Shown here in pieces: positions 1-64,000 of a DNA stretch of 64,000 nt. The notes below the pieces were generated by a model. It had not been told where the DNA came from. It worked only from the letters and a program-made list of their open reading frames with translations, and ran no database searches. The stretch covers positions 4,402,001-4,466,000 of the forward strand of contig NZ_CP044532.1 in NCBI RefSeq assembly GCF_026427775.1. Reading direction: 5' to 3'. How positions within the stretch are numbered: the stretch's first letter is position 1; every line of letters starts with the position of its first letter. The DNA comes from Arthrobacter sp. CDRTa11. Its GTDB lineage: Bacteria; Actinomycetota; Actinomycetes; Actinomycetales; Micrococcaceae. The position numbers were made by a program, and so were the translations under genes.

Positions 1-1
1 C

Positions 2-499
2 GGCTTCGGCGAAATCAACCTCCCCGCCGTCCAGTCCGGCTCCTCCATCATGCCCGGCAAGATCAACCCCGTCATCCCGGAAGTAGTCTCCCAGGTCGCC
101 TACGAAGTGATCGGCAACGACGTCACCATCACCATGGCCGCCGAAGCCGGACAACTCCAACTCAACGCCTTCGAACCCATCATCGTCCACAGCCTCCACA
201 AGAGCATCTCCCACCTCCAGGCAGCCTGCACCACCCTCACCGCACGCTGCATCCGAGGCATCACCGCCAACACCGAACACCTGCGCCTGACCGTCCAACA
301 ATCCATCGGCCTGGTCACCGCACTAAACCCGCACCTGGGCTACACCACGGCCACCGCCATCGCCCAGGAAGCACTCGCCACCGGCAAAGGCGTCGCCGAA
401 CTCGTCCTCGAACACGGACTGCTCACCGACGCGCAGCTCCAAGAACTCCTCAGCCCCGAACGCCTGGCAAACCTCACCAAAGAACCCAACCAGCAGTAG
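2..499 (+). CDS. aspA: Aspartate ammonia-lyase, C-terminal part (5' end outside window)
   Basis: Aspartase converts L-aspartate to fumarate and ammonia in the cytoplasm. The open frame enters from the left edge at base 2, so only the last 165 residues are present. The fumarase/aspartase signature GSSIMPGKINP lies at the window start (about bases 38-70); its GSS loop carries the catalytic serine in this superfamily. The helical tail contains CIRGITAN and SIGLVTALNPHLGY, which look like aspartase rather than class II fumarase. Fumarase remains the alternative. It ends in TAG at 499; no hairpin is obvious directly after it, and a small winged-helix gene follows. Confidence 0.85.
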   Translation, partial: GFGEINLPAVQSGSSIMPGKINPVIPEVVSQVAYEVIGNDVTITMAAEAGQLQLNAFEPIIVHSLHKSISHLQAACTTLTARCIRGITANTEHLRLTVQQSIGLVTALNPHLGYTTATAIAQEALATGKGVAELVLEHGLLTDAQLQELLSPERLANLTKEPNQQ

Positions 500-684
500 T
501 CCCCACCCAGCACCACCCGCAGACCCTGCCCTACCCGGGAAGAGGGGCACACCGACGTGCCCAAATTCCCCTCTGAATGAGACAGAAAGAGAGCCCGCTG
601 TGCCGGTCCGCCACCCCAGGCACCACCGGCACAGCGACCCTCGCCACTGCTTTGCCTCTTCAACCCCATGAAAGGCCTTGGAAA

Positions 685-984
685 ATGACCGTTGAGCTCC
701 AAAACCCTGCCACCGCGCACCGCACGCGGAACGACGACGCCCGCAGGAAAGAAGAACGGCGCCGTCCGATCAGATCCCAAATCATCGACTACCTTGCCAG
801 CAACGGCGCCAGCAAGGTGGCAGATATCAGCAGCGACATCGTCTGCTCCCGCGATTGTGTGAGGTACCACCTCGCAGCGCTTGAGAAGGCGGCGATCGTC
901 CGTTCCAACATTTCCCCGGGAACCCGGGAGGGGTTTACGCCCTTCTACGCCCTCACCCCCGCCGCGGCCAGCGTCCGCGTTTAG
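685..984 (+). CDS. Small winged-helix (ArsR/MarR-like) DNA-binding protein
   Basis: A 99-residue protein of basic N-terminus followed by a helix-turn-helix: RRPIRSQIIDYLASNG (helix 1), ADISSDIVCSRDCVRYHLAAL (HTH recognition region) and a short wing ending FTPFYALTP. This layout is that of winged-helix regulators that separate two helices with a 'DISSDI...VRYHL' turn. I chose ATG 685 because AAAGG stands at 671-675; the frame is open upstream to 577 but the extra residues look non-coding. No sensor domain is visible, so the ligand is unknown. It lies alone between aspA and a hairpin at 1023-1059. Confidence 0.6.
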   Translation: MTVELQNPATAHRTRNDDARRKEERRRPIRSQIIDYLASNGASKVADISSDIVCSRDCVRYHLAALEKAAIVRSNISPGTREGFTPFYALTPAAASVRV

Positions 985-1022
985 CACCGCTCATAGAAAA
1001 CCAGCCGTAGAAAAACCAGCCG

Positions 1023-1059
1023 ACGACGGCGGGACCCCCAGCAGGGATCCCGCCGTCGT
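1023..1059 (+). terminator. Hairpin terminator, CGACGGCGGG family
   Basis: Perfect 12-bp arms ACGACGGCGGGA (1023-1034) and TCCCGCCGTCGT (1048-1059) separated by 13 bases, downstream of the winged-helix gene. There is only a weak T stretch after it. It is the first of eight hairpins in the window with the same stem core. Confidence 0.75.
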
Positions 1060-1114
1060 TGGCCATTTCCAGCCGAATGCAGGCGCTGGATGGATCATCC
1101 TTGTGCGGCAGAAT

Positions 1115-1128
1115 TGTTAACGCTAACA
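1115..1128. promoter_or_regulatory. LacI-type operator before the GH127 gene
   Basis: TGTTAACGCTAACA is a 14-bp palindrome with arms TGTTA/TAACA and a central CG, the usual form of a LacI/GalR operator. It lies 89 bases upstream of the GTG start of the arabinofuranosidase. The half site differs from the AGGAWAACGTT sites elsewhere in the cluster, so a different LacI-family regulator may bind here. Confidence 0.6.
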
Positions 1129-1216
1129 TCTCTTATCCCACCGCCTGGGTGCGCAGAAGACTGCGACTGTCGGCTAGAAATAGGCAGGTGGGCCGTCTCA
1201 AGGGAGAGAGGCCAGA

Positions 1217-4200
1217 GTGCCCCTGAATCAACGTGCAATCTCGATCACCAGCGTGATCATGCTGGTGGGAGGATTAATTTCCATGACTTTGCCCGCCGCC
1301 GCGGCGGAAACATCATTGGACGACAGCAAAGTCCTTGAGCTGCCCTTCGAAGGGAACCTTACGGATGTAGGCCCCAAGGCAAATGCGGTTTCCATGCAGA
1401 AGGGAACTGCGGCATATAGCACCGGCCTGGCCGGGCAGGCTTTCAATTTCAACGGCTCCAATGCCGTGAACCTCGGCACTGCCGCGCATCTGCAGCCCTC
1501 GAACCTGAGCGTTTCGTTCTGGTTCAAGCCGAATGCGGCAATGGCCGGCGAGCAGGTGTTCACCTGGAACAAGCAGGCCTATAACTCGGATGGGTGGTAC
1601 CTGACCTCCGAAAGCAACACCACTCCGCTGGCCCTCTCCATCGGACCTTCCACCGGCCAGCCCTACAAGGTGGCCGTTGACGCACCCCGCGCCAGCTTCT
1701 TTCCCACCGACCAGTGGACCCACATCGTGGCCACCTACGACAAGGCGACCAAGAACGTCGCCATCTACCGCAACGGCGTCCGCCAGTCAGCCATCGTGAA
1801 ATTCCCGGTTACAGGGACCGCCACCGGCGTCCTCGGCTCCGAGAGCACCACCACCAAGACCCTCGGCTACAACGGGCCCCTCTACAACGGTGCTCACCTC
1901 AACGGCCTGCTGGACGACTACACCGTCTACGACGGCGTCGCTTCCACTACCGATGTTGTGGCCCTCACCAAGGCACACAACCCCGGCTTTGACGCTAGCT
2001 CCGTTGCGCAGTCAGACCTCGATGCAGTCACCGTCCCGCCCACCGCAAGCACCAACTTCACCGTCCCGCTGGAGGGTTCCAGGGGAACCAGCATCAGCTG
2101 GGAGTCATCCAATTCTGCGATCATCGCGATCAGCGGGGGCGCAGCAACCGTCACACCGCCAAGCAGCTCACCCGTCACAGTGGCTCTCACGGCAACAGGC
2201 ACCTATGGAGGAAGCAATCCCGTGACCAAAACATTCAACGTCCAGGTACTCCCGGAGGGCCTCGAATCCTCGGTCTACCTGCTCGAGGCCGGCCTCAGCG
2301 ACGTCACCGTCGAGGACCCCTACCTGGTGAACGGCAACCAGAAAACCATCAGCTACCTGCTCAGCCTGGACCCGGAGAAGTTCCTCTTCTCCTTCTACAA
2401 GCAGGCAGGGCTTACACCGACGACGGCGGCCGGTTACGGCGGCTGGGAGCGCGAGACCGGCACGCGGTTCCAGGGCCACTTCTTCGGCCACTACATCTCA
2501 GCCCTCTCGCAGGCGTACTCCACCACCACCGACCCGACAACGAAGTCTGCGCTGCTCGCGAAGCTGACGTCCGCCGTCGACGGTTTGAAGCGGTGCCAGG
2601 ACGCGTACGCGGCCAAAGATCCAGCCAATGCGGGCTTCGTCTCGCCCTTCCCCGTGACATACCTGCCGTCGGGCGCCGACGGCCTGCTGGTTCCGTTCTA
2701 CAACCTGCACAAGGTTGTGGCCGGCCTGCTCGAGGCCCATGACAACGCCCCGGGCACCGTGTCCGCTACAGCCTTGTCCGTCGCTGACGGGTTCGGCACC
2801 TGGATCACCAACTGGGCCGGACGCCAGGCCAACCCCGCCGCACTGCTGAACACCGAGTACGGCGGCATGAACGAGGCCCTGTACGAGCTCTACAGCGTCA
2901 CCGAGAAGCCCGCCCACAAGCGGGCAGCCGAGTACTTCGATGAAATCACGCTGTTCCAGAAGCTTGCCGCCGGCCAGGACGTCCTCAACGGGCTCCACGC
3001 GAATACCACCATTCCTAAGCTCATCGGCGCCCTCAAGCGCTACACCGTCTTCACGGACAATCCACGGCTCTACGCCACACTGACGGATGCCGAGAAGTCC
3101 AACCTGAACATGTACCGCACAGCGGCCGAAAACTTCTGGCCCATAGTGCATGACCACCACACCTACGCCAACGGCGGCAACAGCCAGTCCGAGCACTTCC
3201 ATGCCCCGGACACGCTCCACCAGTATGCAACCAACGGCCAGACCACCGGTTACGGGGAAAACTCAACCTCGGAGGGCTGCAACGAGTACAACATGCTCAA
3301 GCTCTCCCGTGCGCTGTTCCAGGTAACGAAGGACGTGAAGTACGCCGACTACTACGAGTCCGCGTTCATCAACTCCGTCCTGCCGGTCCAGAACCCGGAG
3401 ACCGGCATGGTGACCTACTTCCAGCCGATGGCCGCCGGTTATGCCAAGGTCTTCGGGCACGAGCAGGACGAGTTCTGGTGCGATCACGGAACCGGCATCG
3501 AAAGCTTCACCAAGCTCGGGGACTCGATCTATTTTGAAGACACAAGCTCGGTGTATGTGAACCAGTTCCGCTCGTCCGTCCTCCGCTCGGCAGGCCATAA
3601 CCTGAAGCTGACGCAGAGGGCTGACGTGCCCAACAAGGAGACCGTCACGCTGCAGGTTGCCGGACTCGACGGCGGCGCCGTGGCTGACGGAACCAGTATC
3701 AGGCTGCGGATCCCGTCCTGGGTCAACGGAGCACCAACGCTCAGCATCAACGGAGTTGTCACCGACATCGCGCCGCTCACATCGGCAGGCTACGTGGTGG
3801 TCCCGATTGCTGCAGGAGACGCGATTTCCTACACGATGCCCGCCAAGGTCACGGTGGACGACGAAACCGAGAACGCCAACTGGGTGGCCTTCAAGTACGG
3901 TCCGGTGCTGCTTGCCACCGAGCTGAACCGGAACAACGTGGACGCTGCCTACACCGCCGGCGTCCTCGTCCGGATGAGCACCGCAGACAAGACGGTTAAT
4001 TCGAACGTCGTCGTCCAGGATGCAGTGGCCTGGAAGGCCGGCATTGAAAACAACCTCGTCCGCAGCGAAAACGGCGTGAACGCAAACGGTGTCGAAACCA
4101 TGCGGTTCTCCCTCAGGAACGTGGATACGGCGTCGGCCGCCCTGGCTTTCGAGCCGTATTACAGCCTGTACAACGCCCGCTACGCCATCTACATGACCCT

Positions 4201-5362
4201 CGTCCAGCCCGATTCCGCCGAAGCGCAGGCGCTGATCCGGCGGGAGAAGGAGCAACTCCGGATCGACGAGACCACCATTGATTCGCTGACTTCCTTCGAT
4301 AACAACAACAGCGAAGCGGACAAGAACTACAAGTACAACAAGTCCGGCGTAGGCACCCATCTGGGGCAGCCGTACCGGGACGGGCAGCGGGCCACCGACG
4401 CCTACTTCCAGTACGACATGATCGTTGACCCGGCACTGGCCAAGAACTACCTCGGCGTCCGCTACTTCGGGGGCGATAACGGCCGGACCTTCGATGTGTA
4501 CCTCAACGACGTCCTGCTCAAGCACGAGGTGATCACCAACGCCAACGGCGCCACCAGCTGGTACATCCAGTACGACCAGATCCCGCAGGCTGTCCTGGAC
4601 GGCATCGCGGCCAAGGACAGTTACAAGCGGGACCAGAACGGCAACTACGTGCTGGACGCCAACGGCGCCAAGATCCCCGTGGTCACCGTCCGTTTCCAGG
4701 GCAACGGCATCAGTTTCGTGGGCGGTGTCTACGGCGTCTACACAACGACGACCAACACCTTCGACACCAACGCTGAGCTCAAGGCACTCACCTCCGACAC
4801 CGGTGTGCTGAGCCCGGCGCTGGCGGCCGGTGTTCATTCCTACACGCTGACGGTGCCGACGGACGCCACGACTGTGGCTCTGGACACCGATCCTGCAGCA
4901 GCGAGCGGACTGGTCACCATCGGCGACATCCTGATCGATGACACCAAACCGCGCAGCATACCCCTGGATGCCGGCACGGAACCAACGAACATCGTGCTGA
5001 CGTCATACGCACAGGATCACGTCACGAAGGTGAGTTACCAGATTGCCATCGTCCGCGCAGAGCCCGAACCCGCACTGGCCCTGACCGTCACAGCCACCAC
5101 CCAATGCGTGAAGGGCAAGGCAGTCCTCTCGGTCGAGGTTCGGAATGACGAGGCGGTTCCCATGTCGCTGACGCTCACTTCCCCCTACGGCCAGAAGTCG
5201 GTCAAGGCATTGAAGCCCGGCAAGAAGGCAGCCCAAACGTTCACCACGAACGCGGCCTCGATCCCTGCCGGCGCTGTCCGCGTCGCGGCCACCGCAACCC
5301 TTGACGGTGTGCCGGTCTCCCATACCGCCGATGTGGACTTTCCGGGGCTCACCTGCGGGTAA
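1217..5362 (+). CDS. Secreted multidomain GH127/GH146-type beta-L-arabinofuranosidase
   Basis: A 1381-residue exported enzyme predicted to remove beta-L-arabinofuranose from plant glycans. Start is GTG 1217 with AGGGAGAG at 1201-1208. Residues 1-30 form a signal peptide ending PAAAAE. Residues about 38-255 are a LamG/concanavalin-like domain, about 265-350 an Ig-like domain, about 355-1000 the DUF1680 (GH127/GH146) alpha/alpha barrel, then beta-rich tail domains. Glu686 and Cys688 in SEGCNEYN fit the zinc ligands ExC, and Cys755 in FWCDHGTG fits the catalytic cysteine. The family normally reads CC here; the second cysteine, a zinc ligand, is Asp756. A LacI operator precedes the gene and a strong hairpin follows. 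Confidence 0.85.
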   Translation: MPLNQRAISITSVIMLVGGLISMTLPAAAAETSLDDSKVLELPFEGNLTDVGPKANAVSMQKGTAAYSTGLAGQAFNFNGSNAVNLGTAAHLQPSNLSVSFWFKPNAAMAGEQVFTWNKQAYNSDGWYLTSESNTTPLALSIGPSTGQPYKVAVDAPRASFFPTDQWTHIVATYDKATKNVAIYRNGVRQSAIVKFPVTGTATGVLGSESTTTKTLGYNGPLYNGAHLNGLLDDYTVYDGVASTTDVVALTKAHNPGFDASSVAQSDLDAVTVPPTASTNFTVPLEGSRGTSISWESSNSAIIAISGGAATVTPPSSSPVTVALTATGTYGGSNPVTKTFNVQVLPEGLESSVYLLEAGLSDVTVEDPYLVNGNQKTISYLLSLDPEKFLFSFYKQAGLTPTTAAGYGGWERETGTRFQGHFFGHYISALSQAYSTTTDPTTKSALLAKLTSAVDGLKRCQDAYAAKDPANAGFVSPFPVTYLPSGADGLLVPFYNLHKVVAGLLEAHDNAPGTVSATALSVADGFGTWITNWAGRQANPAALLNTEYGGMNEALYELYSVTEKPAHKRAAEYFDEITLFQKLAAGQDVLNGLHANTTIPKLIGALKRYTVFTDNPRLYATLTDAEKSNLNMYRTAAENFWPIVHDHHTYANGGNSQSEHFHAPDTLHQYATNGQTTGYGENSTSEGCNEYNMLKLSRALFQVTKDVKYADYYESAFINSVLPVQNPETGMVTYFQPMAAGYAKVFGHEQDEFWCDHGTGIESFTKLGDSIYFEDTSSVYVNQFRSSVLRSAGHNLKLTQRADVPNKETVTLQVAGLDGGAVADGTSIRLRIPSWVNGAPTLSINGVVTDIAPLTSAGYVVVPIAAGDAISYTMPAKVTVDDETENANWVAFKYGPVLLATELNRNNVDAAYTAGVLVRMSTADKTVNSNVVVQDAVAWKAGIENNLVRSENGVNANGVETMRFSLRNVDTASAALAFEPYYSLYNARYAIYMTLVQPDSAEAQALIRREKEQLRIDETTIDSLTSFDNNNSEADKNYKYNKSGVGTHLGQPYRDGQRATDAYFQYDMIVDPALAKNYLGVRYFGGDNGRTFDVYLNDVLLKHEVITNANGATSWYIQYDQIPQAVLDGIAAKDSYKRDQNGNYVLDANGAKIPVVTVRFQGNGISFVGGVYGVYTTTTNTFDTNAELKALTSDTGVLSPALAAGVHSYTLTVPTDATTVALDTDPAAASGLVTIGDILIDDTKPRSIPLDAGTEPTNIVLTSYAQDHVTKVSYQIAIVRAEPEPALALTVTATTQCVKGKAVLSVEVRNDEAVPMSLTLTSPYGQKSVKALKPGKKAAQTFTTNAASIPAGAVRVAATATLDGVPVSHTADVDFPGLTCG

Positions 5363-5373
5363 ACATGGAACCG

Positions 5374-5408
5374 GGAACGACGACGGCGGGTCACGCCGTC
5401 GTCGTTCC
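5374..5408 (+). terminator. Hairpin terminator, CGACGGCGGG family
   Basis: 15-bp arms GGAACGACGACGGCG (5374-5388) and CGCCGTCGTCGTTCC (5394-5408) with a five-base loop, 11 bases after the arabinofuranosidase stop codon. Confidence 0.85.
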
Positions 5409-5512
5409 TCCTGCCCTGCTGGAGGTGATGCCATCGTTCAGGGCTTGCGCCGGGAAACGGAAGAAGAGCCGGGAAATATTCATGGCGGTTCTGCACCATT
5501 CCGTCCTGCATA

Positions 5513-5558
5513 TTGACTCGCCGTGATGCATCCCCCATTATTGGGGATAACGTTTTCC
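5513..5558 (+). promoter_or_regulatory. SigA-type promoter with overlapping LacI operator
   Basis: TTGACT (5513-5518), a 17-base spacer and CATTAT (5536-5541) form a housekeeping-type promoter. GGATAACGTTTTCC (5545-5558), a near-perfect palindrome around AACGTT, lies where transcription should start, the classical place for repression. It controls the ABC importer operon that begins at 5624. The same operator type recurs at 15302, 20238 and 20272. Confidence 0.7.
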
Positions 5559-5623
5559 TACCTACCCCAATGACGTCGGCGGCAACGGTGCCGGCAGGGA
5601 AAACCTTTTCTCCAAGGAGCATC

Positions 5624-6973
5624 ATGAAAGTTATGAAGCGTTTACTGACGGGCGTGGCGGTCCTGACGACGGCGGCCACCCTGGCGGCATGCGGCGGCGC
5701 CGCCCCCACGCCGTCGGCCTCAAGCACCGCAGATGCCGGCATTGCAGGCACTGACGACAAGCCCATCACGCTCGAATACTGGGGCTGGGCCAAGGGCACG
5801 GGCGAACAGGTCAAGCTGTTCAATGCGGCCCACAAAAACGTGCAAATCAAGTTCACCGAGGTCAAGGGCGGCAGCGACGCCCTGAACGGCCTGCGCAACG
5901 CCGCCTCCGCGGGCAACGCCCCGGACCTCCACCAGGGAATCCAGGACTGGGTGGTCCCCCTGGTGGCGGAGAACATCATCACGGACATCACCGACTGGGT
6001 TACCCCCGCTGAGAAGGAGTTCAAGGCCTCCGCCTTCAAGTCCTCCCAGGTGAACGGCAAGAACTACATTGTGCCGAACGCGCAGGCGCCCCAGTTCTTC
6101 GTCTACCAGACCCCCGTCTATGACAAGCTGGGCCTCAAACCCCCCAAGACCATGGAGGAGTTTGCGGACCAGGGCAAGGTCCTGGGAGCCGCAGGCCACA
6201 AACTGACCAACATGGCAGGCGAGGACCCCTCCACGCTGGTGAACTGGGCCTGGCAGGCCGGGGCCTCCTGGTACAAGGTGGACGGCGACTCCTGGAAGAT
6301 CAATTTCCTGGACGATGCCACCCTCGAGGCAGCAGACATAACGCAGAGGCTCATCGACGAAGACGCCATCTCCACGCAGACCTTCGCCGACTACGCCGCC
6401 GTCCAGCAGATGTACGACAAGGCAAACACGGCCACACGCCACATCTATACCTGGTCCACCAACGGCATGGTCAACAACTTCAAGGAATCCTTCGGCAACT
6501 GGGCTGCAGCCCCGATCCCGGAATTCAGCACCGGCGGCAAGGCCAACGTCAGCCCCATTGGCGGCACGTTCGTCACTGATCAGTCCAAGAGCAAGAAGGC
6601 GGCAGCCGAGGCAGCCGTCTGGCTGGCCACCAACAAGGAATCCGTCACGCTGGCCGCAGACCCCATCAAGGGTTCCTCGGCGTTCCCCGCCGTAGCTGAC
6701 TCCGATGCCTATGTCGCCAACATGCTGCCGGAAAAGCTCTTCGGCGCCAACCACGCCCAGGCCGTCAAGGTGGCAACCCAGGCGTCCAAGGACATCGCAG
6801 GGGACTGGACCTACGGCCCCAACTACACCGCGATGTACACGGAAATGGCTGATGGCTGGGCCAAGGTCATCACCAAGCAGCAGAAGGTTACCGACCTTCT
6901 CGAACACATGCAGGAATGGACGGTGAATGACCTGAAAAAGAAGGGCATCAACGTCGTCGACGGGTCCAAGTAG
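5624..6973 (+). CDS. Sugar ABC transporter substrate-binding lipoprotein
   Basis: A 449-residue solute-binding protein of the carbohydrate uptake (CUT1, MalE/UgpB-like) class. Start ATG 5624 follows AAGGAG at 5614-5619. The signal peptide ends in the lipobox LAAC (TLAACGG), so the protein is anchored to the outer face of the membrane. The N-terminal core LEYWGWAKGTGEQVKLFN and the later WSTNG and PIGGTF regions fit the SBP_bac_1 fold. Its operon continues with two permeases, a dehydrogenase and a GH43 enzyme, so the ligand is probably a xylose- or arabinose-containing oligosaccharide. No ATPase is encoded; a shared MsmK-type ATPase elsewhere is expected. Confidence 0.9.
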   Translation: MKVMKRLLTGVAVLTTAATLAACGGAAPTPSASSTADAGIAGTDDKPITLEYWGWAKGTGEQVKLFNAAHKNVQIKFTEVKGGSDALNGLRNAASAGNAPDLHQGIQDWVVPLVAENIITDITDWVTPAEKEFKASAFKSSQVNGKNYIVPNAQAPQFFVYQTPVYDKLGLKPPKTMEEFADQGKVLGAAGHKLTNMAGEDPSTLVNWAWQAGASWYKVDGDSWKINFLDDATLEAADITQRLIDEDAISTQTFADYAAVQQMYDKANTATRHIYTWSTNGMVNNFKESFGNWAAAPIPEFSTGGKANVSPIGGTFVTDQSKSKKAAAEAAVWLATNKESVTLAADPIKGSSAFPAVADSDAYVANMLPEKLFGANHAQAVKVATQASKDIAGDWTYGPNYTAMYTEMADGWAKVITKQQKVTDLLEHMQEWTVNDLKKKGINVVDGSK

Positions 6974-6992
6974 CCCTGCCCGTCCAGAGGGT

Positions 6993-7014
6993 GTCCCGGC
7001 CGCAGGGCCGGGAC
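6993..7014 (+). promoter_or_regulatory. Intercistronic hairpin after the binding-protein gene
   Basis: GTCCCGGCC (6993-7001) and GGCCGGGAC (7006-7014) form a perfect 9-bp stem with a GCAG loop, 19 bases after the lipoprotein stop codon and 42 bases before the permease start. There is no T run. Such hairpins often stabilise the upstream message so that binding protein exceeds permease; that role is inferred. Confidence 0.6.
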
Positions 7015-7056
7015 TCCCGGCAACGGCATCGTCACCAGAACTTTGAAGGAAGACCC

Positions 7057-8010
7057 ATGTCCACGCAGATCCTCAGGACGGAAAGTTCCGCCCCCGCACC
7101 CGCAGTTCCACGCCGGCGCATTACGTGGCGGACGCTGCTGGCGGCCAAGGGCGCTGCGTTCACCCTGCCTTTCGTCATCGGCTTCATCATCCTCTTTATC
7201 CTGCCGATTGGTTATGCAGTGGTGCAGAGCCTGTACACCGTAAAATCCTCCGGGCTGGGCCTGAGCGGGAACCAGACAGTGTTTGTTGGCCTGGACAACT
7301 TCATTGCCGCCGCCACTGATCCACGCTTTTGGGAATCCATGGGACGGGTGGCTGTCTTTGCGTGCATCCAGGTTCCCATCAAGCTGGCCATCTCACTGCT
7401 GCTGGCCCTGGGCCTTGACTACCTGAAGGGCCGGGTGGTGGCAGGGTTCCGCATTGGGCTCCTGGTTCCCTACATGATTCCGGGGATCGTGGGCACGCTG
7501 GTATGGATCTACCTCTACTCCCCCAACATCGGGCCGCTGACCGAGATCGGCAAGTTCTTCTCCCTTGACTGGAACTTCCTCTCCGAGGCCATGATGTGGC
7601 CCTCCATCGGAAACCTGCTCACGTGGGACAGCATCGGCTTCAACATGCTGATCATCTACGCATCGCTGCAGGCCATCAGCCCGGAGCTTTTCGAGGCAGC
7701 CAGGATTGACGGCGCGGGCGAAGGACGCATTGCCTTCTCCATCAAGGTTCCGTTTGTCCGCTCGGCGCTGGTCCTGACCGGCATGCTCTCCATCATCGGG
7801 CTGCTCCAGATCTTCGCGGAGCCCCTGCTGTTCCGCTCCTTTGTCCCGGAAGTGGTCACCAAGGACTACACGCCCACCCTGATGATCTTCAACCAGGCCT
7901 TCGACGCCAACAACTACAACTACGCAGCGGCACTTTCGCTGGTCTTCGCCTCTGTCATCGCCCTGGTGTCCTTCTTCTACTACAAATTCACCAACAAGCC
8001 GGAAGCCTGA
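7057..8010 (+). CDS. Sugar ABC transporter permease, MalF-type
   Basis: A 317-residue integral membrane subunit. Start ATG 7057 is set by GAAGGAAG just upstream (about 7045-7052). Six hydrophobic segments begin at FTLPFVIGFIILFILPIGYA. The cytoplasmic EAA loop that docks to the ATPase is visible as EAARIDGAGEGRIAFSIKVP near residue 215. It is followed at once by the second permease, with 3 bases between stop and start. Together with the lipoprotein at 5624 these form a CUT1-type importer without a dedicated ATPase. Confidence 0.9.
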   Translation: MSTQILRTESSAPAPAVPRRRITWRTLLAAKGAAFTLPFVIGFIILFILPIGYAVVQSLYTVKSSGLGLSGNQTVFVGLDNFIAAATDPRFWESMGRVAVFACIQVPIKLAISLLLALGLDYLKGRVVAGFRIGLLVPYMIPGIVGTLVWIYLYSPNIGPLTEIGKFFSLDWNFLSEAMMWPSIGNLLTWDSIGFNMLIIYASLQAISPELFEAARIDGAGEGRIAFSIKVPFVRSALVLTGMLSIIGLLQIFAEPLLFRSFVPEVVTKDYTPTLMIFNQAFDANNYNYAAALSLVFASVIALVSFFYYKFTNKPEA

Positions 8011-8013
8011 GCC

Positions 8014-9042
8014 ATGAGCACCACCACCCCCGCCACCAGCACAGCAGCCCAGGACGATGCGGCGCTGGCACCGGTCATCCTCCCCTCACCGTCTGAAGAA
8101 ACCGGCCACCTCTCGGCCAAGGAACGGCGCCGCGCCAAACGCCGCGCCAGCCTCACCCGCCGCGGCCTGCCGGTCGGGGCCAAGCAGAACCGAGCCACGC
8201 AGCTGCTGGTTTTGGCAGGACTGGGCCTGGCCGTCATCTACTCCGCGGGCCCCATCTGGTGGCTTATCGTCGCTTCCACCAAAGGCCAGGCGGACCTGTA
8301 CGCCTCCACCGGTTTCGAGTCACTCTGGTTCGCCGAGTTCAACCTGTGGGAGAACCTGCAGCAGATCTTTATCTACGACGAGGGCTTCTTCCTCCGCTGG
8401 ATGCTCAACTCCATCCTCTATGCGGGCGTCGGCTCCTTTGTCGGCATGATCATCTCGCTGGCCGCCGGCTACGGCCTGGCCCGCTACGAGTTCTGGGGGA
8501 AAAAGGCTGTCTTCGGTGCCGTCGTGGCATCCTTCCTCCTGCCCAGCGCACTGCTCACCATTCCGCTGTACCTCCAGTTTTCCGCCTGGGGACTCGTCGG
8601 CAGCCCGTGGGCGGTCCTGATTCCCTCGTTCATCAGCCCATTCAGCGTCTACCTGGCGAAGGTCTACATCGAAGGGGCCATCCCGCCCGAAATCCTGGAA
8701 GCAGCGCGGATTGACGGTGCCGGCGAGGTCCGCATCTTTTTCCAGGTGGTCATGCGGCTGATGACCACCGGCGCCGCCACCATCTTCCTGCTCGCCTTTG
8801 TGGGCAACTGGAACAGCTTCTTCACGCCGCTGACCATGCTGGGGGCATCCGGCAAGGAAAACTGGCCGCTCGCGCTGGGCCTCTACGCCTGGTCCGGAAA
8901 ACGCACCCTTGAAGGTGAGAGCATCGACGGGACCAGCATGCTGATCCTTGGCTCGCTCCTGGCCATCATTCCGCTCGCCGTTTTTATGATTGCCATGCAG
9001 CGCTTCTGGAAGACCGGCGTTACGCTCGGCGCCGTCAAGTAG
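8014..9042 (+). CDS. Sugar ABC transporter permease, MalG-type
   Basis: A 342-residue permease pairing with the preceding MalF-type subunit. The first 60 or so residues are a charged cytoplasmic extension (KERRRAKRRASLTRRG) longer than usual for the family. Hydrophobic segments start at LLVLAGLGLAVIYSAGPIWW. The EAA loop is EAARIDGAGEVRIFFQVVMR, and the C-terminus AMQRFWKTGVTLGAVK is typical of MalG-class proteins, which often end in GAVK. The close spacing to the upstream gene implies translational coupling. Confidence 0.9.
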   Translation: MSTTTPATSTAAQDDAALAPVILPSPSEETGHLSAKERRRAKRRASLTRRGLPVGAKQNRATQLLVLAGLGLAVIYSAGPIWWLIVASTKGQADLYASTGFESLWFAEFNLWENLQQIFIYDEGFFLRWMLNSILYAGVGSFVGMIISLAAGYGLARYEFWGKKAVFGAVVASFLLPSALLTIPLYLQFSAWGLVGSPWAVLIPSFISPFSVYLAKVYIEGAIPPEILEAARIDGAGEVRIFFQVVMRLMTTGAATIFLLAFVGNWNSFFTPLTMLGASGKENWPLALGLYAWSGKRTLEGESIDGTSMLILGSLLAIIPLAVFMIAMQRFWKTGVTLGAVK

Positions 9043-9089
9043 GCGCAGTCAAGTAACCCGCAGCCTCGAACGAAACAGAGAAAAAGACC

Positions 9090-10163
9090 ATGCACACATC
9101 GAGCGCCACCTCGCCGGACCACCCACCCGCCGCTGCCCGGCAGCCCGTTGCCATGGCGGTGATGTCTCCGCCTGAACTGTTCGGCCAGCTGATCGCCGCC
9201 GATTCGCTGGAGCGCCTGCATGGCGTTGCTGACCTTCGCGGTCCCGTGTTTGAGGGCTTCTCCTCGCCGGAAGCCAGGGCCCTCCTGCCGGAAGTCGAGG
9301 TGCTGATCACCGGCTGGGGCTGCCCGCCTGTGTCGCCTGAGGTTCTGGACCTGGCCGTCAACCTCAAAGCCATCATTCATGCCGGCGGAGTCGTCGGCGA
9401 CAAGGTGCCGCCCCTTCCCGCGGGCCGGGTCATCACGGCGTCGAACGCCGGAGAAGCCAACGGCATCCCCGTGGCCGAATACAGCCTGGTGATGATTCTG
9501 CTCGCCAACAAGCAGGCCTTCGACGCCGTGCGGATGTACCGGACGCGGCGCAACTGGATAGACCGGGAAAGTGAGTTTCCGACGGCGGGCAACTACCGCA
9601 AGACCGTCGGACTCGTTGGCGCCTCCCGGATCGGCCGCGCCGTGGCCAAACTCCTGCAGCCGTTCCACCTTGAGGTCCTGGTGTATGACCCGTACCTCAG
9701 CTACGGCGACGCCCAGGCGCTCGGGGCGGAACTGGTTCCCCTCGACACCTTGATGTCCCGCAGCGATGTGGTTTCCCTGCATGTGCCGGTCACACCGGAA
9801 ACCATAGGGATGATTGGCGCTGCCGAGCTGGCCCTGCTTCGGCCCGGAGCCACCGTCATCAACACCGCCAGGGGCGAAGTCGTGGACCAGGATGCCCTGG
9901 AAGCCGAGCTCGTGTCCGGCCGGATCAGCGCGATCCTCGACGTCGCGGTACCCGATGTGCTGCCTCCCGAGCATGTTTTTTATGACCTTCCGAATGTCTT
10001 CCTCACCCCGCACATCGCCGGGTCCATGGGGACGGAGCTGCTTCGGATGGGCGACCACGTGGTGTCCGAACTGGAGCGCTACGTGGCCGGGATGCCCTTT
10101 GAACACCCCGAAATCCTTGCATCGTTGCCCGATGCGCCGCCCCATCGGGAGACCTCCGCATGA
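9090..10163 (+). CDS. D-isomer-specific 2-hydroxyacid dehydrogenase
   Basis: A 357-residue NAD(P)-dependent oxidoreductase of the D-2-hydroxyacid dehydrogenase family. The Rossmann region is GLVGASRIGRAVAKLL (around residue 173), the substrate arginine lies in INTARGEVVD, and the catalytic histidine in TPHIAG. The glutamate normally found in DVxxxEP is replaced: the text reads DVAVPDV, so the position holds Asp. The first 25 residues are not conserved-looking and the true start may be further in. It overlaps the GH43 gene by 4 bases (ATGA), so it is part of the sugar operon; a sugar-derived acid or aldonate is a likely substrate, but this is inference. Confidence 0.75.
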   Translation: MHTSSATSPDHPPAAARQPVAMAVMSPPELFGQLIAADSLERLHGVADLRGPVFEGFSSPEARALLPEVEVLITGWGCPPVSPEVLDLAVNLKAIIHAGGVVGDKVPPLPAGRVITASNAGEANGIPVAEYSLVMILLANKQAFDAVRMYRTRRNWIDRESEFPTAGNYRKTVGLVGASRIGRAVAKLLQPFHLEVLVYDPYLSYGDAQALGAELVPLDTLMSRSDVVSLHVPVTPETIGMIGAAELALLRPGATVINTARGEVVDQDALEAELVSGRISAILDVAVPDVLPPEHVFYDLPNVFLTPHIAGSMGTELLRMGDHVVSELERYVAGMPFEHPEILASLPDAPPHRETSA

Positions 10164-11848
10164 CACTGCTCACCAACCCGGTGTTGCCGGGCTTCTCGCC
10201 GGACCCCTCACTGATCCGCGTCGGCGACTGGTACTACCTGGCCAACAGCTCCTTCGAGTGGTATCCGGTGATCCCGATCCATCGCTCCCGGGACCTGAAG
10301 ACGTGGGAATTCGCAGGCTCCTTCACCGGCCCGGACGCACTGGTGGAGCTCAGGGGCCTTCAGGACTCGGGCGGTGTCTGGGCACCGTCGCTGAGCTGGT
10401 CCGACGGCGACTTCTGGCTGGTCTTCACCGTGGTTCGCGGCTTCGGCGGGCCCCACAAGGACATGGACACCTACATTTCCCGGGCCGCCGATGTGGCAGG
10501 GCCGTGGTCCGCAGCCGCGCGGGTTACCACCACCGGCTTCGACCCGTCCCTTTTCCACCACAACGGTCGCCACTGGCTGGTCAACATGGAATGGGACCAC
10601 CGCCCCACAGGCCGCGGCGGCTTCGCCGGGATAAACATCCAGGAGGTCAACGCCGCGGGCACAGCCACAGTGGGCGATCCCAAAATCATCCACCGCCGGG
10701 ACGTCCTGGTCGAGGGTCCCAACCTGTACTCCTTCAACAACCGCTTCTACCTCATGCTGGCCGAGGGCGGCACGGGACAGAACCACGGCATCGCCATGAT
10801 GCGCTCGGACAAGCTTTTTGGCCCCTACGAGCCGGATCCGCTGGGGCCCGTCCTGACCACAAGGGATCTTCCCACCCACGCACTGCAGAAGGCAGGCCAT
10901 GGCGAGATCGCCGTCGGACATGACGGCACCCTCTACCTGGCCCACCTGGCCAGCCGCTGGGCCGAAAGGGACGGGAAGCAGTACTCGGTCCTGGGCCGGG
11001 AAACCTGCATCCAGCGCCTCGCCTTCACTGAGGACGGGTGGTTGCGGCTCGAACAGGGCGGCCGGCACCCGGACGTGGAAGTCCACGGCCCGCAGCCTGC
11101 AGTTGCACCTGCTCCCGACGGCGACCCTGACAGTGACGTTTCCCGTGACCCTGCCGGTGACCCTATCCAGGAAACAGAATTCGGCGGCTTCACGCCAGCT
11201 TCCGACGCCGATGGCGGCACCACGGTGGGCTGGCCCTGGAGCACGCTGCGGCACCGCCCCCATGCTGACTGGGCCAGCCTGGACATCCGGCCCGGCTGGC
11301 TCCGGCTTCGCGGCAGGCACAGTACTGACTCGTTTTTCGAGCAGTCGCTTGTGGCCCGCCGCCTCACCTCCCCCGACGTCACAGCCGGGGTGACCCTGGA
11401 GGCCAGTCCCGCCAACTTCACCCAGAGCGCCGGCCTCATCTTCTACTACAACACCGCCAGCTACTTCTATCTCAGGACAACAGTGCGGGAAGCGGGCGGG
11501 GACCTGGTGGACGGCGATGCCCCCGTGGAGCAGATCCTGGAAGTGTTTGAACGGGACCCGCTGACAGGCCTGCGGTCACACGGTTCAGTTGTGGTGGAGC
11601 CGGGAGTTCCGCTCCGGCTCGAGGGCAGCATCAACGGCGCCCGGGCGCAGTTCCGCTGGGCACAGGGCGGCAATCCGCTAAGCCCCATCGGGCCGGAACT
11701 GAACGCCCTGCAACTCTCAGACGACCACGGCGGCGTCCTCCGGTTCACCGGTGCTTTTGTTGGTGTGGCGGCGCAGGACCTGCGGGACAGGAGCTTCAGC
11801 GCAGACTTCACGGATTTCCGCTACGGGACGGGCCAGGCTGGCCAATGA
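10160..11848 (+). CDS. GH43 glycoside hydrolase (beta-xylosidase/arabinofuranosidase type)
   Basis: A 562-residue cytoplasmic enzyme (no signal peptide). Three GH43 acidic residues can be placed: Asp in PGFSPDPSLI near residue 14 (general base), Asp in TTGFDPSLFHH (pKa modulator) and Glu in VEGPNLYSF (general acid). After the five-blade propeller a C-terminal beta-sandwich (about residues 330-560) contains FFEQSLVARR and LIFYYNTASYFYLR, as in xylosidase-type GH43 proteins. With the importer upstream it should hydrolyse imported xylo- or arabino-oligosaccharides. It starts inside the dehydrogenase stop codon. Confidence 0.85.
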   Translation: MTLLTNPVLPGFSPDPSLIRVGDWYYLANSSFEWYPVIPIHRSRDLKTWEFAGSFTGPDALVELRGLQDSGGVWAPSLSWSDGDFWLVFTVVRGFGGPHKDMDTYISRAADVAGPWSAAARVTTTGFDPSLFHHNGRHWLVNMEWDHRPTGRGGFAGINIQEVNAAGTATVGDPKIIHRRDVLVEGPNLYSFNNRFYLMLAEGGTGQNHGIAMMRSDKLFGPYEPDPLGPVLTTRDLPTHALQKAGHGEIAVGHDGTLYLAHLASRWAERDGKQYSVLGRETCIQRLAFTEDGWLRLEQGGRHPDVEVHGPQPAVAPAPDGDPDSDVSRDPAGDPIQETEFGGFTPASDADGGTTVGWPWSTLRHRPHADWASLDIRPGWLRLRGRHSTDSFFEQSLVARRLTSPDVTAGVTLEASPANFTQSAGLIFYYNTASYFYLRTTVREAGGDLVDGDAPVEQILEVFERDPLTGLRSHGSVVVEPGVPLRLEGSINGARAQFRWAQGGNPLSPIGPELNALQLSDDHGGVLRFTGAFVGVAAQDLRDRSFSADFTDFRYGTGQAGQ

Positions 11849-11906
11849 AAACGATTCCCCGCCCTCAACCTGCCTGCCCGCCTTTCCCGTCAATTGGCAT
11901 TACGCT

Positions 11907-12941
11907 GTGAAGGTGACCAAGGATCCAGCCCCTGCCCTGAGGCAGAAAGTGCCTGTGCTGAGCGACGTCGCCAAGGCCGCCGGTGTATCCGTTCCCACGG
12001 TCTCGCGCGTCCTGACCAGCAGCAAGTTCGTGGCCCCGGAACTGCGCGATCGCGTGATGAAGGCTGTCGCCGAACTCGGTTACCGGCCCAACGGCGCCGC
12101 GCGCGCCACCCGCTCCGGAAAACGCTCCATGGTGGCGGTGCTGACGGGCGGCACGTCCAACTACGGCTACGCCAGGACCATCGAGGGCATCGAGAAGGCT
12201 GCCCGCGAATCAGGCATGTCGGTGATCATCGCCGTGGTTGAATCCGATGACGACGACGCCGTCAACTCCGCGATCGACCTTGTCCTGTCCCAACCGGTGG
12301 CCGGCGTCATCATCCTGGAGTTCGACCGGCCTGGCCTGGCGGCAGTCAAGGCCTTCCCTGATTCCATCCCGCTGGTGGTGGCCGGCGGCGGGACCAGGCG
12401 CACCGGCAAGGCACCCGGCGCCCTGCTGGACGAACGCGGAGCCGGCAAGGATGTCACCAATCATCTGCTGTCGTTGGGCCACAAGACCGTCCACCATGTG
12501 TCGGTTCCCACCATGGGCAAGCACTCTGGCCGTACCGATGGCTGGCGCGCGGCGCTGACAGCCGCCGGCGCCGTCATTCCCCCGGTTCTGCACGCCACCT
12601 GGGAGCCCGCCAGCGGTTACCGGGTGGGCCAGGAACTGGCGGCCAGGGATGACGTGACGGCCGTCTTCTGCGGCAACGACGACATCGCCATCGGTGTTGT
12701 CCGGGCGCTGCTGGACAGCGGCAAACGCGTCCCCGAGGACGTGTCGGTGGTGGGGTTCGATGACCAGCCGCACGTCGCCCTGTGGCGGCCGGCGCTGACC
12801 ACCGTCCGGCAGGATTTCCAGGATCTGGGGGCCAGGGCGTTTGCCCTGCTGGCCTCCACTGTGGAAACAGGCACCATCCCGGCTTCGTCCACGGTCAAAC
12901 CTGAACTTGTCCTGCGGGAGTCAACTGCCGCCGTCGGCTAA
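11907..12941 (+). CDS. LacI-family transcriptional regulator of the polysaccharide cluster
   Basis: About 345 residues. The N-terminal LacI helix-turn-helix reads VLSDVAKAAGVSVPTVSRVL, followed by the hinge helix region RVMKAVAELGYRPNGAAR, then a periplasmic-binding-protein-like sensor with FCGNDDIAIGVV and VVGFDDQPHV. The start is uncertain: GTG 11907 or GTG 11913, and no good Shine-Dalgarno is visible for either. It is the last gene of the importer operon and the best candidate to bind the AACGTT palindromes at 5545, 15302, 20238 and 20272. It ends near a 24-bp inverted repeat. Confidence 0.85.
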   Translation: MKVTKDPAPALRQKVPVLSDVAKAAGVSVPTVSRVLTSSKFVAPELRDRVMKAVAELGYRPNGAARATRSGKRSMVAVLTGGTSNYGYARTIEGIEKAARESGMSVIIAVVESDDDDAVNSAIDLVLSQPVAGVIILEFDRPGLAAVKAFPDSIPLVVAGGGTRRTGKAPGALLDERGAGKDVTNHLLSLGHKTVHHVSVPTMGKHSGRTDGWRAALTAAGAVIPPVLHATWEPASGYRVGQELAARDDVTAVFCGNDDIAIGVVRALLDSGKRVPEDVSVVGFDDQPHVALWRPALTTVRQDFQDLGARAFALLASTVETGTIPASSTVKPELVLRESTAAVG

Positions 12942-12964
12942 TCCCAGTCCCGCCCCTCCCAACT

Positions 12965-13016
12965 AAGTAGCGCTATCTGTCGTTTTGACCCCTCAAAACG
13001 ACAGATAGCGCTACTT
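12965..13016. terminator. Perfect 24-bp inverted repeat between convergent genes
   Basis: Arms 12965-12988 and 12993-13016 match perfectly over 24 bases with a CCCC loop; the left arm begins AAGTAGCGCTATCTG. It sits between the lacI gene and the alpha-galactosidase gene that run towards each other, so a bidirectional terminator is likely. The sequence does not resemble the CGACGGCGGG family and is longer than a terminator needs, so it may instead be a mobile repeat (REP/MITE-like). Confidence 0.7.
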
Positions 13017-13055
13017 ACTTGGGGCGGGGGCGCGGTCAGGTGCGGTCAGGCGCGG

Positions 13056-15239
13056 TCAGGCGCGGAGCAGGATCAGCCTGGCGCTGTTCTCCTCGGTCAG
13101 CGTCACCTTCAGGACAGCTGCCCCCGGCGTTTCAGAAAGTACGACGGCGTCTGCCGCACCCCAGGTGGGGTAGGCCACCGTCACGTCGGGGTTCTGGCCC
13201 AGCCAGGCCGGCAGCCCAATGGACTGCACCACGTCGCCTCCGCGTCGGTGTACCGCGATGGCCAGGGTTGACTGGCCCAGCCGGGAGCCCTGCGCGATCC
13301 AGTCATCACGCCACGCGGGAAGTCCCAGCGGGAACATGGGCAGGCTGGTGGGAATGCCTGCGCGCAGCCCCTTGTAGACTTCCAGCGCTGCGCGGACCAC
13401 CTCCAATTGCGCGGGATCCAGGGTATCGATCCGGCCTGCCAGGTGGACCCGGGACAGCAACGCACTGACCAGGGAAAAGGCCAGCTGCTCATCGCCCATG
13501 GACCCCTCCACGGACGCCCAGACACCTGACTGTTCGGGAGTCAGCGTGAGCGGAGCGGCCGCTGAAATGGGCGGGGTCTTGGCGAAATCCTGCTGGTCTG
13601 TCAGGGACTGGACCGGGAACACCGCTCCGGAGGCGCCGTCCAGCCGGGATCCGCCCGCGGCGCAGCCTTCGATGGTCAGGCCGGGGTGCCTGTCCATCGC
13701 TGCCGAGACCCAGGCCAGGAAAGCTCGGTTGTGGTCCAGCAGGCCCGCGCCAACGGCGCCGTTGAGGTCTGTGCCGGCTCCGATGTCCACGTTGTAGTCC
13801 AGCTTGAGGTAGGCGAGGTCGAAGTCGTCCATCAGCCGGTCCACCACCCCGTCCAGGTGCGCCCGGGCGGCAGGATGCCGCAGGTCCAGCTGGTAGCGGC
13901 CCCATTCCTTGATCCGCTCTCCGCCGCGGCTGAAGAAGGCTTCGGCTGGAAGTAGCTGCGCGATCCGGCTCCTTGCGCCCACTACTTCAGGCTCGAGCCA
14001 CAGGCCGGGCTTCATCCCGGCGTCCCGGATCTTTCCCAGCAGCCCGGCCAGGCCGCCGTCGGGGAAGCGGTTAACGGAGGGCTCCCACTCTCCTACCGAG
14101 TCCCACCAGCCGCCGTTTTCGTCGTCGTACCAGCCGGCATCGATGCAAAAGATCTCCACACCCAGCGCTGACGCGGCAGAGATCAGCGGCAGCTCCTTTT
14201 CGGTGGTGGGGTCGGACATGAGGCAGTTCAGGAAGTCGTTGTAGATGACCGGAAGGCTCACGTTGTCAGGGTGTGCCCGGCGAATGCGGCGGCGGTAGGC
14301 AGTCAGTTCGGCTGCGGCAGCGTCAAGACCGCCGGCCGGGACAACGGCCACGGAGGCGGGGACGGTGGTGAATGTTTCGCCCGGTTCCAGCGTGACGCCC
14401 CACTGGTGCTCGGCTGCGGTGGGGCCGGAGACCGTGAGATAGAGATCGTTGTAGCGGTCGCCAAGCTCGTAGTGCCAGGCGCCGTTGTGCTCCAACTGCC
14501 AGGCCAGCATGCTCCCGGTGCCGGCGTCCTCCAGTATGCCCATGGGGAGGTGCTCGGCCGTGGACCAGGCCCCGATGGATGTGGCCGCCACCCGGTTCTT
14601 GGACCCAACCTGGCCGTACTCCACCATCCCGACGTTGTAGAGTCCGCGTTCGGCCAGCGTGGCCCGCCGCCAGCGGAACTCGCCGGACCACGGGTTGGCG
14701 GCCTGCCAGAGCGCCAACTCCTCTTCCCAGTCCCTGCCATGGCCCAGCCCGGAAAGGGTGAACGAGGAGACATATTCCACGCCGACGGCGGAGCTTCCGG
14801 CCCGAAGTTCAGTCCAGCACCGCAGGACGGAGGAACCGGCGGCAAGCTCATAGTGCACGGCAGCAGTGATACCCGATACCGGATCTGTGGCGCGCAGTTC
14901 CAGCCGCCGGACGCCGTTGCTTTCCGTTTCCTGGAGGCCGGACAGCCGCAGCCGCTGGGCCGCAGCCCCGTCCACGTGCCGCTTTCCCGCCGTACCATGC
15001 CGGCCATCGCCGGCCAGGGCAATCTCAACGATGGGCAGGGAAGACCGGCGCAGTTCCTCCAGATCGACCAGCGGGGCCTGTCCGTGCTGGATGACGAGCA
15101 GCCTGGGGGCGATGTGGTCACCATGAAGGACGTGAAGCTGCAGGCAGTCGTTTCCCCAGGACAGAATCTCCCCGCCATCCGCGACGTCGGGAGTCGGCGG
15201 CTTGTCCTCTAGTTCCGGACTGAGGTTCGCAAGGGTCAT
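13056..15239 (-). CDS. GH36 alpha-galactosidase
   Basis: A 727-residue cytoplasmic enzyme releasing alpha-galactose from raffinose-type or galactomannan oligosaccharides. The N-terminal beta-sandwich is followed by the catalytic barrel with FCIDAGWYDD, GLWLEPE and LKLDYN. Asp481 in LKLDYN fits the nucleophile and Asp548 in SLTDQQDF fits the acid/base; both numbers agree with well-studied GH36 enzymes. The usual SDN(T)D context of the acid/base is changed to SLTDQQD. The product has no signal peptide. The gene runs against the lacI gene, and a perfect palindromic operator lies 63 bases upstream of its start. Confidence 0.9.
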   Translation of the reverse strand: MTLANLSPELEDKPPTPDVADGGEILSWGNDCLQLHVLHGDHIAPRLLVIQHGQAPLVDLEELRRSSLPIVEIALAGDGRHGTAGKRHVDGAAAQRLRLSGLQETESNGVRRLELRATDPVSGITAAVHYELAAGSSVLRCWTELRAGSSAVGVEYVSSFTLSGLGHGRDWEEELALWQAANPWSGEFRWRRATLAERGLYNVGMVEYGQVGSKNRVAATSIGAWSTAEHLPMGILEDAGTGSMLAWQLEHNGAWHYELGDRYNDLYLTVSGPTAAEHQWGVTLEPGETFTTVPASVAVVPAGGLDAAAAELTAYRRRIRRAHPDNVSLPVIYNDFLNCLMSDPTTEKELPLISAASALGVEIFCIDAGWYDDENGGWWDSVGEWEPSVNRFPDGGLAGLLGKIRDAGMKPGLWLEPEVVGARSRIAQLLPAEAFFSRGGERIKEWGRYQLDLRHPAARAHLDGVVDRLMDDFDLAYLKLDYNVDIGAGTDLNGAVGAGLLDHNRAFLAWVSAAMDRHPGLTIEGCAAGGSRLDGASGAVFPVQSLTDQQDFAKTPPISAAAPLTLTPEQSGVWASVEGSMGDEQLAFSLVSALLSRVHLAGRIDTLDPAQLEVVRAALEVYKGLRAGIPTSLPMFPLGLPAWRDDWIAQGSRLGQSTLAIAVHRRGGDVVQSIGLPAWLGQNPDVTVAYPTWGAADAVVLSETPGAAVLKVTLTEENSARLILLRA

Positions 15240-15301
15240 GGTGGCTCCCGGGAAGTACGCAGTCGGATCTCGAACTCCGCCGCTAAACGATGATGAATAA
15301 C

Positions 15302-15317
15302 AGGATAACGTTATCCT
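15302..15317. promoter_or_regulatory. LacI operator before the alpha-galactosidase gene
   Basis: AGGATAACGTTATCCT is a perfect 16-bp palindrome. On the minus strand it overlaps a possible -10 box TAGGAT (plus-strand 15313-15318). It is the best copy of the operator family found at 5545, 20238 and 20272. Confidence 0.75.
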
Positions 15318-15337
15318 AGCGTTTTGGCGAGCAAGGA

Positions 15338-15373
15338 GGAACGACGCGGCGGGTGGTCCCGCCGTCGTCGTCC
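15338..15373. terminator. Bulged hairpin, CGACGGCGGG family
   Basis: Left arm GGAACGACGCGGCGGG, loop TGGT, right arm CCCGCCGTCGTCGTCC. The left arm lacks one A relative to the family, leaving a bulge. No gene now ends here: it lies between the alpha-galactosidase promoter and a gene-poor stretch, so it may insulate that promoter or mark a lost gene. Confidence 0.55.
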
Positions 15374-15666
15374 TTAGCCTTTCGCAGGTTCCGGAAACGG
15401 TTTCCCCCGGTGGGTCGGAGTGAGGGGCCCGGTCCTGCCACCTTCCCCGCGCTCCCCCGGTCTATTTTCGCCACAGGGTTTTCCTGGGATGGGGAAAACG
15501 TCCTGCGGATCTCGCTTTCCGCATATATGTCTTAGCAATTTCCGCGCGATATTTTGACAATGTCCTTATGCAAACAGAAAGAGGCCAGGATTTATGAACA
15601 ATTTCGCCATGTGCAGCGAAATGGTCTGTGGCGAGTTCTCTTGCCTCTCACACTCTTTTTTACGTG
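15374..15666. other. Intergenic stretch without a supported gene
   Basis: No frame here has both coding character and a ribosome site. GGAAACGGTTTCC at 15393-15405 is a 13-bp near-palindrome resembling a LacI/cre-type site. Around 15530-15600 the base composition becomes more AT-rich than the surroundings. I see nothing else. Confidence 0.5.
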
Positions 15667-16083
15667 TTATCCGTCCAGGATCGATTGGACTTCATGGCGG
15701 GAGAGCTGGCCGGAGTCGGCAAGCACGTCGCTGGAGACGCCCTTGGCCGAAGCGCTCCGAATTGCCGCATGGAGCTGGACAAGGGCCTGGTCCATCTCCC
15801 ACTGGCAGGTTTCAACCGAGGCAGCGGCAGCCCACACTTCTTGCCGCGGATCCGGCTGTGGATCACGAGTAAATCCGCACCCGCATTGCCACACAAGGCA
15901 GAGATCGCCATCCGCTTCGGGGCTGGATGAAATGGGATCCCCTGGAGCCCGATGGAAAGTCAGCTGCATTCCTTGACCGCAATGCACGGGTCGAAGACCC
16001 GAGGTTCCCAGCCCGGAGAGCGCAGACAAATCACGGATCTGCCCCAGGTGGCGAATTGTGTCATCATTGCCAACAAAAAGCAT
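15667..16083 (-). CDS. Hypothetical protein (138 residues)
   Basis: I do not recognise this protein. The start ATG at 16083 is preceded on the minus strand by AAAGGAG, a strong ribosome site, which is the main reason to call it real. The N-terminal part is MLFVGNDDTIRHLGQIRDLS; the middle has CLVWQCGCGFT with three cysteines; the C-terminal half is helical and ends LADSGQLSRHEVQSILDG, which could be a small helix-turn-helix or protein-binding segment. The upstream region is AT-rich for this genome. It has no operon partner. The spacing of its cysteines suggests a possible metal site, but only CxC is clear. Confidence 0.6.
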   Translation of the reverse strand: MLFVGNDDTIRHLGQIRDLSALSGLGTSGLRPVHCGQGMQLTFHRAPGDPISSSPEADGDLCLVWQCGCGFTRDPQPDPRQEVWAAAASVETCQWEMDQALVQLHAAIRSASAKGVSSDVLADSGQLSRHEVQSILDG

Positions 16084-16397
16084 CAGACATCTCCTTTCAA
16101 TTCGTGCGATAAAGAAAATCATCCTGATTCAGTTATAGCCGGTATTTTTATTAAAGCCAGTTCGCAATTTGGCCGGCCTGACTAGAGCCCAACACACTCC
16201 GCAGCCCGGCTAGCCCTCCAAGTGAGGGGTTATGAGGGAGCAGGAAAGCCCGGCTTGACTTCCATCAGGAAGGTTCCTATGGTCAAGAATACTGACATAT
16301 GAGGTACGAGTTTTTAGAAGGTGCTGCACACTCTACAGCCACGTGACGGCTGCGAGAGCTGGGCAGTGCGGTGGCGGGTATCCAAAGGAGGTTCCGA
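16084..16397. other. Divergent promoter region
   Basis: An AT-rich segment (16090-16170) supplies the promoter side of the hypothetical gene at 16083. The rest leads to the DUF3040 gene and includes the promoter described separately. No additional gene is supported. Confidence 0.5.
16255..16283 (+). promoter_or_regulatory. SigA-type promoter of the DUF3040 gene
   Basis: TTGACT (16255-16260) and TATGGT (16278-16283) are 17 bases apart. The predicted transcript has a leader of about 100 bases before the ATG at 16398. Confidence 0.55.
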
Positions 16398-16661
16398 ATG
16401 CCATTGTCCGATAGGGAGCGGAAGCTGCTGGAGGAACTGGAGCTTGACCTGGCATCAGACGATCCGCCCCTGGCCCGCAAACTTTCGTCCGGCTCAATGG
16501 AGGCCGGGTTCAGGGCAAGTACTTACTTTGCCGCCATGGCATGCCTGATCGGAGTGGTGCTGCTCATCGCCGGAGTTGCTTCACAGATCATCGCCGTTGG
16601 CATAGCCGGCTTCCTTCTGATGGGCACCGGCGCCTACCTGTTCACATGGAGGCGCCGCTGA
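16398..16661 (+). CDS. DUF3040 domain membrane protein
   Basis: An 87-residue protein. The start ATG 16398 follows AAAGGAGG at 16383-16390. The N-terminal MPLSDRERKLLEELELDLASDDPPLARKL is the hallmark of DUF3040, a family of small actinobacterial membrane proteins. Two hydrophobic segments follow (AMACLIGVVLLIAGVA and IIAVGIAGFLLMGTGAYLF), ending in the positive tail TWRRR. Its biochemical role is unknown in the family. It stands alone, with the adenylate kinase terminator downstream on the other strand. Confidence 0.85.
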   Translation: MPLSDRERKLLEELELDLASDDPPLARKLSSGSMEAGFRASTYFAAMACLIGVVLLIAGVASQIIAVGIAGFLLMGTGAYLFTWRRR

Positions 16662-16867
16662 CCCAGTTGCGCCAGTCCCCGGCCACGACCCTTCAACTCT
16701 TGAGTTTCGTCCGGCCCGTATCAGACAGACAAAATGCGTCCCGAAGAGCGATGGCGGCAGGCCCGCTTGACCGTCAGACGCCCGATCCAAGGATGATGCA
16801 GATCGTGACAGGAAATCGCGATAGTGCGGATCGGGCAAGCTTGGGCACTATAGGCGAAACGACCAGT

Positions 16868-16920
16868 AAAAAACGGCGGTGCCACGGATCCCCGGTAAGG
16901 GGGATCCGCAGCACCGCCTT
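16868..16920 (-). terminator. Rho-independent terminator of adk
   Basis: On the minus strand GGCGGTGC and GGATCCCC stems close over a short loop (plus-strand arms 16875-16893 and 16900-16918), followed by a run of six T. It is a textbook intrinsic terminator about 12 bases after the adenylate kinase stop codon. Confidence 0.85.
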
Positions 16921-16931
16921 AGGCAATTGAA

Positions 16932-17537
16932 CTAGCGCCCGCTGGCGGCCGGGACCTGTGGATGGGCAACGGCACCGGCAACGGACCCCATCACCCGGTT
17001 GGTGACGTCGTCGATGCCGCCGATGCCGTCAACGCGGGTCAGAATGCCGCGGCCGGAATACTTGGCCACCACGGCTTCAGTCTGCTCGTGGTAAAGGTCC
17101 AGCCGATGCCGGATGACGGCTTCGGTGTCATCGCTCCGGCCTGTTTCCTTCGCACGGCCCAGGAGCCGGGTGACCAATTCCTCATCGTCTGCCGTCAGCT
17201 GCAGGACAACATCGAGCTTCTGCTCTCCCTTGGCCAGGATCGCATCGAGGTAGTCCACCTGCGCCGTGGTCCGCGGATAACCGTCAAGCAGGAAGCCGCA
17301 GTCAACGTCGTCCTGGCAGAGTCGGTTCCGGACCATTTCGTTAGTGACACTGTCCGGAACGAAGTCCCCGTTATCCATGTACTTGCCGGCTTCGATGCCC
17401 AACGGCGTCCCACCCCTAACGTTGGCGCGGAAGATGTCGCCGGTGGAGATGGCAACAACGCCGAGGCGTTCCGAAATGCGTTCCGCCTGGGTTCCCTTGC
17501 CGGAACCGGGCGGTCCAATAATCAGCATTCTCGTCAT
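16932..17537 (-). CDS. adk: Adenylate kinase
   Basis: A 201-residue cytoplasmic enzyme making two ADP from ATP and AMP. The P-loop is GPPGSGKGT (residues 8-16), the AMP-binding segment ISTGDIFRANVRGGTPLG follows, and FLLDGYPRT is the family signature. The LID is short (LLGRAKETGRSDD) and has no zinc cysteines, as in other actinobacterial forms. In most actinobacteria the main adk lies between secY and map in the ribosomal operon; this one stands between an aldehyde dehydrogenase and a DUF3040 gene, so it may be a second copy. Confidence 0.92.
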   Translation of the reverse strand: MTRMLIIGPPGSGKGTQAERISERLGVVAISTGDIFRANVRGGTPLGIEAGKYMDNGDFVPDSVTNEMVRNRLCQDDVDCGFLLDGYPRTTAQVDYLDAILAKGEQKLDVVLQLTADDEELVTRLLGRAKETGRSDDTEAVIRHRLDLYHEQTEAVVAKYSGRGILTRVDGIGGIDDVTNRVMGSVAGAVAHPQVPAASGR

Positions 17538-17594
17538 GTTAATGTCCCTTCGTGGTGCCGCTGTTCTATGTCATCGGTGTCCGTCAAGCAGAGT

Positions 17595-17620
17595 ACGACG
17601 GCGGGAGGGCCCGCCGTCGT
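17595..17620 (-). terminator. Hairpin terminator, CGACGGCGGG family
   Basis: 11-bp arms ACGACGGCGGG (17595-17605) and CCCGCCGTCGT (17610-17620) with loop AGGG, about 85 bases after the aldehyde dehydrogenase stop on the minus strand. Confidence 0.7.
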
Positions 17621-17703
17621 TCCCTGCCTTTTTGTGCTGCTGCCGGTAGCTATGGTGCAGTAGGCGGCCAGGATCCGGCCGGCATGCCGGACAAGGTGAC
17701 GCC

Positions 17704-19227
17704 CTAGAAGAAGCCGAGTTTGTTTTCTGAGTGGCTGACCAGGAGGTTTTTGGTCTGCTGGTAGTGGTCCAGCATCATGGAGTGGTTTTCCCGTCCGATG
17801 CCGGATGATTTGTAGCCGCCAAACGCGGCGCCGGCCGGGTAGGCGTGGTAGTTGTTGACCCAGACGCGGCCGGCCTGGATTTCACGGCCGGCGCGGTAGG
17901 CCACGTTGCCGTTGCGGGACCAGACCCCGGCGCCGAGGCCGTAGAGGGTGTCGTTGGCGATGCCCATGGCGTCGTTGTAGTCGCTGAACTTCGCCACCGA
18001 AACAACGGGCCCGAAGATTTCCTCCTGGAAGATCCGCATCTTGTTGTCGCCCTCGAAGATTGTGGGCTGGACGTAGTAGCCGCCGGCCAGATCGCCGTCG
18101 AGCTCTGTCTGGGCACCGCCGGCCAGGATCTTGGCACCCTCGTCGAGCCCGATGTCGATGTAGGAGAGGATCTTCTCCATTTGGCCCACCGACGCCTGGG
18201 CACCGATCTGGGTTTCGGTGTCCAGCGGGTTGCCCTGGATGATTTTCTGCGTCCGGGCCACGGCGTCGGCCATGAAGGAATCGTAGATGTCCTCCTGGAC
18301 CAGCGCCCGTGACGGGCTGCTGCAGACTTCGCCCTGATTGAACGCATACAGAGTGAAGCCTTCCAGCGCTTTGTCGTAGAACGCGTCGTTGGAGTCGGCC
18401 ACGTCGTCGAAGAAGATGTTGGGGCTCTTGCCGCCAAGCTCCAGGGTGACCGGAATCAGGTTCTGGCTGGCGTACTGGCTGATCAGCCGTCCGGTGGAGG
18501 TTTCGCCAGTGAAGGCGATCTTCCGGATCCGCGGGCTGGACGCCAGCGGCTTGCCAACCTCCGAGCCGAAGCCATTCACAATGTTCAACAGGCCTGCCGG
18601 CAGCAGATCCGCGATGAGTTCGGCCAGGACCAGGATGGACGCCGGAGTGTTTGACGCGGGTTTGAGGACCACGGCATTGCCGGCAGCCAGGGCAGGGGCC
18701 ATTTTCCAGACGGCCATCAGGATGGGGAAGTTCCACGGGATGATCTGTCCGACCACCCCAAGCGGCTCATGGAAGTGGTACGCCGTGGTGTCTTCGTCCA
18801 GCTGGGACAGCCGGCCCTCCTGGGCACGGACGGCCGAGGCGAAGTAGCGGAAGTGGTCAGCCGCGAGCGGAATGTCCGCACTCAACGTCTCGCGGATGGG
18901 CTTCCCGTTGTCCCAGGTCTCCGCGACAGCAAGCAGCTCCAGGTTGGCATCAATACGGTCTGCGATCTTGTTCAGGACGGCGGCGCGCTCCGTAGCCGAA
19001 GCCTTGCCCCACGCCGGCGCTGCCCTATGTGCGGCGTCCAGGGCCAGCTCAACATCCGCGGCGGCACCACGGGCCACCTCGGTAAACTGCTTGCCGTTCA
19101 CCGGGGAGACGTTCTCGATGTATTGTCCGGTGGTTGGAGCTACCCACTCGCCGCCGATCCAGTTCTCGTACCTGTCCTTAAAGCGGACTTTGGATCCTTC
19201 GTGGCCGGGCTGTACATAAACAGTCAT
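17704..19227 (-). CDS. Acetaldehyde/aldehyde dehydrogenase (ExaC/AldB-like)
   Basis: A 507-residue NAD-dependent aldehyde dehydrogenase. Start ATG 19227 has AAGGAGGA directly upstream; the frame extends to 19320 but the extension lacks a ribosome site. Family marks are [21 protein letters not shown] (NAD pocket), [22 protein letters not shown] with the general-base Glu, and the catalytic Cys in [11 protein letters not shown]. The N-terminus MTVYVQPG and the length match the ExaC/AldB group that oxidises acetaldehyde from ethanol. It is transcribed alone, with a family hairpin downstream. Confidence 0.9.
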
Positions 19228-19343
19228 GCGTACTCCTCCTTGGAAACGGACGTCTTCGTCCGGGCCAATGCTAGGGAGGGAGAGGTTGCGAGCAGGCTGC
19301 ATCGCCGCCGAAGTGGCCAATCCAGCTCGCCGAGGGCGCTCTC

Positions 19344-20192
19344 CTAAACTTCCAGCGCTTCTGCAAAAAATGCTGTGGCTGTACTCATGAACCTTTCCTC
19401 CATGTCCCGGCGGACAAAATGCGAAGCGCCATCGAAAACCTCCACCTTTGCACCCAATCCGCGGGCCATCCGCTGGTGTTCCGGCATGATCCCGGCCCGG
19501 ACTGTTCCCGTGATGATCAGGACCGGCACATCGGCAGCGGTGAGGGATGCCGTCAGGTCAGGCCAGGGCGTGGAGGGAATGACGTTGCCGTTGCGGATCA
19601 GCCGGGGATCGCAGTGCTCCTGAGCCATGGTGCTCCGCAGAATCTCTGCCTCGCTCCAGTTTGGCCACTCATGCCGCCTGATGACGGCGCGTTCTGAGGC
19701 CGTGCAGGCCTGGACTTTGAGGAGGTGTGCGTAGGCCGCTTCCGCCACGGAGGGGTCCTGCAAGGGAGTGACCGGAAGCCGCCAAAAGGGATCCTCCAGC
19801 AAGACGGCTGCGGGACGGAATCCGGCGCGCGCTTGATCAAGCACCGCAGCCTGATCCACTAGCGCGGCCGCGACAGCAGCCGCCACCGAACCCCCGGCCG
19901 AATGGCCATAGTAGAAGGCAGGCAGCCCCGCCGCCTCCCGGAGATCCGCTGAGCCAAGGACATCCAGGACATCCTGCACCATGACATCGCCCGGATGCCG
20001 CTGCAGATCTTCGTCAGACCAGCGGGGAGAGCTGCCGTGCCCACGCATGTCGAGCGCCAGGACAGCCCATCCATGGGAAACCCAGTGCGGAAAGGCGGCC
20101 TCCAGGCATTCGGCCGACTCCATCAGCCCATTGACCGCCACGACGACGGCCCGCGCCTGCCCCCGAGGCAGGGACAACCGGTACGACAACAC
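19344..20192 (-). CDS. Alpha/beta hydrolase
   Basis: A 282-residue alpha/beta-fold hydrolase. The nucleophile elbow is GHSAGG (about residue 96), the oxyanion strand is [11 protein letters not shown], the acid lies in the [10 protein letters not shown] region and the histidine in GASHFVR near the C-terminus. Start GTG 20192 is preceded by GGGAGGG. There is no signal peptide, so it acts inside the cell. It is divergent from the large secreted lyase gene, with two LacI-type operators between them. A role as esterase trimming acetyl or methyl esters from imported glycans is inferred from context only. Confidence 0.8.
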
Positions 20193-20237
20193 TCTGAAAC
20201 CCTCCCGCTGAACTGCGCCTGACCCTCCGCACGATAC

Positions 20238-20253
20238 AGGAAAACGTTTGCCT
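20238..20253. promoter_or_regulatory. LacI operator 1 between hydrolase and lyase genes
   Basis: AGGAAAACGTTTGCCT, same family as the palindrome at 15302, 46 bases upstream of the hydrolase start on the minus strand. Confidence 0.65.
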
Positions 20254-20271
20254 CAAAGTCTCACCGCCTTC

Positions 20272-20287
20272 AGGAAAACGATTGCCT
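20272..20287. promoter_or_regulatory. LacI operator 2 between hydrolase and lyase genes
   Basis: AGGAAAACGATTGCCT, centred 34 bp from operator 1 (about three helical turns), a spacing compatible with binding on the same face of DNA. Confidence 0.6.
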
Positions 20288-20543
20288 GGAACGCAAACCG
20301 CCGCTAAGCTTGCCACAAAACCGGTTGCTCCGCGCTTATCCGTGCGGAAAGCCGGCGACGCCGAACCAACGCTCCAGGCACTGCGCTGCCTAAACCCGCG
20401 CCCGCCGGAGTATGGCCCGCGCGCCTCGTCTGCAACGCCGGGCCACATCAGGCCCCGGACCAAGCGGGCCGAGTTTACGAGTCTGGAACCAGCGCAAAGA
20501 CCTACCACCCCAACAAGCACCACCTATCGATCCAGGAGGACCG

Positions 20544-23500
20544 ATGAAGCATCCTTCAACGATGAGGCGATGGGCCCGCATGCTCGGGCTTGCCGCTGCC
20601 GTTGCCCTGGTGGCACCGGCCGGCGGCATCCCCTTGCCGGGCGGCGTGGCACCCGCCACTGCTGACCCAGGCCAGGACGTCACCATCACCGAAAGTGTCA
20701 GCGCCAACGGCTTTGTCCACCCGGGCATCGGCGTGAGCGCTGAGAGCCTTCGCAATGCCCGTGCCATGGTCAAAGCCGGCACCGAGCCGTGGAAGAGCTA
20801 TTACCACGCGATGGTGGAAACGCCGTTTGCCGCCCGCGACTTCCGCTCTTCGAATGGCAGCGCCGTCCCCGATCAGCCGGGCACCACCGCCTTCAACTCC
20901 CAGGGCGTCCAGAGCAAGCTCATCAGGGATGCCTTCGGCGCCTACACCCAGGCAACCCTGTACGTCATCACGGGCGATCCGGTGTACCGCGAAAACGGCA
21001 TGCGGCTGATCCGGACCTGGAGCAACATGGACCCGGCGAAGTACGCGTACTACCCGGATGCGCACATCCATTCGGGAGTCCCGCTCTACAGGATGGTGGC
21101 GGCGGCCGAGCTGTTCCGCGCCACCAGTGTCCCCGGGGGTTACACGGCCTATGACCTGAACTGGAACGAACAGGACACGTCCAAGCTCAGCGCCAACCTC
21201 ATCGGGCCCATGACGGAAACGTTCCTCCACACCAACTGGCGCTACCTGAACCAGCACTCCTACCCCCTGATCGGCGCCATTTCCGGGTACATCTTCACCG
21301 AGAACCGTGAGCGGTATGCCGAGGCAGTGGAGTGGTACACCGTCAACGCCTCCACTTCCCGTCCCGAGCAGAACGGCTCGCTGGCAGCCCTCTTCCCGCT
21401 CATCTCCAAGGATGATCCCCTCAATCCCTACGGCTACTCTTTTGTCCAGCACCAGGAAATGGGCCGCGATCAGGCCCACGCCTGGGACGGCATCAACACC
21501 AACGGGGCGCTGGCGCGCTTCCTGACGGTCCAGGGCACCAAGGTGGATCCGACGGTGGGCACCATCTCCACGGCCACCGACGCCGTCTCGCCGTACAAGT
21601 TCCTGGGCGACCGCCTCCTTAAGGCCGCGAATGCGTTCACGGGTTACATGCTCGGGTACGAAACGCCGTGGATTGATACCACCGGCGGGCCGGGCAGCCT
21701 CTCTGAGGCCTACCGCGGCCGAACGTTCAACCCGATCGACGAGCTCTATCACGTCTACAAATACGAACTGGGCGTGGACGTCGAAAAAGAGGCTCCGTAC
21801 GTGGCCGAACTGCACGCCAAGGCGGACGGACCCAAGTTCTACTGGGGCACGGGACTCTACAACTCCTGGGAAAGCAACCCGGACTACAGCCCCGAGTTCT
21901 GGCTCTCCCTCCCCGCCGAAATCGCGGGACAGACCCGCCCCGTGGCCACCGATGCCAAGATCCAGTTCGAGACCCGCAGCTCCGCCATGGACAGCGGCTC
22001 CAAGACCGTGACCCAGGACGGACGCACGTTCGTCAGGGTCAACGCGTCGGCGAAGGGCAGCACCATTGCCGCGCGCACCCTCATGTATGTCAGCCGGACC
22101 GGTTACAGCGCCGTGGGTATCCAGTTCCGTACCAACGGTCCTGCAACGCTCGCCATCGGGAAGGATCCCGCCAAACGGCTCGAAGTGCCATTGCCCAACA
22201 CCAGCAACCAGTGGCGGTACATCACCTACGATGTGGACGTCGAGAAGTTGACCGGCGTGAGCCTGGGCGGGGAAAACCTTGCCTACCTGACCGTCATCGG
22301 CGCCAACGGCGTCAGCGCGGATTTCGACTTCATCAACCTGGAGGCCAAGACACAGCTGACCATTCCGCAGTTCCCGGCAGATGTGAAAACCCCGGCCATC
22401 GCTGTGGCCGGAGCCGAATTGAGGCGCACGTTCGCCGCCACTGATGCTGCCGGTGAGGTCCTGGCGTACAAGGGCGCCGGCCTGCCCGTCGGGGCGGGCC
22501 TCCACCCCGAGACAGCCCAGCTGAAGTGGAAGCCTTCCGCCAGCAACGTTGGATCACACAAGTTCCAGGTGGAGGCAGATGATGCCACCACCCTGGCGAC
22601 GCGTCCCGTCACCGTGCTGGTTGCCGCCAACCGGCAGGCCGCATTTGACGCTGCCCTGACAGGTTACGACGCCAATGCTGCCTACGAGTCCGCATCGTTC
22701 GCACCCTTTGATGCTGTCCGCAGTGAAGTCAAAGCCGCCATGCAAACGGCCGACGACGCCGGCTACCTCGATCAGCTGGTCCGCCTTCAGAGAGCCGTCA
22801 CGGAGCTGAGGCTCCTCACACCGCGGCTGGCCGACGACGGTTCAATCGACTACCGCGGGCTGGTTACGACGAACCCGACGGGCGTCCAGCCGAGGAACCT
22901 CGTGGACGGGAGCTTCCATTCCACCACCGGGGACCTCCGCGCACCGTTCACCGTGGACTTCGGCCAGGGCTTCCAGGTTTCCGCTGACGCAATTGGCCTC
23001 CAGGCCAGGTACAACTTTGCGAACCGTTCCCAGGGTGCCAACGTTTACGGCTCCCGTGACGGACGGACGTGGACGCTGCTGACTGAGCGGGAGACCACCA
23101 ACACCACGGCCATCGGGTTCGCCATGGAGACCATTCCGGTGCGGGCCGACGTGGCGGGCCAGACGTTCCGCTACTTCAAGGTCCAGGTGGACCACCCCGG
23201 CGTGCCCACCGACCCCGCCTACCCGGGCATCTCCTCATTCGGTGAATTCCGGATCCACGGCGACAGGCATGAGATGGCAACGGCCATTTCCTCGCTGTCT
23301 ATCGCGACGTCCAACGCGGACAAGGGCCTGGCCACCAATGGCGATACGGTAACGTTCGCCGCCGTCGCCACCGAGCCACTGTCCGAGCTGAAGATTGTTG
23401 TCGAAGGAGCGGCCGCAACGGCAACATCCGCTGACGGGCTCAGCTGGACTGCCGCCGCTGTCCTGCCTGCCGACGTCGAATACGGCCGGGATGTCCAGTA

Positions 23501-24017
23501 CTCGGTGGACTACCGCACGGTTTCCGGCAAAGCCGGAACCACCCTCACCAGCACCACGGATGGCAGCCGGCTGGCTTTGTGGAACACCGGAATCGTGCGT
23601 GTTCCGGTGGTCCAGGATTGGGTCAATGCCTCCACCCGGGCATGGCCGGGGACCGGCACCACCCAGGAGAACGGGTGGAAAATGTTCGACAGGAACACAG
23701 CCACCTACACGGACACCACGACGGCGAACGGCTGGGTCACGGTGAAGCCCACCGACGGCACACGGATCACCACGGACATCGTCCGGGTCTTCCCGCGTGC
23801 CAGCCATATCAGCCGCGGCAACGGCACCGTTCTCCAGGGCTCCAACGACGGCGGGGCAACGTGGACAACGTTCATGACCATCACGGGCATGAACGCCGCC
23901 AACTGGTACACGTTCACCCTTCCGCAGCGGGCTGACTACGGCCAGGTCCGGGTGCTCGATGAGCACGGCGGCAACGTCAACCTGGCTGAGGTGGAGTTGC
24001 TCCACAAAGCCCCGTAG
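20544..24017 (+). CDS. Secreted alginate-lyase-fold polysaccharide lyase with Ig and F5/8-type domains
   Basis: A 1157-residue exported protein. Start ATG 20544 follows CAGGAGGA. A signal peptide ends around PATADPG. Residues about 45-440 match the alpha/alpha-toroid alginate lyase domain (HPGIGVSAESLRNARAMV, DAHIHSGVPLYRMVAAAELFR, NTNGALARFL). Next come a beta-rich carbohydrate-binding region, an Ig-like repeat (PAIAVAGAELRRTF... VEADDAT) near 620-690, a discoidin/F5-8 type domain with FTVDFGQGFQVSADAIGLQ near 800-910, and a second galactose-binding-like domain at the end. The true substrate (alginate, glucuronan or another uronic polymer) cannot be read from the sequence. Two LacI operators precede it and a strong hairpin follows. 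Confidence 0.75.
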   Translation: MKHPSTMRRWARMLGLAAAVALVAPAGGIPLPGGVAPATADPGQDVTITESVSANGFVHPGIGVSAESLRNARAMVKAGTEPWKSYYHAMVETPFAARDFRSSNGSAVPDQPGTTAFNSQGVQSKLIRDAFGAYTQATLYVITGDPVYRENGMRLIRTWSNMDPAKYAYYPDAHIHSGVPLYRMVAAAELFRATSVPGGYTAYDLNWNEQDTSKLSANLIGPMTETFLHTNWRYLNQHSYPLIGAISGYIFTENRERYAEAVEWYTVNASTSRPEQNGSLAALFPLISKDDPLNPYGYSFVQHQEMGRDQAHAWDGINTNGALARFLTVQGTKVDPTVGTISTATDAVSPYKFLGDRLLKAANAFTGYMLGYETPWIDTTGGPGSLSEAYRGRTFNPIDELYHVYKYELGVDVEKEAPYVAELHAKADGPKFYWGTGLYNSWESNPDYSPEFWLSLPAEIAGQTRPVATDAKIQFETRSSAMDSGSKTVTQDGRTFVRVNASAKGSTIAARTLMYVSRTGYSAVGIQFRTNGPATLAIGKDPAKRLEVPLPNTSNQWRYITYDVDVEKLTGVSLGGENLAYLTVIGANGVSADFDFINLEAKTQLTIPQFPADVKTPAIAVAGAELRRTFAATDAAGEVLAYKGAGLPVGAGLHPETAQLKWKPSASNVGSHKFQVEADDATTLATRPVTVLVAANRQAAFDAALTGYDANAAYESASFAPFDAVRSEVKAAMQTADDAGYLDQLVRLQRAVTELRLLTPRLADDGSIDYRGLVTTNPTGVQPRNLVDGSFHSTTGDLRAPFTVDFGQGFQVSADAIGLQARYNFANRSQGANVYGSRDGRTWTLLTERETTNTTAIGFAMETIPVRADVAGQTFRYFKVQVDHPGVPTDPAYPGISSFGEFRIHGDRHEMATAISSLSIATSNADKGLATNGDTVTFAAVATEPLSELKIVVEGAAATATSADGLSWTAAAVLPADVEYGRDVQYSVDYRTVSGKAGTTLTSTTDGSRLALWNTGIVRVPVVQDWVNASTRAWPGTGTTQENGWKMFDRNTATYTDTTTANGWVTVKPTDGTRITTDIVRVFPRASHISRGNGTVLQGSNDGGATWTTFMTITGMNAANWYTFTLPQRADYGQVRVLDEHGGNVNLAEVELLHKAP

Positions 24018-24053
24018 GTCCCTGCGGGGACATCAGACGAGTAGCAAAAACAA

Positions 24054-24087
24054 GAGGGCGACGGCGGGACCTCCCGCCGTCGCCCTC
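24054..24087 (+). terminator. Rho-independent terminator, CGACGGCGGG family
   Basis: 16-bp arms GAGGGCGACGGCGGGA (24054-24069) and TCCCGCCGTCGCCCTC (24072-24087), then a T-rich tail TTTCGTTTTGTTGTTG. It ends the lyase transcript. Confidence 0.9.
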
Positions 24088-24118
24088 TTTCGTTTTGTTG
24101 TTGCTCCGTCAGCCTCCG

Positions 24119-24616
24119 TCAGGTGCGGGCATGCTCGGCGAGGACGGCGTCGATCTGGCCCACCGCTTCCTTCATGCCTTCCTCCATGCCCATCTGGACC
24201 ATTTGCTCCATCTGCTCTTCGCTTTCGAACGTGGACTGAATGGTCATCCGGGTACGGCCGCCGATGTCCTCGAGCGAAACGGTGGCGTGGGTGGTGCCCA
24301 TGGCGTCAACCGGAGCGCCGTTGTCGTCCGCGAAACCGTCGTCGAACTCCAGCTTCCTGGGTGCCTCGATGGCGGTGAAACGCCACCAGCCGCCGGCCTT
24401 CTCGCCCTCCGGCCCGGTCATGTAGTAACCGGCCTTTCCGCCAGGCTGGAAGTCGAAGTCCTTGAAGGTGGCAGGCCAGGTGGGCGGGCCCCACCAGCGT
24501 TCCAGTTGGCGGGGATCTTCCCAGATCTGCCACACGCGTTCGACGCCGGCATCGAACTCGGCAACCAGGGTGAAGCTCAGTGCCTCGAGGTTCTTGGTGG
24601 AACTGATAACTGTCAT
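24119..24616 (-). CDS. SRPBCC (AHSA1-type) domain protein
   Basis: A 165-residue START-like protein. The start ATG 24616 follows GAAAGGG. Family marks are FDAGVERVWQIWEDPRQLERWWGPPTWPAT at the N-terminus and the late GMKEAVGQIDAVL helix. AHSA1-type proteins bind hydrophobic ligands in a helix-grip pocket; the ligand here is unknown. It follows the ArsR regulator by 16 bases in the same direction, a pairing common in actinobacteria. The frame continues upstream into the regulator but has no start signal there. Confidence 0.88.
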   Translation of the reverse strand: MTVISSTKNLEALSFTLVAEFDAGVERVWQIWEDPRQLERWWGPPTWPATFKDFDFQPGGKAGYYMTGPEGEKAGGWWRFTAIEAPRKLEFDDGFADDNGAPVDAMGTTHATVSLEDIGGRTRMTIQSTFESEEQMEQMVQMGMEEGMKEAVGQIDAVLAEHART

Positions 24617-24632
24617 GGTGGACAACCCTTTC

Positions 24633-24965
24633 CTATCCTTCGGCCAGAATCTCGGCGATCCGCCCGGCGCGCTGCCGCCAGATCGCCTCATACTCATCGA
24701 GCAGGCGGCGGGCTTTTTCCAGTCCTTCATGATTGCCCCGCACGATCTGCTCCCTTCCGCGCTTCTCCTTGGTGACAAGGGAAGCCCGCTCCAAGATCGC
24801 CACATGCTTTTGCACGGCGGCGAAACTCATGGCGTAGAGGGCAGCCAGGCCGGACACCGAGTACTCCCCCGCTGTCACCCGCCGGACGATGTCCCGGCGG
24901 GTGGAGTCGGAGAACGCCTGGAACAGGCGGTCCACTTCGGAGTCACTGAGCTGATCTACAACCAT
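24633..24965 (-). CDS. ArsR-family transcriptional regulator
   Basis: A 110-residue winged-helix repressor. RLFQAFSDSTRRDIVRRV opens the domain, and SVSGLAALYAMSFAAVQKHVAIL is the helix-turn-helix, followed by the wing LVTKEKRGREQIV. No CxC metal site is present, so it is not an arsenic or cadmium sensor; it belongs to the non-metal group that is paired with SRPBCC proteins. Its start codon lies inside a 9-bp inverted repeat, so it probably represses itself and the SRPBCC gene. Confidence 0.88.
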   Translation of the reverse strand: MVVDQLSDSEVDRLFQAFSDSTRRDIVRRVTAGEYSVSGLAALYAMSFAAVQKHVAILERASLVTKEKRGREQIVRGNHEGLEKARRLLDEYEAIWRQRAGRIAEILAEG

Positions 24966-24975
24966 TTGGTTGTAG
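24956..24975. promoter_or_regulatory. Probable ArsR operator overlapping the start codon
   Basis: CTACAACCATTTGGTTGTAG: arms CTACAACCA and TGGTTGTAG are perfect and separated by TT. The minus-strand ATG (24963-24965) lies within it. No Shine-Dalgarno is visible before that ATG, so the message could be leaderless. Confidence 0.65.
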
Positions 24976-25096
24976 GATATGCCTGCCTGTGGGCGGTGTC
25001 AACAGGTCAATTTATCCGCGGCCCCCGCCATAATGAGCACCTGCTGCTGGGCTATTCGGTCCAGGCGGACCGTACCGATGGATATCGGGGCCCTAG

Positions 25097-26605
25097 TTAT
25101 ACGTATTGATCAACGTGGAGGCTGTTGATAATGGCTGTTCCGCCGATGGCGTAGACGGCCAGGTCGGTGTTGGTGGGTGCGGGGAAGATCAATTCCGTCA
25201 TGGTGACCTGGCCGTCTTGGGAGAAGATTTCGACGGAGCAGCGGTCCACGTAAATGGTCAGCTGGTAGGAGCCGCCGATCGGTTGAATGGGGGCAGTATC
25301 GATGGAGGGGAAGGTTTCGTGGAAATCGGTCCGCCCTGAGGTCCGCCGGTCGATATGCAGGGTGCCTTGTGCCGGCCGGATGCCGATGCGGGTTCCGTGG
25401 GCGCCGTTGGCACGGACGATCAGCCCGAATTCCTCGGCGCTTCCGGGCGTGAGGGTCAGATCGATTCGCTGGACGGAGCCTTCCGCGCCGTCGAGGACGC
25501 GCGTGCAGTCGGATATTTCCATCCGTTCAAGGGTGAAGGGTCGGCCGATGCTGGAAGGGGCAGACAAATCTCCGGCGGCCTTTTGGATCAGGCGGGGCCT
25601 TCCGTCGACGGTGCGGAGGGATATTTCGCGGGCCAGGCTCATGGGGCTGCGCCACGGCGAGGTGGGGATCTGGTTGGCGTATTCCCAGTTGTTCATCCAG
25701 GCGATCATGAGGCGGCGGTCGTTGGGGGCGTCGCTGAAGGAGACGGCGGCGTAGTAGTCCCGGCCCCAGTCCAGCCACTGGTACTCGCCCAGCCGGGCGG
25801 GGTCCTGGAGCCCCTCGGTCACCGTGGTGGCCGAGGTGAAGGTGGTTCCATCGAAGTCCCCGACGAAATACTGCCCGGCAGAGCCAGAATTGGGGCCGCC
25901 GGGATTGAGGTTGACGGTGAGGACCCATTTGAGCTGTTCGGAGTCGCCGTCGAGGGGCAGGGGGAAAAGGTCGGGGCATTCCCACACGCCGCCGGTGGCG
26001 TTGGCCGGTCCGAAGGTGCTGAGGAATTCCCAGTTCTTCAGATCGTCGGATCTGTAGAGGACCACCTGGAAGTCTGTGGCTTCCACGGCGACCATGACCC
26101 AGTAACTGCCAGCGCCGCCGTCGTACCTGATGACCTTGGGGTCACGGAACTCGGCTGACCCGCGGTTCAGCACCGGGTTGCCGTTGTGTTTGGTCCAGGT
26201 GTAGCCGCCGTCGCAGCTGGAGGCGAGCGACTGTGCCTGGAGTCCGGCGTGTGCGGAGCCGGACTTGAAGGCGCTGGTGTAGACGGCCACCAGCGGCGGG
26301 GCCGACTCGGTGCCGAAGCCGCTGGTGTTGTCCCGGTCAAAGACGATGCTTCCGGAGAAGATGTCTTCTTGCTCATCGCAGGCGATGGCGACAGGGTGCT
26401 CGGTCCAGCTGACCAGGTCCGGGGAGGTGGCGTGGCCCCATGACATGTTTCCCCAGACGTTATCCAGCGGGTTGTTCTGGTAGTAGAGGTGGTAGACGCC
26501 GTCATGGAAGATCAGGCCGTTGGGGTCGTTCAGCCAAGTGTTCCGGGCGGCGTAGTGCAGGGCCGGCCGGAAGGTATCGGCTGTCGTGGCGGTCGCGGCA
26601 GTCAT
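25097..26605 (-). CDS. Cytoplasmic GH32 fructan hydrolase (levanase/sucrase type)
   Basis: A 502-residue enzyme that removes terminal fructose from sucrose or fructo-oligosaccharides. Asp27 in WLNDPNG is the nucleophile, FRDPK holds the transition-state stabiliser, and ECPDLF holds the acid/base Glu. The C-terminal beta-sandwich includes TIYVDRCSVEIFSQDGQ, diagnostic of GH32. There is no signal peptide, so it acts on imported sugar. It is the last gene of a minus-strand operon (regulator, two permeases, lipoprotein), which makes imported levan fragments the likely substrate. Its ribosome site is weak. Confidence 0.92.
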   Translation of the reverse strand: MTAATATTADTFRPALHYAARNTWLNDPNGLIFHDGVYHLYYQNNPLDNVWGNMSWGHATSPDLVSWTEHPVAIACDEQEDIFSGSIVFDRDNTSGFGTESAPPLVAVYTSAFKSGSAHAGLQAQSLASSCDGGYTWTKHNGNPVLNRGSAEFRDPKVIRYDGGAGSYWVMVAVEATDFQVVLYRSDDLKNWEFLSTFGPANATGGVWECPDLFPLPLDGDSEQLKWVLTVNLNPGGPNSGSAGQYFVGDFDGTTFTSATTVTEGLQDPARLGEYQWLDWGRDYYAAVSFSDAPNDRRLMIAWMNNWEYANQIPTSPWRSPMSLAREISLRTVDGRPRLIQKAAGDLSAPSSIGRPFTLERMEISDCTRVLDGAEGSVQRIDLTLTPGSAEEFGLIVRANGAHGTRIGIRPAQGTLHIDRRTSGRTDFHETFPSIDTAPIQPIGGSYQLTIYVDRCSVEIFSQDGQVTMTELIFPAPTNTDLAVYAIGGTAIINSLHVDQYV

Positions 26606-26664
26606 GAAGGTCGTTTCTCATTTCTTTGCAAGTCGGGGAGCCCGTGGTTCGGGCAGCATGGATA

Positions 26665-26692
26665 GGGTGGGCCGGTTCGTGCCGGCCCACCC
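26665..26692 (-). promoter_or_regulatory. Intercistronic hairpin after the binding-protein gene
   Basis: GGGTGGGCCGG (26665-26675) and CCGGCCCACCC (26682-26692) form a perfect 11-bp stem with loop TTCGTG, 11 bases after the lipoprotein stop codon. No T run follows on the minus strand, so it may stabilise or attenuate the message before the GH32 gene. Confidence 0.6.
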
Positions 26693-26702
26693 TGGTGCGG
26701 TG

Positions 26703-28310
26703 CTAGGAGTTGGACTTGTAGCGGTCGTAGCCCTGCTGGTAGACCTCGACCATTTTGTCGACGCCGATGTTCTTGAGCTGGGCGATGTAGCCGTCCCATT
26801 CCTGCTCGATGCCGCCGGAGACGATCCACTTGGCCATGTTCTGCTTGACCAGGGACGCGGCGTCCGTTTCGATGGTGCCGATCTGCTGGAGCTCCTCGGT
26901 GGACAGCGCCACGGGCGGGTACCCGTCGTTTGCCGCGAAGGGCTTGTAGTTCTCTTCTACGGTTTTCTGGCGCTGGGCTGCCCTCGGCTCAGGAGCCACG
27001 ACGTTTTTGAAGTTCTCGGCAGTGTTGGCTTTCGGGCCGCCGGGGGCGACCTTTTGGCGCCGTTCGCCCTCGCTGGTCCCTGCCGGCGCGGGGATCTGGG
27101 TCAGGATGCCACTGGCATCCTTTTGCAGGGTCTCACCGATAGGTCCCCAGTTGGCCTGGGCTGACTGGATGGGATCGTAGAGGTTGTCTGCCCAGCGCAT
27201 GGTGGCTGCCGGGTACTTGTTGGCGTTGGTGATAGCGAAGGCGCCGCGGGCGATTTCCTGGTTGTTGGACTGGCTGACCAGGCGCTTACCGTTCACGCCT
27301 TCCAGGGCGGGGACCAGGGAGTAGTTGTTGGCGCGGTCCGCGCCTACCATTTCGGGGACTTCCCACCAGACGAAGGAGCCGAGGTTTTCCGTGGCTGCCT
27401 TGCCCTTGGCCAGGTATGCCTTGTCGTCCTGGGAGAAGGACTCGGGATCGATCAGGCCTTCCTGGTACCACTCGTGCAGGGTCTGGATGGCCTTTTTGTA
27501 GCCGTCCTGCGTGGGAGTGAAGATGACTTTGTCGTCCTGGACGATCCGGTGGTCCATGTTGTCCGGCACTCCGCCGAGGGCGGCGATCAGGTCAACGATG
27601 TCCCCGCACCAGGAGCCGGGCATAAAGCTCAACGGGATAGTCTTGCCGGTGCCGGAGGCATCCTGGGTTTTGAATGCGAGCAGCGCGTCGTGGAACTCGT
27701 CGATGGTCTTGGGCATCGGGATGTTGAGCTTTTTCAGCCAGGAGGTGTTGATGGCAAGCTCGTTGGGGAACTGGACCAGCCCGAGTTCCTCGATGGAGGG
27801 CAGCGAGTAGATATGCCCGTCAGAGGAGGTGATGGCGGCCTTGATATCGGGCCGCTCAGAGAGCAGCTTGGAGAGGTTCGGTGCGTTTTTCTCGATGAGC
27901 CCCTCGAGCGGGATGAGGGTGCCGCTGGCAGAGTAGGTGGCGATCTCGGCGTCGGTCAGGCCCGAATTGAAGAACGCATCGGGCAGGTCACCGCTGGCCA
28001 GGATGAGGTTCTTCTTTTCCTTGAAAACAGTTTCGGGCAGGTTCTCCCAGTTGATGTGGACGTTGGTGGCCTTTTCCCATTCCTTCACCACGGTCATGGT
28101 GTTGTAATCCGGGGCAAGCGCTGACTTCGTGCCGGAGAAGGTCAGCTCCAGTTGCTTAGTTACGATCGGGAAGCCTGTTTCCTGGAAGCCGAAGTCCGCG
28201 GAGGCGTCTTTGATCTCGGTGGTTCCTGAGCCACCGCCGGAGCAGGCGGTAAACATCAATGTTCCGGCCAGGACGGCGCCGAGGGCGGCGAATTTGCGGC
28301 TGAATGCCAT
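26703..28310 (-). CDS. Fructan ABC transporter substrate-binding lipoprotein (LplA/YtcQ type)
   Basis: A 535-residue extracellular binding protein. The ATG at 28310 is favoured because AAGAGG lies 8 bases before it; ATG 28316 is the alternative. The lipobox is FTACSGG. The large size, with NTMTVVKEWEKATNVHINWENLPETVF near the N-terminus and YQQGYDRYKSNS at the end, fits the LplA/YtcQ group that works with LplB/LplC permeases. Levan or inulin oligosaccharides are the likely ligand because GH32 follows and a levansucrase/levanase pair is adjacent. No ATPase gene is present. Confidence 0.9.
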   Translation of the reverse strand: MAFSRKFAALGAVLAGTLMFTACSGGGSGTTEIKDASADFGFQETGFPIVTKQLELTFSGTKSALAPDYNTMTVVKEWEKATNVHINWENLPETVFKEKKNLILASGDLPDAFFNSGLTDAEIATYSASGTLIPLEGLIEKNAPNLSKLLSERPDIKAAITSSDGHIYSLPSIEELGLVQFPNELAINTSWLKKLNIPMPKTIDEFHDALLAFKTQDASGTGKTIPLSFMPGSWCGDIVDLIAALGGVPDNMDHRIVQDDKVIFTPTQDGYKKAIQTLHEWYQEGLIDPESFSQDDKAYLAKGKAATENLGSFVWWEVPEMVGADRANNYSLVPALEGVNGKRLVSQSNNQEIARGAFAITNANKYPAATMRWADNLYDPIQSAQANWGPIGETLQKDASGILTQIPAPAGTSEGERRQKVAPGGPKANTAENFKNVVAPEPRAAQRQKTVEENYKPFAANDGYPPVALSTEELQQIGTIETDAASLVKQNMAKWIVSGGIEQEWDGYIAQLKNIGVDKMVEVYQQGYDRYKSNS

Positions 28311-28383
28311 GGTCATTTCCTCTTCTTGGTGGGGATGGTGAGGTGGGTTACTGCATCTGGGGAGTAGTGATGTGGGCAGTGCG

Positions 28384-29343
28384 TTATTTGACCGCGCCAA
28401 TCATGGCGCCCTTGGTGAAGTGCTTCTGCATGAATGGCAGGGCAATCATGAGTGGCAGGCTCGAGACGACGATCATGGCGTACTTGGTGAGCTCTGCGAT
28501 CCTTTGCGCTGCCGCATAGGATTCGATGTCTCCGCCGGTGGTTCCGGCGGATGAGACGTCTGACTGGATGAGGATGTTCCGCAGGACGAGCTGGAGCGGG
28601 TACTTCGAGTCGTCGTTGAGGAAGATGAGTGCGTCGAAGAACGAGTTCCACTGGGCTACCACGTGGACCATGATCATGAGCATGATCAGTGGTTTGGACA
28701 GGGGAAGCACCATCTGGAAGAAGAACTTGAAGTCGGTGGCCCCGTCCATCTGGGCAGCTTCGCGCAGTTCATTGGGGATGGTGTGTTCGAAGAAGGACCT
28801 GGCGATGATCAGGTTCCAGACGCCCACCGCACCGGGCAGTACCACTGCCCAGACGGTGTCCAGCATGCCCAGGTCCCGGACCACCAGGTACTTGGTGATG
28901 AGGCCGCCGTCGAAGAACATGGTGATCACGAAGAGGAGCATCAGGATCTTCCGGCCGGGCATGTCCTTGCGGGACAGGGCGTAGGCGCCGCACAGGATGG
29001 TGCTGACGCTGACGGCGGTGCCGAGCACTGTGTAGATGACGGTGTTGCCCAGGCCGTTCCAGATCCGGCTGTCCGCGAAGATCCGCTCGTAGCCCTCCGT
29101 GGTTACGCCGGAAGGAAACAGCCAGACTTTTCCTTCGTAGACGGCGTTCGGGTCGCTGATGGAGGCGATGACGATGAAGTACAGCGGATAGACCACGGCG
29201 AGGATTGACAGCAGCAGGACGGTTGTGGCGGCGATGTTGAACGCACGGTCGCCATACCTGTCCCTCAGCGACTGCTTGGGACGGACCATGCTGGCGGTCC
29301 GTTTCGGGTTCTCGAGAGTCGGGGGGTTGGTTATCAGGGACAT
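28384..29343 (-). CDS. ABC transporter permease, LplC/YtcP type
   Basis: A 319-residue membrane subunit. ATG 29343 follows GTGAGG. Hydrophobic segments begin at NIAATTVLLLSILAVVYPLYFIVIAS. The EAA loop reads EAAQMDGATDFKFFFQMVLP, and the C-terminus FMQKHFTKGAMIGAVK is typical of the MalG/LplC class. It pairs with the LplB-type permease ending 7 bases upstream and with the lipoprotein at 26703. Confidence 0.9.
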   Translation of the reverse strand: MSLITNPPTLENPKRTASMVRPKQSLRDRYGDRAFNIAATTVLLLSILAVVYPLYFIVIASISDPNAVYEGKVWLFPSGVTTEGYERIFADSRIWNGLGNTVIYTVLGTAVSVSTILCGAYALSRKDMPGRKILMLLFVITMFFDGGLITKYLVVRDLGMLDTVWAVVLPGAVGVWNLIIARSFFEHTIPNELREAAQMDGATDFKFFFQMVLPLSKPLIMLMIMVHVVAQWNSFFDALIFLNDDSKYPLQLVLRNILIQSDVSSAGTTGGDIESYAAAQRIAELTKYAMIVVSSLPLMIALPFMQKHFTKGAMIGAVK

Positions 29344-29350
29344 GTCGGCC

Positions 29351-30325
29351 TCACCACAGGGTTGCTTGGTTGGCCCGGCGCGCAATCGTGTTGAACACGA
29401 GCAGCAGCGTCAGGTTAAGGAGGGAGTTGAACAGGCCAATGGCGGCCGAGTAGCTGAACTGCGCCTGCTGCAGGCCCGCGTGGTACACGTAGGTCTGGAT
29501 GATCTCCGAGGTCGAGAGGTTCAGCGGCGTCTGCATCAGCAGCGCCTTTTCGAATCCGACGTTGAGCAGGTTTCCGATCGCCAGGATGAACAGAATGGTC
29601 ACCACCGGCATGATGCCCGGCAGGTCGATGTGCCGGATGCGCTGCAGCTTCGAGGCGCCGTCGACCTTGGCCGCGTCATGCAGTGCCGGGTCGATGGCCG
29701 CCAATGCCGCAAGGTAGACGATCATCGAAAAGCCGGCGTTCTGCCAGACATCCGAGATGACGTATATGGGGCGGAACCACTCTGCTGAGCCCATGAAGAA
29801 GATCGGTTCACCCCCGCCGAGTTGGATCGCGTTGTTCACGAGGCCAGACCTGGGCGAGAGAACCACGAACATGATGCCCACCACCACCACGGTGGAGATG
29901 AACGCGGGCGAATACAGCACTGTCTGGGTGAACTTCTTGAACCTCTCGCTCTGGAGCTGGTTGACCAGCAGGGCGAGGATGATCGGGATCGGGAAGGCCA
30001 CCAGCAGGCCAAGGACGGCGATCCACAACGTGTTACCGACCACCTGGCCGAACTGGTAAGAGTTCATGAACCTGATGAAGTGCGTCAGGCCCACCCAGGG
30101 GCTGTCGGTGAACCCGTCCACCGGGTTGTAGTTCTTGAACGCGATCTGGACGCCGTACATCGGCCAGTACTTGAAGACCAGGATATAGACGATCGCTGGA
30201 GCTAGTAATACGTATAACTGCCAGGCGCGGGAAATCCTCTTGAGGCGGAGCGCAAGAGAACTTTTTCGCTGCGGCAACGGAGCCGCAGCGGGACGCCCGC
30301 GTCGGGCCGGGATGGTGCGGCTCAT
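29351..30325 (-). CDS. ABC transporter permease, LplB type
   Basis: A 324-residue membrane subunit. A basic N-terminus precedes the first membrane segment YVLLAPAIVYILVFKYWPMYGVQIAFKNYNP, the mark of the LplB group. The EAA loop is DAAKVDGASKLQRIRHIDLPG. It starts 4 bases inside the lacI stop (ATGA overlap), so regulator and transporter are translationally coupled. An operator-like sequence GTAATACGTATAAC lies inside the coding region at 30205-30218. Confidence 0.9.
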   Translation of the reverse strand: MSRTIPARRGRPAAAPLPQRKSSLALRLKRISRAWQLYVLLAPAIVYILVFKYWPMYGVQIAFKNYNPVDGFTDSPWVGLTHFIRFMNSYQFGQVVGNTLWIAVLGLLVAFPIPIILALLVNQLQSERFKKFTQTVLYSPAFISTVVVVGIMFVVLSPRSGLVNNAIQLGGGEPIFFMGSAEWFRPIYVISDVWQNAGFSMIVYLAALAAIDPALHDAAKVDGASKLQRIRHIDLPGIMPVVTILFILAIGNLLNVGFEKALLMQTPLNLSTSEIIQTYVYHAGLQQAQFSYSAAIGLFNSLLNLTLLLVFNTIARRANQATLW

Positions 30326-31365
30326 GGCATCTCCTTAGGATGAGTCACTGAATTCCGTTCAATCAGAGGGCAGTCCATCAGCTCGACCCGGCCATCGGGT
30401 TCCGCATCCTGGAGTATCAGTTCAACCGCGCGACGGCCCATGGCGACGAACGGCAATTCAAAGGTAGTCAGCCCCGGGCGGAGGAAAGGCGCCAGGGTGG
30501 CCTGGTTGTCGAACCCCACAATCGAAACGTCCCCGGGGATGGAAAGACGCAGGTCCGACACAGCCTGGTAGGCACCCCAGGCCCCACGGTCATTTGCGCA
30601 GAAGATCGCTGTGGGCGGGTTTCTGGAAGTAAGCAACTCCATCGCGTACTTGTAGCCATGCTCCTCGCCGCCCTGACCGAAGCGGACCAGGTCCGGATCA
30701 ACGTCCAGCCCGGCGTCCTGAAGGGCTGCACAGTAGCCCTCGTAGCGTCCGACGGCGGCCGGAAGGCCGCTCTCGAGGGTTTCGATGTCGATCATTCCCA
30801 CGTGGGTGTGGCCCGCCTTAAGCAGCCGGCTGGTCGCCGCATATCCGCCCTTTACTTCGTCCGGGGCGACACTCGGGACCCGTCCAGCACGGTCCTGGGA
30901 GTTCAGCACCACGGACCTGACATCCCCCAGCACCTCCGGCACATCCAGACGCCGGTGATACATGGCGGCGTAGACAACTCCTGCAACCTTGTAGGAGAGC
31001 ATTGTGTCCAAAGATGCGGCCTCAAGCTCCTTGTCACCCCCGGTATTCACCGAAAGCAGGAGGAGCCCGTCCTCCCACGCCCGCTGCTGCGCCCCCTCGA
31101 TGATGGCGCCGGCAAAAGGAGTAGTAGCCACGGAATCACCGATGAACCCAATCATTCCGGCAACGCCCTCGCGGAGAACCTTGGCATGGGCGTTGGTGCG
31201 GTAGCCGAGCCGGTCCACGGCATCCCGTACGCGCTTGCGGGTATCCTCGGAAAAGCGTGACCCGGCAGCCGAGTTCAGCACCAGGGACACTGTTGCCTGG
31301 GAGACTCCCGCAGCGGCGGCGACGTCATGCATCGTCGGTCCTGATTTCGGCCGTGATCCAGCCAT
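30322..31365 (-). CDS. LacI-family regulator of the fructan operon
   Basis: A 347-residue repressor. The HTH is TMHDVAAAAGVSQATVSLVL, then the hinge RVRDAVDRLGYRTNAHAKVL, then the ligand domain with FCANDRGAWGAYQA and VSIVGFDNQATLAPF. It is the first gene of the minus-strand operon and overlaps the next gene by 4 bases. A GTTATNCGNATAAC palindrome at 31410-31423 lies 45 bases upstream, consistent with autoregulation. The likely effector is fructose or a fructo-oligosaccharide, by context. Confidence 0.9.
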   Translation of the reverse strand: MAGSRPKSGPTMHDVAAAAGVSQATVSLVLNSAAGSRFSEDTRKRVRDAVDRLGYRTNAHAKVLREGVAGMIGFIGDSVATTPFAGAIIEGAQQRAWEDGLLLLSVNTGGDKELEAASLDTMLSYKVAGVVYAAMYHRRLDVPEVLGDVRSVVLNSQDRAGRVPSVAPDEVKGGYAATSRLLKAGHTHVGMIDIETLESGLPAAVGRYEGYCAALQDAGLDVDPDLVRFGQGGEEHGYKYAMELLTSRNPPTAIFCANDRGAWGAYQAVSDLRLSIPGDVSIVGFDNQATLAPFLRPGLTTFELPFVAMGRRAVELILQDAEPDGRVELMDCPLIERNSVTHPKEMP

Positions 31366-31409
31366 GGGGCACCTCCTTGGGCCTGTCAGCAGTTCGTTTT
31401 ATGCATCGG

Positions 31410-31423
31410 GTTATTCGTATAAC
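31410..31423. promoter_or_regulatory. LacI operator of the fructan operon
   Basis: GTTATTCGTATAAC is a palindrome with arms GTTAT/ATAAC around central CG, just upstream of the lacI gene it probably controls. Confidence 0.65.
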
Positions 31424-31685
31424 TAGCCCAAACTGTATCCTGCATCACAGGAGGCGTCAAGGGGTCATTTTGTCTCAGCCGCATTCGCATGACGGCATCC
31501 GCAGATGGGGGCGCCAGTTGGGGTCCGTAACCCCTTTCGTAAAGCTGTTCCCCAGCCCTTAAGCGCCGCCAGTGTAGGCCACTCGCAACGGGGGCTAACG
31601 GAAAGCCAAGTGACAACCCTGGAGCAGTTTTCGACACATTTGACTCTCTGCCTGGCTTTATGGCACGCGCGAAAAGGAAGTAGGT

Positions 31686-31697
31686 GTAAGCGCTTAC
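31686..31697. promoter_or_regulatory. Operator-like palindrome before levansucrase
   Basis: GTAAGCGCTTAC is a perfect 12-bp palindrome with LacI/cre-type centre CG, 249 bases before the levansucrase start. It differs from the operator at 31410, so a second regulator may act on the synthetic side. Confidence 0.55.
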
Positions 31698-31945
31698 GCT
31701 TCTTCTCCGGAAGGCATTAAAAGCATATGTAAAGAGGTTTGGAGGGCCCTGAAAAGCATGCCTAGGGTGTTCAAAGGCGCAGCACAGGAAACCCCAAGCG
31801 GCCTATGTCAAGGGCTTATCGTCCCTTCTCACCCAAAACGAAGGCGTCCCTTGCGATAGCTGTTAGTTCAAGGGGAGCCGGAGTTTTGGAACGGGCATCC
31901 GCCCATCTTCCACGAATAGTTTCGAACTCCTCGAGAAGAGCAAAT

Positions 31946-33541
31946 ATGTTTATGCACCCCAAGCAACCCCGAATGCTGCGGAAGCGCTCTGCTGCCGCAA
32001 CACTCGTGGCGGCCGTCGCCGTTACGACATTCTTGGCCGTCCCCTCGGCCCAGGCAAACGAGCCATCGGACCCGCCGGAAAGCCAGCAAATGCCGGCCCC
32101 GACCCCCGGGTTCCCGCTCCCCACGGAACACACGCAGCAGGCCCATGATCCGGCGTCGGACTTCACGTCCAAGTGGACCCGCGCGGATGCCAAGCAGATC
32201 ATGGCCCAGAGCGACTCCACAGTGGCGCCCGGCGAAAACTCCATGAGTCCGGCCGTCACCATGCCGGAGATCCCCGAGGATTTCCCCACCATGAATGAGG
32301 ACGTCTGGGTCTGGGACACCTGGTCGCTCACCGATGAGAACGCGAACCAGATCAGCTACAAAGGCTATGACGTGATCTTCTCGCTGGTGGCGGACCGGCA
32401 TGCCGGCTACGGCTTTGACCAGCGGCACTGGAACGCCCGGATCGGCTACTTCTTCCGCAAAACCAACGCTGATCCTGCCAAGGACAAGTGGAACTACGGC
32501 GGCCATCTGTTTGTTGATGGTTCCTCCATCGGCAACACCGAATGGTCAGGGTCCACCCGCCTGATGCAGGGCAACCACGTCAACGTCTTCTACACCGCCA
32601 CCACGTTCTCGGATGTGGCCGCGCGCAACTCAGGCGGAGGGGGTGCCCCGCCGGACGCCGCCATTGCGAAGGCCCTGGGCAACATCCACGCCGATGAGAA
32701 CGGCGTAACCTTCGACGGCTTCGAGCACACCAAGCTGTTGGAACCGGACGGCAAGATGTACCAAAACAAGGAGCAGAACCCCGGCTTCGCCTTCCGTGAC
32801 CCCTACACGTTCGAGGACCCGGCCCATCCCGGGAAGACCTACATGGTCTTCGAGGGCAACACTGGTGGTACCCGCGGAGACTACGAGTGCAAGGAAGAGG
32901 ACCTGGGTTACAAGCCGGGCGATCCCAACGCTGAAAGCGTCAACGAGGTCAACAGCTCGGGAGCCAACCTCCAGACGGCAAATGTTGGACTCGCTGTGGC
33001 GGACAACAAGGACCTGACCAAGTGGTCCTTCCTGCCGCCGCTCCTGTCGGCAAACTGCGTCAATGACCAGACCGAGCGCCCGCAGATCTTCATCCAGAAC
33101 GAAAATGGCAAGAACAAGTACTACCTGTTCACCATCAGCCACCAGTTCACCTACGCTGCCGGAATGCGTGGCCCCGACGGCGTCTACGGCTTTGTGGGCG
33201 ACGGTATCCGCTCCGACTACCAGCCGTTGAACAACAGCGGCCTGGCTCTGGGCTCGCCGACGGACCTGAACCTGCCGTCCGAATCCCCCGAAGCGCCCAC
33301 CCCCCAGCAGAACGGCCGCCAGTTCCAGGCCTACTCGCACTATGTGCAGCCAGGCGGGCTGGTGCAGTCCTTCATCGACAACGTGAACGGCGTCCGCGGT
33401 GGATCGCTGTCTCCCACAGTGAAGATCAATTTCCGCAACGGGATTTCGGAAGTTGACCGCTCCTTCGGCCAGAATGGTTTGGGGCCATATGGTTACCTGC
33501 CTACCAATCTCAGGGTAGGCGGAGAAGGCCACTACAAGTGA
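31946..33541 (+). CDS. Secreted GH68 levansucrase
   Basis: A 531-residue enzyme that splits sucrose and transfers fructose to build levan outside the cell. Start ATG 31946 follows GAGAAGAG; ATG 31952 is also possible. The signal peptide ends near PSAQANEP. Asp124 in VWDTWSL is the nucleophile, Asp285 in FRDPYTFEDP the transition-state stabiliser and Glu377 in DQTERPQIF the acid/base. All GH68 residues are present and the length is normal. A levanase gene follows in the same direction after a hairpin at 33592-33623. Confidence 0.93.
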   Translation: MFMHPKQPRMLRKRSAAATLVAAVAVTTFLAVPSAQANEPSDPPESQQMPAPTPGFPLPTEHTQQAHDPASDFTSKWTRADAKQIMAQSDSTVAPGENSMSPAVTMPEIPEDFPTMNEDVWVWDTWSLTDENANQISYKGYDVIFSLVADRHAGYGFDQRHWNARIGYFFRKTNADPAKDKWNYGGHLFVDGSSIGNTEWSGSTRLMQGNHVNVFYTATTFSDVAARNSGGGGAPPDAAIAKALGNIHADENGVTFDGFEHTKLLEPDGKMYQNKEQNPGFAFRDPYTFEDPAHPGKTYMVFEGNTGGTRGDYECKEEDLGYKPGDPNAESVNEVNSSGANLQTANVGLAVADNKDLTKWSFLPPLLSANCVNDQTERPQIFIQNENGKNKYYLFTISHQFTYAAGMRGPDGVYGFVGDGIRSDYQPLNNSGLALGSPTDLNLPSESPEAPTPQQNGRQFQAYSHYVQPGGLVQSFIDNVNGVRGGSLSPTVKINFRNGISEVDRSFGQNGLGPYGYLPTNLRVGGEGHYK

Positions 33542-33591
33542 TTTAACCCAGCCGTGCTGCTGCTTGACGCAGCGGCCTGCTGGAAATTTGC

Positions 33592-33623
33592 GAACGGGGG
33601 CGTCGGAAACGGCGTCCCCGTTC
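33592..33623 (+). terminator. Terminator hairpin with GAAA loop
   Basis: 14-bp stem (two G-U pairs) between GAACGGGGGCGTCG and CGGCGTCCCCGTTC with a GAAA tetraloop, followed by CCCTTT. It probably ends most levansucrase transcripts before the levanase gene. Confidence 0.75.
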
Positions 33624-33656
33624 CCTTTGCCAGTGTCCGGTCCTACCTGAATCGCC

Positions 33657-35630
33657 ATGATGTCCGAAAAGATGAATCTTTCTTCGCTCTTTAGCAAGCG
33701 GAGCACCTGGATTGCAGCCGCAGCGGCCGGCACCGCCCTGCTGCTTGCCTTAACCGTGCTTATTTCCAACGTTCACACGCCGGACCAGGCCCAGAGCCGG
33801 GGAGAAAAGGCCCTCGACGCTGTTGCCGCCGCCCAGGCTGACTTCAAAACGTCCCGCGGCACGTACGGCACGTACTGGCAGTCGGGTGGGGACCGCAGCC
33901 TCGGGGAGGTGCGTCCCATCCAGGCCTCCGGCGTGGATGATCTGCTCAGCATCAGCTGCGCTGACGGATGGGTGGCTGCTGCCCGGACGGGAAACGAGAT
34001 CTTTCTTCGAAGCAGCGTTGACAGTGCAACCGCCCGGGCAGGAGCCGCGGAAATCCGCAGACCGGAATGCATCACCCCTGAAGCTGTTGATGCCATGCTC
34101 GGTGACCTCGGCAGAATCGACCGCTCGCCGGCGCCCGGAACGTCGCCGGAACGGCCCGCCGGAGACTCCCTGTACCGCCCGAGCTACCACATCACTCCTG
34201 AGCGGGACTGGATGAATGATCCCCAGCGCCCCTTTTTCCTCAACGGGCTGTGGCACTACTACTACCTCTACAACGCTGACTATCCGGAGGGTAACGGAAC
34301 CGAGTGGTACCACCTCACCAGCACGGACCTGGTGACGTGGAAGGACGAGGACGTTGCCATCCAAAAGTACAAAAACGGGCTGGGTGACATCGAAACCGGT
34401 AGTGCCGTGGTGGACCACAACAACACTGCCGGCTTCGGCAAGGACGCAGTCATCTCCGTCCTGACCCAGCAGGACCAGGGGGTCCAACGGCAGTCACTGT
34501 TCTATTCAACCGACGGCGGATTCACCTTTTCCTCCTACGACGGAAACCCGGTGATGGAAAACCCCGGAGCCGAGCACTGGCGCGACCCCAAGATTGTCCG
34601 GGATGAGGCGAACGGACAATGGCTGATGATCCTGGCCGAAGGCCACAAGCTGGGCATGTACACCTCGAAGGATCTCAAGAGCTGGCAGTACGCCTCTGGC
34701 TTCGAGCGGTCCGGCCTGGGCATCCTTGAATGCCCTGATCTGTTCCAGATGGACGTCGACGGCGACCCCGCCAAGCGGACCTGGGTCCTGGCGGCGAGCG
34801 CCAACGGAAGCGAAGAAGGCAGGACCACCGGCGTTGCCTACTGGACCGGTGACTGGGACGGGACAACGTTCACTCCCGCCGAGGAGAAGCATCAGTGGAT
34901 GGACGCGGGTTCTGACTTTTATGCCGCCGTTTCCTGGAACGACCCCAGGCTCACGGAAGGCCAGCAGATGCAGTCCCGGCAGGTCCTGGGCTGGATCAAC
35001 AACTGGGACTACGCCCGCAAACTCCCCACCGCGGACTGGCACGGCGGAATGGACTCCATCGTCCGGGACATCCGGCTCAAGACCGTCGACGGCAGGCCAA
35101 CCCTCACCTCAGCTCCGTCCAGGAGCCTGGCCCGGCTCGAGGGAGAACCGTCGTCGTCCGGTCCGCAGACCATCACACGCGAGGGAACTGACGGTCTCCC
35201 TTCCCTGGAGGGCGGTGCCTACCGGCTGGACATGACGGTTGAACAGCCGGATTCGGGTCGTGGCGGTCAGGACGTACCGGAGGCGCTGCTGCAGTTTGCC
35301 AGTGACGACTCGATCTTTGCCACGGTTGGCTACAACTTCAAGGACGGTGCCGCCTTCGTGTCGCGGGAGCAGCCGCCGGCCGCTGATGCACACCTTGGCC
35401 CCCTGTTTACCGACAGGCGCACAGCCTCGGTTCCGGCACGGAACGGCACGGTGGACCTGACCGTTTTCGTTGACCATTCCTCCATTGAAGTGTTCGTCAA
35501 CGGCGGGGAGCAGACGCTCACCTCGCTGGTATTCCCCAAGTCGAACGAACGCGCCCTCAAGCTGGTGTCCGGCGGCGGAAACCTCACCCTCAGGAACTTG
35601 ACGTATACGCCGCTGTCGTCGACCCGATAA
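33657..35630 (+). CDS. Membrane-anchored GH32 levanase
   Basis: A 657-residue fructan hydrolase. Residues about 16-38 form one membrane helix (WIAAAAAGTALLLALTVLIS) without a cleavage site or lipobox, so the enzyme is probably tethered outside. Residues about 48-140 resemble a type IV pilin or pseudopilin head (KALDAVAAAQADFKTSRGTYG) with a possible disulfide pair Cys101/Cys138. The catalytic part has Asp188 in WMNDPQ (nucleophile), Asp310 in WRDPK and Glu358 in ECPDLF (acid/base). Position 192 onwards reads QRPFF instead of the common NGL, as in levan- or sucrose-specific forms. The start is uncertain; ATG 33672 is an alternative. Confidence 0.85.
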   Translation: MMSEKMNLSSLFSKRSTWIAAAAAGTALLLALTVLISNVHTPDQAQSRGEKALDAVAAAQADFKTSRGTYGTYWQSGGDRSLGEVRPIQASGVDDLLSISCADGWVAAARTGNEIFLRSSVDSATARAGAAEIRRPECITPEAVDAMLGDLGRIDRSPAPGTSPERPAGDSLYRPSYHITPERDWMNDPQRPFFLNGLWHYYYLYNADYPEGNGTEWYHLTSTDLVTWKDEDVAIQKYKNGLGDIETGSAVVDHNNTAGFGKDAVISVLTQQDQGVQRQSLFYSTDGGFTFSSYDGNPVMENPGAEHWRDPKIVRDEANGQWLMILAEGHKLGMYTSKDLKSWQYASGFERSGLGILECPDLFQMDVDGDPAKRTWVLAASANGSEEGRTTGVAYWTGDWDGTTFTPAEEKHQWMDAGSDFYAAVSWNDPRLTEGQQMQSRQVLGWINNWDYARKLPTADWHGGMDSIVRDIRLKTVDGRPTLTSAPSRSLARLEGEPSSSGPQTITREGTDGLPSLEGGAYRLDMTVEQPDSGRGGQDVPEALLQFASDDSIFATVGYNFKDGAAFVSREQPPAADAHLGPLFTDRRTASVPARNGTVDLTVFVDHSSIEVFVNGGEQTLTSLVFPKSNERALKLVSGGGNLTLRNLTYTPLSSTR

Positions 35631-35639
35631 ACCCGTCCT

Positions 35640-35659
35640 TTGTCCGGCATCCCGGACAA
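35640..35659. promoter_or_regulatory. IclR-type operator 1
   Basis: TTGTCCGGCATCCCGGACAA: arms TTGTCCGG/CCGGACAA, just upstream of the iclR start. It shares the pattern TCCGGNNNNNCGGA with the site at 38176 before the permease gene. Confidence 0.65.
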
Positions 35660-35681
35660 GATGGGCGCGTATCGTTGGATC

Positions 35682-36521
35682 ATGACTGGCTCTGTCCTGC
35701 GACCGAAGGCCCCCGCCGCTGTCCAGGTTCTGGCCATTCTCAGGTACGTCGCGGAGCAGGCGGGCCCCGTGGCTGCCTCGATCATCGCCCGTGACGTGGG
35801 GCTCCCGCGGTCAACCACGTACCAGCTGATCGCGGCACTGGTTGATGACGGCTTTTTGGTCCACCTCCCGGAGGAGCAAAAGTACGCGCTGGGCGTCACT
35901 GCCCATGAACTGGGGACAGGCTATTCGCGCCAGGCGCCGCTCCAACGCATTGCCCGCCACCCGCTGGCCCGGCTGGTTGCCAGGACGCGCCGTACCGCCC
36001 ACCTTGCGGTGATGCACGGCCGGGACGTCGTCTACGTCATCGAAGAACGTGCGCCACGCCAGCGCCCCCTCGTGACGGACACGGGCGTCCGGCTTCCCGC
36101 GCATCTGACGGCCAGCGGCAGGGCGATGATGGCGCAAATGGATCCGGCCCAGGTCGCAGCCCTGTTTCCCGGTCCTGAGGCCTTCACCGTCCGCCACGGC
36201 AACGGGCCCCAGTCCCTGCCTGCCCTGCGGGACCTGCTGTCCCGGGCGCGTTCCCTCGGGTACGCATGGGAACAGGACGAGGTCACCGCGGGCTTCTCAT
36301 CCGTCGCCGTCGCAGTCCTGGATCGCCAGCGTTATCCCGTGGCCAGTGTGACACTGACAGTTTCCAACCGCGCGTTTCCTCCCGGCGGGGCACGCCGGTC
36401 CAGGACGGCCGAGACGCCGGAAGAACGGGCAATACGGATCGAGGACGTGGCCCGCGAATGGATTCCCGAGGTGAGCCGTTGCGCCCGGGAGATTTCCCGC
36501 AGGCTGGGTATTCGCGGATAA
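35682..36521 (+). CDS. IclR-family transcriptional regulator
   Basis: A 279-residue regulator. The N-terminal winged helix runs from AVQVLAILRYVAEQAGPVAAS to the recognition helix GLPRSTTYQLIAALVDDGFL. The C-terminal effector domain includes GRDVVYVIEERAPRQ, LPAHLTASGRAMMA and GFSSVAVAVLD, as expected. ATG 35682 gives the usual family length; no strong ribosome site is seen. It is convergent with the NCS1 permease gene and shares an operator type with it, so it is probably that gene's regulator, with a nucleobase or hydantoin-like effector. Confidence 0.88.
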   Translation: MTGSVLRPKAPAAVQVLAILRYVAEQAGPVAASIIARDVGLPRSTTYQLIAALVDDGFLVHLPEEQKYALGVTAHELGTGYSRQAPLQRIARHPLARLVARTRRTAHLAVMHGRDVVYVIEERAPRQRPLVTDTGVRLPAHLTASGRAMMAQMDPAQVAALFPGPEAFTVRHGNGPQSLPALRDLLSRARSLGYAWEQDEVTAGFSSVAVAVLDRQRYPVASVTLTVSNRAFPPGGARRSRTAETPEERAIRIEDVAREWIPEVSRCAREISRRLGIRG

Positions 36522-36545
36522 CAGAAACCAAGGCAGCTAACGGAA

Positions 36546-36579
36546 AAGGGTGCCCGGCCACCCCTGGCCGGGCACCCTT
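36546..36579. terminator. Bidirectional terminator between iclR and permease genes
   Basis: 15-bp perfect arms AAGGGTGCCCGGCCA and TGGCCGGGCACCCTT with loop CCCC, between convergent genes. Confidence 0.85.
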
Positions 36580-36596
36580 CAGCATCAGGACGGGAA

Positions 36597-38078
36597 CTAC
36601 ACCGCGCGGCCGGTGACTGCGGGGCTGGCCGCAGGCTCCAGCACCTCAGGGGCGGTTTCGGCCGGGTAAATCATGTGGGCCGGTGCGTTCGAATTCCGCT
36701 TGGCCAGCGGGTAGAAGACCAGTGCTGTGACTACCAGCCCCACGAGCCAGGAGATGTCCGCCCCGCCCAGGAGTTTGGTCATCGGCCCGGTGTAGAGGGC
36801 CTGGGCCAGGAACGGGATCTGCACCACGATCCCCACCGCGTAGCTGATCAAGGCGGTCTTGTTCCAGCGTCCGTAGCGTCCGTTCAGGTCATACAGGGCC
36901 GGGATGTCCACTTTCTCCTTGGAGATCAAGTAGTAGTCCACCAGGTTGATGGAGCTCCAGGGGATGAAAACCATCAGCAGCAACAGCACGAAGTTCTTGA
37001 AGTTGGCAATGAAGTCAGGCGATGCCATGACGGCAATCAGGACCGTGAGCCCAATGAAGCCGACGACGTAGGCGAACCTTGTCCAGGCAGCTACACCGGT
37101 TTTGCGGGTAAAGGCCGTGACTGACGTCAGCATTGTCATGTAGCCGCCGTAAGCGTTCAACGTATTGACCGTGAGCTTTCCGATCACGATGACCAGGTAG
37201 ATGATCACGGCAACCAGCCCGCCACCGCTCATTTCACCCAGGAAGGCCACCTGGCCGTCCAGGAACCGCTCCCCCTTGGGCAGGGCGAGGGAGGCGAAGA
37301 GCGCACCCAGCGTCATGGACCACTGCGAGCCCAGCACGGTGCCGAAGTAGGACGCCTGGAAGGTCTTGCGGGCCGGGGTGGTGGAAGGAAGGTAGCGGGA
37401 GTAGTCAGCCACGTAGGGGCCGTAGGTCAGCTGCCAGCCTGCACTGAGCGAAATGGCCAGCAGAAAGGTGGGGAACTCGAAGTTGCCGGCCGACAGTAGT
37501 GCTCCCACATCCTGGCTGGTGAACAGCCGGATGCCCAGGTAGGTGAAGCCGAGCACTCCGACGATCGTGGCGATGCGCCCCATCATGTGAATGTATTTGT
37601 ACCCCAGCGTGGCGACCAGGATGGTCAGCGCCCCAAAGATAACCATGCCGACGGCGGGTGTGCCGGTCTGCAGGATTTCGTCCACGGCCTGCCCCGCCAG
37701 GACGGTACCCGTGGCGGCGAATCCGAGGTACATGATGATGACAAGCACCAGCGGAATGACGGCTCCAAGAATTCCGAACTGTGCGCGGCTGGAAATCATC
37801 TGCGGCAGGCCCAGCTTGGGGCCCTGCGCCGCGTGCAGCGCCATGACGGCGCCGCCAAGAAGGTTGCCGATCAGGAGGCCGATGATCGCCCAGAGGGCAT
37901 CTGCTCCGAACAGCACCGCGAGCGCACCGTCCACGATGGCTGTGATCTGCATGTTCGCACCGAACCACAGCGTGAACTGCTGCTTCGGGGAACCGTGACG
38001 TTCGTTTTCCGGGACAAAGTCAATGGAGCGGCGCTCGACGCGCGACCCTCCTGATCCCGTTGTTGTTGTGCCCTGCAT
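36597..38078 (-). CDS. NCS1-family cytosine/purine/hydantoin permease
   Basis: A 493-residue transporter with about 12 membrane segments. The N-terminal RRSIDFVPENERHGSPKQQF followed by TLWFGANMQ is the signature of the NCS1 nucleobase:cation symporters. The closest group by eye is CodB-like. Ligand cannot be decided; cytosine, purines, allantoin or hydantoins are the family range. It lies alone, convergent with the IclR gene and divergent from the acylase gene. The operator TCCGGNNNNNCGGA about 100 bases upstream links it to the IclR protein. Confidence 0.88.
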   Translation of the reverse strand: MQGTTTTGSGGSRVERRSIDFVPENERHGSPKQQFTLWFGANMQITAIVDGALAVLFGADALWAIIGLLIGNLLGGAVMALHAAQGPKLGLPQMISSRAQFGILGAVIPLVLVIIMYLGFAATGTVLAGQAVDEILQTGTPAVGMVIFGALTILVATLGYKYIHMMGRIATIVGVLGFTYLGIRLFTSQDVGALLSAGNFEFPTFLLAISLSAGWQLTYGPYVADYSRYLPSTTPARKTFQASYFGTVLGSQWSMTLGALFASLALPKGERFLDGQVAFLGEMSGGGLVAVIIYLVIVIGKLTVNTLNAYGGYMTMLTSVTAFTRKTGVAAWTRFAYVVGFIGLTVLIAVMASPDFIANFKNFVLLLLMVFIPWSSINLVDYYLISKEKVDIPALYDLNGRYGRWNKTALISYAVGIVVQIPFLAQALYTGPMTKLLGGADISWLVGLVVTALVFYPLAKRNSNAPAHMIYPAETAPEVLEPAASPAVTGRAV

Positions 38079-38175
38079 GGTTGTTCCTCACTTTGACGAC
38101 CGGATTCCGAGGCCCCCCGACCTTTCAATCAATCTGAGCACGCGCTGTGAGCAGCATCACCCCAAAGCGGCTACG

Positions 38176-38197
38176 TTGCGTCCGGGGTTTCGGACAA
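38176..38197. promoter_or_regulatory. IclR-type operator 2
   Basis: TTGCGTCCGGGGTTTCGGACAA at this position shares TCCGG-N5-CGGA-CAA spacing exactly with the site at 35640. It lies 98 bases upstream of the permease start. Confidence 0.6.
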
Positions 38198-38270
38198 TGA
38201 GGGTAAAACAACGGGCTCCATTGTTACCGCCCGATTTTGGCAACACCGAAGCCTCGTCCTAGTCTTTCTG

Positions 38271-38289
38271 TTAGCTAAGCCTTACCTAA
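38271..38289. promoter_or_regulatory. DtxR/IdeR-type iron box
   Basis: TTAGCTAAGCCTTACCTAA matches the 19-bp consensus TTAGGTTAGGCTAACCTAA at 15 positions. It lies 54 bases upstream of the acylase ATG and overlaps the region where a promoter would be. It predicts repression by iron. Confidence 0.7.
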
Positions 38290-38342
38290 CAAAGCCTTGG
38301 GAGAGAACGTGCCTGCTTCACCAAACCGCCCTCAGGTTGCCG

Positions 38343-40430
38343 ATGTCCTCTGAGACGTTCCGGGACCAGTGGGGAGTCCCGCACCTGCGGGCAGACAGCG
38401 TGGACGAACTCGCGTTCCTGCAGGGCTTGAATGCGGCCATGGACCGTTCCTGGCAGATAGAGGTGGAGCGGTGGCGCTCGGAAGGCAGGACGGCCGAGCA
38501 CCTGGGGGCGGACGGGCTCCACTGGGACCGCTTTGCCCGCCGCGTGCGGCTTGACGATACAGCCCGCCGTTGCTTCGAAAACCTGGACGCTGGCACCAAG
38601 CGCTGGTGCAGCGCGTACGTGGACGGCGTAAACCACGCCCTGGAATCCGGGCGCAGGCAGGCTCCCGAATTCAGGACTGCGGAAACAGCAGCTGCCGCTT
38701 GGCAGCCCTGGACGCCGCTGGGCGTCTTCCTGGTCCATCACATCCTGTTCGGCACCTTCCCCAACAAACTGTGGCGCGCCCATGTGGCCGAGACCCTCGG
38801 GGCCGACGCCGTGGAGCTGTTCAGCATTGAGGCCCCGGTGTGGGCCGGAAGCAACGCCTGGGCAGCCGCCAGCCACTTGACGGCGTCCGGTTCCCCGCTT
38901 ATTGCCGGAGATCCGCACCGCCTGATGGAACTGCCGGGCGTGTACCAGCAGGTGCGCCTGGCGTGCCCGGACTTCGACGTCGTCGGGCTGGCCTTTCCGG
39001 GTGTCCCCGGCGTGCCCCACTTCGGCCACGCCGGGACAGTCGCGTGGGCCGTGACCAACGCGATGGCTGACTACCAGGACCTGTACAGCGAGCAGTTTAG
39101 GTACGACGGCGGCGTACTCCAGGCGCTCGGGCCCGCCGGCTGGCGGCCGGTCCCCGTCCACCACCAGGAAGTCATCAAGGTCCGCGGTGCCGATCCCGAG
39201 ACCATCGACGTCATCGAAACTGACCACGGTCCGGTCATCTCCGGCGGTATCGACGGCGGCGCCGTCAGTCTGCGGACGCCCGCCCGGGCCGGGGGGACGC
39301 TGGGTTTTGAGGCCCTCCTGCCGCTGCTGCAGAGCCGTTCCGCCAAGGACGTGGAAGCTGTACTGGAAACCTGGGTGGAGCCGGTCAACTGTGTGCTCGT
39401 GGCGGATTCCGGCGGCGAAGTGCGCCAGTTTGTAGCGGGGAAGGTCCCGATCCGCAGTGCTCAAAACCGTATTCTTCCTGCGCCGGCCTGGTCCCAGGAG
39501 CATCAGTGGGTGGAAGGCTGGGAGGAACTTCCGCGGTCTTCGGTGCCAACTTTGGCGGTGAATGCCAATGACCGGGAGTCCGGCGGCGGGGACCGGCTGG
39601 GCCTGGAATTCGCCCCGGCACACCGTGCCCGCCGGATCCGGCACCTGTTGGAGGAAGGCGGGCCCGCGCTGGACGCCTCAGCGATGCAGAAAATCCACAT
39701 GGATACCCGGCTCGGTTCGTGGCCTGCGCTCCACGCCCTGCTCCAGGCGCTGACTGGGCTGTCCGCCGAGGCCGCGGCGCTCCGCGAACGGCTGCTGGAC
39801 TGGGACGGGCATATGGATGGGGACAGCGAAGATGCCGGCGCCTTCGCCGCCTGGCGGTCGGTCCTGGTTCTCGCCCTGGCAGGCACCTCGAGGCTGAGTC
39901 CGCTGGCGGCTCCCAACGTCTACTCTCCCCTGTTCGGACCCTGGCTGCATCTGGAGTCGCGGATCGGTTTCGCCTTGGAAACCCTGATCGCGAAGGGCAG
40001 CCACCACGGCATCGACGTCGTCGGAGCAGCCGCCCACGCCCTGGAACAAGTGGCGGCAGGAACCGGGGGCACCACCACGTGGGGAACAACGCACACCGTC
40101 CTGCCGCTCCATGCCCTCGCCGAACACAGGGCCACCGCATCAGCAGCCACAACAGTCCCCGTGACGGGACTGTCCGGTGACACCGGCTGCGTCCTTTCCA
40201 CGGAAAGCCTGCCGGGCGTCACCGACGGCTCATTCCGGGGGCCGGTGGCCCGCTATGTCTGGGATCTGGCCGACCGCGGCAACAGCCGGTGGATCGTACC
40301 GTTCGGCAGTTCCGGAGTTCCCGGCCACCCTCATTTCGCCAGCCAGCTCCCGCTGTGGGCCGCTGGGGACCTCGTCCCTGTCCTCACCGACTGGGAACAG
40401 CTCACCAAGGAGACAAATGACCAGCGTTGA
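38343..40430 (+). CDS. Penicillin-acylase-type Ntn hydrolase, probably iron-regulated
   Basis: A 695-residue precursor of the penicillin/cephalosporin acylase and acylhomoserine-lactone/PvdQ family. Typical opening DQWGVPHLRADSVDELAFLQG is followed by the alpha chain, and self-cleavage should occur before Ser170 in AGSNAWAA, which then becomes the N-terminal nucleophile of the beta chain. Later, GTVAWAVTNAMADYQDLYSE fits the beta-chain core. No signal peptide is visible, unlike PvdQ. ATG 38343 has CTCAGG upstream; TTG 38337 is an alternative. It overlaps the acetyltransferase gene by 14 bases, and both follow a DtxR box, suggesting a siderophore-related role. Confidence 0.85.
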   Translation: MSSETFRDQWGVPHLRADSVDELAFLQGLNAAMDRSWQIEVERWRSEGRTAEHLGADGLHWDRFARRVRLDDTARRCFENLDAGTKRWCSAYVDGVNHALESGRRQAPEFRTAETAAAAWQPWTPLGVFLVHHILFGTFPNKLWRAHVAETLGADAVELFSIEAPVWAGSNAWAAASHLTASGSPLIAGDPHRLMELPGVYQQVRLACPDFDVVGLAFPGVPGVPHFGHAGTVAWAVTNAMADYQDLYSEQFRYDGGVLQALGPAGWRPVPVHHQEVIKVRGADPETIDVIETDHGPVISGGIDGGAVSLRTPARAGGTLGFEALLPLLQSRSAKDVEAVLETWVEPVNCVLVADSGGEVRQFVAGKVPIRSAQNRILPAPAWSQEHQWVEGWEELPRSSVPTLAVNANDRESGGGDRLGLEFAPAHRARRIRHLLEEGGPALDASAMQKIHMDTRLGSWPALHALLQALTGLSAEAAALRERLLDWDGHMDGDSEDAGAFAAWRSVLVLALAGTSRLSPLAAPNVYSPLFGPWLHLESRIGFALETLIAKGSHHGIDVVGAAAHALEQVAAGTGGTTTWGTTHTVLPLHALAEHRATASAATTVPVTGLSGDTGCVLSTESLPGVTDGSFRGPVARYVWDLADRGNSRWIVPFGSSGVPGHPHFASQLPLWAAGDLVPVLTDWEQLTKETNDQR

Positions 40431-41004
40431 AACTGCCCTTCCGCTCTCTTCCAGGCCTTCCGTTTACCAAGAGACATTGCCGGTCCTCGGCACCCTTCGG
40501 CTTCTCCCGCTCATCCCTGAAGCTGACTCCGATCTGCTCCATGGCTGGGTGAAGGAGGAACGCGCCAGGTTCTGGGGCATGCAAAACATGAGCCGGGATG
40601 AAGTCAGGGACATCTACTCGTTCGTGGACAGCCTGGATACGCATCATGCCTACCTGATCTCGGTTGAGAACAAGCCGGCGGGGCTCTTCCAGACTTATGA
40701 ACCGCTTCAGGATCCGGTGGGCGAGGTGTACCAGGCCCTTCCAGGGGACACCGGCCTGCACCTGCTGCTGGCTCCTGCCACGCAACCGGTCCACAACTTC
40801 ACGCCCATCCTTATTTCAGGGCTGATCCGGTATTTGCTCTCCGATCCCGCCAAGGACCGTGTGGTGGCCGAACCTGACGCCCGGAACGCCAAAGTGATCC
40901 AGCGGCTGCAGGCATGCGGCTTCGAGCTGGGTGCCAAGGTGCAGCTCGCGGAGAAGGAAGCACAGCTTGTTTTCCTGACAAGGGAACGATTCGAAAGGGT
41001 GTAG
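40417..41004 (+). CDS. Siderophore-type GNAT acetyltransferase (Acetyltransf_8, IucB-like)
   Basis: A 195-residue acyl-CoA transferase. ATG 40417 has AAGGAG at 40407-40412 and lies within the end of the acylase gene (14-base overlap). The sequence RLLPLIPEADSDLLHGWVKEERARFWGM, the VENKPAGLFQTYEP strand and the C-terminal RVVAEPDARNAKVIQRLQACGFE match the family that acylates N-hydroxylated lysine, ornithine or diamines in hydroxamate siderophore synthesis. No synthetase or N-hydroxylase gene is in the window, so its partner pathway must lie elsewhere. Confidence 0.85.
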   Translation: MTSVETALPLSSRPSVYQETLPVLGTLRLLPLIPEADSDLLHGWVKEERARFWGMQNMSRDEVRDIYSFVDSLDTHHAYLISVENKPAGLFQTYEPLQDPVGEVYQALPGDTGLHLLLAPATQPVHNFTPILISGLIRYLLSDPAKDRVVAEPDARNAKVIQRLQACGFELGAKVQLAEKEAQLVFLTRERFERV

Positions 41005-41140
41005 TCCTTGCAGGCAATTCCTTTTCCTTGACGTGGAGCCTCCCGGAATTCGGTGCTTCGAGATCCGCCTGCATATAGGGTTGGTTCCACATCCTTCAGG
41101 CAGCCGGAGGCCATCGTTACTGTGCCGGGGGGACAGGCTG

Positions 41141-42832
41141 ATGCATCGGATGCCAGAAAAAAGCGATCCCGCCATAGGGCGTGGGCGGCGCACCGCCGGG
41201 CTAACACAGGATCCTCAACCCATCGAGAGACTCGACGCATTTTTCGGCGGCCTGGGCGCCCGCGGCAAAGTGGTACTGAGCCAGTTGCCACTCTCTGTAA
41301 CTGTTGTTCTTGTAGTTGTCACCGCAGCGGTATTCAGCCCGGAAACCTTGGCGGACAAGCCCTTCCAGATGGCTTTGCTGGCGCATACGGCAATCTTCGG
41401 GCTCTGCGTCGCGCTCCCTTGGAAACGACTTCCAGCCGGGGCGTATGTGCTGATTCCCGTCCTGGACTGCCTCGCCATCGGATTCACGCGGGAAGCCGGC
41501 GGCCCCACCTTTAATGTCATGAGCCTGCTGCTGGTATTCCCGGTGGTCTGGCTCTCCGTCACCGGACACCGGGTCGGAGTTGCCCTGGCTGTGCTGGCCG
41601 TTGTGCTGAGCACCCTCGTCCCGGCCGCAACCCTTGGCTCCGATCCAATGCAGGGATCGATGGTCCGGACAATTTTTCTTCCGCTGATCATGGCTGCTAT
41701 CGCCGTCACAGCCCATGTGGTTTCGGGTGCACTCCACCGGCAGCGCCAAACCTTGGAGCGTAAGGACCGTGACCTGGCGGATACCCTCGCTGAAAGTGTC
41801 CGCCGCCAGCAGCTTCTGGACGCTGTCCTTTCTGCAGTCGGAGTGGGCGTCTGGGTAGTCGACAAGGATGGGCACAGCGTCCTGACCAATACGGCGATGC
41901 GCACTGATCCGGCACTCGTTGAGCTGATCAGGGAGAACGGCCCGCACCTGCTCTTGTTCAGCGACAGGACCACCGCTGTCCCCTCCGAGGACTTCCCTGT
42001 CAGGCGTGCCGTACAGGGAGATACCTTCACAGACGAGCTGTATTGGGCAGGTCCGGAGCAGGAACAAAGGGCATATTCCGTCAGTGCCCACCTGATGCCG
42101 TCCGTCAACAATGCGGGCAGAGGCGCGGTGGTCACCTTTGTGGACGTAACGGCTTTGATCAATGCGCTGGCCGCCAAGGATAACTTCGTGGCCACCGTGT
42201 CACACGAACTGCGGACACCACTGACATCCATCCTGGGCTATCTTGAGCTCATCCTTGATGAGCCTGGCTACGAGGAGATCAAACCCGAACTCGGCGTTGT
42301 GCACCGCAACGCATCACATCTTCTGGGCCTCGTCAATGATCTGATCGCCGTAGCGTCCGAACGGGTCGAACTCGCATTGCAGGAGGCTGACCTTGCCCCT
42401 CTGCTGGCCCACGTTGTCGAATCCGCTCGGCTCCAGGCCGCCGAAAAGGGCCTGGAGCTTGTGCTCGATGCCGAACAGGCGCTGACCGCCCGCATGGATC
42501 CGGTGCAGATCCGCCAGGTGCTCGGCCACCTGATGTCCAACGCCATCAAGTTCTCTCCGCACGGTGGAAAGATCACAGCACTGGCCCGGCGAGCCGGTAC
42601 GGAGCTTGTCTGTTCCATAACTGACACGGGGATTGGCATGAGCAGGGAGGACCAGGAACAGGCCTTTACCAAGTTCTTCCGCTCCGCCAGGTCCCGTGAA
42701 ACAGCCATACCGGGCGCCGGTATCGGACTACCCATTAGCAAGACCATCGTCGAAGGCCATGGAGGATCCATCAGTCTCACCAGCACCCAAGGTGAGGGAA
42801 CAACGGCCACTTTCGTCCTGCCGGTGTCGTAA
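41141..42832 (+). CDS. Membrane sensor histidine kinase (orphan)
   Basis: A 563-residue kinase. ATG 41141 follows GGGGGGACAGG. About five to six hydrophobic segments occupy residues 40-200. A PAS-like region precedes the HisKA domain, where His355 in FVATVSHELRTPLTSILGY is the phosphorylation site. The ATPase domain shows the N box HLMSNAIKFSPHGG, G1 DTGIGM and G2 GAGIGL. No response regulator is adjacent, so it acts with one encoded elsewhere. A degenerate family hairpin follows. Confidence 0.9.
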   Translation: MHRMPEKSDPAIGRGRRTAGLTQDPQPIERLDAFFGGLGARGKVVLSQLPLSVTVVLVVVTAAVFSPETLADKPFQMALLAHTAIFGLCVALPWKRLPAGAYVLIPVLDCLAIGFTREAGGPTFNVMSLLLVFPVVWLSVTGHRVGVALAVLAVVLSTLVPAATLGSDPMQGSMVRTIFLPLIMAAIAVTAHVVSGALHRQRQTLERKDRDLADTLAESVRRQQLLDAVLSAVGVGVWVVDKDGHSVLTNTAMRTDPALVELIRENGPHLLLFSDRTTAVPSEDFPVRRAVQGDTFTDELYWAGPEQEQRAYSVSAHLMPSVNNAGRGAVVTFVDVTALINALAAKDNFVATVSHELRTPLTSILGYLELILDEPGYEEIKPELGVVHRNASHLLGLVNDLIAVASERVELALQEADLAPLLAHVVESARLQAAEKGLELVLDAEQALTARMDPVQIRQVLGHLMSNAIKFSPHGGKITALARRAGTELVCSITDTGIGMSREDQEQAFTKFFRSARSRETAIPGAGIGLPISKTIVEGHGGSISLTSTQGEGTTATFVLPVS

Positions 42833-42840
42833 TCAGGGCG

Positions 42841-42860
42841 GACGACGGCGGGAGGTCCCG
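42841..42860 (+). terminator. Degenerate hairpin, CGACGGCGGG family
   Basis: GACGACGGCGGGAGGTCCCG continues as CGGATCC rather than CGTCGTC, so only the inner GCGGGA/TCCCGC pairs. It looks like a decayed copy directly after the kinase gene. Confidence 0.45.
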
Positions 42861-43070
42861 CGGATCCTCTCCCTCCTTTGTCACACTCCCCGCACCGGAC
42901 GTGTAATCGATCACATTTGGCTCCGAAAAGTTGCGAACCCCGCTGGCCGCCATGAACCATAAATAAGGGAAATCCGTTTTCCGCACACCTGTAACCAGCA
43001 ATCCTCACCGACGAGGATGCGGTCCTTCGACGACGTGGGGCCGTCAACTGCATGAGTGAAAGTACTGACA

Positions 43071-43283
43071 ATGACGTTTGAAACCACTGATTCCGTAACG
43101 CTGAAAATCTGGGACCGCACAGCTATCGACCACACCCTCGACTCCGTTGTACGGGACCTGTCCCCGCGCGCGGCAGCAGCCAAATGCGGCATCGCCATCA
43201 CCCGCAGCGGCCCCAACACCTTCACGGTTGGCCTGAACCACAACGTCCCGCAGGGCTCCACTTTCGAGGAAGTCACCCGCTAG
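43071..43283 (+). CDS. Small hypothetical protein (70 residues)
   Basis: Not recognised. The frame is open, with ATG at 43071 (GTG 43056 is an alternative). The sequence has a beta-strand start (TDSVTLKIWDR), a helical middle (VVRDLSPRAAAAKCGIAI) and a late strand (GPNTFTVGLNHNVPQG). Nothing indicates a catalytic site. It ends just before a perfect family hairpin at 43295-43324, which supports it being a real transcript. Confidence 0.55.
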   Translation: MTFETTDSVTLKIWDRTAIDHTLDSVVRDLSPRAAAAKCGIAITRSGPNTFTVGLNHNVPQGSTFEEVTR

Positions 43284-43294
43284 AACGGCAGGAT

Positions 43295-43324
43295 CGACGA
43301 CGGCGGGAGCTCCCGCCGTCGTCG
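43295..43324 (+). terminator. Hairpin terminator, CGACGGCGGG family
   Basis: Perfect 14-bp arms CGACGACGGCGGGA and TCCCGCCGTCGTCG with two bases (GC) at the centre, following the 70-residue gene. Confidence 0.8.
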
Positions 43325-43425
43325 TCAGGGTTAAGTTGTCACGGGTTAAACCGCCCTCACGCCCAGTAAACTTGATGGCAATCATCGAGAAGTGCCACCC
43401 CCGAGTTGAAACAGCCGAGGTCAGC

Positions 43426-44271
43426 ATGAGGCAACTACCCGAGGCAGTACCCAGGTTCCAGGCAGGAGAACAGGCAGAGCCGGAAGGCCCGCAGCTCTCC
43501 CTGATCCCCGCAACGCTCGTGTCGGCGTCGGGCTTTATCCTGTTCGTGCTGGAGGACCGCCTGAACGGGTTCATCCTGCTGGCGGCGGCGCTGGTCCTTG
43601 CGGCACTCATCAACCGCAAGCTCTTCACCGACCTGGCGCTGATTGCGGTGGGCCTGACCGCCATGAGCCTGGTTCCCATCACTACGGACATCAGCACCGA
43701 GCACATGCTGGTGATGGGCACGGCCATGATCGTGGCCGTCGGGGTCCCCTACGCGGTCTCGAGGTACGTCACCAAGGACCACGCCATCAGGTTCCCGGTG
43801 CGAACAGGCCAGCCGTGGACCCGGGGCGAGAAGTGGTACCTGCCCGCCGTCCTGGTGCTCGGCTATGCGGTGATTCCGGTCTACATGATCCGGACTGGCG
43901 TCTACCAAAACTGGCCTGCCGTCAGCGATCCGGAGGGCATCGGCCGCCTCTTCCTGGGCACCAATGTGCTGGGCATCTGGGACGAGTTGTTCTTCATCTG
44001 TACCGCGTTCACGCTCCTGCGGCGGCACCTTTCCTTCTGGCAGGCCAACCTGCTGCAGGCGGTGCTCTTTACGTCGTTCCTGTGGGAACTGGGGTTCCAC
44101 GCCTACGCGCCCCTGTTTATCTTCCCGTTTGCGCTGCTCCAGGCGAAGCTTTTCACGCTGACCAAATCACTGTCGTACATCGTGTGCGTCCACCTGCTCT
44201 TCGATTTTGTCCTGTTCCTGGTCCTGATCCACGCTCACAACCGCGAATGGATCGACATCTTCCTGTACTGA
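43426..44271 (+). CDS. CPBP-like multi-pass membrane protein
   Basis: About 281 residues with seven or eight hydrophobic segments. It resembles CPBP (CAAX-protease/bacteriocin-processing) proteins: WDELFFICTAF stands where EExxxR is expected, GFHAY in the second motif and CVHLLFDF in the third (HxxxD). The first motif lacks the second Glu partner and the Arg, so peptidase activity is doubtful. ATG 43426 follows GAGG; ATG 43375 in the same frame is possible. The gene ends 15 bases before a very long hairpin. Confidence 0.65.
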   Translation: MRQLPEAVPRFQAGEQAEPEGPQLSLIPATLVSASGFILFVLEDRLNGFILLAAALVLAALINRKLFTDLALIAVGLTAMSLVPITTDISTEHMLVMGTAMIVAVGVPYAVSRYVTKDHAIRFPVRTGQPWTRGEKWYLPAVLVLGYAVIPVYMIRTGVYQNWPAVSDPEGIGRLFLGTNVLGIWDELFFICTAFTLLRRHLSFWQANLLQAVLFTSFLWELGFHAYAPLFIFPFALLQAKLFTLTKSLSYIVCVHLLFDFVLFLVLIHAHNREWIDIFLY

Positions 44272-44286
44272 AAATAGACGCGGCAT

Positions 44287-44338
44287 TAAACGGCAGCGGA
44301 CGACGGCGGGAAATCCCGCCGTCGTCCGCTGCCGTTTA
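44287..44338. terminator. Long bidirectional terminator, CGACGGCGGG family
   Basis: Perfect 25-bp arms (44287-44311 and 44314-44338) with AA between them; the core contains GACGACGGCGGGA. It lies between convergent genes and is the longest member of the family here. Confidence 0.85.
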
Positions 44339-44344
44339 GTGCAC

Positions 44345-44608
44345 CTACAGGAGGTGGGGTTCCGGTACCGCCCACCTGACCTGGCGCGAACCCGGCCTGG
44401 CCTCATGGAAGCCGACATGCGTCCAATGGCATGGCCTGCCGGCATCAGCCGGGAGGAGCTGGCCCTCAAACAATTGGATGCGCACTCCGGTGGGGCTCTG
44501 CCAGATGCCGGACAGTTCGCAATGCGTACCGGTGGACTGGTGGAGCGGCACCGACAGGTTCATGACCCTTCGGGCCAGCTTTTCCGTAACCGGGATGCGC
44601 TTCTTCAT
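44345..44608 (-). CDS. Small protein coupled to the MHS transporter (87 residues)
   Basis: Not recognised. ATG 44608 overlaps the transporter stop codon as ATGA, and GGCGGG lies just upstream, so it should be translated with the transporter. The sequence starts MKKRIPVTEKLARRVMNLSV, has a beta-like centre (GIWQSPTGVRIQLFEGQLL) and ends WAVPEPHLL. It has two cysteines (THCELSG, RPCHWTH). It could be a small regulatory or catabolic subunit. It ends at the long hairpin at 44287. Confidence 0.65.
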   Translation of the reverse strand: MKKRIPVTEKLARRVMNLSVPLHQSTGTHCELSGIWQSPTGVRIQLFEGQLLPADAGRPCHWTHVGFHEARPGSRQVRWAVPEPHLL

Positions 44609-45978
44609 GCTGACACACCCGCCGTCTTTTCGGAGCTGCTTTCGACCGAGGACTGGAGGTATTCCTCGTCCTCGGCGACGTTGGAGTCGCGGCCCAGGGC
44701 CAGTCCCACCAGGGTCAGCAGGCAGGCAACGCTGAGGTACATGGCAACCGGGACCCAGCTGTTGTAAGTGCTCAGAAGCAGGGTGAACATAAACGGTGCA
44801 ATGGCGCCGCCGATGATTCCGGCGAAGGTGTAGGCCAGCGAGCTGCCGGTGGAGCGGAGCCGCGGCGAGAACTGCTCCACCACGAAGGCCGCTTGGGGGC
44901 CGTACATAAACGAGTGGCAGAGCAGGCCCAGGACCGTTCCGACGATGAGCATCACCGGGGACCGGCCTTCCAGCACGATGAAGAACACGTACGCCCAGGC
45001 TGCGGCTGCAACAGCGGCGGTTCCGTAGACCAGGCGCCGGTTGATGCGGTCGGAGATGGCGCCGGCGAGCGGCATGCAGAAGATCTGCAGTCCCGAGCCG
45101 ACGAGTACGGCCACCAGGACCTGGCCCCGGTCGAAGCCGAGTTCCTGGATGCCGTAGGTCAGGGTGAAGACGGTGCACATTGCGTAGAGAACGTCCGGGC
45201 CGATGCGGCTGAGCATGGCGGCGATGAGCGGCCGGCGCTGCGTGGCCAGCACTTCGCGGATGGGGGCCTTGGGCTTGTCTCCCCTGGCTTCCATCGCCTG
45301 GAAGATGGGTGTGTCCTCGAGCTTGAGGCGGATCCAGAGGCCAAAGGCCACCAGAAGTGCCGAGATCAGGAACGCGATCCGCCAGCCGTAGTCCAGGAAC
45401 GCTTCCTCGGTCAGGACCAGGGTGAGGACGGCGAGCGCGCCGTTGGCCATCAGGTTGCCGGCGGGCGGGCCGATCTGCGCTGCGGAGGCCCAGAAGCCGC
45501 GCTTGTTGGGATCGCCGAATTCGCTGGAGAGCAGGACCGCGCCGCCCCATTCGCCGCCCACGCCCACACCCTGGGCAAAGCGGAGGAAGACCAGGATGGC
45601 CGGAGCCACGATGCCTATGTTGTCGTACGTGGGAAGCAGGCCGATCAGGAACGTGGCCACACCGATCAGCATCAGCGTGATCACCAGGATCTTCTTCCGG
45701 CCGATCTCATCCCCCAGCCGGCCGAAGATGATGCCGCCCACTGGGCGGGAGATGTACCCCACGGCGTACGTTGAGAAGGCCAGCAGCGTTCCAGTGACAG
45801 GGTCTGAGGCGGGGAAGAAGATGAGCGGGAACACGATCGCCGCTGCTGCGGAGTAGACGGCGAAATCGTAGAACTCGAGCGCGGTTCCGGTCAGGCTGGC
45901 AGCAAATGCCTTGTACATGCCCTTGCGCCCTACAAAGGGTGCCGGCGTACCGGAACCCGGTAGTGGTGGGGTGGCCAT
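44605..45978 (-). CDS. MFS transporter, metabolite:H+ symporter (MHS) family
   Basis: A 457-residue 12-helix transporter. The MHS marks are ALEFYDFAVYSAAAAIVFPLIF at the first helix, GRLGDEIGRKK in loop 2-3 and RFAQGVGVGGEWGGAVLL in helix 4. MHS members carry carboxylates such as ketoglutarate, shikimate, benzoates or betaine-type compounds; the substrate here is not known. It is coupled to the 87-residue gene at 44345. Two tandem palindromes at 46151-46179 lie upstream. Confidence 0.88.
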   Translation of the reverse strand: MATPPLPGSGTPAPFVGRKGMYKAFAASLTGTALEFYDFAVYSAAAAIVFPLIFFPASDPVTGTLLAFSTYAVGYISRPVGGIIFGRLGDEIGRKKILVITLMLIGVATFLIGLLPTYDNIGIVAPAILVFLRFAQGVGVGGEWGGAVLLSSEFGDPNKRGFWASAAQIGPPAGNLMANGALAVLTLVLTEEAFLDYGWRIAFLISALLVAFGLWIRLKLEDTPIFQAMEARGDKPKAPIREVLATQRRPLIAAMLSRIGPDVLYAMCTVFTLTYGIQELGFDRGQVLVAVLVGSGLQIFCMPLAGAISDRINRRLVYGTAAVAAAAWAYVFFIVLEGRSPVMLIVGTVLGLLCHSFMYGPQAAFVVEQFSPRLRSTGSSLAYTFAGIIGGAIAPFMFTLLLSTYNSWVPVAMYLSVACLLTLVGLALGRDSNVAEDEEYLQSSVESSSEKTAGVSA

Positions 45979-46320
45979 TGTGATCCTCCAGGAAGAGAGT
46001 GGATGCCATCCGGATGCGGGCGGATGGCTGCTGGGGCGCCTGCTGTTCAGCCAGTAAGTTGCAGGCTGGGAAAGAGGCAGTTGGAGTGCGGCTTCACGTC
46101 AGTTCCGTGGAGGCGGCTGACGCAAGTCCGGACCCGTGCGGGTAGCTACATTGTTGAACAATCTGAACTTGTTGAACAATCTACGCGACGTAGATCACAC
46201 CGTCAAGGGGTAATTTTTGTTTCTTTGCTTTCCGGTTGTGGCGGCCGGCTGGGCTGCTGGGCCACTCCGCCGCTTGGCTGCGGGGTCGCTTTGCCACCTG
46301 CACCGCTTGGGCCTTGGCTG
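45979..46320. other. Upstream region of the MHS transporter gene
   Basis: Holds the tandem operator repeat at 46151-46179 and presumably the transporter promoter. The remaining sequence up to the next gene shows no frame with coding support. Confidence 0.5.
46151..46179. promoter_or_regulatory. Tandem operator TTGTTGAACAA x2
   Basis: The 11-bp palindrome TTGTTGAACAA occurs at 46151-46161 and 46169-46179, 18 bp apart centre to centre, each followed by TCT. The form TTGT-N3-ACAA fits GntR-type or TetR-type regulators. It lies about 175-200 bases upstream of the MHS transporter. Confidence 0.6.
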
Positions 46321-46806
46321 CTACTCCTGATGCCACATTTTCGCCAGCCGGGCTGCGCCCACCGCATGTTCGGATCCTGACGCCAGGACGGCCACAGGCG
46401 ATTGCGGTTCCTTCCACAACTGCACCAGGTGGCGTTCCCTCGGCGACTTCACGGGAGCGTCAAAGGCCCTGTCCCTGCCCATGGCGTGGAGCCGGGCGCG
46501 GTACGCGCCTTCCTCCCCGGCAGGAATCGTCCCCACTTCATGCCGGTCGGCCCCGCCGGATTCGCCGAAGTAGGCGCGGCCAGCAGGAAGGGCGAGGGAC
46601 AACTCAAGAAGATCCTCCCAATCGAAGACATCCGCTTCCTCGCGGGATTCCAGGAACTCCACGCGCAAGTGAATGGGCCCCGCGCGGACGCCGGTATAAA
46701 CCAGCGGGACCCTGAGGGTTTCCCCGTTTTCCTGCTGCACCACGAAGTCCACTACGTGGTTCCACGCCTTGATAACGAACGAGCCCGAATCGATCAAAGC
46801 CCCCAC
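46321..46806 (-). CDS. Hypothetical protein (161 residues)
   Basis: Not recognised. Acidic N-terminal half with beta-strand pattern (NHVVDFVVQQENGETLRVPLVYTG, PIHLRVEFLESREEADVFDWEDLLEL) and a basic middle (YRARLHAMGRDRAFDAPVKSPRERH), with an abundance of polar residues. Codon use matches neighbours. No signal peptide or membrane segment. It precedes the MHS gene on the same strand but more than 340 bases separate them. Confidence 0.55.
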   Translation of the reverse strand: MGALIDSGSFVIKAWNHVVDFVVQQENGETLRVPLVYTGVRAGPIHLRVEFLESREEADVFDWEDLLELSLALPAGRAYFGESGGADRHEVGTIPAGEEGAYRARLHAMGRDRAFDAPVKSPRERHLVQLWKEPQSPVAVLASGSEHAVGAARLAKMWHQE

Positions 46807-46930
46807 CCTCCAACCTCTACAGCCTGGACGCAGAGTGCCGATACAGACTCTTTAGCACCGGGGGAACCGGCCCGCAAGAACCGGCACTGGAACCTCCAGC
46901 GCAGGTAACGCCTGGGCTGTTACAGGCCGC

Positions 46931-47110
46931 CTACTCTTCGCCGTTGTCCTGCGCTTCCAGGTGTTTTTCCATGGCTTCGCAGGCCTGGTGCCAGCGTGCG
47001 GTGAGCGCGTGCCGGTTCAACGGCTCGAACATGCTGTTGAGGACCTTTTCGACTGCATCGTATGCGGCGTCCCGAACCCGTTCCTGCGCCGCCGGGCTGT
47101 AATTGTTCAT
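46931..47110 (-). CDS. Small helical hypothetical protein (59 residues)
   Basis: Not recognised. MNNYSPAAQERVRDAAYDAVEKVLNSMFEPLN then a second helix ending EKHLEAQDNGEE. Predicted all-helical. It starts divergently from the MOSC gene, about 70 bases away. The start has no strong ribosome site, but the composition and helix pattern suggest a real protein. Confidence 0.5.
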   Translation of the reverse strand: MNNYSPAAQERVRDAAYDAVEKVLNSMFEPLNRHALTARWHQACEAMEKHLEAQDNGEE

Positions 47111-47181
47111 GACAGGGATTCGTGGCGGGCACCGCCGAGGATGGTGTGCTGTCCCATCCTTTGGCGAGATAGCTTTAAGGC

Positions 47182-47754
47182 ATGACGGCAACCTACCGGT
47201 ACGACGTTGAAGTCCTGCACCTCCTCGTCTCTCCTGCGCACGCCTACTTCGGCCGGGCACATGAAGGGGCTGCGGATGTTCCGACCGCCGACGCCGAACA
47301 AGCGGAACTGGTGGCCGGCAAGGGCATCGTGGGTGACAGGTTCTTTGGCAAGGCCGCCCACATGGATGCCGCGGTCACCCTGTTCGCGGTGGAGGCCTTG
47401 GAAGCGATTGCCGCCGAGTTGGGGACGGCGCCTCTTGATCCGCTGCTGACCCGGCGCAATGTGGTCCTTCGCGGTGTGCAGTTGGCTCCGCTGCTTGGCC
47501 AGGAGTTCTCGCTGGAATCGCGCGGGGACGTGGTGCGGCTGAAGGCCGGACGTCCCGCCAACCCCTGCGCGTGGATGGACCATATGCTGGCCCCGGGAGC
47601 GCACAAGGCCATGCGCGGACGGGGCGGGGTGCGTTGCCAGGTGCTCTCAAACGGGATTCTCCACCGCGGCCCTGCGGTGCTGATCAGCCCTGTGCCGCTT
47701 GAGCCGGCGCTTGCCGGTGAGCCCACGCTGTTGCGGCCCTCGCGGTTGCCATAA
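47182..47754 (+). CDS. MOSC domain protein
   Basis: A 190-residue single MOSC domain, the fold found at the C-terminus of molybdenum-cofactor sulfurases and in YiiM-like proteins. The conserved cysteine that carries sulfur lies in ANPCAWMD (about residue 132); GKGIVGDRFFG near residue 47 and LTRRNVVLRG are family marks. MOSC proteins handle molybdenum cofactor or related sulfur transfer. No molybdenum enzyme is adjacent, so the target is unknown. Confidence 0.88.
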   Translation: MTATYRYDVEVLHLLVSPAHAYFGRAHEGAADVPTADAEQAELVAGKGIVGDRFFGKAAHMDAAVTLFAVEALEAIAAELGTAPLDPLLTRRNVVLRGVQLAPLLGQEFSLESRGDVVRLKAGRPANPCAWMDHMLAPGAHKAMRGRGGVRCQVLSNGILHRGPAVLISPVPLEPALAGEPTLLRPSRLP

Positions 47755-47925
47755 GTCACTGACTGGTTAGTGATCGGACGCTGGGACGACGTGGATCCCA
47801 TTGCGCCGATGTCGCGCACCCCGTGCCAACGTCCGTACACCCGTCACTCTGCAGTTGCCCCACGTTCATGATTGCCGGACAAACTCAGCTTGCGACAACC
47901 CCCAATTGCCTCCTGAGGAGCTCCG

Positions 47926-49356
47926 ATGTCACTTCCCCTTTCCCGCCGCAATTTCCTGGGTGCCGGCGCCAGTGCCACTGCCTTGGGCTTCGCCTTCGCA
48001 GGCGCCGGAAGCCTGGCCCCCTTCGCCCGCCCTGCAAATGCCGCAACCCGCAACGCGTTCGGTTACGGCACACTCGTTTCGGACCCCAAAGGGATCCTTG
48101 CGCTGCCTGAAGGCTTCTCCTACAACCTGCTCGCCCGCTCCGGGCAGACCGCCACCGCTGAAGGATTCCATCCCTCCGATCCCGACGGCATCGGCGTTTT
48201 CGACGGTCCCAACGGCGGGTCCGTGCTGATCTGCAACCACGAAAACAGCGGCTCTGAGCCCTTCCCCGTCCCGGTCGTCGAGGGCATCACATATGACCCC
48301 GGAGCCAAGGGCGGCACGTCCACCATCCTTGTGGATTCTGATGGAAACCGCATCAGCCAGTACACCTCGGTGGCCGGAACCAACAACAACTGCGCCGGCG
48401 GCATCTCCCCGTGGGGCACCTGGCTGACGTGCGAGGAGACAGAGGCCCGCGCCGGCTCCGGAACCAACACCAAGGACCACGGCTACGTGTTCGAGGTTGA
48501 CCCTGCCAGCAGGGCGGCCAACATTGGCCGCTCCGCCATTCCGCTGAAGTTCCTGGGCCGCTACTCACACGAGGCTGTGGCCATCGATCCCGCCACCACG
48601 CAGATCTACCTCACCGAAGATGCGGGCAACCCCAACGGCCTATACCTGCGCTGGACCCCGCCCGCCGGTTTCATCCCGGGCAAGGGTGCCTTGCACGCCC
48701 TCGCCGGATCCGCTGGCGGCGACGTTGCTGGGCAGCTTCACGCCATGAAGTGCTACCGCGGATCCACTCACATCAAGGACCTGTCCGAAGCCACCGAGGT
48801 AGGCACACGCTACAAGGTGGAATGGGTGGACGTCCCGGACCGCGATGCCCGCACCACCTCCGTCCGCAAGCAGTTCACCAATGACCAGATCACCCGGGCC
48901 CGCAAGCTCGAAGGGCAGTGGTGGGGCGACGGCGGCGCCTACTTTGTTTCCAGCTTCGCCCGGAACTCCGACGGTTCCGTTAACGAACACGACGGCCAGG
49001 TCTGGCTCTACGAGCCCGCCACCGAGAGCATCACGCTCACCACCATCTTCGGCGTCAACCCCGATACCGAGCAGCTGGGACACTTCGACGGTCCCGACAA
49101 CATCACAGTCGCACCCCAGGGCGGCCTGATCCTGGCCGAGGACGGCGACGGCGTCTCCCACCTGGTGGGCGTTACTGACCAGGGGATGTCCTACCCACTG
49201 GCACGCAACGAATTCAACGACTCAGAGTTCTGCGGCCCGGCGTTCAGCAAAGACGGCAAATGGCTCTTCGCGAACATCCAGTCCCCCGGTTTCACGCTTG
49301 CCATCACCGGCCCTTGGACCCGCCCGTCCAACGCGTCCACTACAGCCGCTAACTGA
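47926..49356 (+). CDS. PhoX-type (DUF839) secreted phosphatase
   Basis: A 476-residue protein with a Tat signal SRRNFLGAGASATALGFAFAG, so it is exported folded. ATG 47926 follows GAGGAG. The beta-propeller has PhoX-type blocks: CNHENSGSEP, NNNCAGGISPWGTWLTCEET (metal-binding region), GRYSHEAVAIDP, and LTEDAGNPNGLYLRW. PhoX enzymes are calcium/iron-dependent alkaline phosphatases on the outside of the cell. Many DUF839 relatives have not been tested, so substrate is open. It ends in a hairpin shared with the convergent gene. Confidence 0.85.
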   Translation: MSLPLSRRNFLGAGASATALGFAFAGAGSLAPFARPANAATRNAFGYGTLVSDPKGILALPEGFSYNLLARSGQTATAEGFHPSDPDGIGVFDGPNGGSVLICNHENSGSEPFPVPVVEGITYDPGAKGGTSTILVDSDGNRISQYTSVAGTNNNCAGGISPWGTWLTCEETEARAGSGTNTKDHGYVFEVDPASRAANIGRSAIPLKFLGRYSHEAVAIDPATTQIYLTEDAGNPNGLYLRWTPPAGFIPGKGALHALAGSAGGDVAGQLHAMKCYRGSTHIKDLSEATEVGTRYKVEWVDVPDRDARTTSVRKQFTNDQITRARKLEGQWWGDGGAYFVSSFARNSDGSVNEHDGQVWLYEPATESITLTTIFGVNPDTEQLGHFDGPDNITVAPQGGLILAEDGDGVSHLVGVTDQGMSYPLARNEFNDSEFCGPAFSKDGKWLFANIQSPGFTLAITGPWTRPSNASTTAAN

Positions 49357-49367
49357 CCATCACTGAA

Positions 49368-49411
49368 GGGGGCTAGAGAACGCGTGCAAGTCCCGGCGCT
49401 ATCTAGCCCCC
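49368..49411. terminator. Hairpin between convergent genes
   Basis: 10-bp arms GGGGGCTAGA (49368-49377) and TCTAGCCCCC (49402-49411) with a 24-base loop. The stop codon of the minus-strand gene lies inside the right arm. Confidence 0.6.
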
Positions 49412-49693
49412 AATAGCTGCCTCGGATGTATTCCGAGCCTGCTCACTCACACCGCTGCTCTCTTCGTTGTTGGGACTGGTTCGCTTTTTCGGAAGGATGT
49501 CCAGGTCCACCCATGCCTCGTACTTCAATGACCTTTCGTACATTGTCCGGAGCCGGGTGCCGTTGAATGCCAGCCACAGGATGGAAGAGTCGGGCATGGC
49601 GTCATCGACGGTTCCGGCGGCCACCGTGTGGCCGGCCTGGCGTATTTCGACGGGCAGCCCGATGAGGCGCTTCCACTTGGGGTATTTGTCCAT
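49403..49693 (-). CDS. Hypothetical protein at the end of the catabolic cluster (96 residues)
   Basis: Not recognised. The start ATG 49693 follows AAGGGAAGAG. The N-terminal two thirds looks like a small beta-barrel (YPKWKRLIGLPVEIRQAGHTVAAGTVDDAMPDSSILWLAF) and the tail is polar and probably disordered. It follows gabD by 35 bases on the same strand and is probably co-transcribed. Its fold resembles Sm/Tudor-like small barrels, but no family is certain. Confidence 0.6.
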   Translation of the reverse strand: MDKYPKWKRLIGLPVEIRQAGHTVAAGTVDDAMPDSSILWLAFNGTRLRTMYERSLKYEAWVDLDILPKKRTSPNNEESSGVSEQARNTSEAAIGG

Positions 49694-49728
49694 GGTTTGC
49701 TCTTCCCTTTGGGTTCATTCGGCTGGGG

Positions 49729-51189
49729 TCAGAGTTGGATGCCGGTGTATTTGGTTTCCTGGTAGGCCTCGAGGCCTTCGATGCCCCCTTCGCGGCCGAG
49801 GCCTGATTGTTTCGTGCCGCCGAAGGGGGCTGCGGGGTTGCTGATGAGTCCGCGGTTGATTCCGGTCATGCCGGCGTCGATCGCGTCGGCGACGCGCAGT
49901 GCCCGGGCGAGGTCCTGGGTGAAGACGTAAGAGGCCAGGCCGTAGGGGGTGGCGTTCGCTTCGGCGATAGCTTCACCCTCCGTGACAAAGGTGTAGATCG
50001 CCGCGACCGGGCCGAAGATTTCCTCTTCCCTGATCGTGGCGTTGGCGGGGATGTCGGTGAGGACGGTTGGCTGGTAGTAGTAGCCGGGGCCGTCGATGAT
50101 CTGGCCGCCTGTGAGGCAGGTGGCGCCCTTGGCCACGGCGTCGGTGACGAGGCTGTGGACGGTTGCGCGTTGTTTGTCATCGATCAGTGGTCCGAGGCCG
50201 GTGCCGGGTTCGTGGCCGTTGCCTACGGTGACGGCGGCGAGGCGTTCGGTGAACCGTTTGGTGAACTCGGCCGCGATGCCGGACTGGACGTAGATCCGGT
50301 TCGCCGCGACGCAGGACTGGCCGCCGTTGCGGAGCTTGGCGAGGTAGGCACCTTCGATGGCGGCGTCGAGGTCGGCGTCGTCGAAAACGATCAGCGGTGC
50401 GTTCCCGCCGAGTTCCATGGAGGTGTTCATGACGTTCTGCGCGGCTTGGGCCAGGAGCACCCGGCCGACTTGGGTGGAGCCGGTAAAGGAGATCTTCCGG
50501 ATCCGTTCATCGTTCATGATGGCGCCGATCAGGTCCCGGGAATTGCTTGTCACCACGACGTTCACGACACCGGCAGGGACGCCTGCTTCCTCGAGGACTT
50601 GGGCGAGCAGCAGGGAGGTGAGCGGGGTCTGGACGGCGGGCTTGAGGATAGTGGTGCAGCCGGCGGCCAGGGCCGGCGCGATCTTGCGGGCGCCCATGGC
50701 GAGGGGAAAGTTCCACGGGGTGATCAGCAGCGACGGGCCCACCGGGCGCTTGGACACGGCCAGGTGATAGTTGGAGCCCGGCTCAATGCCGAACTGGCCC
50801 TCGGTGTGGATCCGGCCCGCGGATTCGGCGAACCAGCGGAAGAACCCGGCACCGTAGTCCACTTCGCTTTGGGCTTCGGACCAGGGCTTGCCCATCTCAT
50901 CCACGATCAGGCGGGCGAAGTCGTCGCGGCGGGCGAGGATGCCCTGATAGGTGCGGGCGAGGATGTCGGCGCGGTCCCTTGCCGGTGTTGCTGCCCAGGC
51001 GTCCTGGGCGGCGCAGGCGGCGTTCAGTGCCGCCAGCCCGTCCTGGACGGAGGCGTCGGAGACGTGCACGATGGCTTCTCCGGTGGCCGGGTTGATAACC
51101 GGCAGCGTGGCGCCGGTGCCCGATGGTATCCATTCCCCGCCGATGAACAGCCGGGTTTCGGTGAGATCCAGGGTGGTTCCAGTACTCAT
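49729..51189 (-). CDS. NAD(P)-dependent semialdehyde dehydrogenase (GabD-like)
   Basis: A 486-residue aldehyde dehydrogenase of the succinate/glutarate-semialdehyde group. Marks: LLITPWNFPLAMGARKIAPALAAG, FTGSTQVGR, ELGGNAPLIVFDDADLDAA with the general base, and NGGQSCVAANRIYV with the catalytic cysteine. It closes the catabolic operon and should oxidise the aldehyde made by an upstream enzyme to an acid entering central metabolism. The exact semialdehyde is inferred only from family. Confidence 0.87.
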   Translation of the reverse strand: MSTGTTLDLTETRLFIGGEWIPSGTGATLPVINPATGEAIVHVSDASVQDGLAALNAACAAQDAWAATPARDRADILARTYQGILARRDDFARLIVDEMGKPWSEAQSEVDYGAGFFRWFAESAGRIHTEGQFGIEPGSNYHLAVSKRPVGPSLLITPWNFPLAMGARKIAPALAAGCTTILKPAVQTPLTSLLLAQVLEEAGVPAGVVNVVVTSNSRDLIGAIMNDERIRKISFTGSTQVGRVLLAQAAQNVMNTSMELGGNAPLIVFDDADLDAAIEGAYLAKLRNGGQSCVAANRIYVQSGIAAEFTKRFTERLAAVTVGNGHEPGTGLGPLIDDKQRATVHSLVTDAVAKGATCLTGGQIIDGPGYYYQPTVLTDIPANATIREEEIFGPVAAIYTFVTEGEAIAEANATPYGLASYVFTQDLARALRVADAIDAGMTGINRGLISNPAAPFGGTKQSGLGREGGIEGLEAYQETKYTGIQL

Positions 51190-51227
51190 GGGTGTTGCTC
51201 CTGTTGGGGGCTTTGCGGGAAAGGGGT

Positions 51228-51257
51228 GCGGGGCCCGGTTGTGTGACCGGGCCCCGC
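51228..51257 (-). promoter_or_regulatory. Intercistronic hairpin between SDR and gabD-like gene
   Basis: GCGGGGCCCGGT (51228-51239) and ACCGGGCCCCGC (51246-51257) form a perfect 12-bp stem with six bases in the loop in the 157-base gap. The minus strand continues ACCCCTTT, so it could be an attenuator or partial terminator. Confidence 0.6.
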
Positions 51258-51346
51258 TGTTTCAACGGGCAGCCGCTCAGGCGGGGGTGAGCCAGCGGCG
51301 TTCTTCCCACGGCCTATGTTTTGTATCTGGGCCGCGTTGGATGTTG

Positions 51347-52090
51347 CTAGAAGGCGGTGTATCCGCCGTCTACCGGGAGGGTCGCTCCGGTGATGTAGGA
51401 GGACTCCTTCGACGCGAGGAAGAGGATGGCGTCGGCGATTTCTTCGGGGGTGGCCAGGCGCTGGAGCGGGATCTGGCCTTCGCGCTGGGCCCGGTAGGCC
51501 TCGGGGTCCTCCCTGCGCTGGATTGATGCTTCGATGATCGGGGTGGCGGTCAGACCCGGTGCGACGATGTTGACGCGGATGTTGCGTGAGGCCCATTCGA
51601 TCGCCGCGCCCTTGGCGAGCATGATCAGGCCTCCCTTGGCCGCGGAGTACAGGACCTGATCGGCCATGCCCACCATGCCGAGGCGTGAGCTGACGAGGAC
51701 GAACGAGCCACCCGCTGCGGGCATCAGCGGCGCGAAGTGCTTCATCACCAAAAAGGAGCTGAGCAGGTTGCTATGCAGCACGTTCTTCGCATCCTCATAC
51801 GCCATCTCGGTGAGCGGGCCGGTGACCTGCAGGCCGTGGTTGAGGACGACGACGTCCACGGTGCCGAATGACTCGGCCGCCTGGCGGGCGAGGCTTTCGA
51901 CGAACGCCTCGTCGTTAAGGTCTCCGGGGACGTACAGGTCATCGGGCTGGGCGCTGTCGAGCTGCTCCCTGCGGCCGGTGAGCAGCAGCCGGGCGCCTTC
52001 GTTACGGAAGTGCGAACATACCGCCTGCCCTATTCCGCTGTTGGCCCCGGTCACCAGGGCCGTGGTCTTATCAAGTCTCAAGTCGGTCAC
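51347..52090 (-). CDS. Short-chain dehydrogenase/reductase
   Basis: A 247-residue classical SDR. Start GTG 52090 is preferred because the coenzyme motif TGANSGIG then lies about residue 13. NHGL, the catalytic Ser in FVLVSSRLG, and YSAAKGG (Tyr-x-x-x-Lys) are present, and the C-terminus GATLPVDGGYTAF is typical. It would oxidise or reduce a hydroxyl group in the pathway. It lies between the D-threonine-aldolase-type gene and the semialdehyde dehydrogenase. Confidence 0.87.
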   Translation of the reverse strand: MTDLRLDKTTALVTGANSGIGQAVCSHFRNEGARLLLTGRREQLDSAQPDDLYVPGDLNDEAFVESLARQAAESFGTVDVVVLNHGLQVTGPLTEMAYEDAKNVLHSNLLSSFLVMKHFAPLMPAAGGSFVLVSSRLGMVGMADQVLYSAAKGGLIMLAKGAAIEWASRNIRVNIVAPGLTATPIIEASIQRREDPEAYRAQREGQIPLQRLATPEEIADAILFLASKESSYITGATLPVDGGYTAF

Positions 52091-52122
52091 TCCATCGTGG
52101 GGTTGGTTGTTTCTGCGTAGCG

Positions 52123-52150
52123 GCTGGGGGACGGAAGTCCGTCCCCCAGC
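52123..52150 (-). promoter_or_regulatory. Intercistronic hairpin between aldolase-type gene and SDR
   Basis: GCTGGGGGACGGA (52123-52135) and TCCGTCCCCCAGC (52138-52150) form a perfect 13-bp stem in a 77-base gap. No T run follows; it may tune downstream expression. Confidence 0.6.
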
Positions 52151-52167
52151 GGTCAGTCGGGGGTCGA

Positions 52168-53274
52168 TCAGTTGAGGAACCCCCGGGCATCGACAGGCCA
52201 CCGTTCCAGCGTCGTGCCCGTGCTGTCGGTGACGATGTACTCCTCGAAATTGACCACCACGGGACAGACATGGTTGGGCACCACCGGAAGCACTGTCCCG
52301 ACGCCCGGGCGGAAGTCCCCGGAGGGAAGCGGGAGGAACCCGTGGTATTCGTTCAGTCTGGACAGCACGGCCGTAGTGCCGGAAATGCCGCCGTAGCCAA
52401 TCTCTGCGCTGCCTTCACGGCCGAGGGCTTTGGTGCCGATATCGACCATGACCTGATCCGGGACCCAGTCGCTGACCACCGTCCCGGCGACGAACAGCGC
52501 GATCTGATCCTCCGTGCAGGCACCGAGCCTGGTGTTGTTCAGATCGTTGAACACGTATTCGCCGGGACGGATCTCGGTGATGACGCTGTTGGTGGCGAAC
52601 TCCACGGTGGGAGTGGAACCGGCACTGACCACCGCCGGAGTGATCCCCACTGCGCTGAGGCTGCGGACTGCCGTGACGAGCGCGGCATCCTGGTCCACTG
52701 CGGCACGCTTGCGTGCGTCCGGACCGGCGCTGCCGTGGCCCGGGTAGGTAAAGACGCCAGCCGGGACCAGGCCCCGGTTGCGCGCGGCGAGAGCGAGCTC
52801 GCCCGCGGCCTCGGCAGGAGCCCCCGAGCGACGGGCACCGCAATCCACCTCGATCACGACCTGCAGCAGTTCAGGGTTGTCCCCCATCGCGTCGGCGAGG
52901 GCGTTGATCGCCGCAACGTTGTCGACGCCGACCCGCAGCCGCGTGGTCTCGGCCAGTTTACGGATCCGCGGCCCTTTCGTCCCGGCAGCCCAGACCGGGT
53001 AGGCGAGGAAGATGTCATCGAACCCGGCCGCGGCGAAGACCTCGGCCTCACCCACATTGCCTACGGTGATTCCGGCCGCCCCGGCCTTGACCTGGCGCCG
53101 ACCGATTTCCACGCACTTGTGCGTCTTGACGTGCGGCCTGACGTCCAGGTTCTGGGCGTCGGCGAAGGCCTGCATGCGGTCGATGTTCTCCTGCATGACG
53201 TCGGCCAGGATGATTGGTGAGGGGGTATCGATCCGTTCGAGGAGAGCCTCGAGTGCTGATTGAATGCGGTTCAC
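52168..53274 (-). CDS. D-threonine aldolase / D-serine dehydratase-type PLP enzyme
   Basis: A 368-residue fold-type III PLP enzyme (alanine racemase-like barrel). Lys50 in RPHVKTHKC binds PLP. The C-terminal VPNHVCP holds the His and Cys that bind the divalent metal in D-threonine aldolase and eukaryotic-type D-serine dehydratase. It probably cleaves or dehydrates a D-beta-hydroxy-amino acid, giving an aldehyde or keto acid plus glycine or ammonia. Its place between RidA and an SDR suggests that amino acids of D or hydroxy type pass through this pathway. Confidence 0.85.
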   Translation of the reverse strand: MNRIQSALEALLERIDTPSPIILADVMQENIDRMQAFADAQNLDVRPHVKTHKCVEIGRRQVKAGAAGITVGNVGEAEVFAAAGFDDIFLAYPVWAAGTKGPRIRKLAETTRLRVGVDNVAAINALADAMGDNPELLQVVIEVDCGARRSGAPAEAAGELALAARNRGLVPAGVFTYPGHGSAGPDARKRAAVDQDAALVTAVRSLSAVGITPAVVSAGSTPTVEFATNSVITEIRPGEYVFNDLNNTRLGACTEDQIALFVAGTVVSDWVPDQVMVDIGTKALGREGSAEIGYGGISGTTAVLSRLNEYHGFLPLPSGDFRPGVGTVLPVVPNHVCPVVVNFEEYIVTDSTGTTLERWPVDARGFLN

Positions 53275-53301
53275 GCTGTACTCCTTATTGTTCGATGCCC
53301 G

Positions 53302-53772
53302 CTACGCTTCGGTGCAGATCATCTGGATCTCTACTGGAGAGACGCGCGGCAGCCCGGCGACTCCGATCGCGGTGCGGGCGTGCCGCCCGTTCTCGCCCAA
53401 CACTTCGATGAGCAGTTCACTGGCAGCCTGGGCGACCCGGGACTGCAGGCCGAAGTCCGGCGTACTTGCCACGAAGACCAGCATCTGCACGATCCGGACC
53501 CGGTCCAGGTCCCCCACCGCCTGCACAGCGGCGGCGAGGCAGTTCAACGCCGCATGGCGCGCGAGCTCCTGGGCGGTTTCCAGGTCCACGTCCCGGCCGA
53601 CAATGCCCGTGCCCAGCAGCTCGCCGTCCTTGTAGGGTAGTTGGCCAGAGATGTGGATGCTGGAGTCCACCGCCCGGTGGTCCACGTAGTAGGGGTTATC
53701 CGCGAGGACGGGCAACTCCAGGCCGAGGGCCCGGAGCCGATCCGAAGCCGGGCCGACGTTAGTGATAGTCAT
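53302..53772 (-). CDS. RidA family (YjgF-like) enamine/imine deaminase
   Basis: A 156-residue protein. RidA family proteins hydrolyse reactive enamines and imines made by PLP or flavin enzymes. The essential arginine is visible in HARTAIGVAGLP and the strand PVEIQMICTEA closes the fold. It lies in an operon with two flavin amine oxidases and a PLP enzyme, all sources of imines, so a detoxifying or catalytic role is natural. The length and the N-terminal extension suit the YjgH-like subgroups. Confidence 0.88.
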   Translation of the reverse strand: MTITNVGPASDRLRALGLELPVLADNPYYVDHRAVDSSIHISGQLPYKDGELLGTGIVGRDVDLETAQELARHAALNCLAAAVQAVGDLDRVRIVQMLVFVASTPDFGLQSRVAQAASELLIEVLGENGRHARTAIGVAGLPRVSPVEIQMICTEA

Positions 53773-53828
53773 GTGTTTTCAAGTCTTTCTTGCGGGGCGG
53801 CAGGACGCCGCATGCCTAATGGGACGGG

Positions 53829-54962
53829 CTAGGTGGTGATGAACCTCTGCGGGCGAAGGAAGTCGAGATCCTCGAAGATTTCCTTGCCCAGGGCCTCGTG
53901 CGCGGCGATCTCCCCGTACCCGGTGGCCATTTTGAAGCCGCCGCCGGAGAATCCTGTGGCGCAGTAGATCCTGCTGTCCGCGTCCACACGGCCGAGTATC
54001 GGGTTGCGGTCGGTGGTAAAGAGGTCCGGGAACGCGTCCGACCGGACGATGTTCGGATACAGGCCCGGGAAGAACTCGCTCACCGTCTCGGTCGTCTCGG
54101 CGATTTCGGCCGGAGTGAGTTCCCTGGGAACTGCATTGGGGTTATCTGTCGGGGTTGGCCGGAAGTTCAACGTTGCCTTGACAGTGGCCCCGTCAACTGC
54201 AGGTGCACCGTACATGGAGTAGTCTCCGGAGAGCCGGACGAAGATGGGGAACCGATCCGGGGAGAAGAGCGCGGGATCTTTCGCGACGAACCACGTAAGG
54301 AAGACCCTGTTCGGCTGGGTGTGCGCCTGCAGAGACTCCGGCAGGAGCCGCCGGGACCATCCGCCGGAGCAAACGATCACGTTCTCGAACGTCCAGGACT
54401 TCTCGCCCGAGGTGATGAGGACGCCGTCGGCGGTTTCGGTGATGCTGTCGATGGGGGTGTTGGTGTGGACTGTTGCCCCGTTAGCCTGGGCCGCGGAAAT
54501 CGCCGCCGTGACGGCCCGGTCCGTTCGCAACGCGCCGCCGTTGGGATCGAACACGCCGATGTCGTCCGAACGCAGGTTGTGCTGCGGGTACCGTTCGGCC
54601 ATCTCAGCCCGGGAGAGAATCTCGTGGGCGGCACCGGTGGTCCGCGCCGAGTCGAGCAACTGAGGGATGTAGGAGCCGTTCTCGGTGCCGATGTAGATCC
54701 CGCCGCAGCGCAGGAGGATGTCCTGTCCGGTCTCCTCCTCAAGCTCAGCCCAGAGACGCTGGGAGCGCTGCAGGATCGGGTAAAAGGCCGGGTTGAGGTT
54801 GAGCATCCGGAACAGACGGGTGTCCCCTCCCACGGCACTGCGGCCGTGGGCAGGAACCTGCGCTTCGAAGCCGACTACCTCGTCGCTCAGGCGGGAGGCC
54901 TGCCACAGGGACATACTGCCAATGGTGCCGAGACCGATGACGGCCAGCTTTCCATCTGTCAT
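53829..54962 (-). CDS. FAD-dependent amino-acid oxidase 1 (DAO/SoxA family)
   Basis: A 377-residue flavoenzyme of the monomeric sarcosine oxidase/N-methyltryptophan oxidase group. The FAD fold starts at VIGLGTIGSMSLWQ (N-terminus), and FSGGGFKMATGYGEIA near the end is the FAD-binding tail. ATG 54962 is separated by 1 base from the ABC ATPase stop. In monomeric sarcosine oxidase a Cys in CMYT links covalently to FAD; here the matching region reads PDLFTTDR, so FAD is probably not covalent. It should oxidise an N-substituted amino acid. Confidence 0.85.
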   Translation of the reverse strand: MTDGKLAVIGLGTIGSMSLWQASRLSDEVVGFEAQVPAHGRSAVGGDTRLFRMLNLNPAFYPILQRSQRLWAELEEETGQDILLRCGGIYIGTENGSYIPQLLDSARTTGAAHEILSRAEMAERYPQHNLRSDDIGVFDPNGGALRTDRAVTAAISAAQANGATVHTNTPIDSITETADGVLITSGEKSWTFENVIVCSGGWSRRLLPESLQAHTQPNRVFLTWFVAKDPALFSPDRFPIFVRLSGDYSMYGAPAVDGATVKATLNFRPTPTDNPNAVPRELTPAEIAETTETVSEFFPGLYPNIVRSDAFPDLFTTDRNPILGRVDADSRIYCATGFSGGGFKMATGYGEIAAHEALGKEIFEDLDFLRPQRFITT

Positions 54963-54963
54963 T

Positions 54964-55731
54964 TCAAAGCACTTTCTCGAGGAAGGACTGGGTGCGGGGC
55001 TCTTGCGGGTTGCCGAGGACTTCGCGCGCGTCGCCGCGTTCGACGATGTAGCCGTCGTCCATGAAGACCAGCGTGTCGGCAACTTCGCGGGCAAAGCCCA
55101 TTTCGTGCGTGACCACCACCATGGTCATGCCCTTCTTCGCGAGGTCCTTCATAACGGCCAGGACTTCACCGACCTTTTCCGGGTCCAGGGCGGAGGTGGG
55201 CTCGTCGAAGAGCATGATCTCCGGGTCCATGGCCAGGGAGCGGGCGATCGCGACACGCTGCTGCTGCCCGCCGGAGAGCTGGGCCGGGTAGTAGTCCCCG
55301 AACCCGGCCAGGCCGACGCTGGCGAGGAGTTCGTGCGCCCGCTTGGCTGACTCTTTCTTATCAGCACGCTTGACCAGGACGGGGCCGGACATGATGTTTT
55401 CGTGCGCGGTCATGTTGGGGAAGAGGTTGAAGGACTGGAAGACCATGCCCACCCTGGTGCGCTGCTCAGCCAGCTTCTTAGTGCTGTGGGCGTGGTAGGC
55501 GCGCTCGGTTTCGTAGTAGCCGAAGTCTTCGCCGTTGACCTTCAGAACTCCCGAATCGACTGTTTCCAGGCCGTTGATGCAGCGCAGGACAGTGGACTTG
55601 CCCGAGCCGCTGGGGCCAATGATGCAGCAGATCTCGCCGCTGGCAATCTCCAGATCGATGTCTTTCAGGACTGTTTTGGCTCCGAAGGACTTGCGGATCT
55701 TCTGGGCAAGAATGGTGCCGTCGTTACTCAT
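54964..55731 (-). CDS. Amino-acid ABC transporter ATP-binding protein
   Basis: A 255-residue ATPase of the polar amino-acid uptake (GlnQ/HisP-like) type. Walker [10 protein letters not shown], signature [16 protein letters not shown] and Walker [15 protein letters not shown] are intact, as is the switch His in [10 protein letters not shown]. It overlaps the permease gene by 4 bases and forms a full importer with the lipoprotein at 56677. Confidence 0.93.
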
Positions 55732-56663
55732 CGGAGGTTACCTTCTTCCGGTTCTGTCAGCACAACCTTTTTCGCCTTCCGGGGAAGCCGGGAAGTTGCA
55801 CGGGAGTATTTCTCTTCGAGCTTGGACTGCGGGTAGCTCAGCAGCAGGGTCATCACCAGGTACCAAAGGCTGGCGACCAGCAGCAGCGGGATGGTATCGA
55901 AGGTGCGGGCGTAGATCAGCTGGGCGCTTTGGAGCAGCTCGGCAACACCCAGCACACTGACCAGCGACGTTCCCTTGAACATGCCAATGACCTGGTTACC
56001 GGTGGCCGGGATGATCGAAGGCATCGCCTGCGGGATGATGACCTTGCGCATCCTCATGCCGGCGCTCATGCCCAGGGAATCGGCGGCCTCAATCTGACCC
56101 TTGCCGACCGAGGAGAACCCGCCGCGGATGATCTCGGCCATGTAGGCGCCCTCATTGAGGGTCAGGCCAACCAGGGCCGCGGTGATCGGGCCCATCAGGG
56201 CGTTCATGTCGATGGCGGTGCCGATGTCGGTGAACGGGATCCCGATGCTTAGGTTCGGGTAGAGGGCTGCGATGTTGAACCAGAAGATCAGCTGCACCAG
56301 CACGGGGGTGCCACGGAACAGGGTGATGTAGAGTCCGGCGGCCAGGGCGATCGGCTTCACCTTGGAGGACCGCATGATCGCCAGGGCCAGCCCCAGCAGC
56401 GTTCCCAAGGCCATGCTCGCGACTGTAAGGAAGATCGTGAGCATGAGTCCGCGCAGGATCGACTCTGCGAAGAAGTACTTCCCGACGATGCCCCACTTGA
56501 AGTTGGGGTTGGTCACGACGGAGCTGAGGATCCCGATGCCGACGAGGATGCTGACAATCCACCACGCGTACTCGGAGCGGGTCCGGAGCCGAAGCCGCGG
56601 CTTCAGGGCTGGATCGATGCTGCTCATGGTGGCTGTGCTTCTTTTGTTGATGAACGTTGTCAT
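55728..56663 (-). CDS. Amino-acid ABC transporter permease
   Basis: A 311-residue permease of the HisMQ type. Membrane segments start at [19 protein letters not shown]; the [24 protein letters not shown] block, the [16 protein letters not shown] motif and [31 protein letters not shown] loop are those of polar amino-acid importers. A single permease probably forms a homodimer with the ATPase encoded next. Confidence 0.92.
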
Positions 56664-56676
56664 TCAGGCACCCCCG

Positions 56677-57600
56677 CTAGTTGAGTTTGGCGTCGGTGAT
56701 GGCCCCGAACTCGAGACCCCAGGTCTTGAGGGAATCCTTGTATTCCGGGGTGGCGAGGATGGACTGGACTGCTGCCTGGATAGCCGGTGTCAGCTCCGAG
56801 CCCTTCTTCAGGGCCACAGCGGTGATGCCGGTTCCACCGACGTTAAGCGGAGGGGTGAGCATCGTGAAGGAGTCGGGCTGCTTGGTCTGTGCCCACGCCA
56901 GCGCGGTGGTGTCGTAGAGGATGGCGTCGATCCGCTTGGAGTGCAGCTGGACCAGGGCCTCCTGGATGTTGGGCAGCGTCACGGGGTTGATGGCCGGCTG
57001 TCCCTTGGAGACACAGGTCATCTCGTTCAGGGCCGGGAGGCGCAACAGCTGACCGGTCGAGCCCTGCGTGACGGCGACGTTCTTCCCGCACAGGGTTTCA
57101 TTGGTGAGTTTCTGCGGGTTTCCGGCGTTCACTCCGATGGAGCTGCCCGCTTTGAAGTAGTCGATCATGTCCACGACTTTGAGCCGCTCGTCCGTCTTGG
57201 CCATGGTCGATACGGTGAAGTCGAAGCGGCCACCATCCAGGCCCGGGATGATCGTGTCGAACTTGGTGTCCACGAACTTCACCTTCACCCCGAGCTTCTT
57301 GGCGATGAGCCGGGTGATGTCCGGGTTGAGGCCGATCGGGGTCTGGTTGTCCTCGGCAAGGAAGACCGTCGGCGGGTAGTGCAGGTCCGCGGCGACCGTG
57401 AGCTCGCCTTTGTCCTTGTACGACTGCGGCAGGAGGCTCACAGCCTTCGGATCGGGCTGGATGCCCTCGGAGATGTCCCTCAGGCCCAGTTCGGTGGATG
57501 TGGCCGAAGGTTCGCCACTGGCAGCGCTGCCACAGGCGTTCAGGGTAAGGAGGAGGGCAAGTGCTGCCGCAACGGTATGGACCTTGTTTTGTGTCTTCAT
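56677..57600 (-). CDS. Amino-acid ABC transporter substrate-binding lipoprotein
   Basis: A 307-residue binding protein with lipobox LNACGS. The core GELTVAADLHYPPTVFLAED followed by GLNPDITRLIAKKLGVKVKF and DGGRFDFTVSTMAKTDERLK is the SBP_bac_3 (polar amino acid) fold. The ligand is presumably the amino-acid derivative broken down by the cluster. Two extra cysteines (ETLCGK, EMTCVS) could form a disulfide. Confidence 0.92.
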   Translation of the reverse strand: MKTQNKVHTVAAALALLLTLNACGSAASGEPSATSTELGLRDISEGIQPDPKAVSLLPQSYKDKGELTVAADLHYPPTVFLAEDNQTPIGLNPDITRLIAKKLGVKVKFVDTKFDTIIPGLDGGRFDFTVSTMAKTDERLKVVDMIDYFKAGSSIGVNAGNPQKLTNETLCGKNVAVTQGSTGQLLRLPALNEMTCVSKGQPAINPVTLPNIQEALVQLHSKRIDAILYDTTALAWAQTKQPDSFTMLTPPLNVGGTGITAVALKKGSELTPAIQAAVQSILATPEYKDSLKTWGLEFGAITDAKLN

Positions 57601-57655
57601 GATGCTTTCCTTAAATCATTTCGGTAGGGGATTATGTGGTTGCTGGGAAGCCAGT

Positions 57656-58819
57656 TCAGTGGTGTTGGTTCGTCGACGAGGTTGGCACTGCAAGGAACCG
57701 CTCGGGGCTCAGGAGCGGGATGGTGTTATGGCTGGAGCCGTTGAGGACGTAGTCCGCGGCAATTTCCCCGAGCGCCGGTGCGAGCTTGAACCCGTGTCCG
57801 GACAGCCCCGTGACGACGGTAAGGCGCTCCCCGCCACCGAGCGGCCCGACAATCCCGTGCCCATCAGGGGTGTAACCCTCCATGTAGGCAGCGACACGGA
57901 CCGGGTCCGGGTAGAGGGCCGGGAAGGATTGCGCGACGAGTTCCCTAAATGCCTGGACTTCGTCGATCGGAACCGTCCGGTCAAGGGCGTCGGGGTCAGG
58001 GACCGGCCGGTTCACGGTGCCGGACAGGCCAAGCTTCAGCCCGTTACCGTCCATCGCGGGCAGCCCGTAATACTCTTCAGGAGCCGTGCGGATGAAGCAC
58101 GGGAAGTTGGCCGGATCAAAGGCTCCGCGTTCCTTTGCGACGAACCATGCAGAGACCGCCTTGCGAACGTCAACTAGCCCCGCAAGTTCGGGGAGCAGCT
58201 TCGCGGCCCAGGGGCCGGTGGTAACCACGACGTGGTCATAACGCTCGCTGTGGCCGGCAGCGGTGACCCAGACGCCGTCGTCCTTGGCCTCGATCCCCTC
58301 CACGGGGGTGTAGGTGCGCAGTTGCGCGCCCAGCGACTGGGCCCGGGCGGCGGCTTGCAGGACGGCCAGCTCGGGGCGCAGGTAGCCGGCTTCGCGGTCA
58401 AGGACGACGACGTCGCCCTCATGGAAGGGGTGGTGCGGCCAGCGGTGGCGCGCCTCTTCGATCGGAATGACAGAGGCATCAACCCCGAACTTGTCAATGG
58501 AGTCACTGACGTTCCCCATCTGCGACGAGGAGTCCCCCAGCATGAGATTGCCGCGGAGGGCGAGCAGTTCGGTTCCTGTCTCGCCCTCGAGCTCACGCCA
58601 CAGTGATTTGGCGGTGCGGAGCAGCGGCACGTATTCCGGGTCTTCGAAGTACGCGGTACGGAAGATGCGGGATTCGCCCGCGTGGGCGCTCCGGTCGTGA
58701 GCGATTCCGAACTGCTCGTACCCGACGACCTCTGCGCCCCGCGCCGCGAGGCGCCAGGCGGACATGCTGCCGGCGGTGCCGAGGCCGATAACGGCGACGC
58801 GCTTCTTGGTGGTGCTCAT
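57656..58819 (-). CDS. FAD-dependent amino-acid oxidase 2 (DAO/SoxA family)
   Basis: A 387-residue paralogue of the oxidase at 53829. The FAD motif is VIGLGTAGSMSAWRLAARG; GLSGHGFKLAPALGEIAADYVL is the C-terminal FAD part. The region matching the covalent-FAD cysteine of monomeric sarcosine oxidase reads AAYMEGYTPDGH and lacks Cys. It starts within the stop codon of the M14 deacylase (ATGA overlap). Two different oxidases in one operon suggest two sequential or parallel oxidations. Confidence 0.87.
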   Translation of the reverse strand: MSTTKKRVAVIGLGTAGSMSAWRLAARGAEVVGYEQFGIAHDRSAHAGESRIFRTAYFEDPEYVPLLRTAKSLWRELEGETGTELLALRGNLMLGDSSSQMGNVSDSIDKFGVDASVIPIEEARHRWPHHPFHEGDVVVLDREAGYLRPELAVLQAAARAQSLGAQLRTYTPVEGIEAKDDGVWVTAAGHSERYDHVVVTTGPWAAKLLPELAGLVDVRKAVSAWFVAKERGAFDPANFPCFIRTAPEEYYGLPAMDGNGLKLGLSGTVNRPVPDPDALDRTVPIDEVQAFRELVAQSFPALYPDPVRVAAYMEGYTPDGHGIVGPLGGGERLTVVTGLSGHGFKLAPALGEIAADYVLNGSSHNTIPLLSPERFLAVPTSSTNQHH

Positions 58820-59775
58820 TCTGCGACCTCCCGGGTCAGAATTGTCAGGAGTCCATCCGCGGCGACCGCGGGGCTCGTGGTGATAAGCATGAGAATTCCG
58901 GCTTCCGGCGCCTTCACTTCGTGGATGACGTCACCGAACAGGTCACTGACCCGTCCGAGCACGTCGCCCTTTTCGGCACGTTTGCCAAGTTCGACGAGCG
59001 GTTCCCACCATCCGCCTACGGGGGTGTGGATCCAGTTCCACCCGTGGTCGTGCTCGATCTGGCGGGGCGCTTGCTCCACCTCATACGGGAGCATTCCCAA
59101 GGTCGCGGCCACATTCCGCAGGCCCCTCACATGGGTGGCGATCGCCTGGCGGTCCAGGATGCCGTTGCCGCCAGCTTCCGCGGTGATCGCGGGTACGCCG
59201 ACGTCGGCGGCAGAGGAACTCGTGGTTCCGGCGGTAACCCTTCCCGCGGCCGGCTGCTTGATCACGTGCTGGATTCCGTACGCCACAGCCATCTGCCGCG
59301 CAGCCTCACTGACGGGTGACTCGTCGTAGACGACAAGTGGTTCGATAGTTTCCGGCACGTCCCCGGAGTGCAGGTCGATGAGATAGTCGGCTCCACGGAT
59401 GAAGCGTTCGAAAACATGATGTGCAAGCACGTCGGAGTAAGTGCCCTTGGTGTCGCCTGGAAAGCACCTGTTGAGGTTCTTGCCATCGGCTGGAACGACG
59501 AAGGGCGTCCGGCTCGTGTAAGCCGGGAGGTTGACCACCGGAACTGCCGTGATGACCCCGCTGAGTTTGGCCGGGTTGACCTCCGCAACGAACTCCCGCA
59601 GGGCAGCCATACCCACGTATTCACAGCCGTGCACGCCCGCGAGCACCGTCAGTCGAGGCCCGGCTTCGCGGCCTCGGATCTCGATATAGGGCACCTCCAG
59701 GTCCCGATCAGGGAGCCCGGGAATCCGCAAGTAACTGCGAGTCACTGCTTCTTGCCCTGTCGGGTCTTCAATCAT
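58816..59775 (-). CDS. M14-type zinc deacylase (AstE/aspartoacylase/DoeB family)
   Basis: A 319-residue amidohydrolase. ATG 59775 has GAGGAG 5 bases upstream. Zinc ligands are His and Glu in GVHGCEYVG and a later His in LIDLHSGD; AEAGGNG carries the catalytic Glu. The family removes acyl groups from N-acylated amino acids, for example N-acetyl-diaminobutyrate or N-succinylglutamate. It is the first gene of the minus-strand operon and so may perform an early step: unmasking the imported compound. Confidence 0.87.
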   Translation of the reverse strand: MIEDPTGQEAVTRSYLRIPGLPDRDLEVPYIEIRGREAGPRLTVLAGVHGCEYVGMAALREFVAEVNPAKLSGVITAVPVVNLPAYTSRTPFVVPADGKNLNRCFPGDTKGTYSDVLAHHVFERFIRGADYLIDLHSGDVPETIEPLVVYDESPVSEAARQMAVAYGIQHVIKQPAAGRVTAGTTSSSAADVGVPAITAEAGGNGILDRQAIATHVRGLRNVAATLGMLPYEVEQAPRQIEHDHGWNWIHTPVGGWWEPLVELGKRAEKGDVLGRVSDLFGDVIHEVKAPEAGILMLITTSPAVAADGLLTILTREVAE

Positions 59776-59795
59776 GTGCACTCCTCGGATTGTCG

Positions 59796-59850
59796 GACAC
59801 TAGTGTCGGTCTGGACTGTACGATACTTCTGTCCGTCACTACTGTATGAT
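59796..59850. promoter_or_regulatory. Divergent control region with palindrome and direct repeats
   Basis: GACACTAGTGTC (59796-59807) is a perfect 12-bp palindrome. ACTGTAYGAT occurs at 59815-59824 and 59841-59850, 26 bp apart. Both features lie between the deacylase operon and the GntR gene and are the likely targets of that regulator and its promoters. Confidence 0.6.
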
Positions 59851-59923
59851 GTAACCTAATAGGACGTTGTGTCAAGACTCACTCCAAAGCGGGGTGGTTG
59901 CAGTGAGCCATTTAGGGAGTGCC

Positions 59924-60604
59924 ATGGAGAGCAGGACTTTCTCTGAGCCAGCGAGGACATCTCTCGCGAGAACGCTTGCGCCTCGGGTTGCGGAGCGGAC
60001 CACACTCGTGGATCAGGTAGCGCACACCATCAGGCGTGAGATCATCCTCGGAACCCTCGACCCTGGCCGGCATCTCGTCGAGAAGAGGCTGGCCGAAGAT
60101 CTGTCTGTCAGCCGTGGCACAGTTCGCGAAGCCTTGACGCGGCTTGCCTCAACAGGCCTGGTCGAGTCCTCGGCCGGCTCCGGCCACAGGGTCCGTTACT
60201 TCAGCGACGACGACATCGCTGAGATCGGGGAAGTCTTCGCAGCACTGGAGGGACGCGCGGCCCTGCACACGGCGTTTCCCCTGCCCGAAACCGTTGAGAA
60301 GGAGCTGAGGGCAATCGCGGAACGCATGCGTGGGCTGCGCCTGCCGGAAGACGTCGACGAGCAGATGAGGCTGGACCGCGAGTTCCACGGGATGCTGATG
60401 AGCCAGCAGCCCAAGGCCAAGCTGGTCGAAGCCTGGCAAACGCTGGAACCCCTCATCGCCGTCATGATGGTGCCGATCATGCGGCGCGGACTCGGCAGTG
60501 CTGCCAATCAGGCCGACAAGCATCTATTGCTGGTGGACGCCGCGATGACCGGTGAGCGCGAGATGCTGATCAAGGCTCTTGAACAGCACTATTACCAGGC
60601 GTAA
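59924..60604 (+). CDS. GntR-family regulator, FCD subfamily
   Basis: A 226-residue regulator. ATG 59924 follows AGGGAG (59914-59919). The winged helix reads VAHTIRREIILGTLDPGRHL, VEKRLAEDLSVSRGTVREALTRL; the C-terminal FCD helical bundle has the metal-binding Asp in LDREFHGMLM and His in DKHLLLVDA. It divides from the catabolic operon and probably responds to its substrate or an intermediate carboxylate. Confidence 0.9.
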   Translation: MESRTFSEPARTSLARTLAPRVAERTTLVDQVAHTIRREIILGTLDPGRHLVEKRLAEDLSVSRGTVREALTRLASTGLVESSAGSGHRVRYFSDDDIAEIGEVFAALEGRAALHTAFPLPETVEKELRAIAERMRGLRLPEDVDEQMRLDREFHGMLMSQQPKAKLVEAWQTLEPLIAVMMVPIMRRGLGSAANQADKHLLLVDAAMTGEREMLIKALEQHYYQA

Positions 60605-60619
60605 CAGCGGGATCGCTAC

Positions 60620-61504
60620 ATGGAACTCACCCTCAACAACGGCGTCACGATGCCGGCCCTCGGGCTGGGTGTTTTCCAGAGCCCGCCGGAGCAGACGACG
60701 GCTGCTGTCGAGGCCGCGCTGGCGGCTGGCTACCGGCATATCGACACCGCGGCCGCATACGACAATGAGCGCGACGTCGGCGAAGGAGTGCGCAGGTCCG
60801 GCCTCGATCGATCCGACGTGTTCATAGAGACGAAGGTCTGGGTCAGCGATTACGGCTACGAGCAGACCCTGCATGCCTGGGAGAAGGCGGCCGCCAAAAT
60901 TGGCGTCGACTATCTGGACATGCTCATCCTGCACCAGCCTGCACCCGATCGCTTCGAGAAGACCCTCGCATCCTACAAAGCACTTGAGACCCTGCTCGGC
61001 GACGGTCGTGTGCGGGCGATCGGCGTCAGCAACTTCATGCCTCATCACCTGGAAGAACTCCTCGCGAAGACCGACGTCGTCCCGGCCGTCAACCAGATCG
61101 AACTGCATCCCTTCTTTACACAGCCAGCGGTCCAGGCAGCGGACGCAGAAAACGGCATCCTCACCCAGGCATGGTCACCGATCGGTGGCATCACCTTCTA
61201 CCCTGGCTTCGGCGAGAACCGCACAAAGAACGTGATGGAGGATCCCGCGATCGTTGCCATAGCGCAATCTCACGGGAAGACCCCCGCTCAGATCATGCTG
61301 CGTTGGCATCTGCAACAGGGCCGCTCAGCCATCCCGAAGTCGACCAACCCGGCACGTATCGCGGAGAACTTCTACGTCTTCGACTTTGAACTCAGCGCGG
61401 ACGAACTTGCAAGCATCGATGCCCTCGACCAGGGAGTGCGTCATGGACCGGATCCGGACGTGGCGCGGTTGTCTAGTTTCGCCAGGGTGATCCCGGAGGC
61501 CTAA
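60620..61504 (+). CDS. Aldo-keto reductase
   Basis: A 294-residue NADPH-dependent AKR. The catalytic set is Asp and Tyr in HIDTAAAYDNE, Lys in IETKVW and His in LILHQP. The signature GVSNF and the cofactor site IPKSTNPARIAENF are present. It starts 15 bases after the GntR stop and is probably co-transcribed. It could reduce an aldehyde or keto intermediate of the divergent pathway, but its substrate is not known. Confidence 0.9.
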   Translation: MELTLNNGVTMPALGLGVFQSPPEQTTAAVEAALAAGYRHIDTAAAYDNERDVGEGVRRSGLDRSDVFIETKVWVSDYGYEQTLHAWEKAAAKIGVDYLDMLILHQPAPDRFEKTLASYKALETLLGDGRVRAIGVSNFMPHHLEELLAKTDVVPAVNQIELHPFFTQPAVQAADAENGILTQAWSPIGGITFYPGFGENRTKNVMEDPAIVAIAQSHGKTPAQIMLRWHLQQGRSAIPKSTNPARIAENFYVFDFELSADELASIDALDQGVRHGPDPDVARLSSFARVIPEA

Positions 61505-61600
61505 GACCGCCGAGATCTGTGAGGAGGACGGCTGGACGTAGCCCCAACAACGCTCGTTCTTTCGAAGCGCGGGCAATGAAGCGAGAAGGCGATGGTGCGG

Positions 61601-61867
61601 TCAGGCGTCCGCCCCGGCAGCGCCTTCCAAAGTGACGGGGTCAAAGATTGCGGTGGCGACGTCATCGCGGAGGTAGTACTGACGCCGTTCCAGCGGTTCC
61701 AGGCTGCCGCGGACGACGTAGTAGCCACGCCCTTCGCCGGGGCCGCCGGCAGCCCGGTCTATGGCATCGAGCATGTCTGGGTCAAGCAGCTGGCCCGGGC
61801 CCCGCTCCTGGAGAAGGGCGAGGTCTTCGGGCTGGAGGGAGCTAATAAGCCCTTGAATGTCAGTCAT
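61601..61867 (-). CDS. Hypothetical protein (88 residues)
   Basis: Not recognised. The ATG at 61867 has AAAGGATG upstream on the minus strand. The sequence is mostly polar and acidic with a central GRGYYVVRGSLEPLERRQYYLRDDVATAIFDP. The gene lies between the aldo-keto reductase and the PPK2 gene on the opposite strand. Confidence 0.5.
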   Translation of the reverse strand: MTDIQGLISSLQPEDLALLQERGPGQLLDPDMLDAIDRAAGGPGEGRGYYVVRGSLEPLERRQYYLRDDVATAIFDPVTLEGAAGADA

Positions 61868-62115
61868 ATGGTCCGCATCCTTTGCTGGCACCGCTGGAGT
61901 AAGGTGTGCTGCTTCCCCCGCGGGCGTGTCCGGGAGTGCCGCGACCGGTTGCGTCCAACCCCGATTGTATGGGTCAGCATTCCACCAAAACAGACCTTGT
62001 TTTCGGTCAGGACACGAGGTAGTGGCTCGGCCGTCTCCGTCACCAGCGGGTTCACATTCCGTCCCGTTGGCTCCCTGTTCATCAGGAGTTCACGGACGTT
62101 GAGTAAGTTCTGCCG

Positions 62116-63009
62116 GTGAACATATTCGATCTCTCCAGTCACGGCTTCGCCGTGCTCGACGACGACGACGATGACCCGGTGCTCGTCAGCCCCGACGGCA
62201 CCCCGGTGGACACCTGGCGGGAAGGTTACCCGTATCAGGCCCGGATGACCAGGGAGCAGTACGAGATGGAGAAGCGGTTGCTTCAGATCGAACTGCTGAA
62301 GCTGCAGAAGTGGATCAAAGCTTCGGGCCGTCGCCTGGTGGTGCTCTTCGAGGGACGCGACGCTGCAGGCAAAGGCGGCACCATCAAACGCTTCACAGAG
62401 CACCTGAACCCGCGCGGGGCCCATGTTGTTGCCTTGGAGAAGCCCAGCGAGCGTGAGCAGTCGCAGTGGTACTTTCAGCGTTATGTCGCCCATCTGCCGG
62501 CCGCCGGCGAGATCATCATGTTCGACCGCTCCTGGTACAACCGGGCCGGTGTGGAGAGGGTCATGGGATTTTGCACCGATGCCCAGTACCGTGGCTTCCT
62601 CAGCCAGGCTCCAGCCTTCGAGCAGGTCCTGGCCAACGACGGAATCGATGTGGTGAAGTTCTGGTTTTCCGTTTCCCGTACTGAGCAGCTGACACGCTTC
62701 GCAATCCGTCAGGTGGACCCTGTCCGGCAATGGAAGCTCTCCCCTATGGATCTGGCCTCCCTGGACAAATGGGATTCCTACACCGCAGCCAAGGAGAGCA
62801 TGTTTCGTGCCACTGATACTCCCTGGGCGCCGTGGACTGTGGTGAAGAGCAACGACAAAAAGCGGGCCAGGCTGGAGGCAATGCGCCATGTGCTGCACAT
62901 GTTTGATTACGAGGACAAAGACGTGGAGCTGGTAGCCGAGCCGGACAGCCTGATTGTTGGCCCGGCGTCGAGGATCTTCGAAGATGGTGAGCTTCCCAGT
63001 GCCGGTTAA
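62116..63009 (+). CDS. ppk2: Polyphosphate kinase 2
   Basis: A 297-residue PPK2-family enzyme, which moves phosphate between polyphosphate and nucleotides. Start is GTG 62116. Walker A is FEGRDAAGKGGTIKR (about residue 77), Walker B FDRSWYNRAGVE; the lid follows with RFAIRQVDPVRQWKLSPMD. The family uses ADP/GDP (class I) or also AMP (class II/III); the class cannot be fixed here. A protein with an adenylation domain starts 26 bases before its stop, so they are translated together. Confidence 0.93.
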   Translation: MNIFDLSSHGFAVLDDDDDDPVLVSPDGTPVDTWREGYPYQARMTREQYEMEKRLLQIELLKLQKWIKASGRRLVVLFEGRDAAGKGGTIKRFTEHLNPRGAHVVALEKPSEREQSQWYFQRYVAHLPAAGEIIMFDRSWYNRAGVERVMGFCTDAQYRGFLSQAPAFEQVLANDGIDVVKFWFSVSRTEQLTRFAIRQVDPVRQWKLSPMDLASLDKWDSYTAAKESMFRATDTPWAPWTVVKSNDKKRARLEAMRHVLHMFDYEDKDVELVAEPDSLIVGPASRIFEDGELPSAG

Positions 63010-64000
63010 GCCCGTGGCTGCCCCAGCCGTCACTGGCGGGAACGGACCGGTGCCGATCCACAGCCCCCAGCTGCCCGGGGCGCTGAATGCACCCCCTGTC
63101 CGCACCCTGGTGGAGATTTTCGAAGCGACTGTGGCGGCGCATCCGGATTCCTCCGCCCTCGACGACGGCCGTGTGTGCCTCAGTTACGCCGAACTGCAGG
63201 CGGAGGTGAAGGCCTACGCCGGCCGGTTGCGACGTTCCGGCATAGGCGTCGGGGACAGGGTGGGGGTGCGGATCCCGTCCGGCACCAACGAACTGTATGT
63301 GGCGATACTTGCCGTCCTGTTTATTGGAGCCGCGTATGTGCCCGTGGATGCGGATGATCCGGATGAACGGGCCAGGCTCGTGTTTGCCGAAGCCGGGGTT
63401 TCCGCCGTCCTGGGCGCCGGCGGCATCCAGGACGGCCTCAAATCGGGAGCCTCCCGTCCCCCTGGCGAGCCCGGGGCGGAGCCCCGTTCGGCCAGCCCCG
63501 ATGATGATGCGTGGATTATCTTCACCTCCGGGTCTACCGGAACCCCGAAGGGAGTGGCGGTAACGCATCGCGCCGCCGCGGCATTCGTGGACGCCGAAGC
63601 CCGGCTGTTCCTGCAGGAGGAACCGCTGGGCCCTTCCGACCGCGTGTTGGCTGGCCTTTCAGTTGCCTTCGACGCTTCCTGCGAAGAGATGTGGCTCGCG
63701 TGGCGGCACGGGGCCTGCCTGGTGCCGGCCCCTCGGGCACTGGTGCGGACAGGAATGGACCTGGGTCCGTGGCTTGTCACCAAGGGCATAACTGCCGTCT
63801 CCACTGTGCCAACACTGGCGGCGCTCTGGCCGGTGGAAACGCTGGACGCAGTGCGGCTGCTGATCTTTGGCGGCGAATCCTGCCCGCCGGAACTGGTAGC
63901 CCGCCTCGCCGTACAGGAACGCGAGGTGTGGAACACCTATGGACCCACCGAGGCGACCGTGGTGTCCTGTGCAGCGCTCATGGACGGATCCGACCCAGTA
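62984..64000 (+). CDS. NRPS-type adenylation protein, N-terminal part (Pls/PosA-like?)
   Basis: The first 339 residues of an adenylate-forming enzyme; the gene continues past the window. ATG 62984 has GAGGA at 62970-62974. Adenylation motifs are clear: GAAYVPVD (A2), IIFTSGSTGTPKGV (A3), NTYGPTEATVV (A5) and FGGESCPP before it. No condensation domain precedes the adenylation domain, which is unlike typical NRPS but like the Pls/PosA family of epsilon-poly-lysine-type synthetases. That assignment depends on the missing C-terminus. Confidence 0.75.
   Translation, partial: MVSFPVPVKPVAAPAVTGGNGPVPIHSPQLPGALNAPPVRTLVEIFEATVAAHPDSSALDDGRVCLSYAELQAEVKAYAGRLRRSGIGVGDRVGVRIPSGTNELYVAILAVLFIGAAYVPVDADDPDERARLVFAEAGVSAVLGAGGIQDGLKSGASRPPGEPGAEPRSASPDDDAWIIFTSGSTGTPKGVAVTHRAAAAFVDAEARLFLQEEPLGPSDRVLAGLSVAFDASCEEMWLAWRHGACLVPAPRALVRTGMDLGPWLVTKGITAVSTVPTLAALWPVETLDAVRLLIFGGESCPPELVARLAVQEREVWNTYGPTEATVVSCAALMDGSDPV

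Follow-up and report, generated by a model that had tools for sequence, protein, structure and literature searches.

A probable desGH module for desferrioxamine biosynthesis in Arthrobacter, with a candidate leader ORF upstream of desG

The closest described system is desJGH of Streptomyces coelicolor (SCO4048-4050), for which control by DmdR1 has been predicted; this and the other statements of the present paragraph follow the portion available to us of the report in PLoS Biol 2025 (PMC12161575). Inactivation of desG in that species lowered desferrioxamine B (DFOB) about 1000-fold and raised desferrioxamine E (DFOE), and inactivation of desH lowered DFOB 16-fold, again with a rise in DFOE. 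Based on these knock-outs and on metabolomics, the authors proposed that DesG removes the succinyl group from N-hydroxy-N-succinylcadaverine and that DesH acetylates what is left, favoring DFOB. The loss of DFOB in the mutants is demonstrated, whereas the de-succinylation chemistry has been put forward in print as a proposal. The same report recognizes desGH by a simple rule, namely that genes with the domains PF01804 and PF13523 lie within 1 kb of each other.

The gene pair and its Streptomyces counterpart

The window, the whole 64,000-nucleotide stretch of DNA analyzed here, comes from the 5.16-Mb genome of a soil actinobacterium, assembled as a single contig, and contains a pair of genes that falls under this rule. 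The upstream gene, desG (38343-40430, + strand), has an ATG start and encodes a 695-residue amidohydrolase of the S45 penicillin-acylase family; an in-frame TTG at 38337 is a less likely alternative start. The downstream gene, desH (40417-41004, + strand), encodes a GNAT acyltransferase of 195 residues. In profile searches, the desG product matched Penicil_amidase (PF01804) across residues 6-688 with 502 bits, and the desH product, a DesC-type protein, matched Acetyltransf_8 (PF13523) with 159 bits. The two ORFs overlap by 14 bases (40417-40430), just as a sequence-only reading of this DNA had described for an acylase gene and a siderophore-type acetyltransferase gene. That reading also linked such penicillin-amidase plus acetyltransferase pairs with desferrioxamine-type clusters, and desGH genes of this kind are described in S. 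coelicolor (PMC12161575, available portion). When the whole genome was searched, DesG was the sole Penicil_amidase match, and three Acetyltransf_8 proteins exceeded the cut-off: DesC, DesH and one further protein.

The window pair resembles S. coelicolor desGH in having a penicillin-amidase gene followed by one for a DesC-like acyltransferase, in its iron box, and in lying apart from a desABCD operon that is present in the same genome. Unlike S. coelicolor desJGH, it has no desJ directly beside it; instead, a gene for a PF02133 (NCS1-type) permease lies upstream on the opposite strand and a histidine kinase gene lies downstream. It further differs in the lineage-specific leader ORF that precedes desG. 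The Streptomyces sequences in our comparison are desG genes of species other than S. coelicolor (49-53% identity), with SCO4049 and SCO4050 outside the compared loci. A scan for promoters and terminators of the locus returned no promoter and a single terminator-like site, below the count in shuffled sequence.

Several lines of evidence bear on the assignment: the PF01804/PF13523 rule, the presence of desABCD in the genome, the co-occurrence of DesG with DesD, the upstream iron box recognized by sequence, the DesH lineage of the acyltransferase, and the nearest relatives in the PDB. From these we estimate a probability of roughly 0.9 that the window locus is desGH, an accessory desferrioxamine module, including an acyl swap that takes place intracellularly and under iron control. 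By its domains and setting, the pair is a clear Arthrobacter-group member of the known desGH system, and an ordinary one apart from the leader ORF.

Link to desABCD and the iron box

A complete desABCD operon is present elsewhere in the host genome (locus L037, 3369-8783), with predicted products comprising a decarboxylase, a lysine/ornithine monooxygenase, an acyltransferase and an IucA/IucC synthetase. In contig coordinates, desD (543 kb) and desG (4,440 kb) are 3.9 Mb apart. The earlier description of the pair as away from any synthetase therefore holds for its immediate vicinity and fails for the genome, and, with desABCD in the same genome, the pair can no longer be seen as isolated from every siderophore pathway.

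Within the genus, DesG was found in 57 of 206 genomes, some with DesG in pieces, which carries the 2025 desGH model, built on published desferrioxamine producers such as Streptomyces, over to Arthrobacter-type bacteria. Sixty-two genomes gave a match, from which five weak ones at 29-37% identity were dropped (G114, G116, G138, G169 and G209); in seven of the 57 the match is only in pieces (G013, G024, G052, G057, G123, G151 and G193). All but one of the 57 (56/57) also have DesD, as compared with 70 of the 149 genomes without DesG (Fisher p 6e-14, uncorrected for kinship). The DesD count of 126 was reached from 129 matches after three at 30-31% identity were dropped (G035, G193 and G194), and includes a partial match in G154. 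By these counts, dependence of desG on desD is near-strict in the genus, and the 70 genomes with DesD but without DesG imply that the module is dispensable. The distribution of desG would predict which strains make capped (DFOB-type) desferrioxamines and which make only uncapped (DFOE-type) ones. The sole DesG genome without DesD is G193, in which DesG is fragmented (G193:C44) and no close DesD was found, and in G013 DesG is likewise present only in fragments (G013:C11) with DesD kept. Natural loss of the module is possible in both, with assembly faults as an alternative.

In the 25 genomes of the genus that have both genes on one contig, the plain difference in coordinates between desG and desD is never below 465 kb. 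Three genomes of the same order (G067, G085 and G096) have desG directly after desD, the desG match beginning about 40 bases or less after the end of the desD match. Such a placement of the pair beside des genes in relatives is what the sequence-only reading had suggested looking for. In these three desD-adjacent loci no box was found before desG.

A DtxR/IdeR/DmdR1-type iron box is predicted at 38271-38289 (annotated without a strand) from a consensus match, an inverted repeat and conservation in relatives. The site is the window's only match to the 19-mer TTAGGTTAGGCTAACCTAA at up to 3 mismatches, with 0.00 expected from shuffles; 15 of 19 positions match on the + strand, the figure reported earlier from sequence inspection, and the - strand gives 16. 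The box lies within an inverted repeat (38269-38291) with 11-nt arms that are 91% complementary. Across the whole genome TTAGGTTAGGCTAACCTAA at up to 3 mismatches gave three sites versus one for its backwards control, so that this 19-mer alone is not specific genome-wide at that threshold. A second 19-mer, TTAGGTAAGGCTTACCTAA, matches the box with 1 mismatch (reversed control, 0), and at up to 3 mismatches finds three distinct sites in the whole genome, with none for its reversed control: before desG, between Peripla_BP_2 and FecCD genes, and before an SBP_bac_5 gene. Because TTAGGTAAGGCTTACCTAA was composed after the desG box and a site before desA had been viewed, its matches are partly circular, and conservation upstream of desG in relatives is the better evidence for the box. 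There, a box lies within 250 nt upstream of desG in 59 of 79 loci, versus 6 of 790 stretches drawn at random from these loci, counting matches with up to 3 mismatches on either strand to either 19-mer (the general one or TTAGGTAAGGCTTACCTAA); the denominator is 79 rather than 80, as one locus comes with no upstream DNA. The other 20 of 79 have no good box, and by eye the box appears halved in several close relatives (L010-L012, L022, L117, L120 and L121). In the 16 kb around desABCD no match to the IdeR consensus was found at up to 3 mismatches, and before desA only the core TAAGGCTTACCT was spotted by eye. The box-like site between the divergent Peripla_BP_2 gene and FecCD permease gene (L041, about 1501-1519; G000:C1:4062226) likely marks a siderophore uptake locus.

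The set of relatives comprises 80 loci kept of 478 found, from strains partly common with the 206-genome set. DesH adjoins desG downstream in 65 of the 80, and DesD lies within the fetched flanks in 10; in the genome search set, a DesH match follows desG in all 22 loci checked. The 15 loci without an adjacent DesH are mixed, some having DesD nearby, some a box and some neither. Taken with the 20 loci without a good box, they indicate that not every close DesG homologue belongs to a desGH module, and some of these homologues probably do something else. Seven close homologues (L122, L163, L167, L180, L184, L187 and L191) have flanks with no DesH, DesD or good box, and are perhaps a branch with another substrate.

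Predicted chemistry of DesG and DesH

By sequence, the closest solved relative of DesG is PDB 35sz, named 'penicillin acylase family protein' (E 6.8e-119 over the beta chain). The next best PDB matches are glutaryl-7-ACA acylase (4hsr/4hst) and D-succinylase (7eby/7ea4), ahead of the penicillin G acylases. Glutaryl acylase and D-succinylase, by name, remove dicarboxylic acyl groups, which fits de-succinylation by DesG and provides a testable basis for that proposed step. What these relatives say about the substrate carries modest weight, since further glutaryl acylases (1fm2, 1ghd and their relatives), at E near 1e-8, rank no better against DesG than penicillin G acylases do. D-succinylase and the cephalosporin acylases have been placed in one family, S45 (PMC11241749, available portion). 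Like DesG, 4hsr and 7eby are S45 Ntn-hydrolases with an aligned N-terminal serine, and both by name act on dicarboxylic monoamides; unlike them, DesG would have no signal peptide, lies in an operon with an iron box, and is predicted to act on another substrate.

The predicted N-terminal nucleophile of DesG is Ser170 (codon 38850-38852, + strand), which by alignment would be the first residue of the beta chain, matching the serine at which the beta chains of 35sz and 4hsr start. A serine at the autoprocessing site is what S45 Ntn-hydrolases would have, and G169-S170-N171 is unchanged in 16 of 16 aligned DesG proteins. By analogy with the family, DesG would mature by autoproteolysis at Gly169/Ser170. 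His226 is also unchanged in 16 of 16, and aligns with a histidine in 4hsr and a serine in 4hst, a position that we take to tune the acyl side chain.

DesH and the host's own DesC, both PF13523 proteins, are 38% identical, and the best PDB match of DesH is DfoC, a desferrioxamine enzyme. An acetyltransferase tree of 80 rows, from which segments shorter than 110 residues were left out, placed the window DesH with all 65 desG-linked acetyltransferases, split from the DesC side by a 100/100 branch; the host DesC and a third paralogue grouped with the desABCD-linked acetyltransferases. The exceptions are L145 and L165, labelled non-adjacent, which fell on the DesH side, and the tree carries a long-branch warning, above all for the DesH of L192. 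While DesH shares PF13523 with DesC and the acyltransferase domain of DfoC, in this phylogeny it is a separate, well-supported lineage, apart from DesC. The third Acetyltransf_8 protein of the genome (L004, G000:C1:2143150-2143584, - strand) sits on a long branch with DesC. Aminoglycoside acetyltransferase was rejected as an identity for DesH, the relevant NCBIfam models scoring at most 34 bits versus cut-offs of at least 260.

Under iron limitation, a DtxR-family repressor would leave the box and desG and desH would be co-transcribed. DesG would then hydrolyze the succinyl group off N-hydroxy-N-succinylcadaverine supplied by DesABC, and DesH, with acetyl-CoA, would convert the freed N-hydroxycadaverine to N-hydroxy-N-acetylcadaverine. 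DesD could take this compound as an end cap, giving linear desferrioxamine B and not only cyclic desferrioxamine E. In the lineage of the window, translation of desG is probably coupled to the short leader ORF. The acyl swap suggested from sequence alone is essentially the published desGH model, with one correction, namely that DesG most likely acts on the desferrioxamine precursor N-hydroxy-N-succinylcadaverine and not on a siderophore that is already complete or being recycled.

Three other roles for the pair were weighed against this one. According to the available portion of PMC12161575, the original hypothesis for desG was an aryl or fatty acyl transferase or hydrolase that diversifies desferrioxamines, giving phenylacetyl-capped forms, for example. 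Membership of the penicillin acylase superfamily, with penicillin G acylases among the PDB matches of DesG, would suit such an activity. However, among PDB relatives with a named activity a glutaryl acylase and a D-succinylase match best, and in S. coelicolor, knock-out of desG nearly abolished acetyl-capped DFOB and arylated forms are not known (PMC12161575, available portion), making this older hypothesis unlikely. Still less probable is a pair that recycles or detoxifies imported hydroxamates, with DesG cleaving them after iron release and DesH re-capping the products. An iron box, an acylase with no room for a signal peptide, and a locus unlinked from desABCD in the genus (at least 465 kb in the 25 one-contig genomes) would all accord with it, but a role on foreign siderophores predicts DesG in genomes without desABCD, and this was seen in one of 57, where DesG is fragmented.

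The least credible of the three, which we regard as hardly worth entertaining, is that DesG works like PvdQ or an AHL acylase, with a lipidated siderophore precursor or quorum signals as substrates. DesG and PvdQ share the PF01804 family, and the sequence-only reading had spoken of a PvdQ/penicillin-acylase family; the penicillin acylase half of that label stands at 502 bits, but PvdQ is too specific, the NCBIfam PvdQ model scoring 21.3 bits versus an equivalog cut-off of 950. PvdQ is periplasmic. The PF01804 domain of DesG begins at residue 6 and, judged from this position, leaves no room for a signal peptide, so the periplasmic location of PvdQ is not seen in DesG, and the absence of a signal peptide noted earlier is upheld. 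DesG is also tied to a synthetase-type (IucA/IucC) pathway. By sequence comparison, its kinship with PvdQ is at the superfamily level only, and glutaryl acylase and D-succinylase are closer.

A candidate leader ORF upstream of desG

Downstream of the iron box lies a short ORF (38309-38353, + strand) of 14 codons, which begins with GTG, ends with TGA at 38351-38353 and is read in a frame other than that of desG. A GGGAGA motif lies upstream of its GTG at 38309, and its TGA overlaps the desG start (ATG 38343) by 11 nt. The survey for this leader covered 36 same-genus loci, 18 whose DesG is at least 68% identical (the window included) and 18 less similar. A GTG leader of 11-17 codons, led by a Shine-Dalgarno sequence and in the other frame, is present in 14 of the 18 loci at 68% or more, and no such leader was found in any of the 18 less similar loci. 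The overlap between the leader stop and the closest in-frame start codon of desG is 8 bases in L009 and 11 in the other leader loci. Four loci of the more similar group have no leader. The GTG of L078 shares the reading frame of desG; in L010-L012 desG seems to begin directly at GTG, and L010 and L012 have a four-codon ATG frame in place of the leader. The leader clade was drawn after the leader was seen, and L010-L012 were at first put with the other group post hoc. Sequencing error as the cause of an out-of-frame leader is ruled out, as 14 loci share it.

The leader stop is formed by an NCT codon of desG followed by GAG or GAA. All 15 loci compared (the 14 leader loci and L078) have T at the wobble position of this codon, though the residue varies among Ser, Pro, Thr and Ala; these loci are related, and the rows are thus not independent. 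NCT makes up 9% of the NCN codons in the compared genes (296/3184), and among 103 columns in which all 15 rows have NCN, the leader-stop column alone is all T, the next best reaching 9 of 15. Over all NCT columns of the window, the leader-stop column included, T is kept in 54 of 221 cells of other loci. Conservation of the wobble T within TGA despite a varying residue suggests selection on TGA and translational coupling between the leader and desG. The nearest desG start has no Shine-Dalgarno sequence in 11 of 14 leader loci, by a simple pattern test that is weak in that it also misses most starts of the other group.

We lean, by a small margin over even odds, towards desG in the lineage of the window not depending on a ribosome-binding site of its own and being translated via the leader ORF by termination-reinitiation, a layer added between the iron box and the enzymes that perhaps serves in sensing. 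Programmed +1 frameshifting at the leader TGA is a less likely form of coupling, since an ATG or GTG lies 1-2 codons before NCT in 14 of 14 leader loci, which frameshifting would not need. No report of a desG leader ORF was found in our literature searches on desG/desGH and on leaders or in the available portion of PMC12161575. As a regulatory prediction, the conserved leader is small and specific, and it is the one detail that looks new in a system already known. The leader peptides have little in common beyond an initial Val-Pro, which is shared by 12 of the 14.
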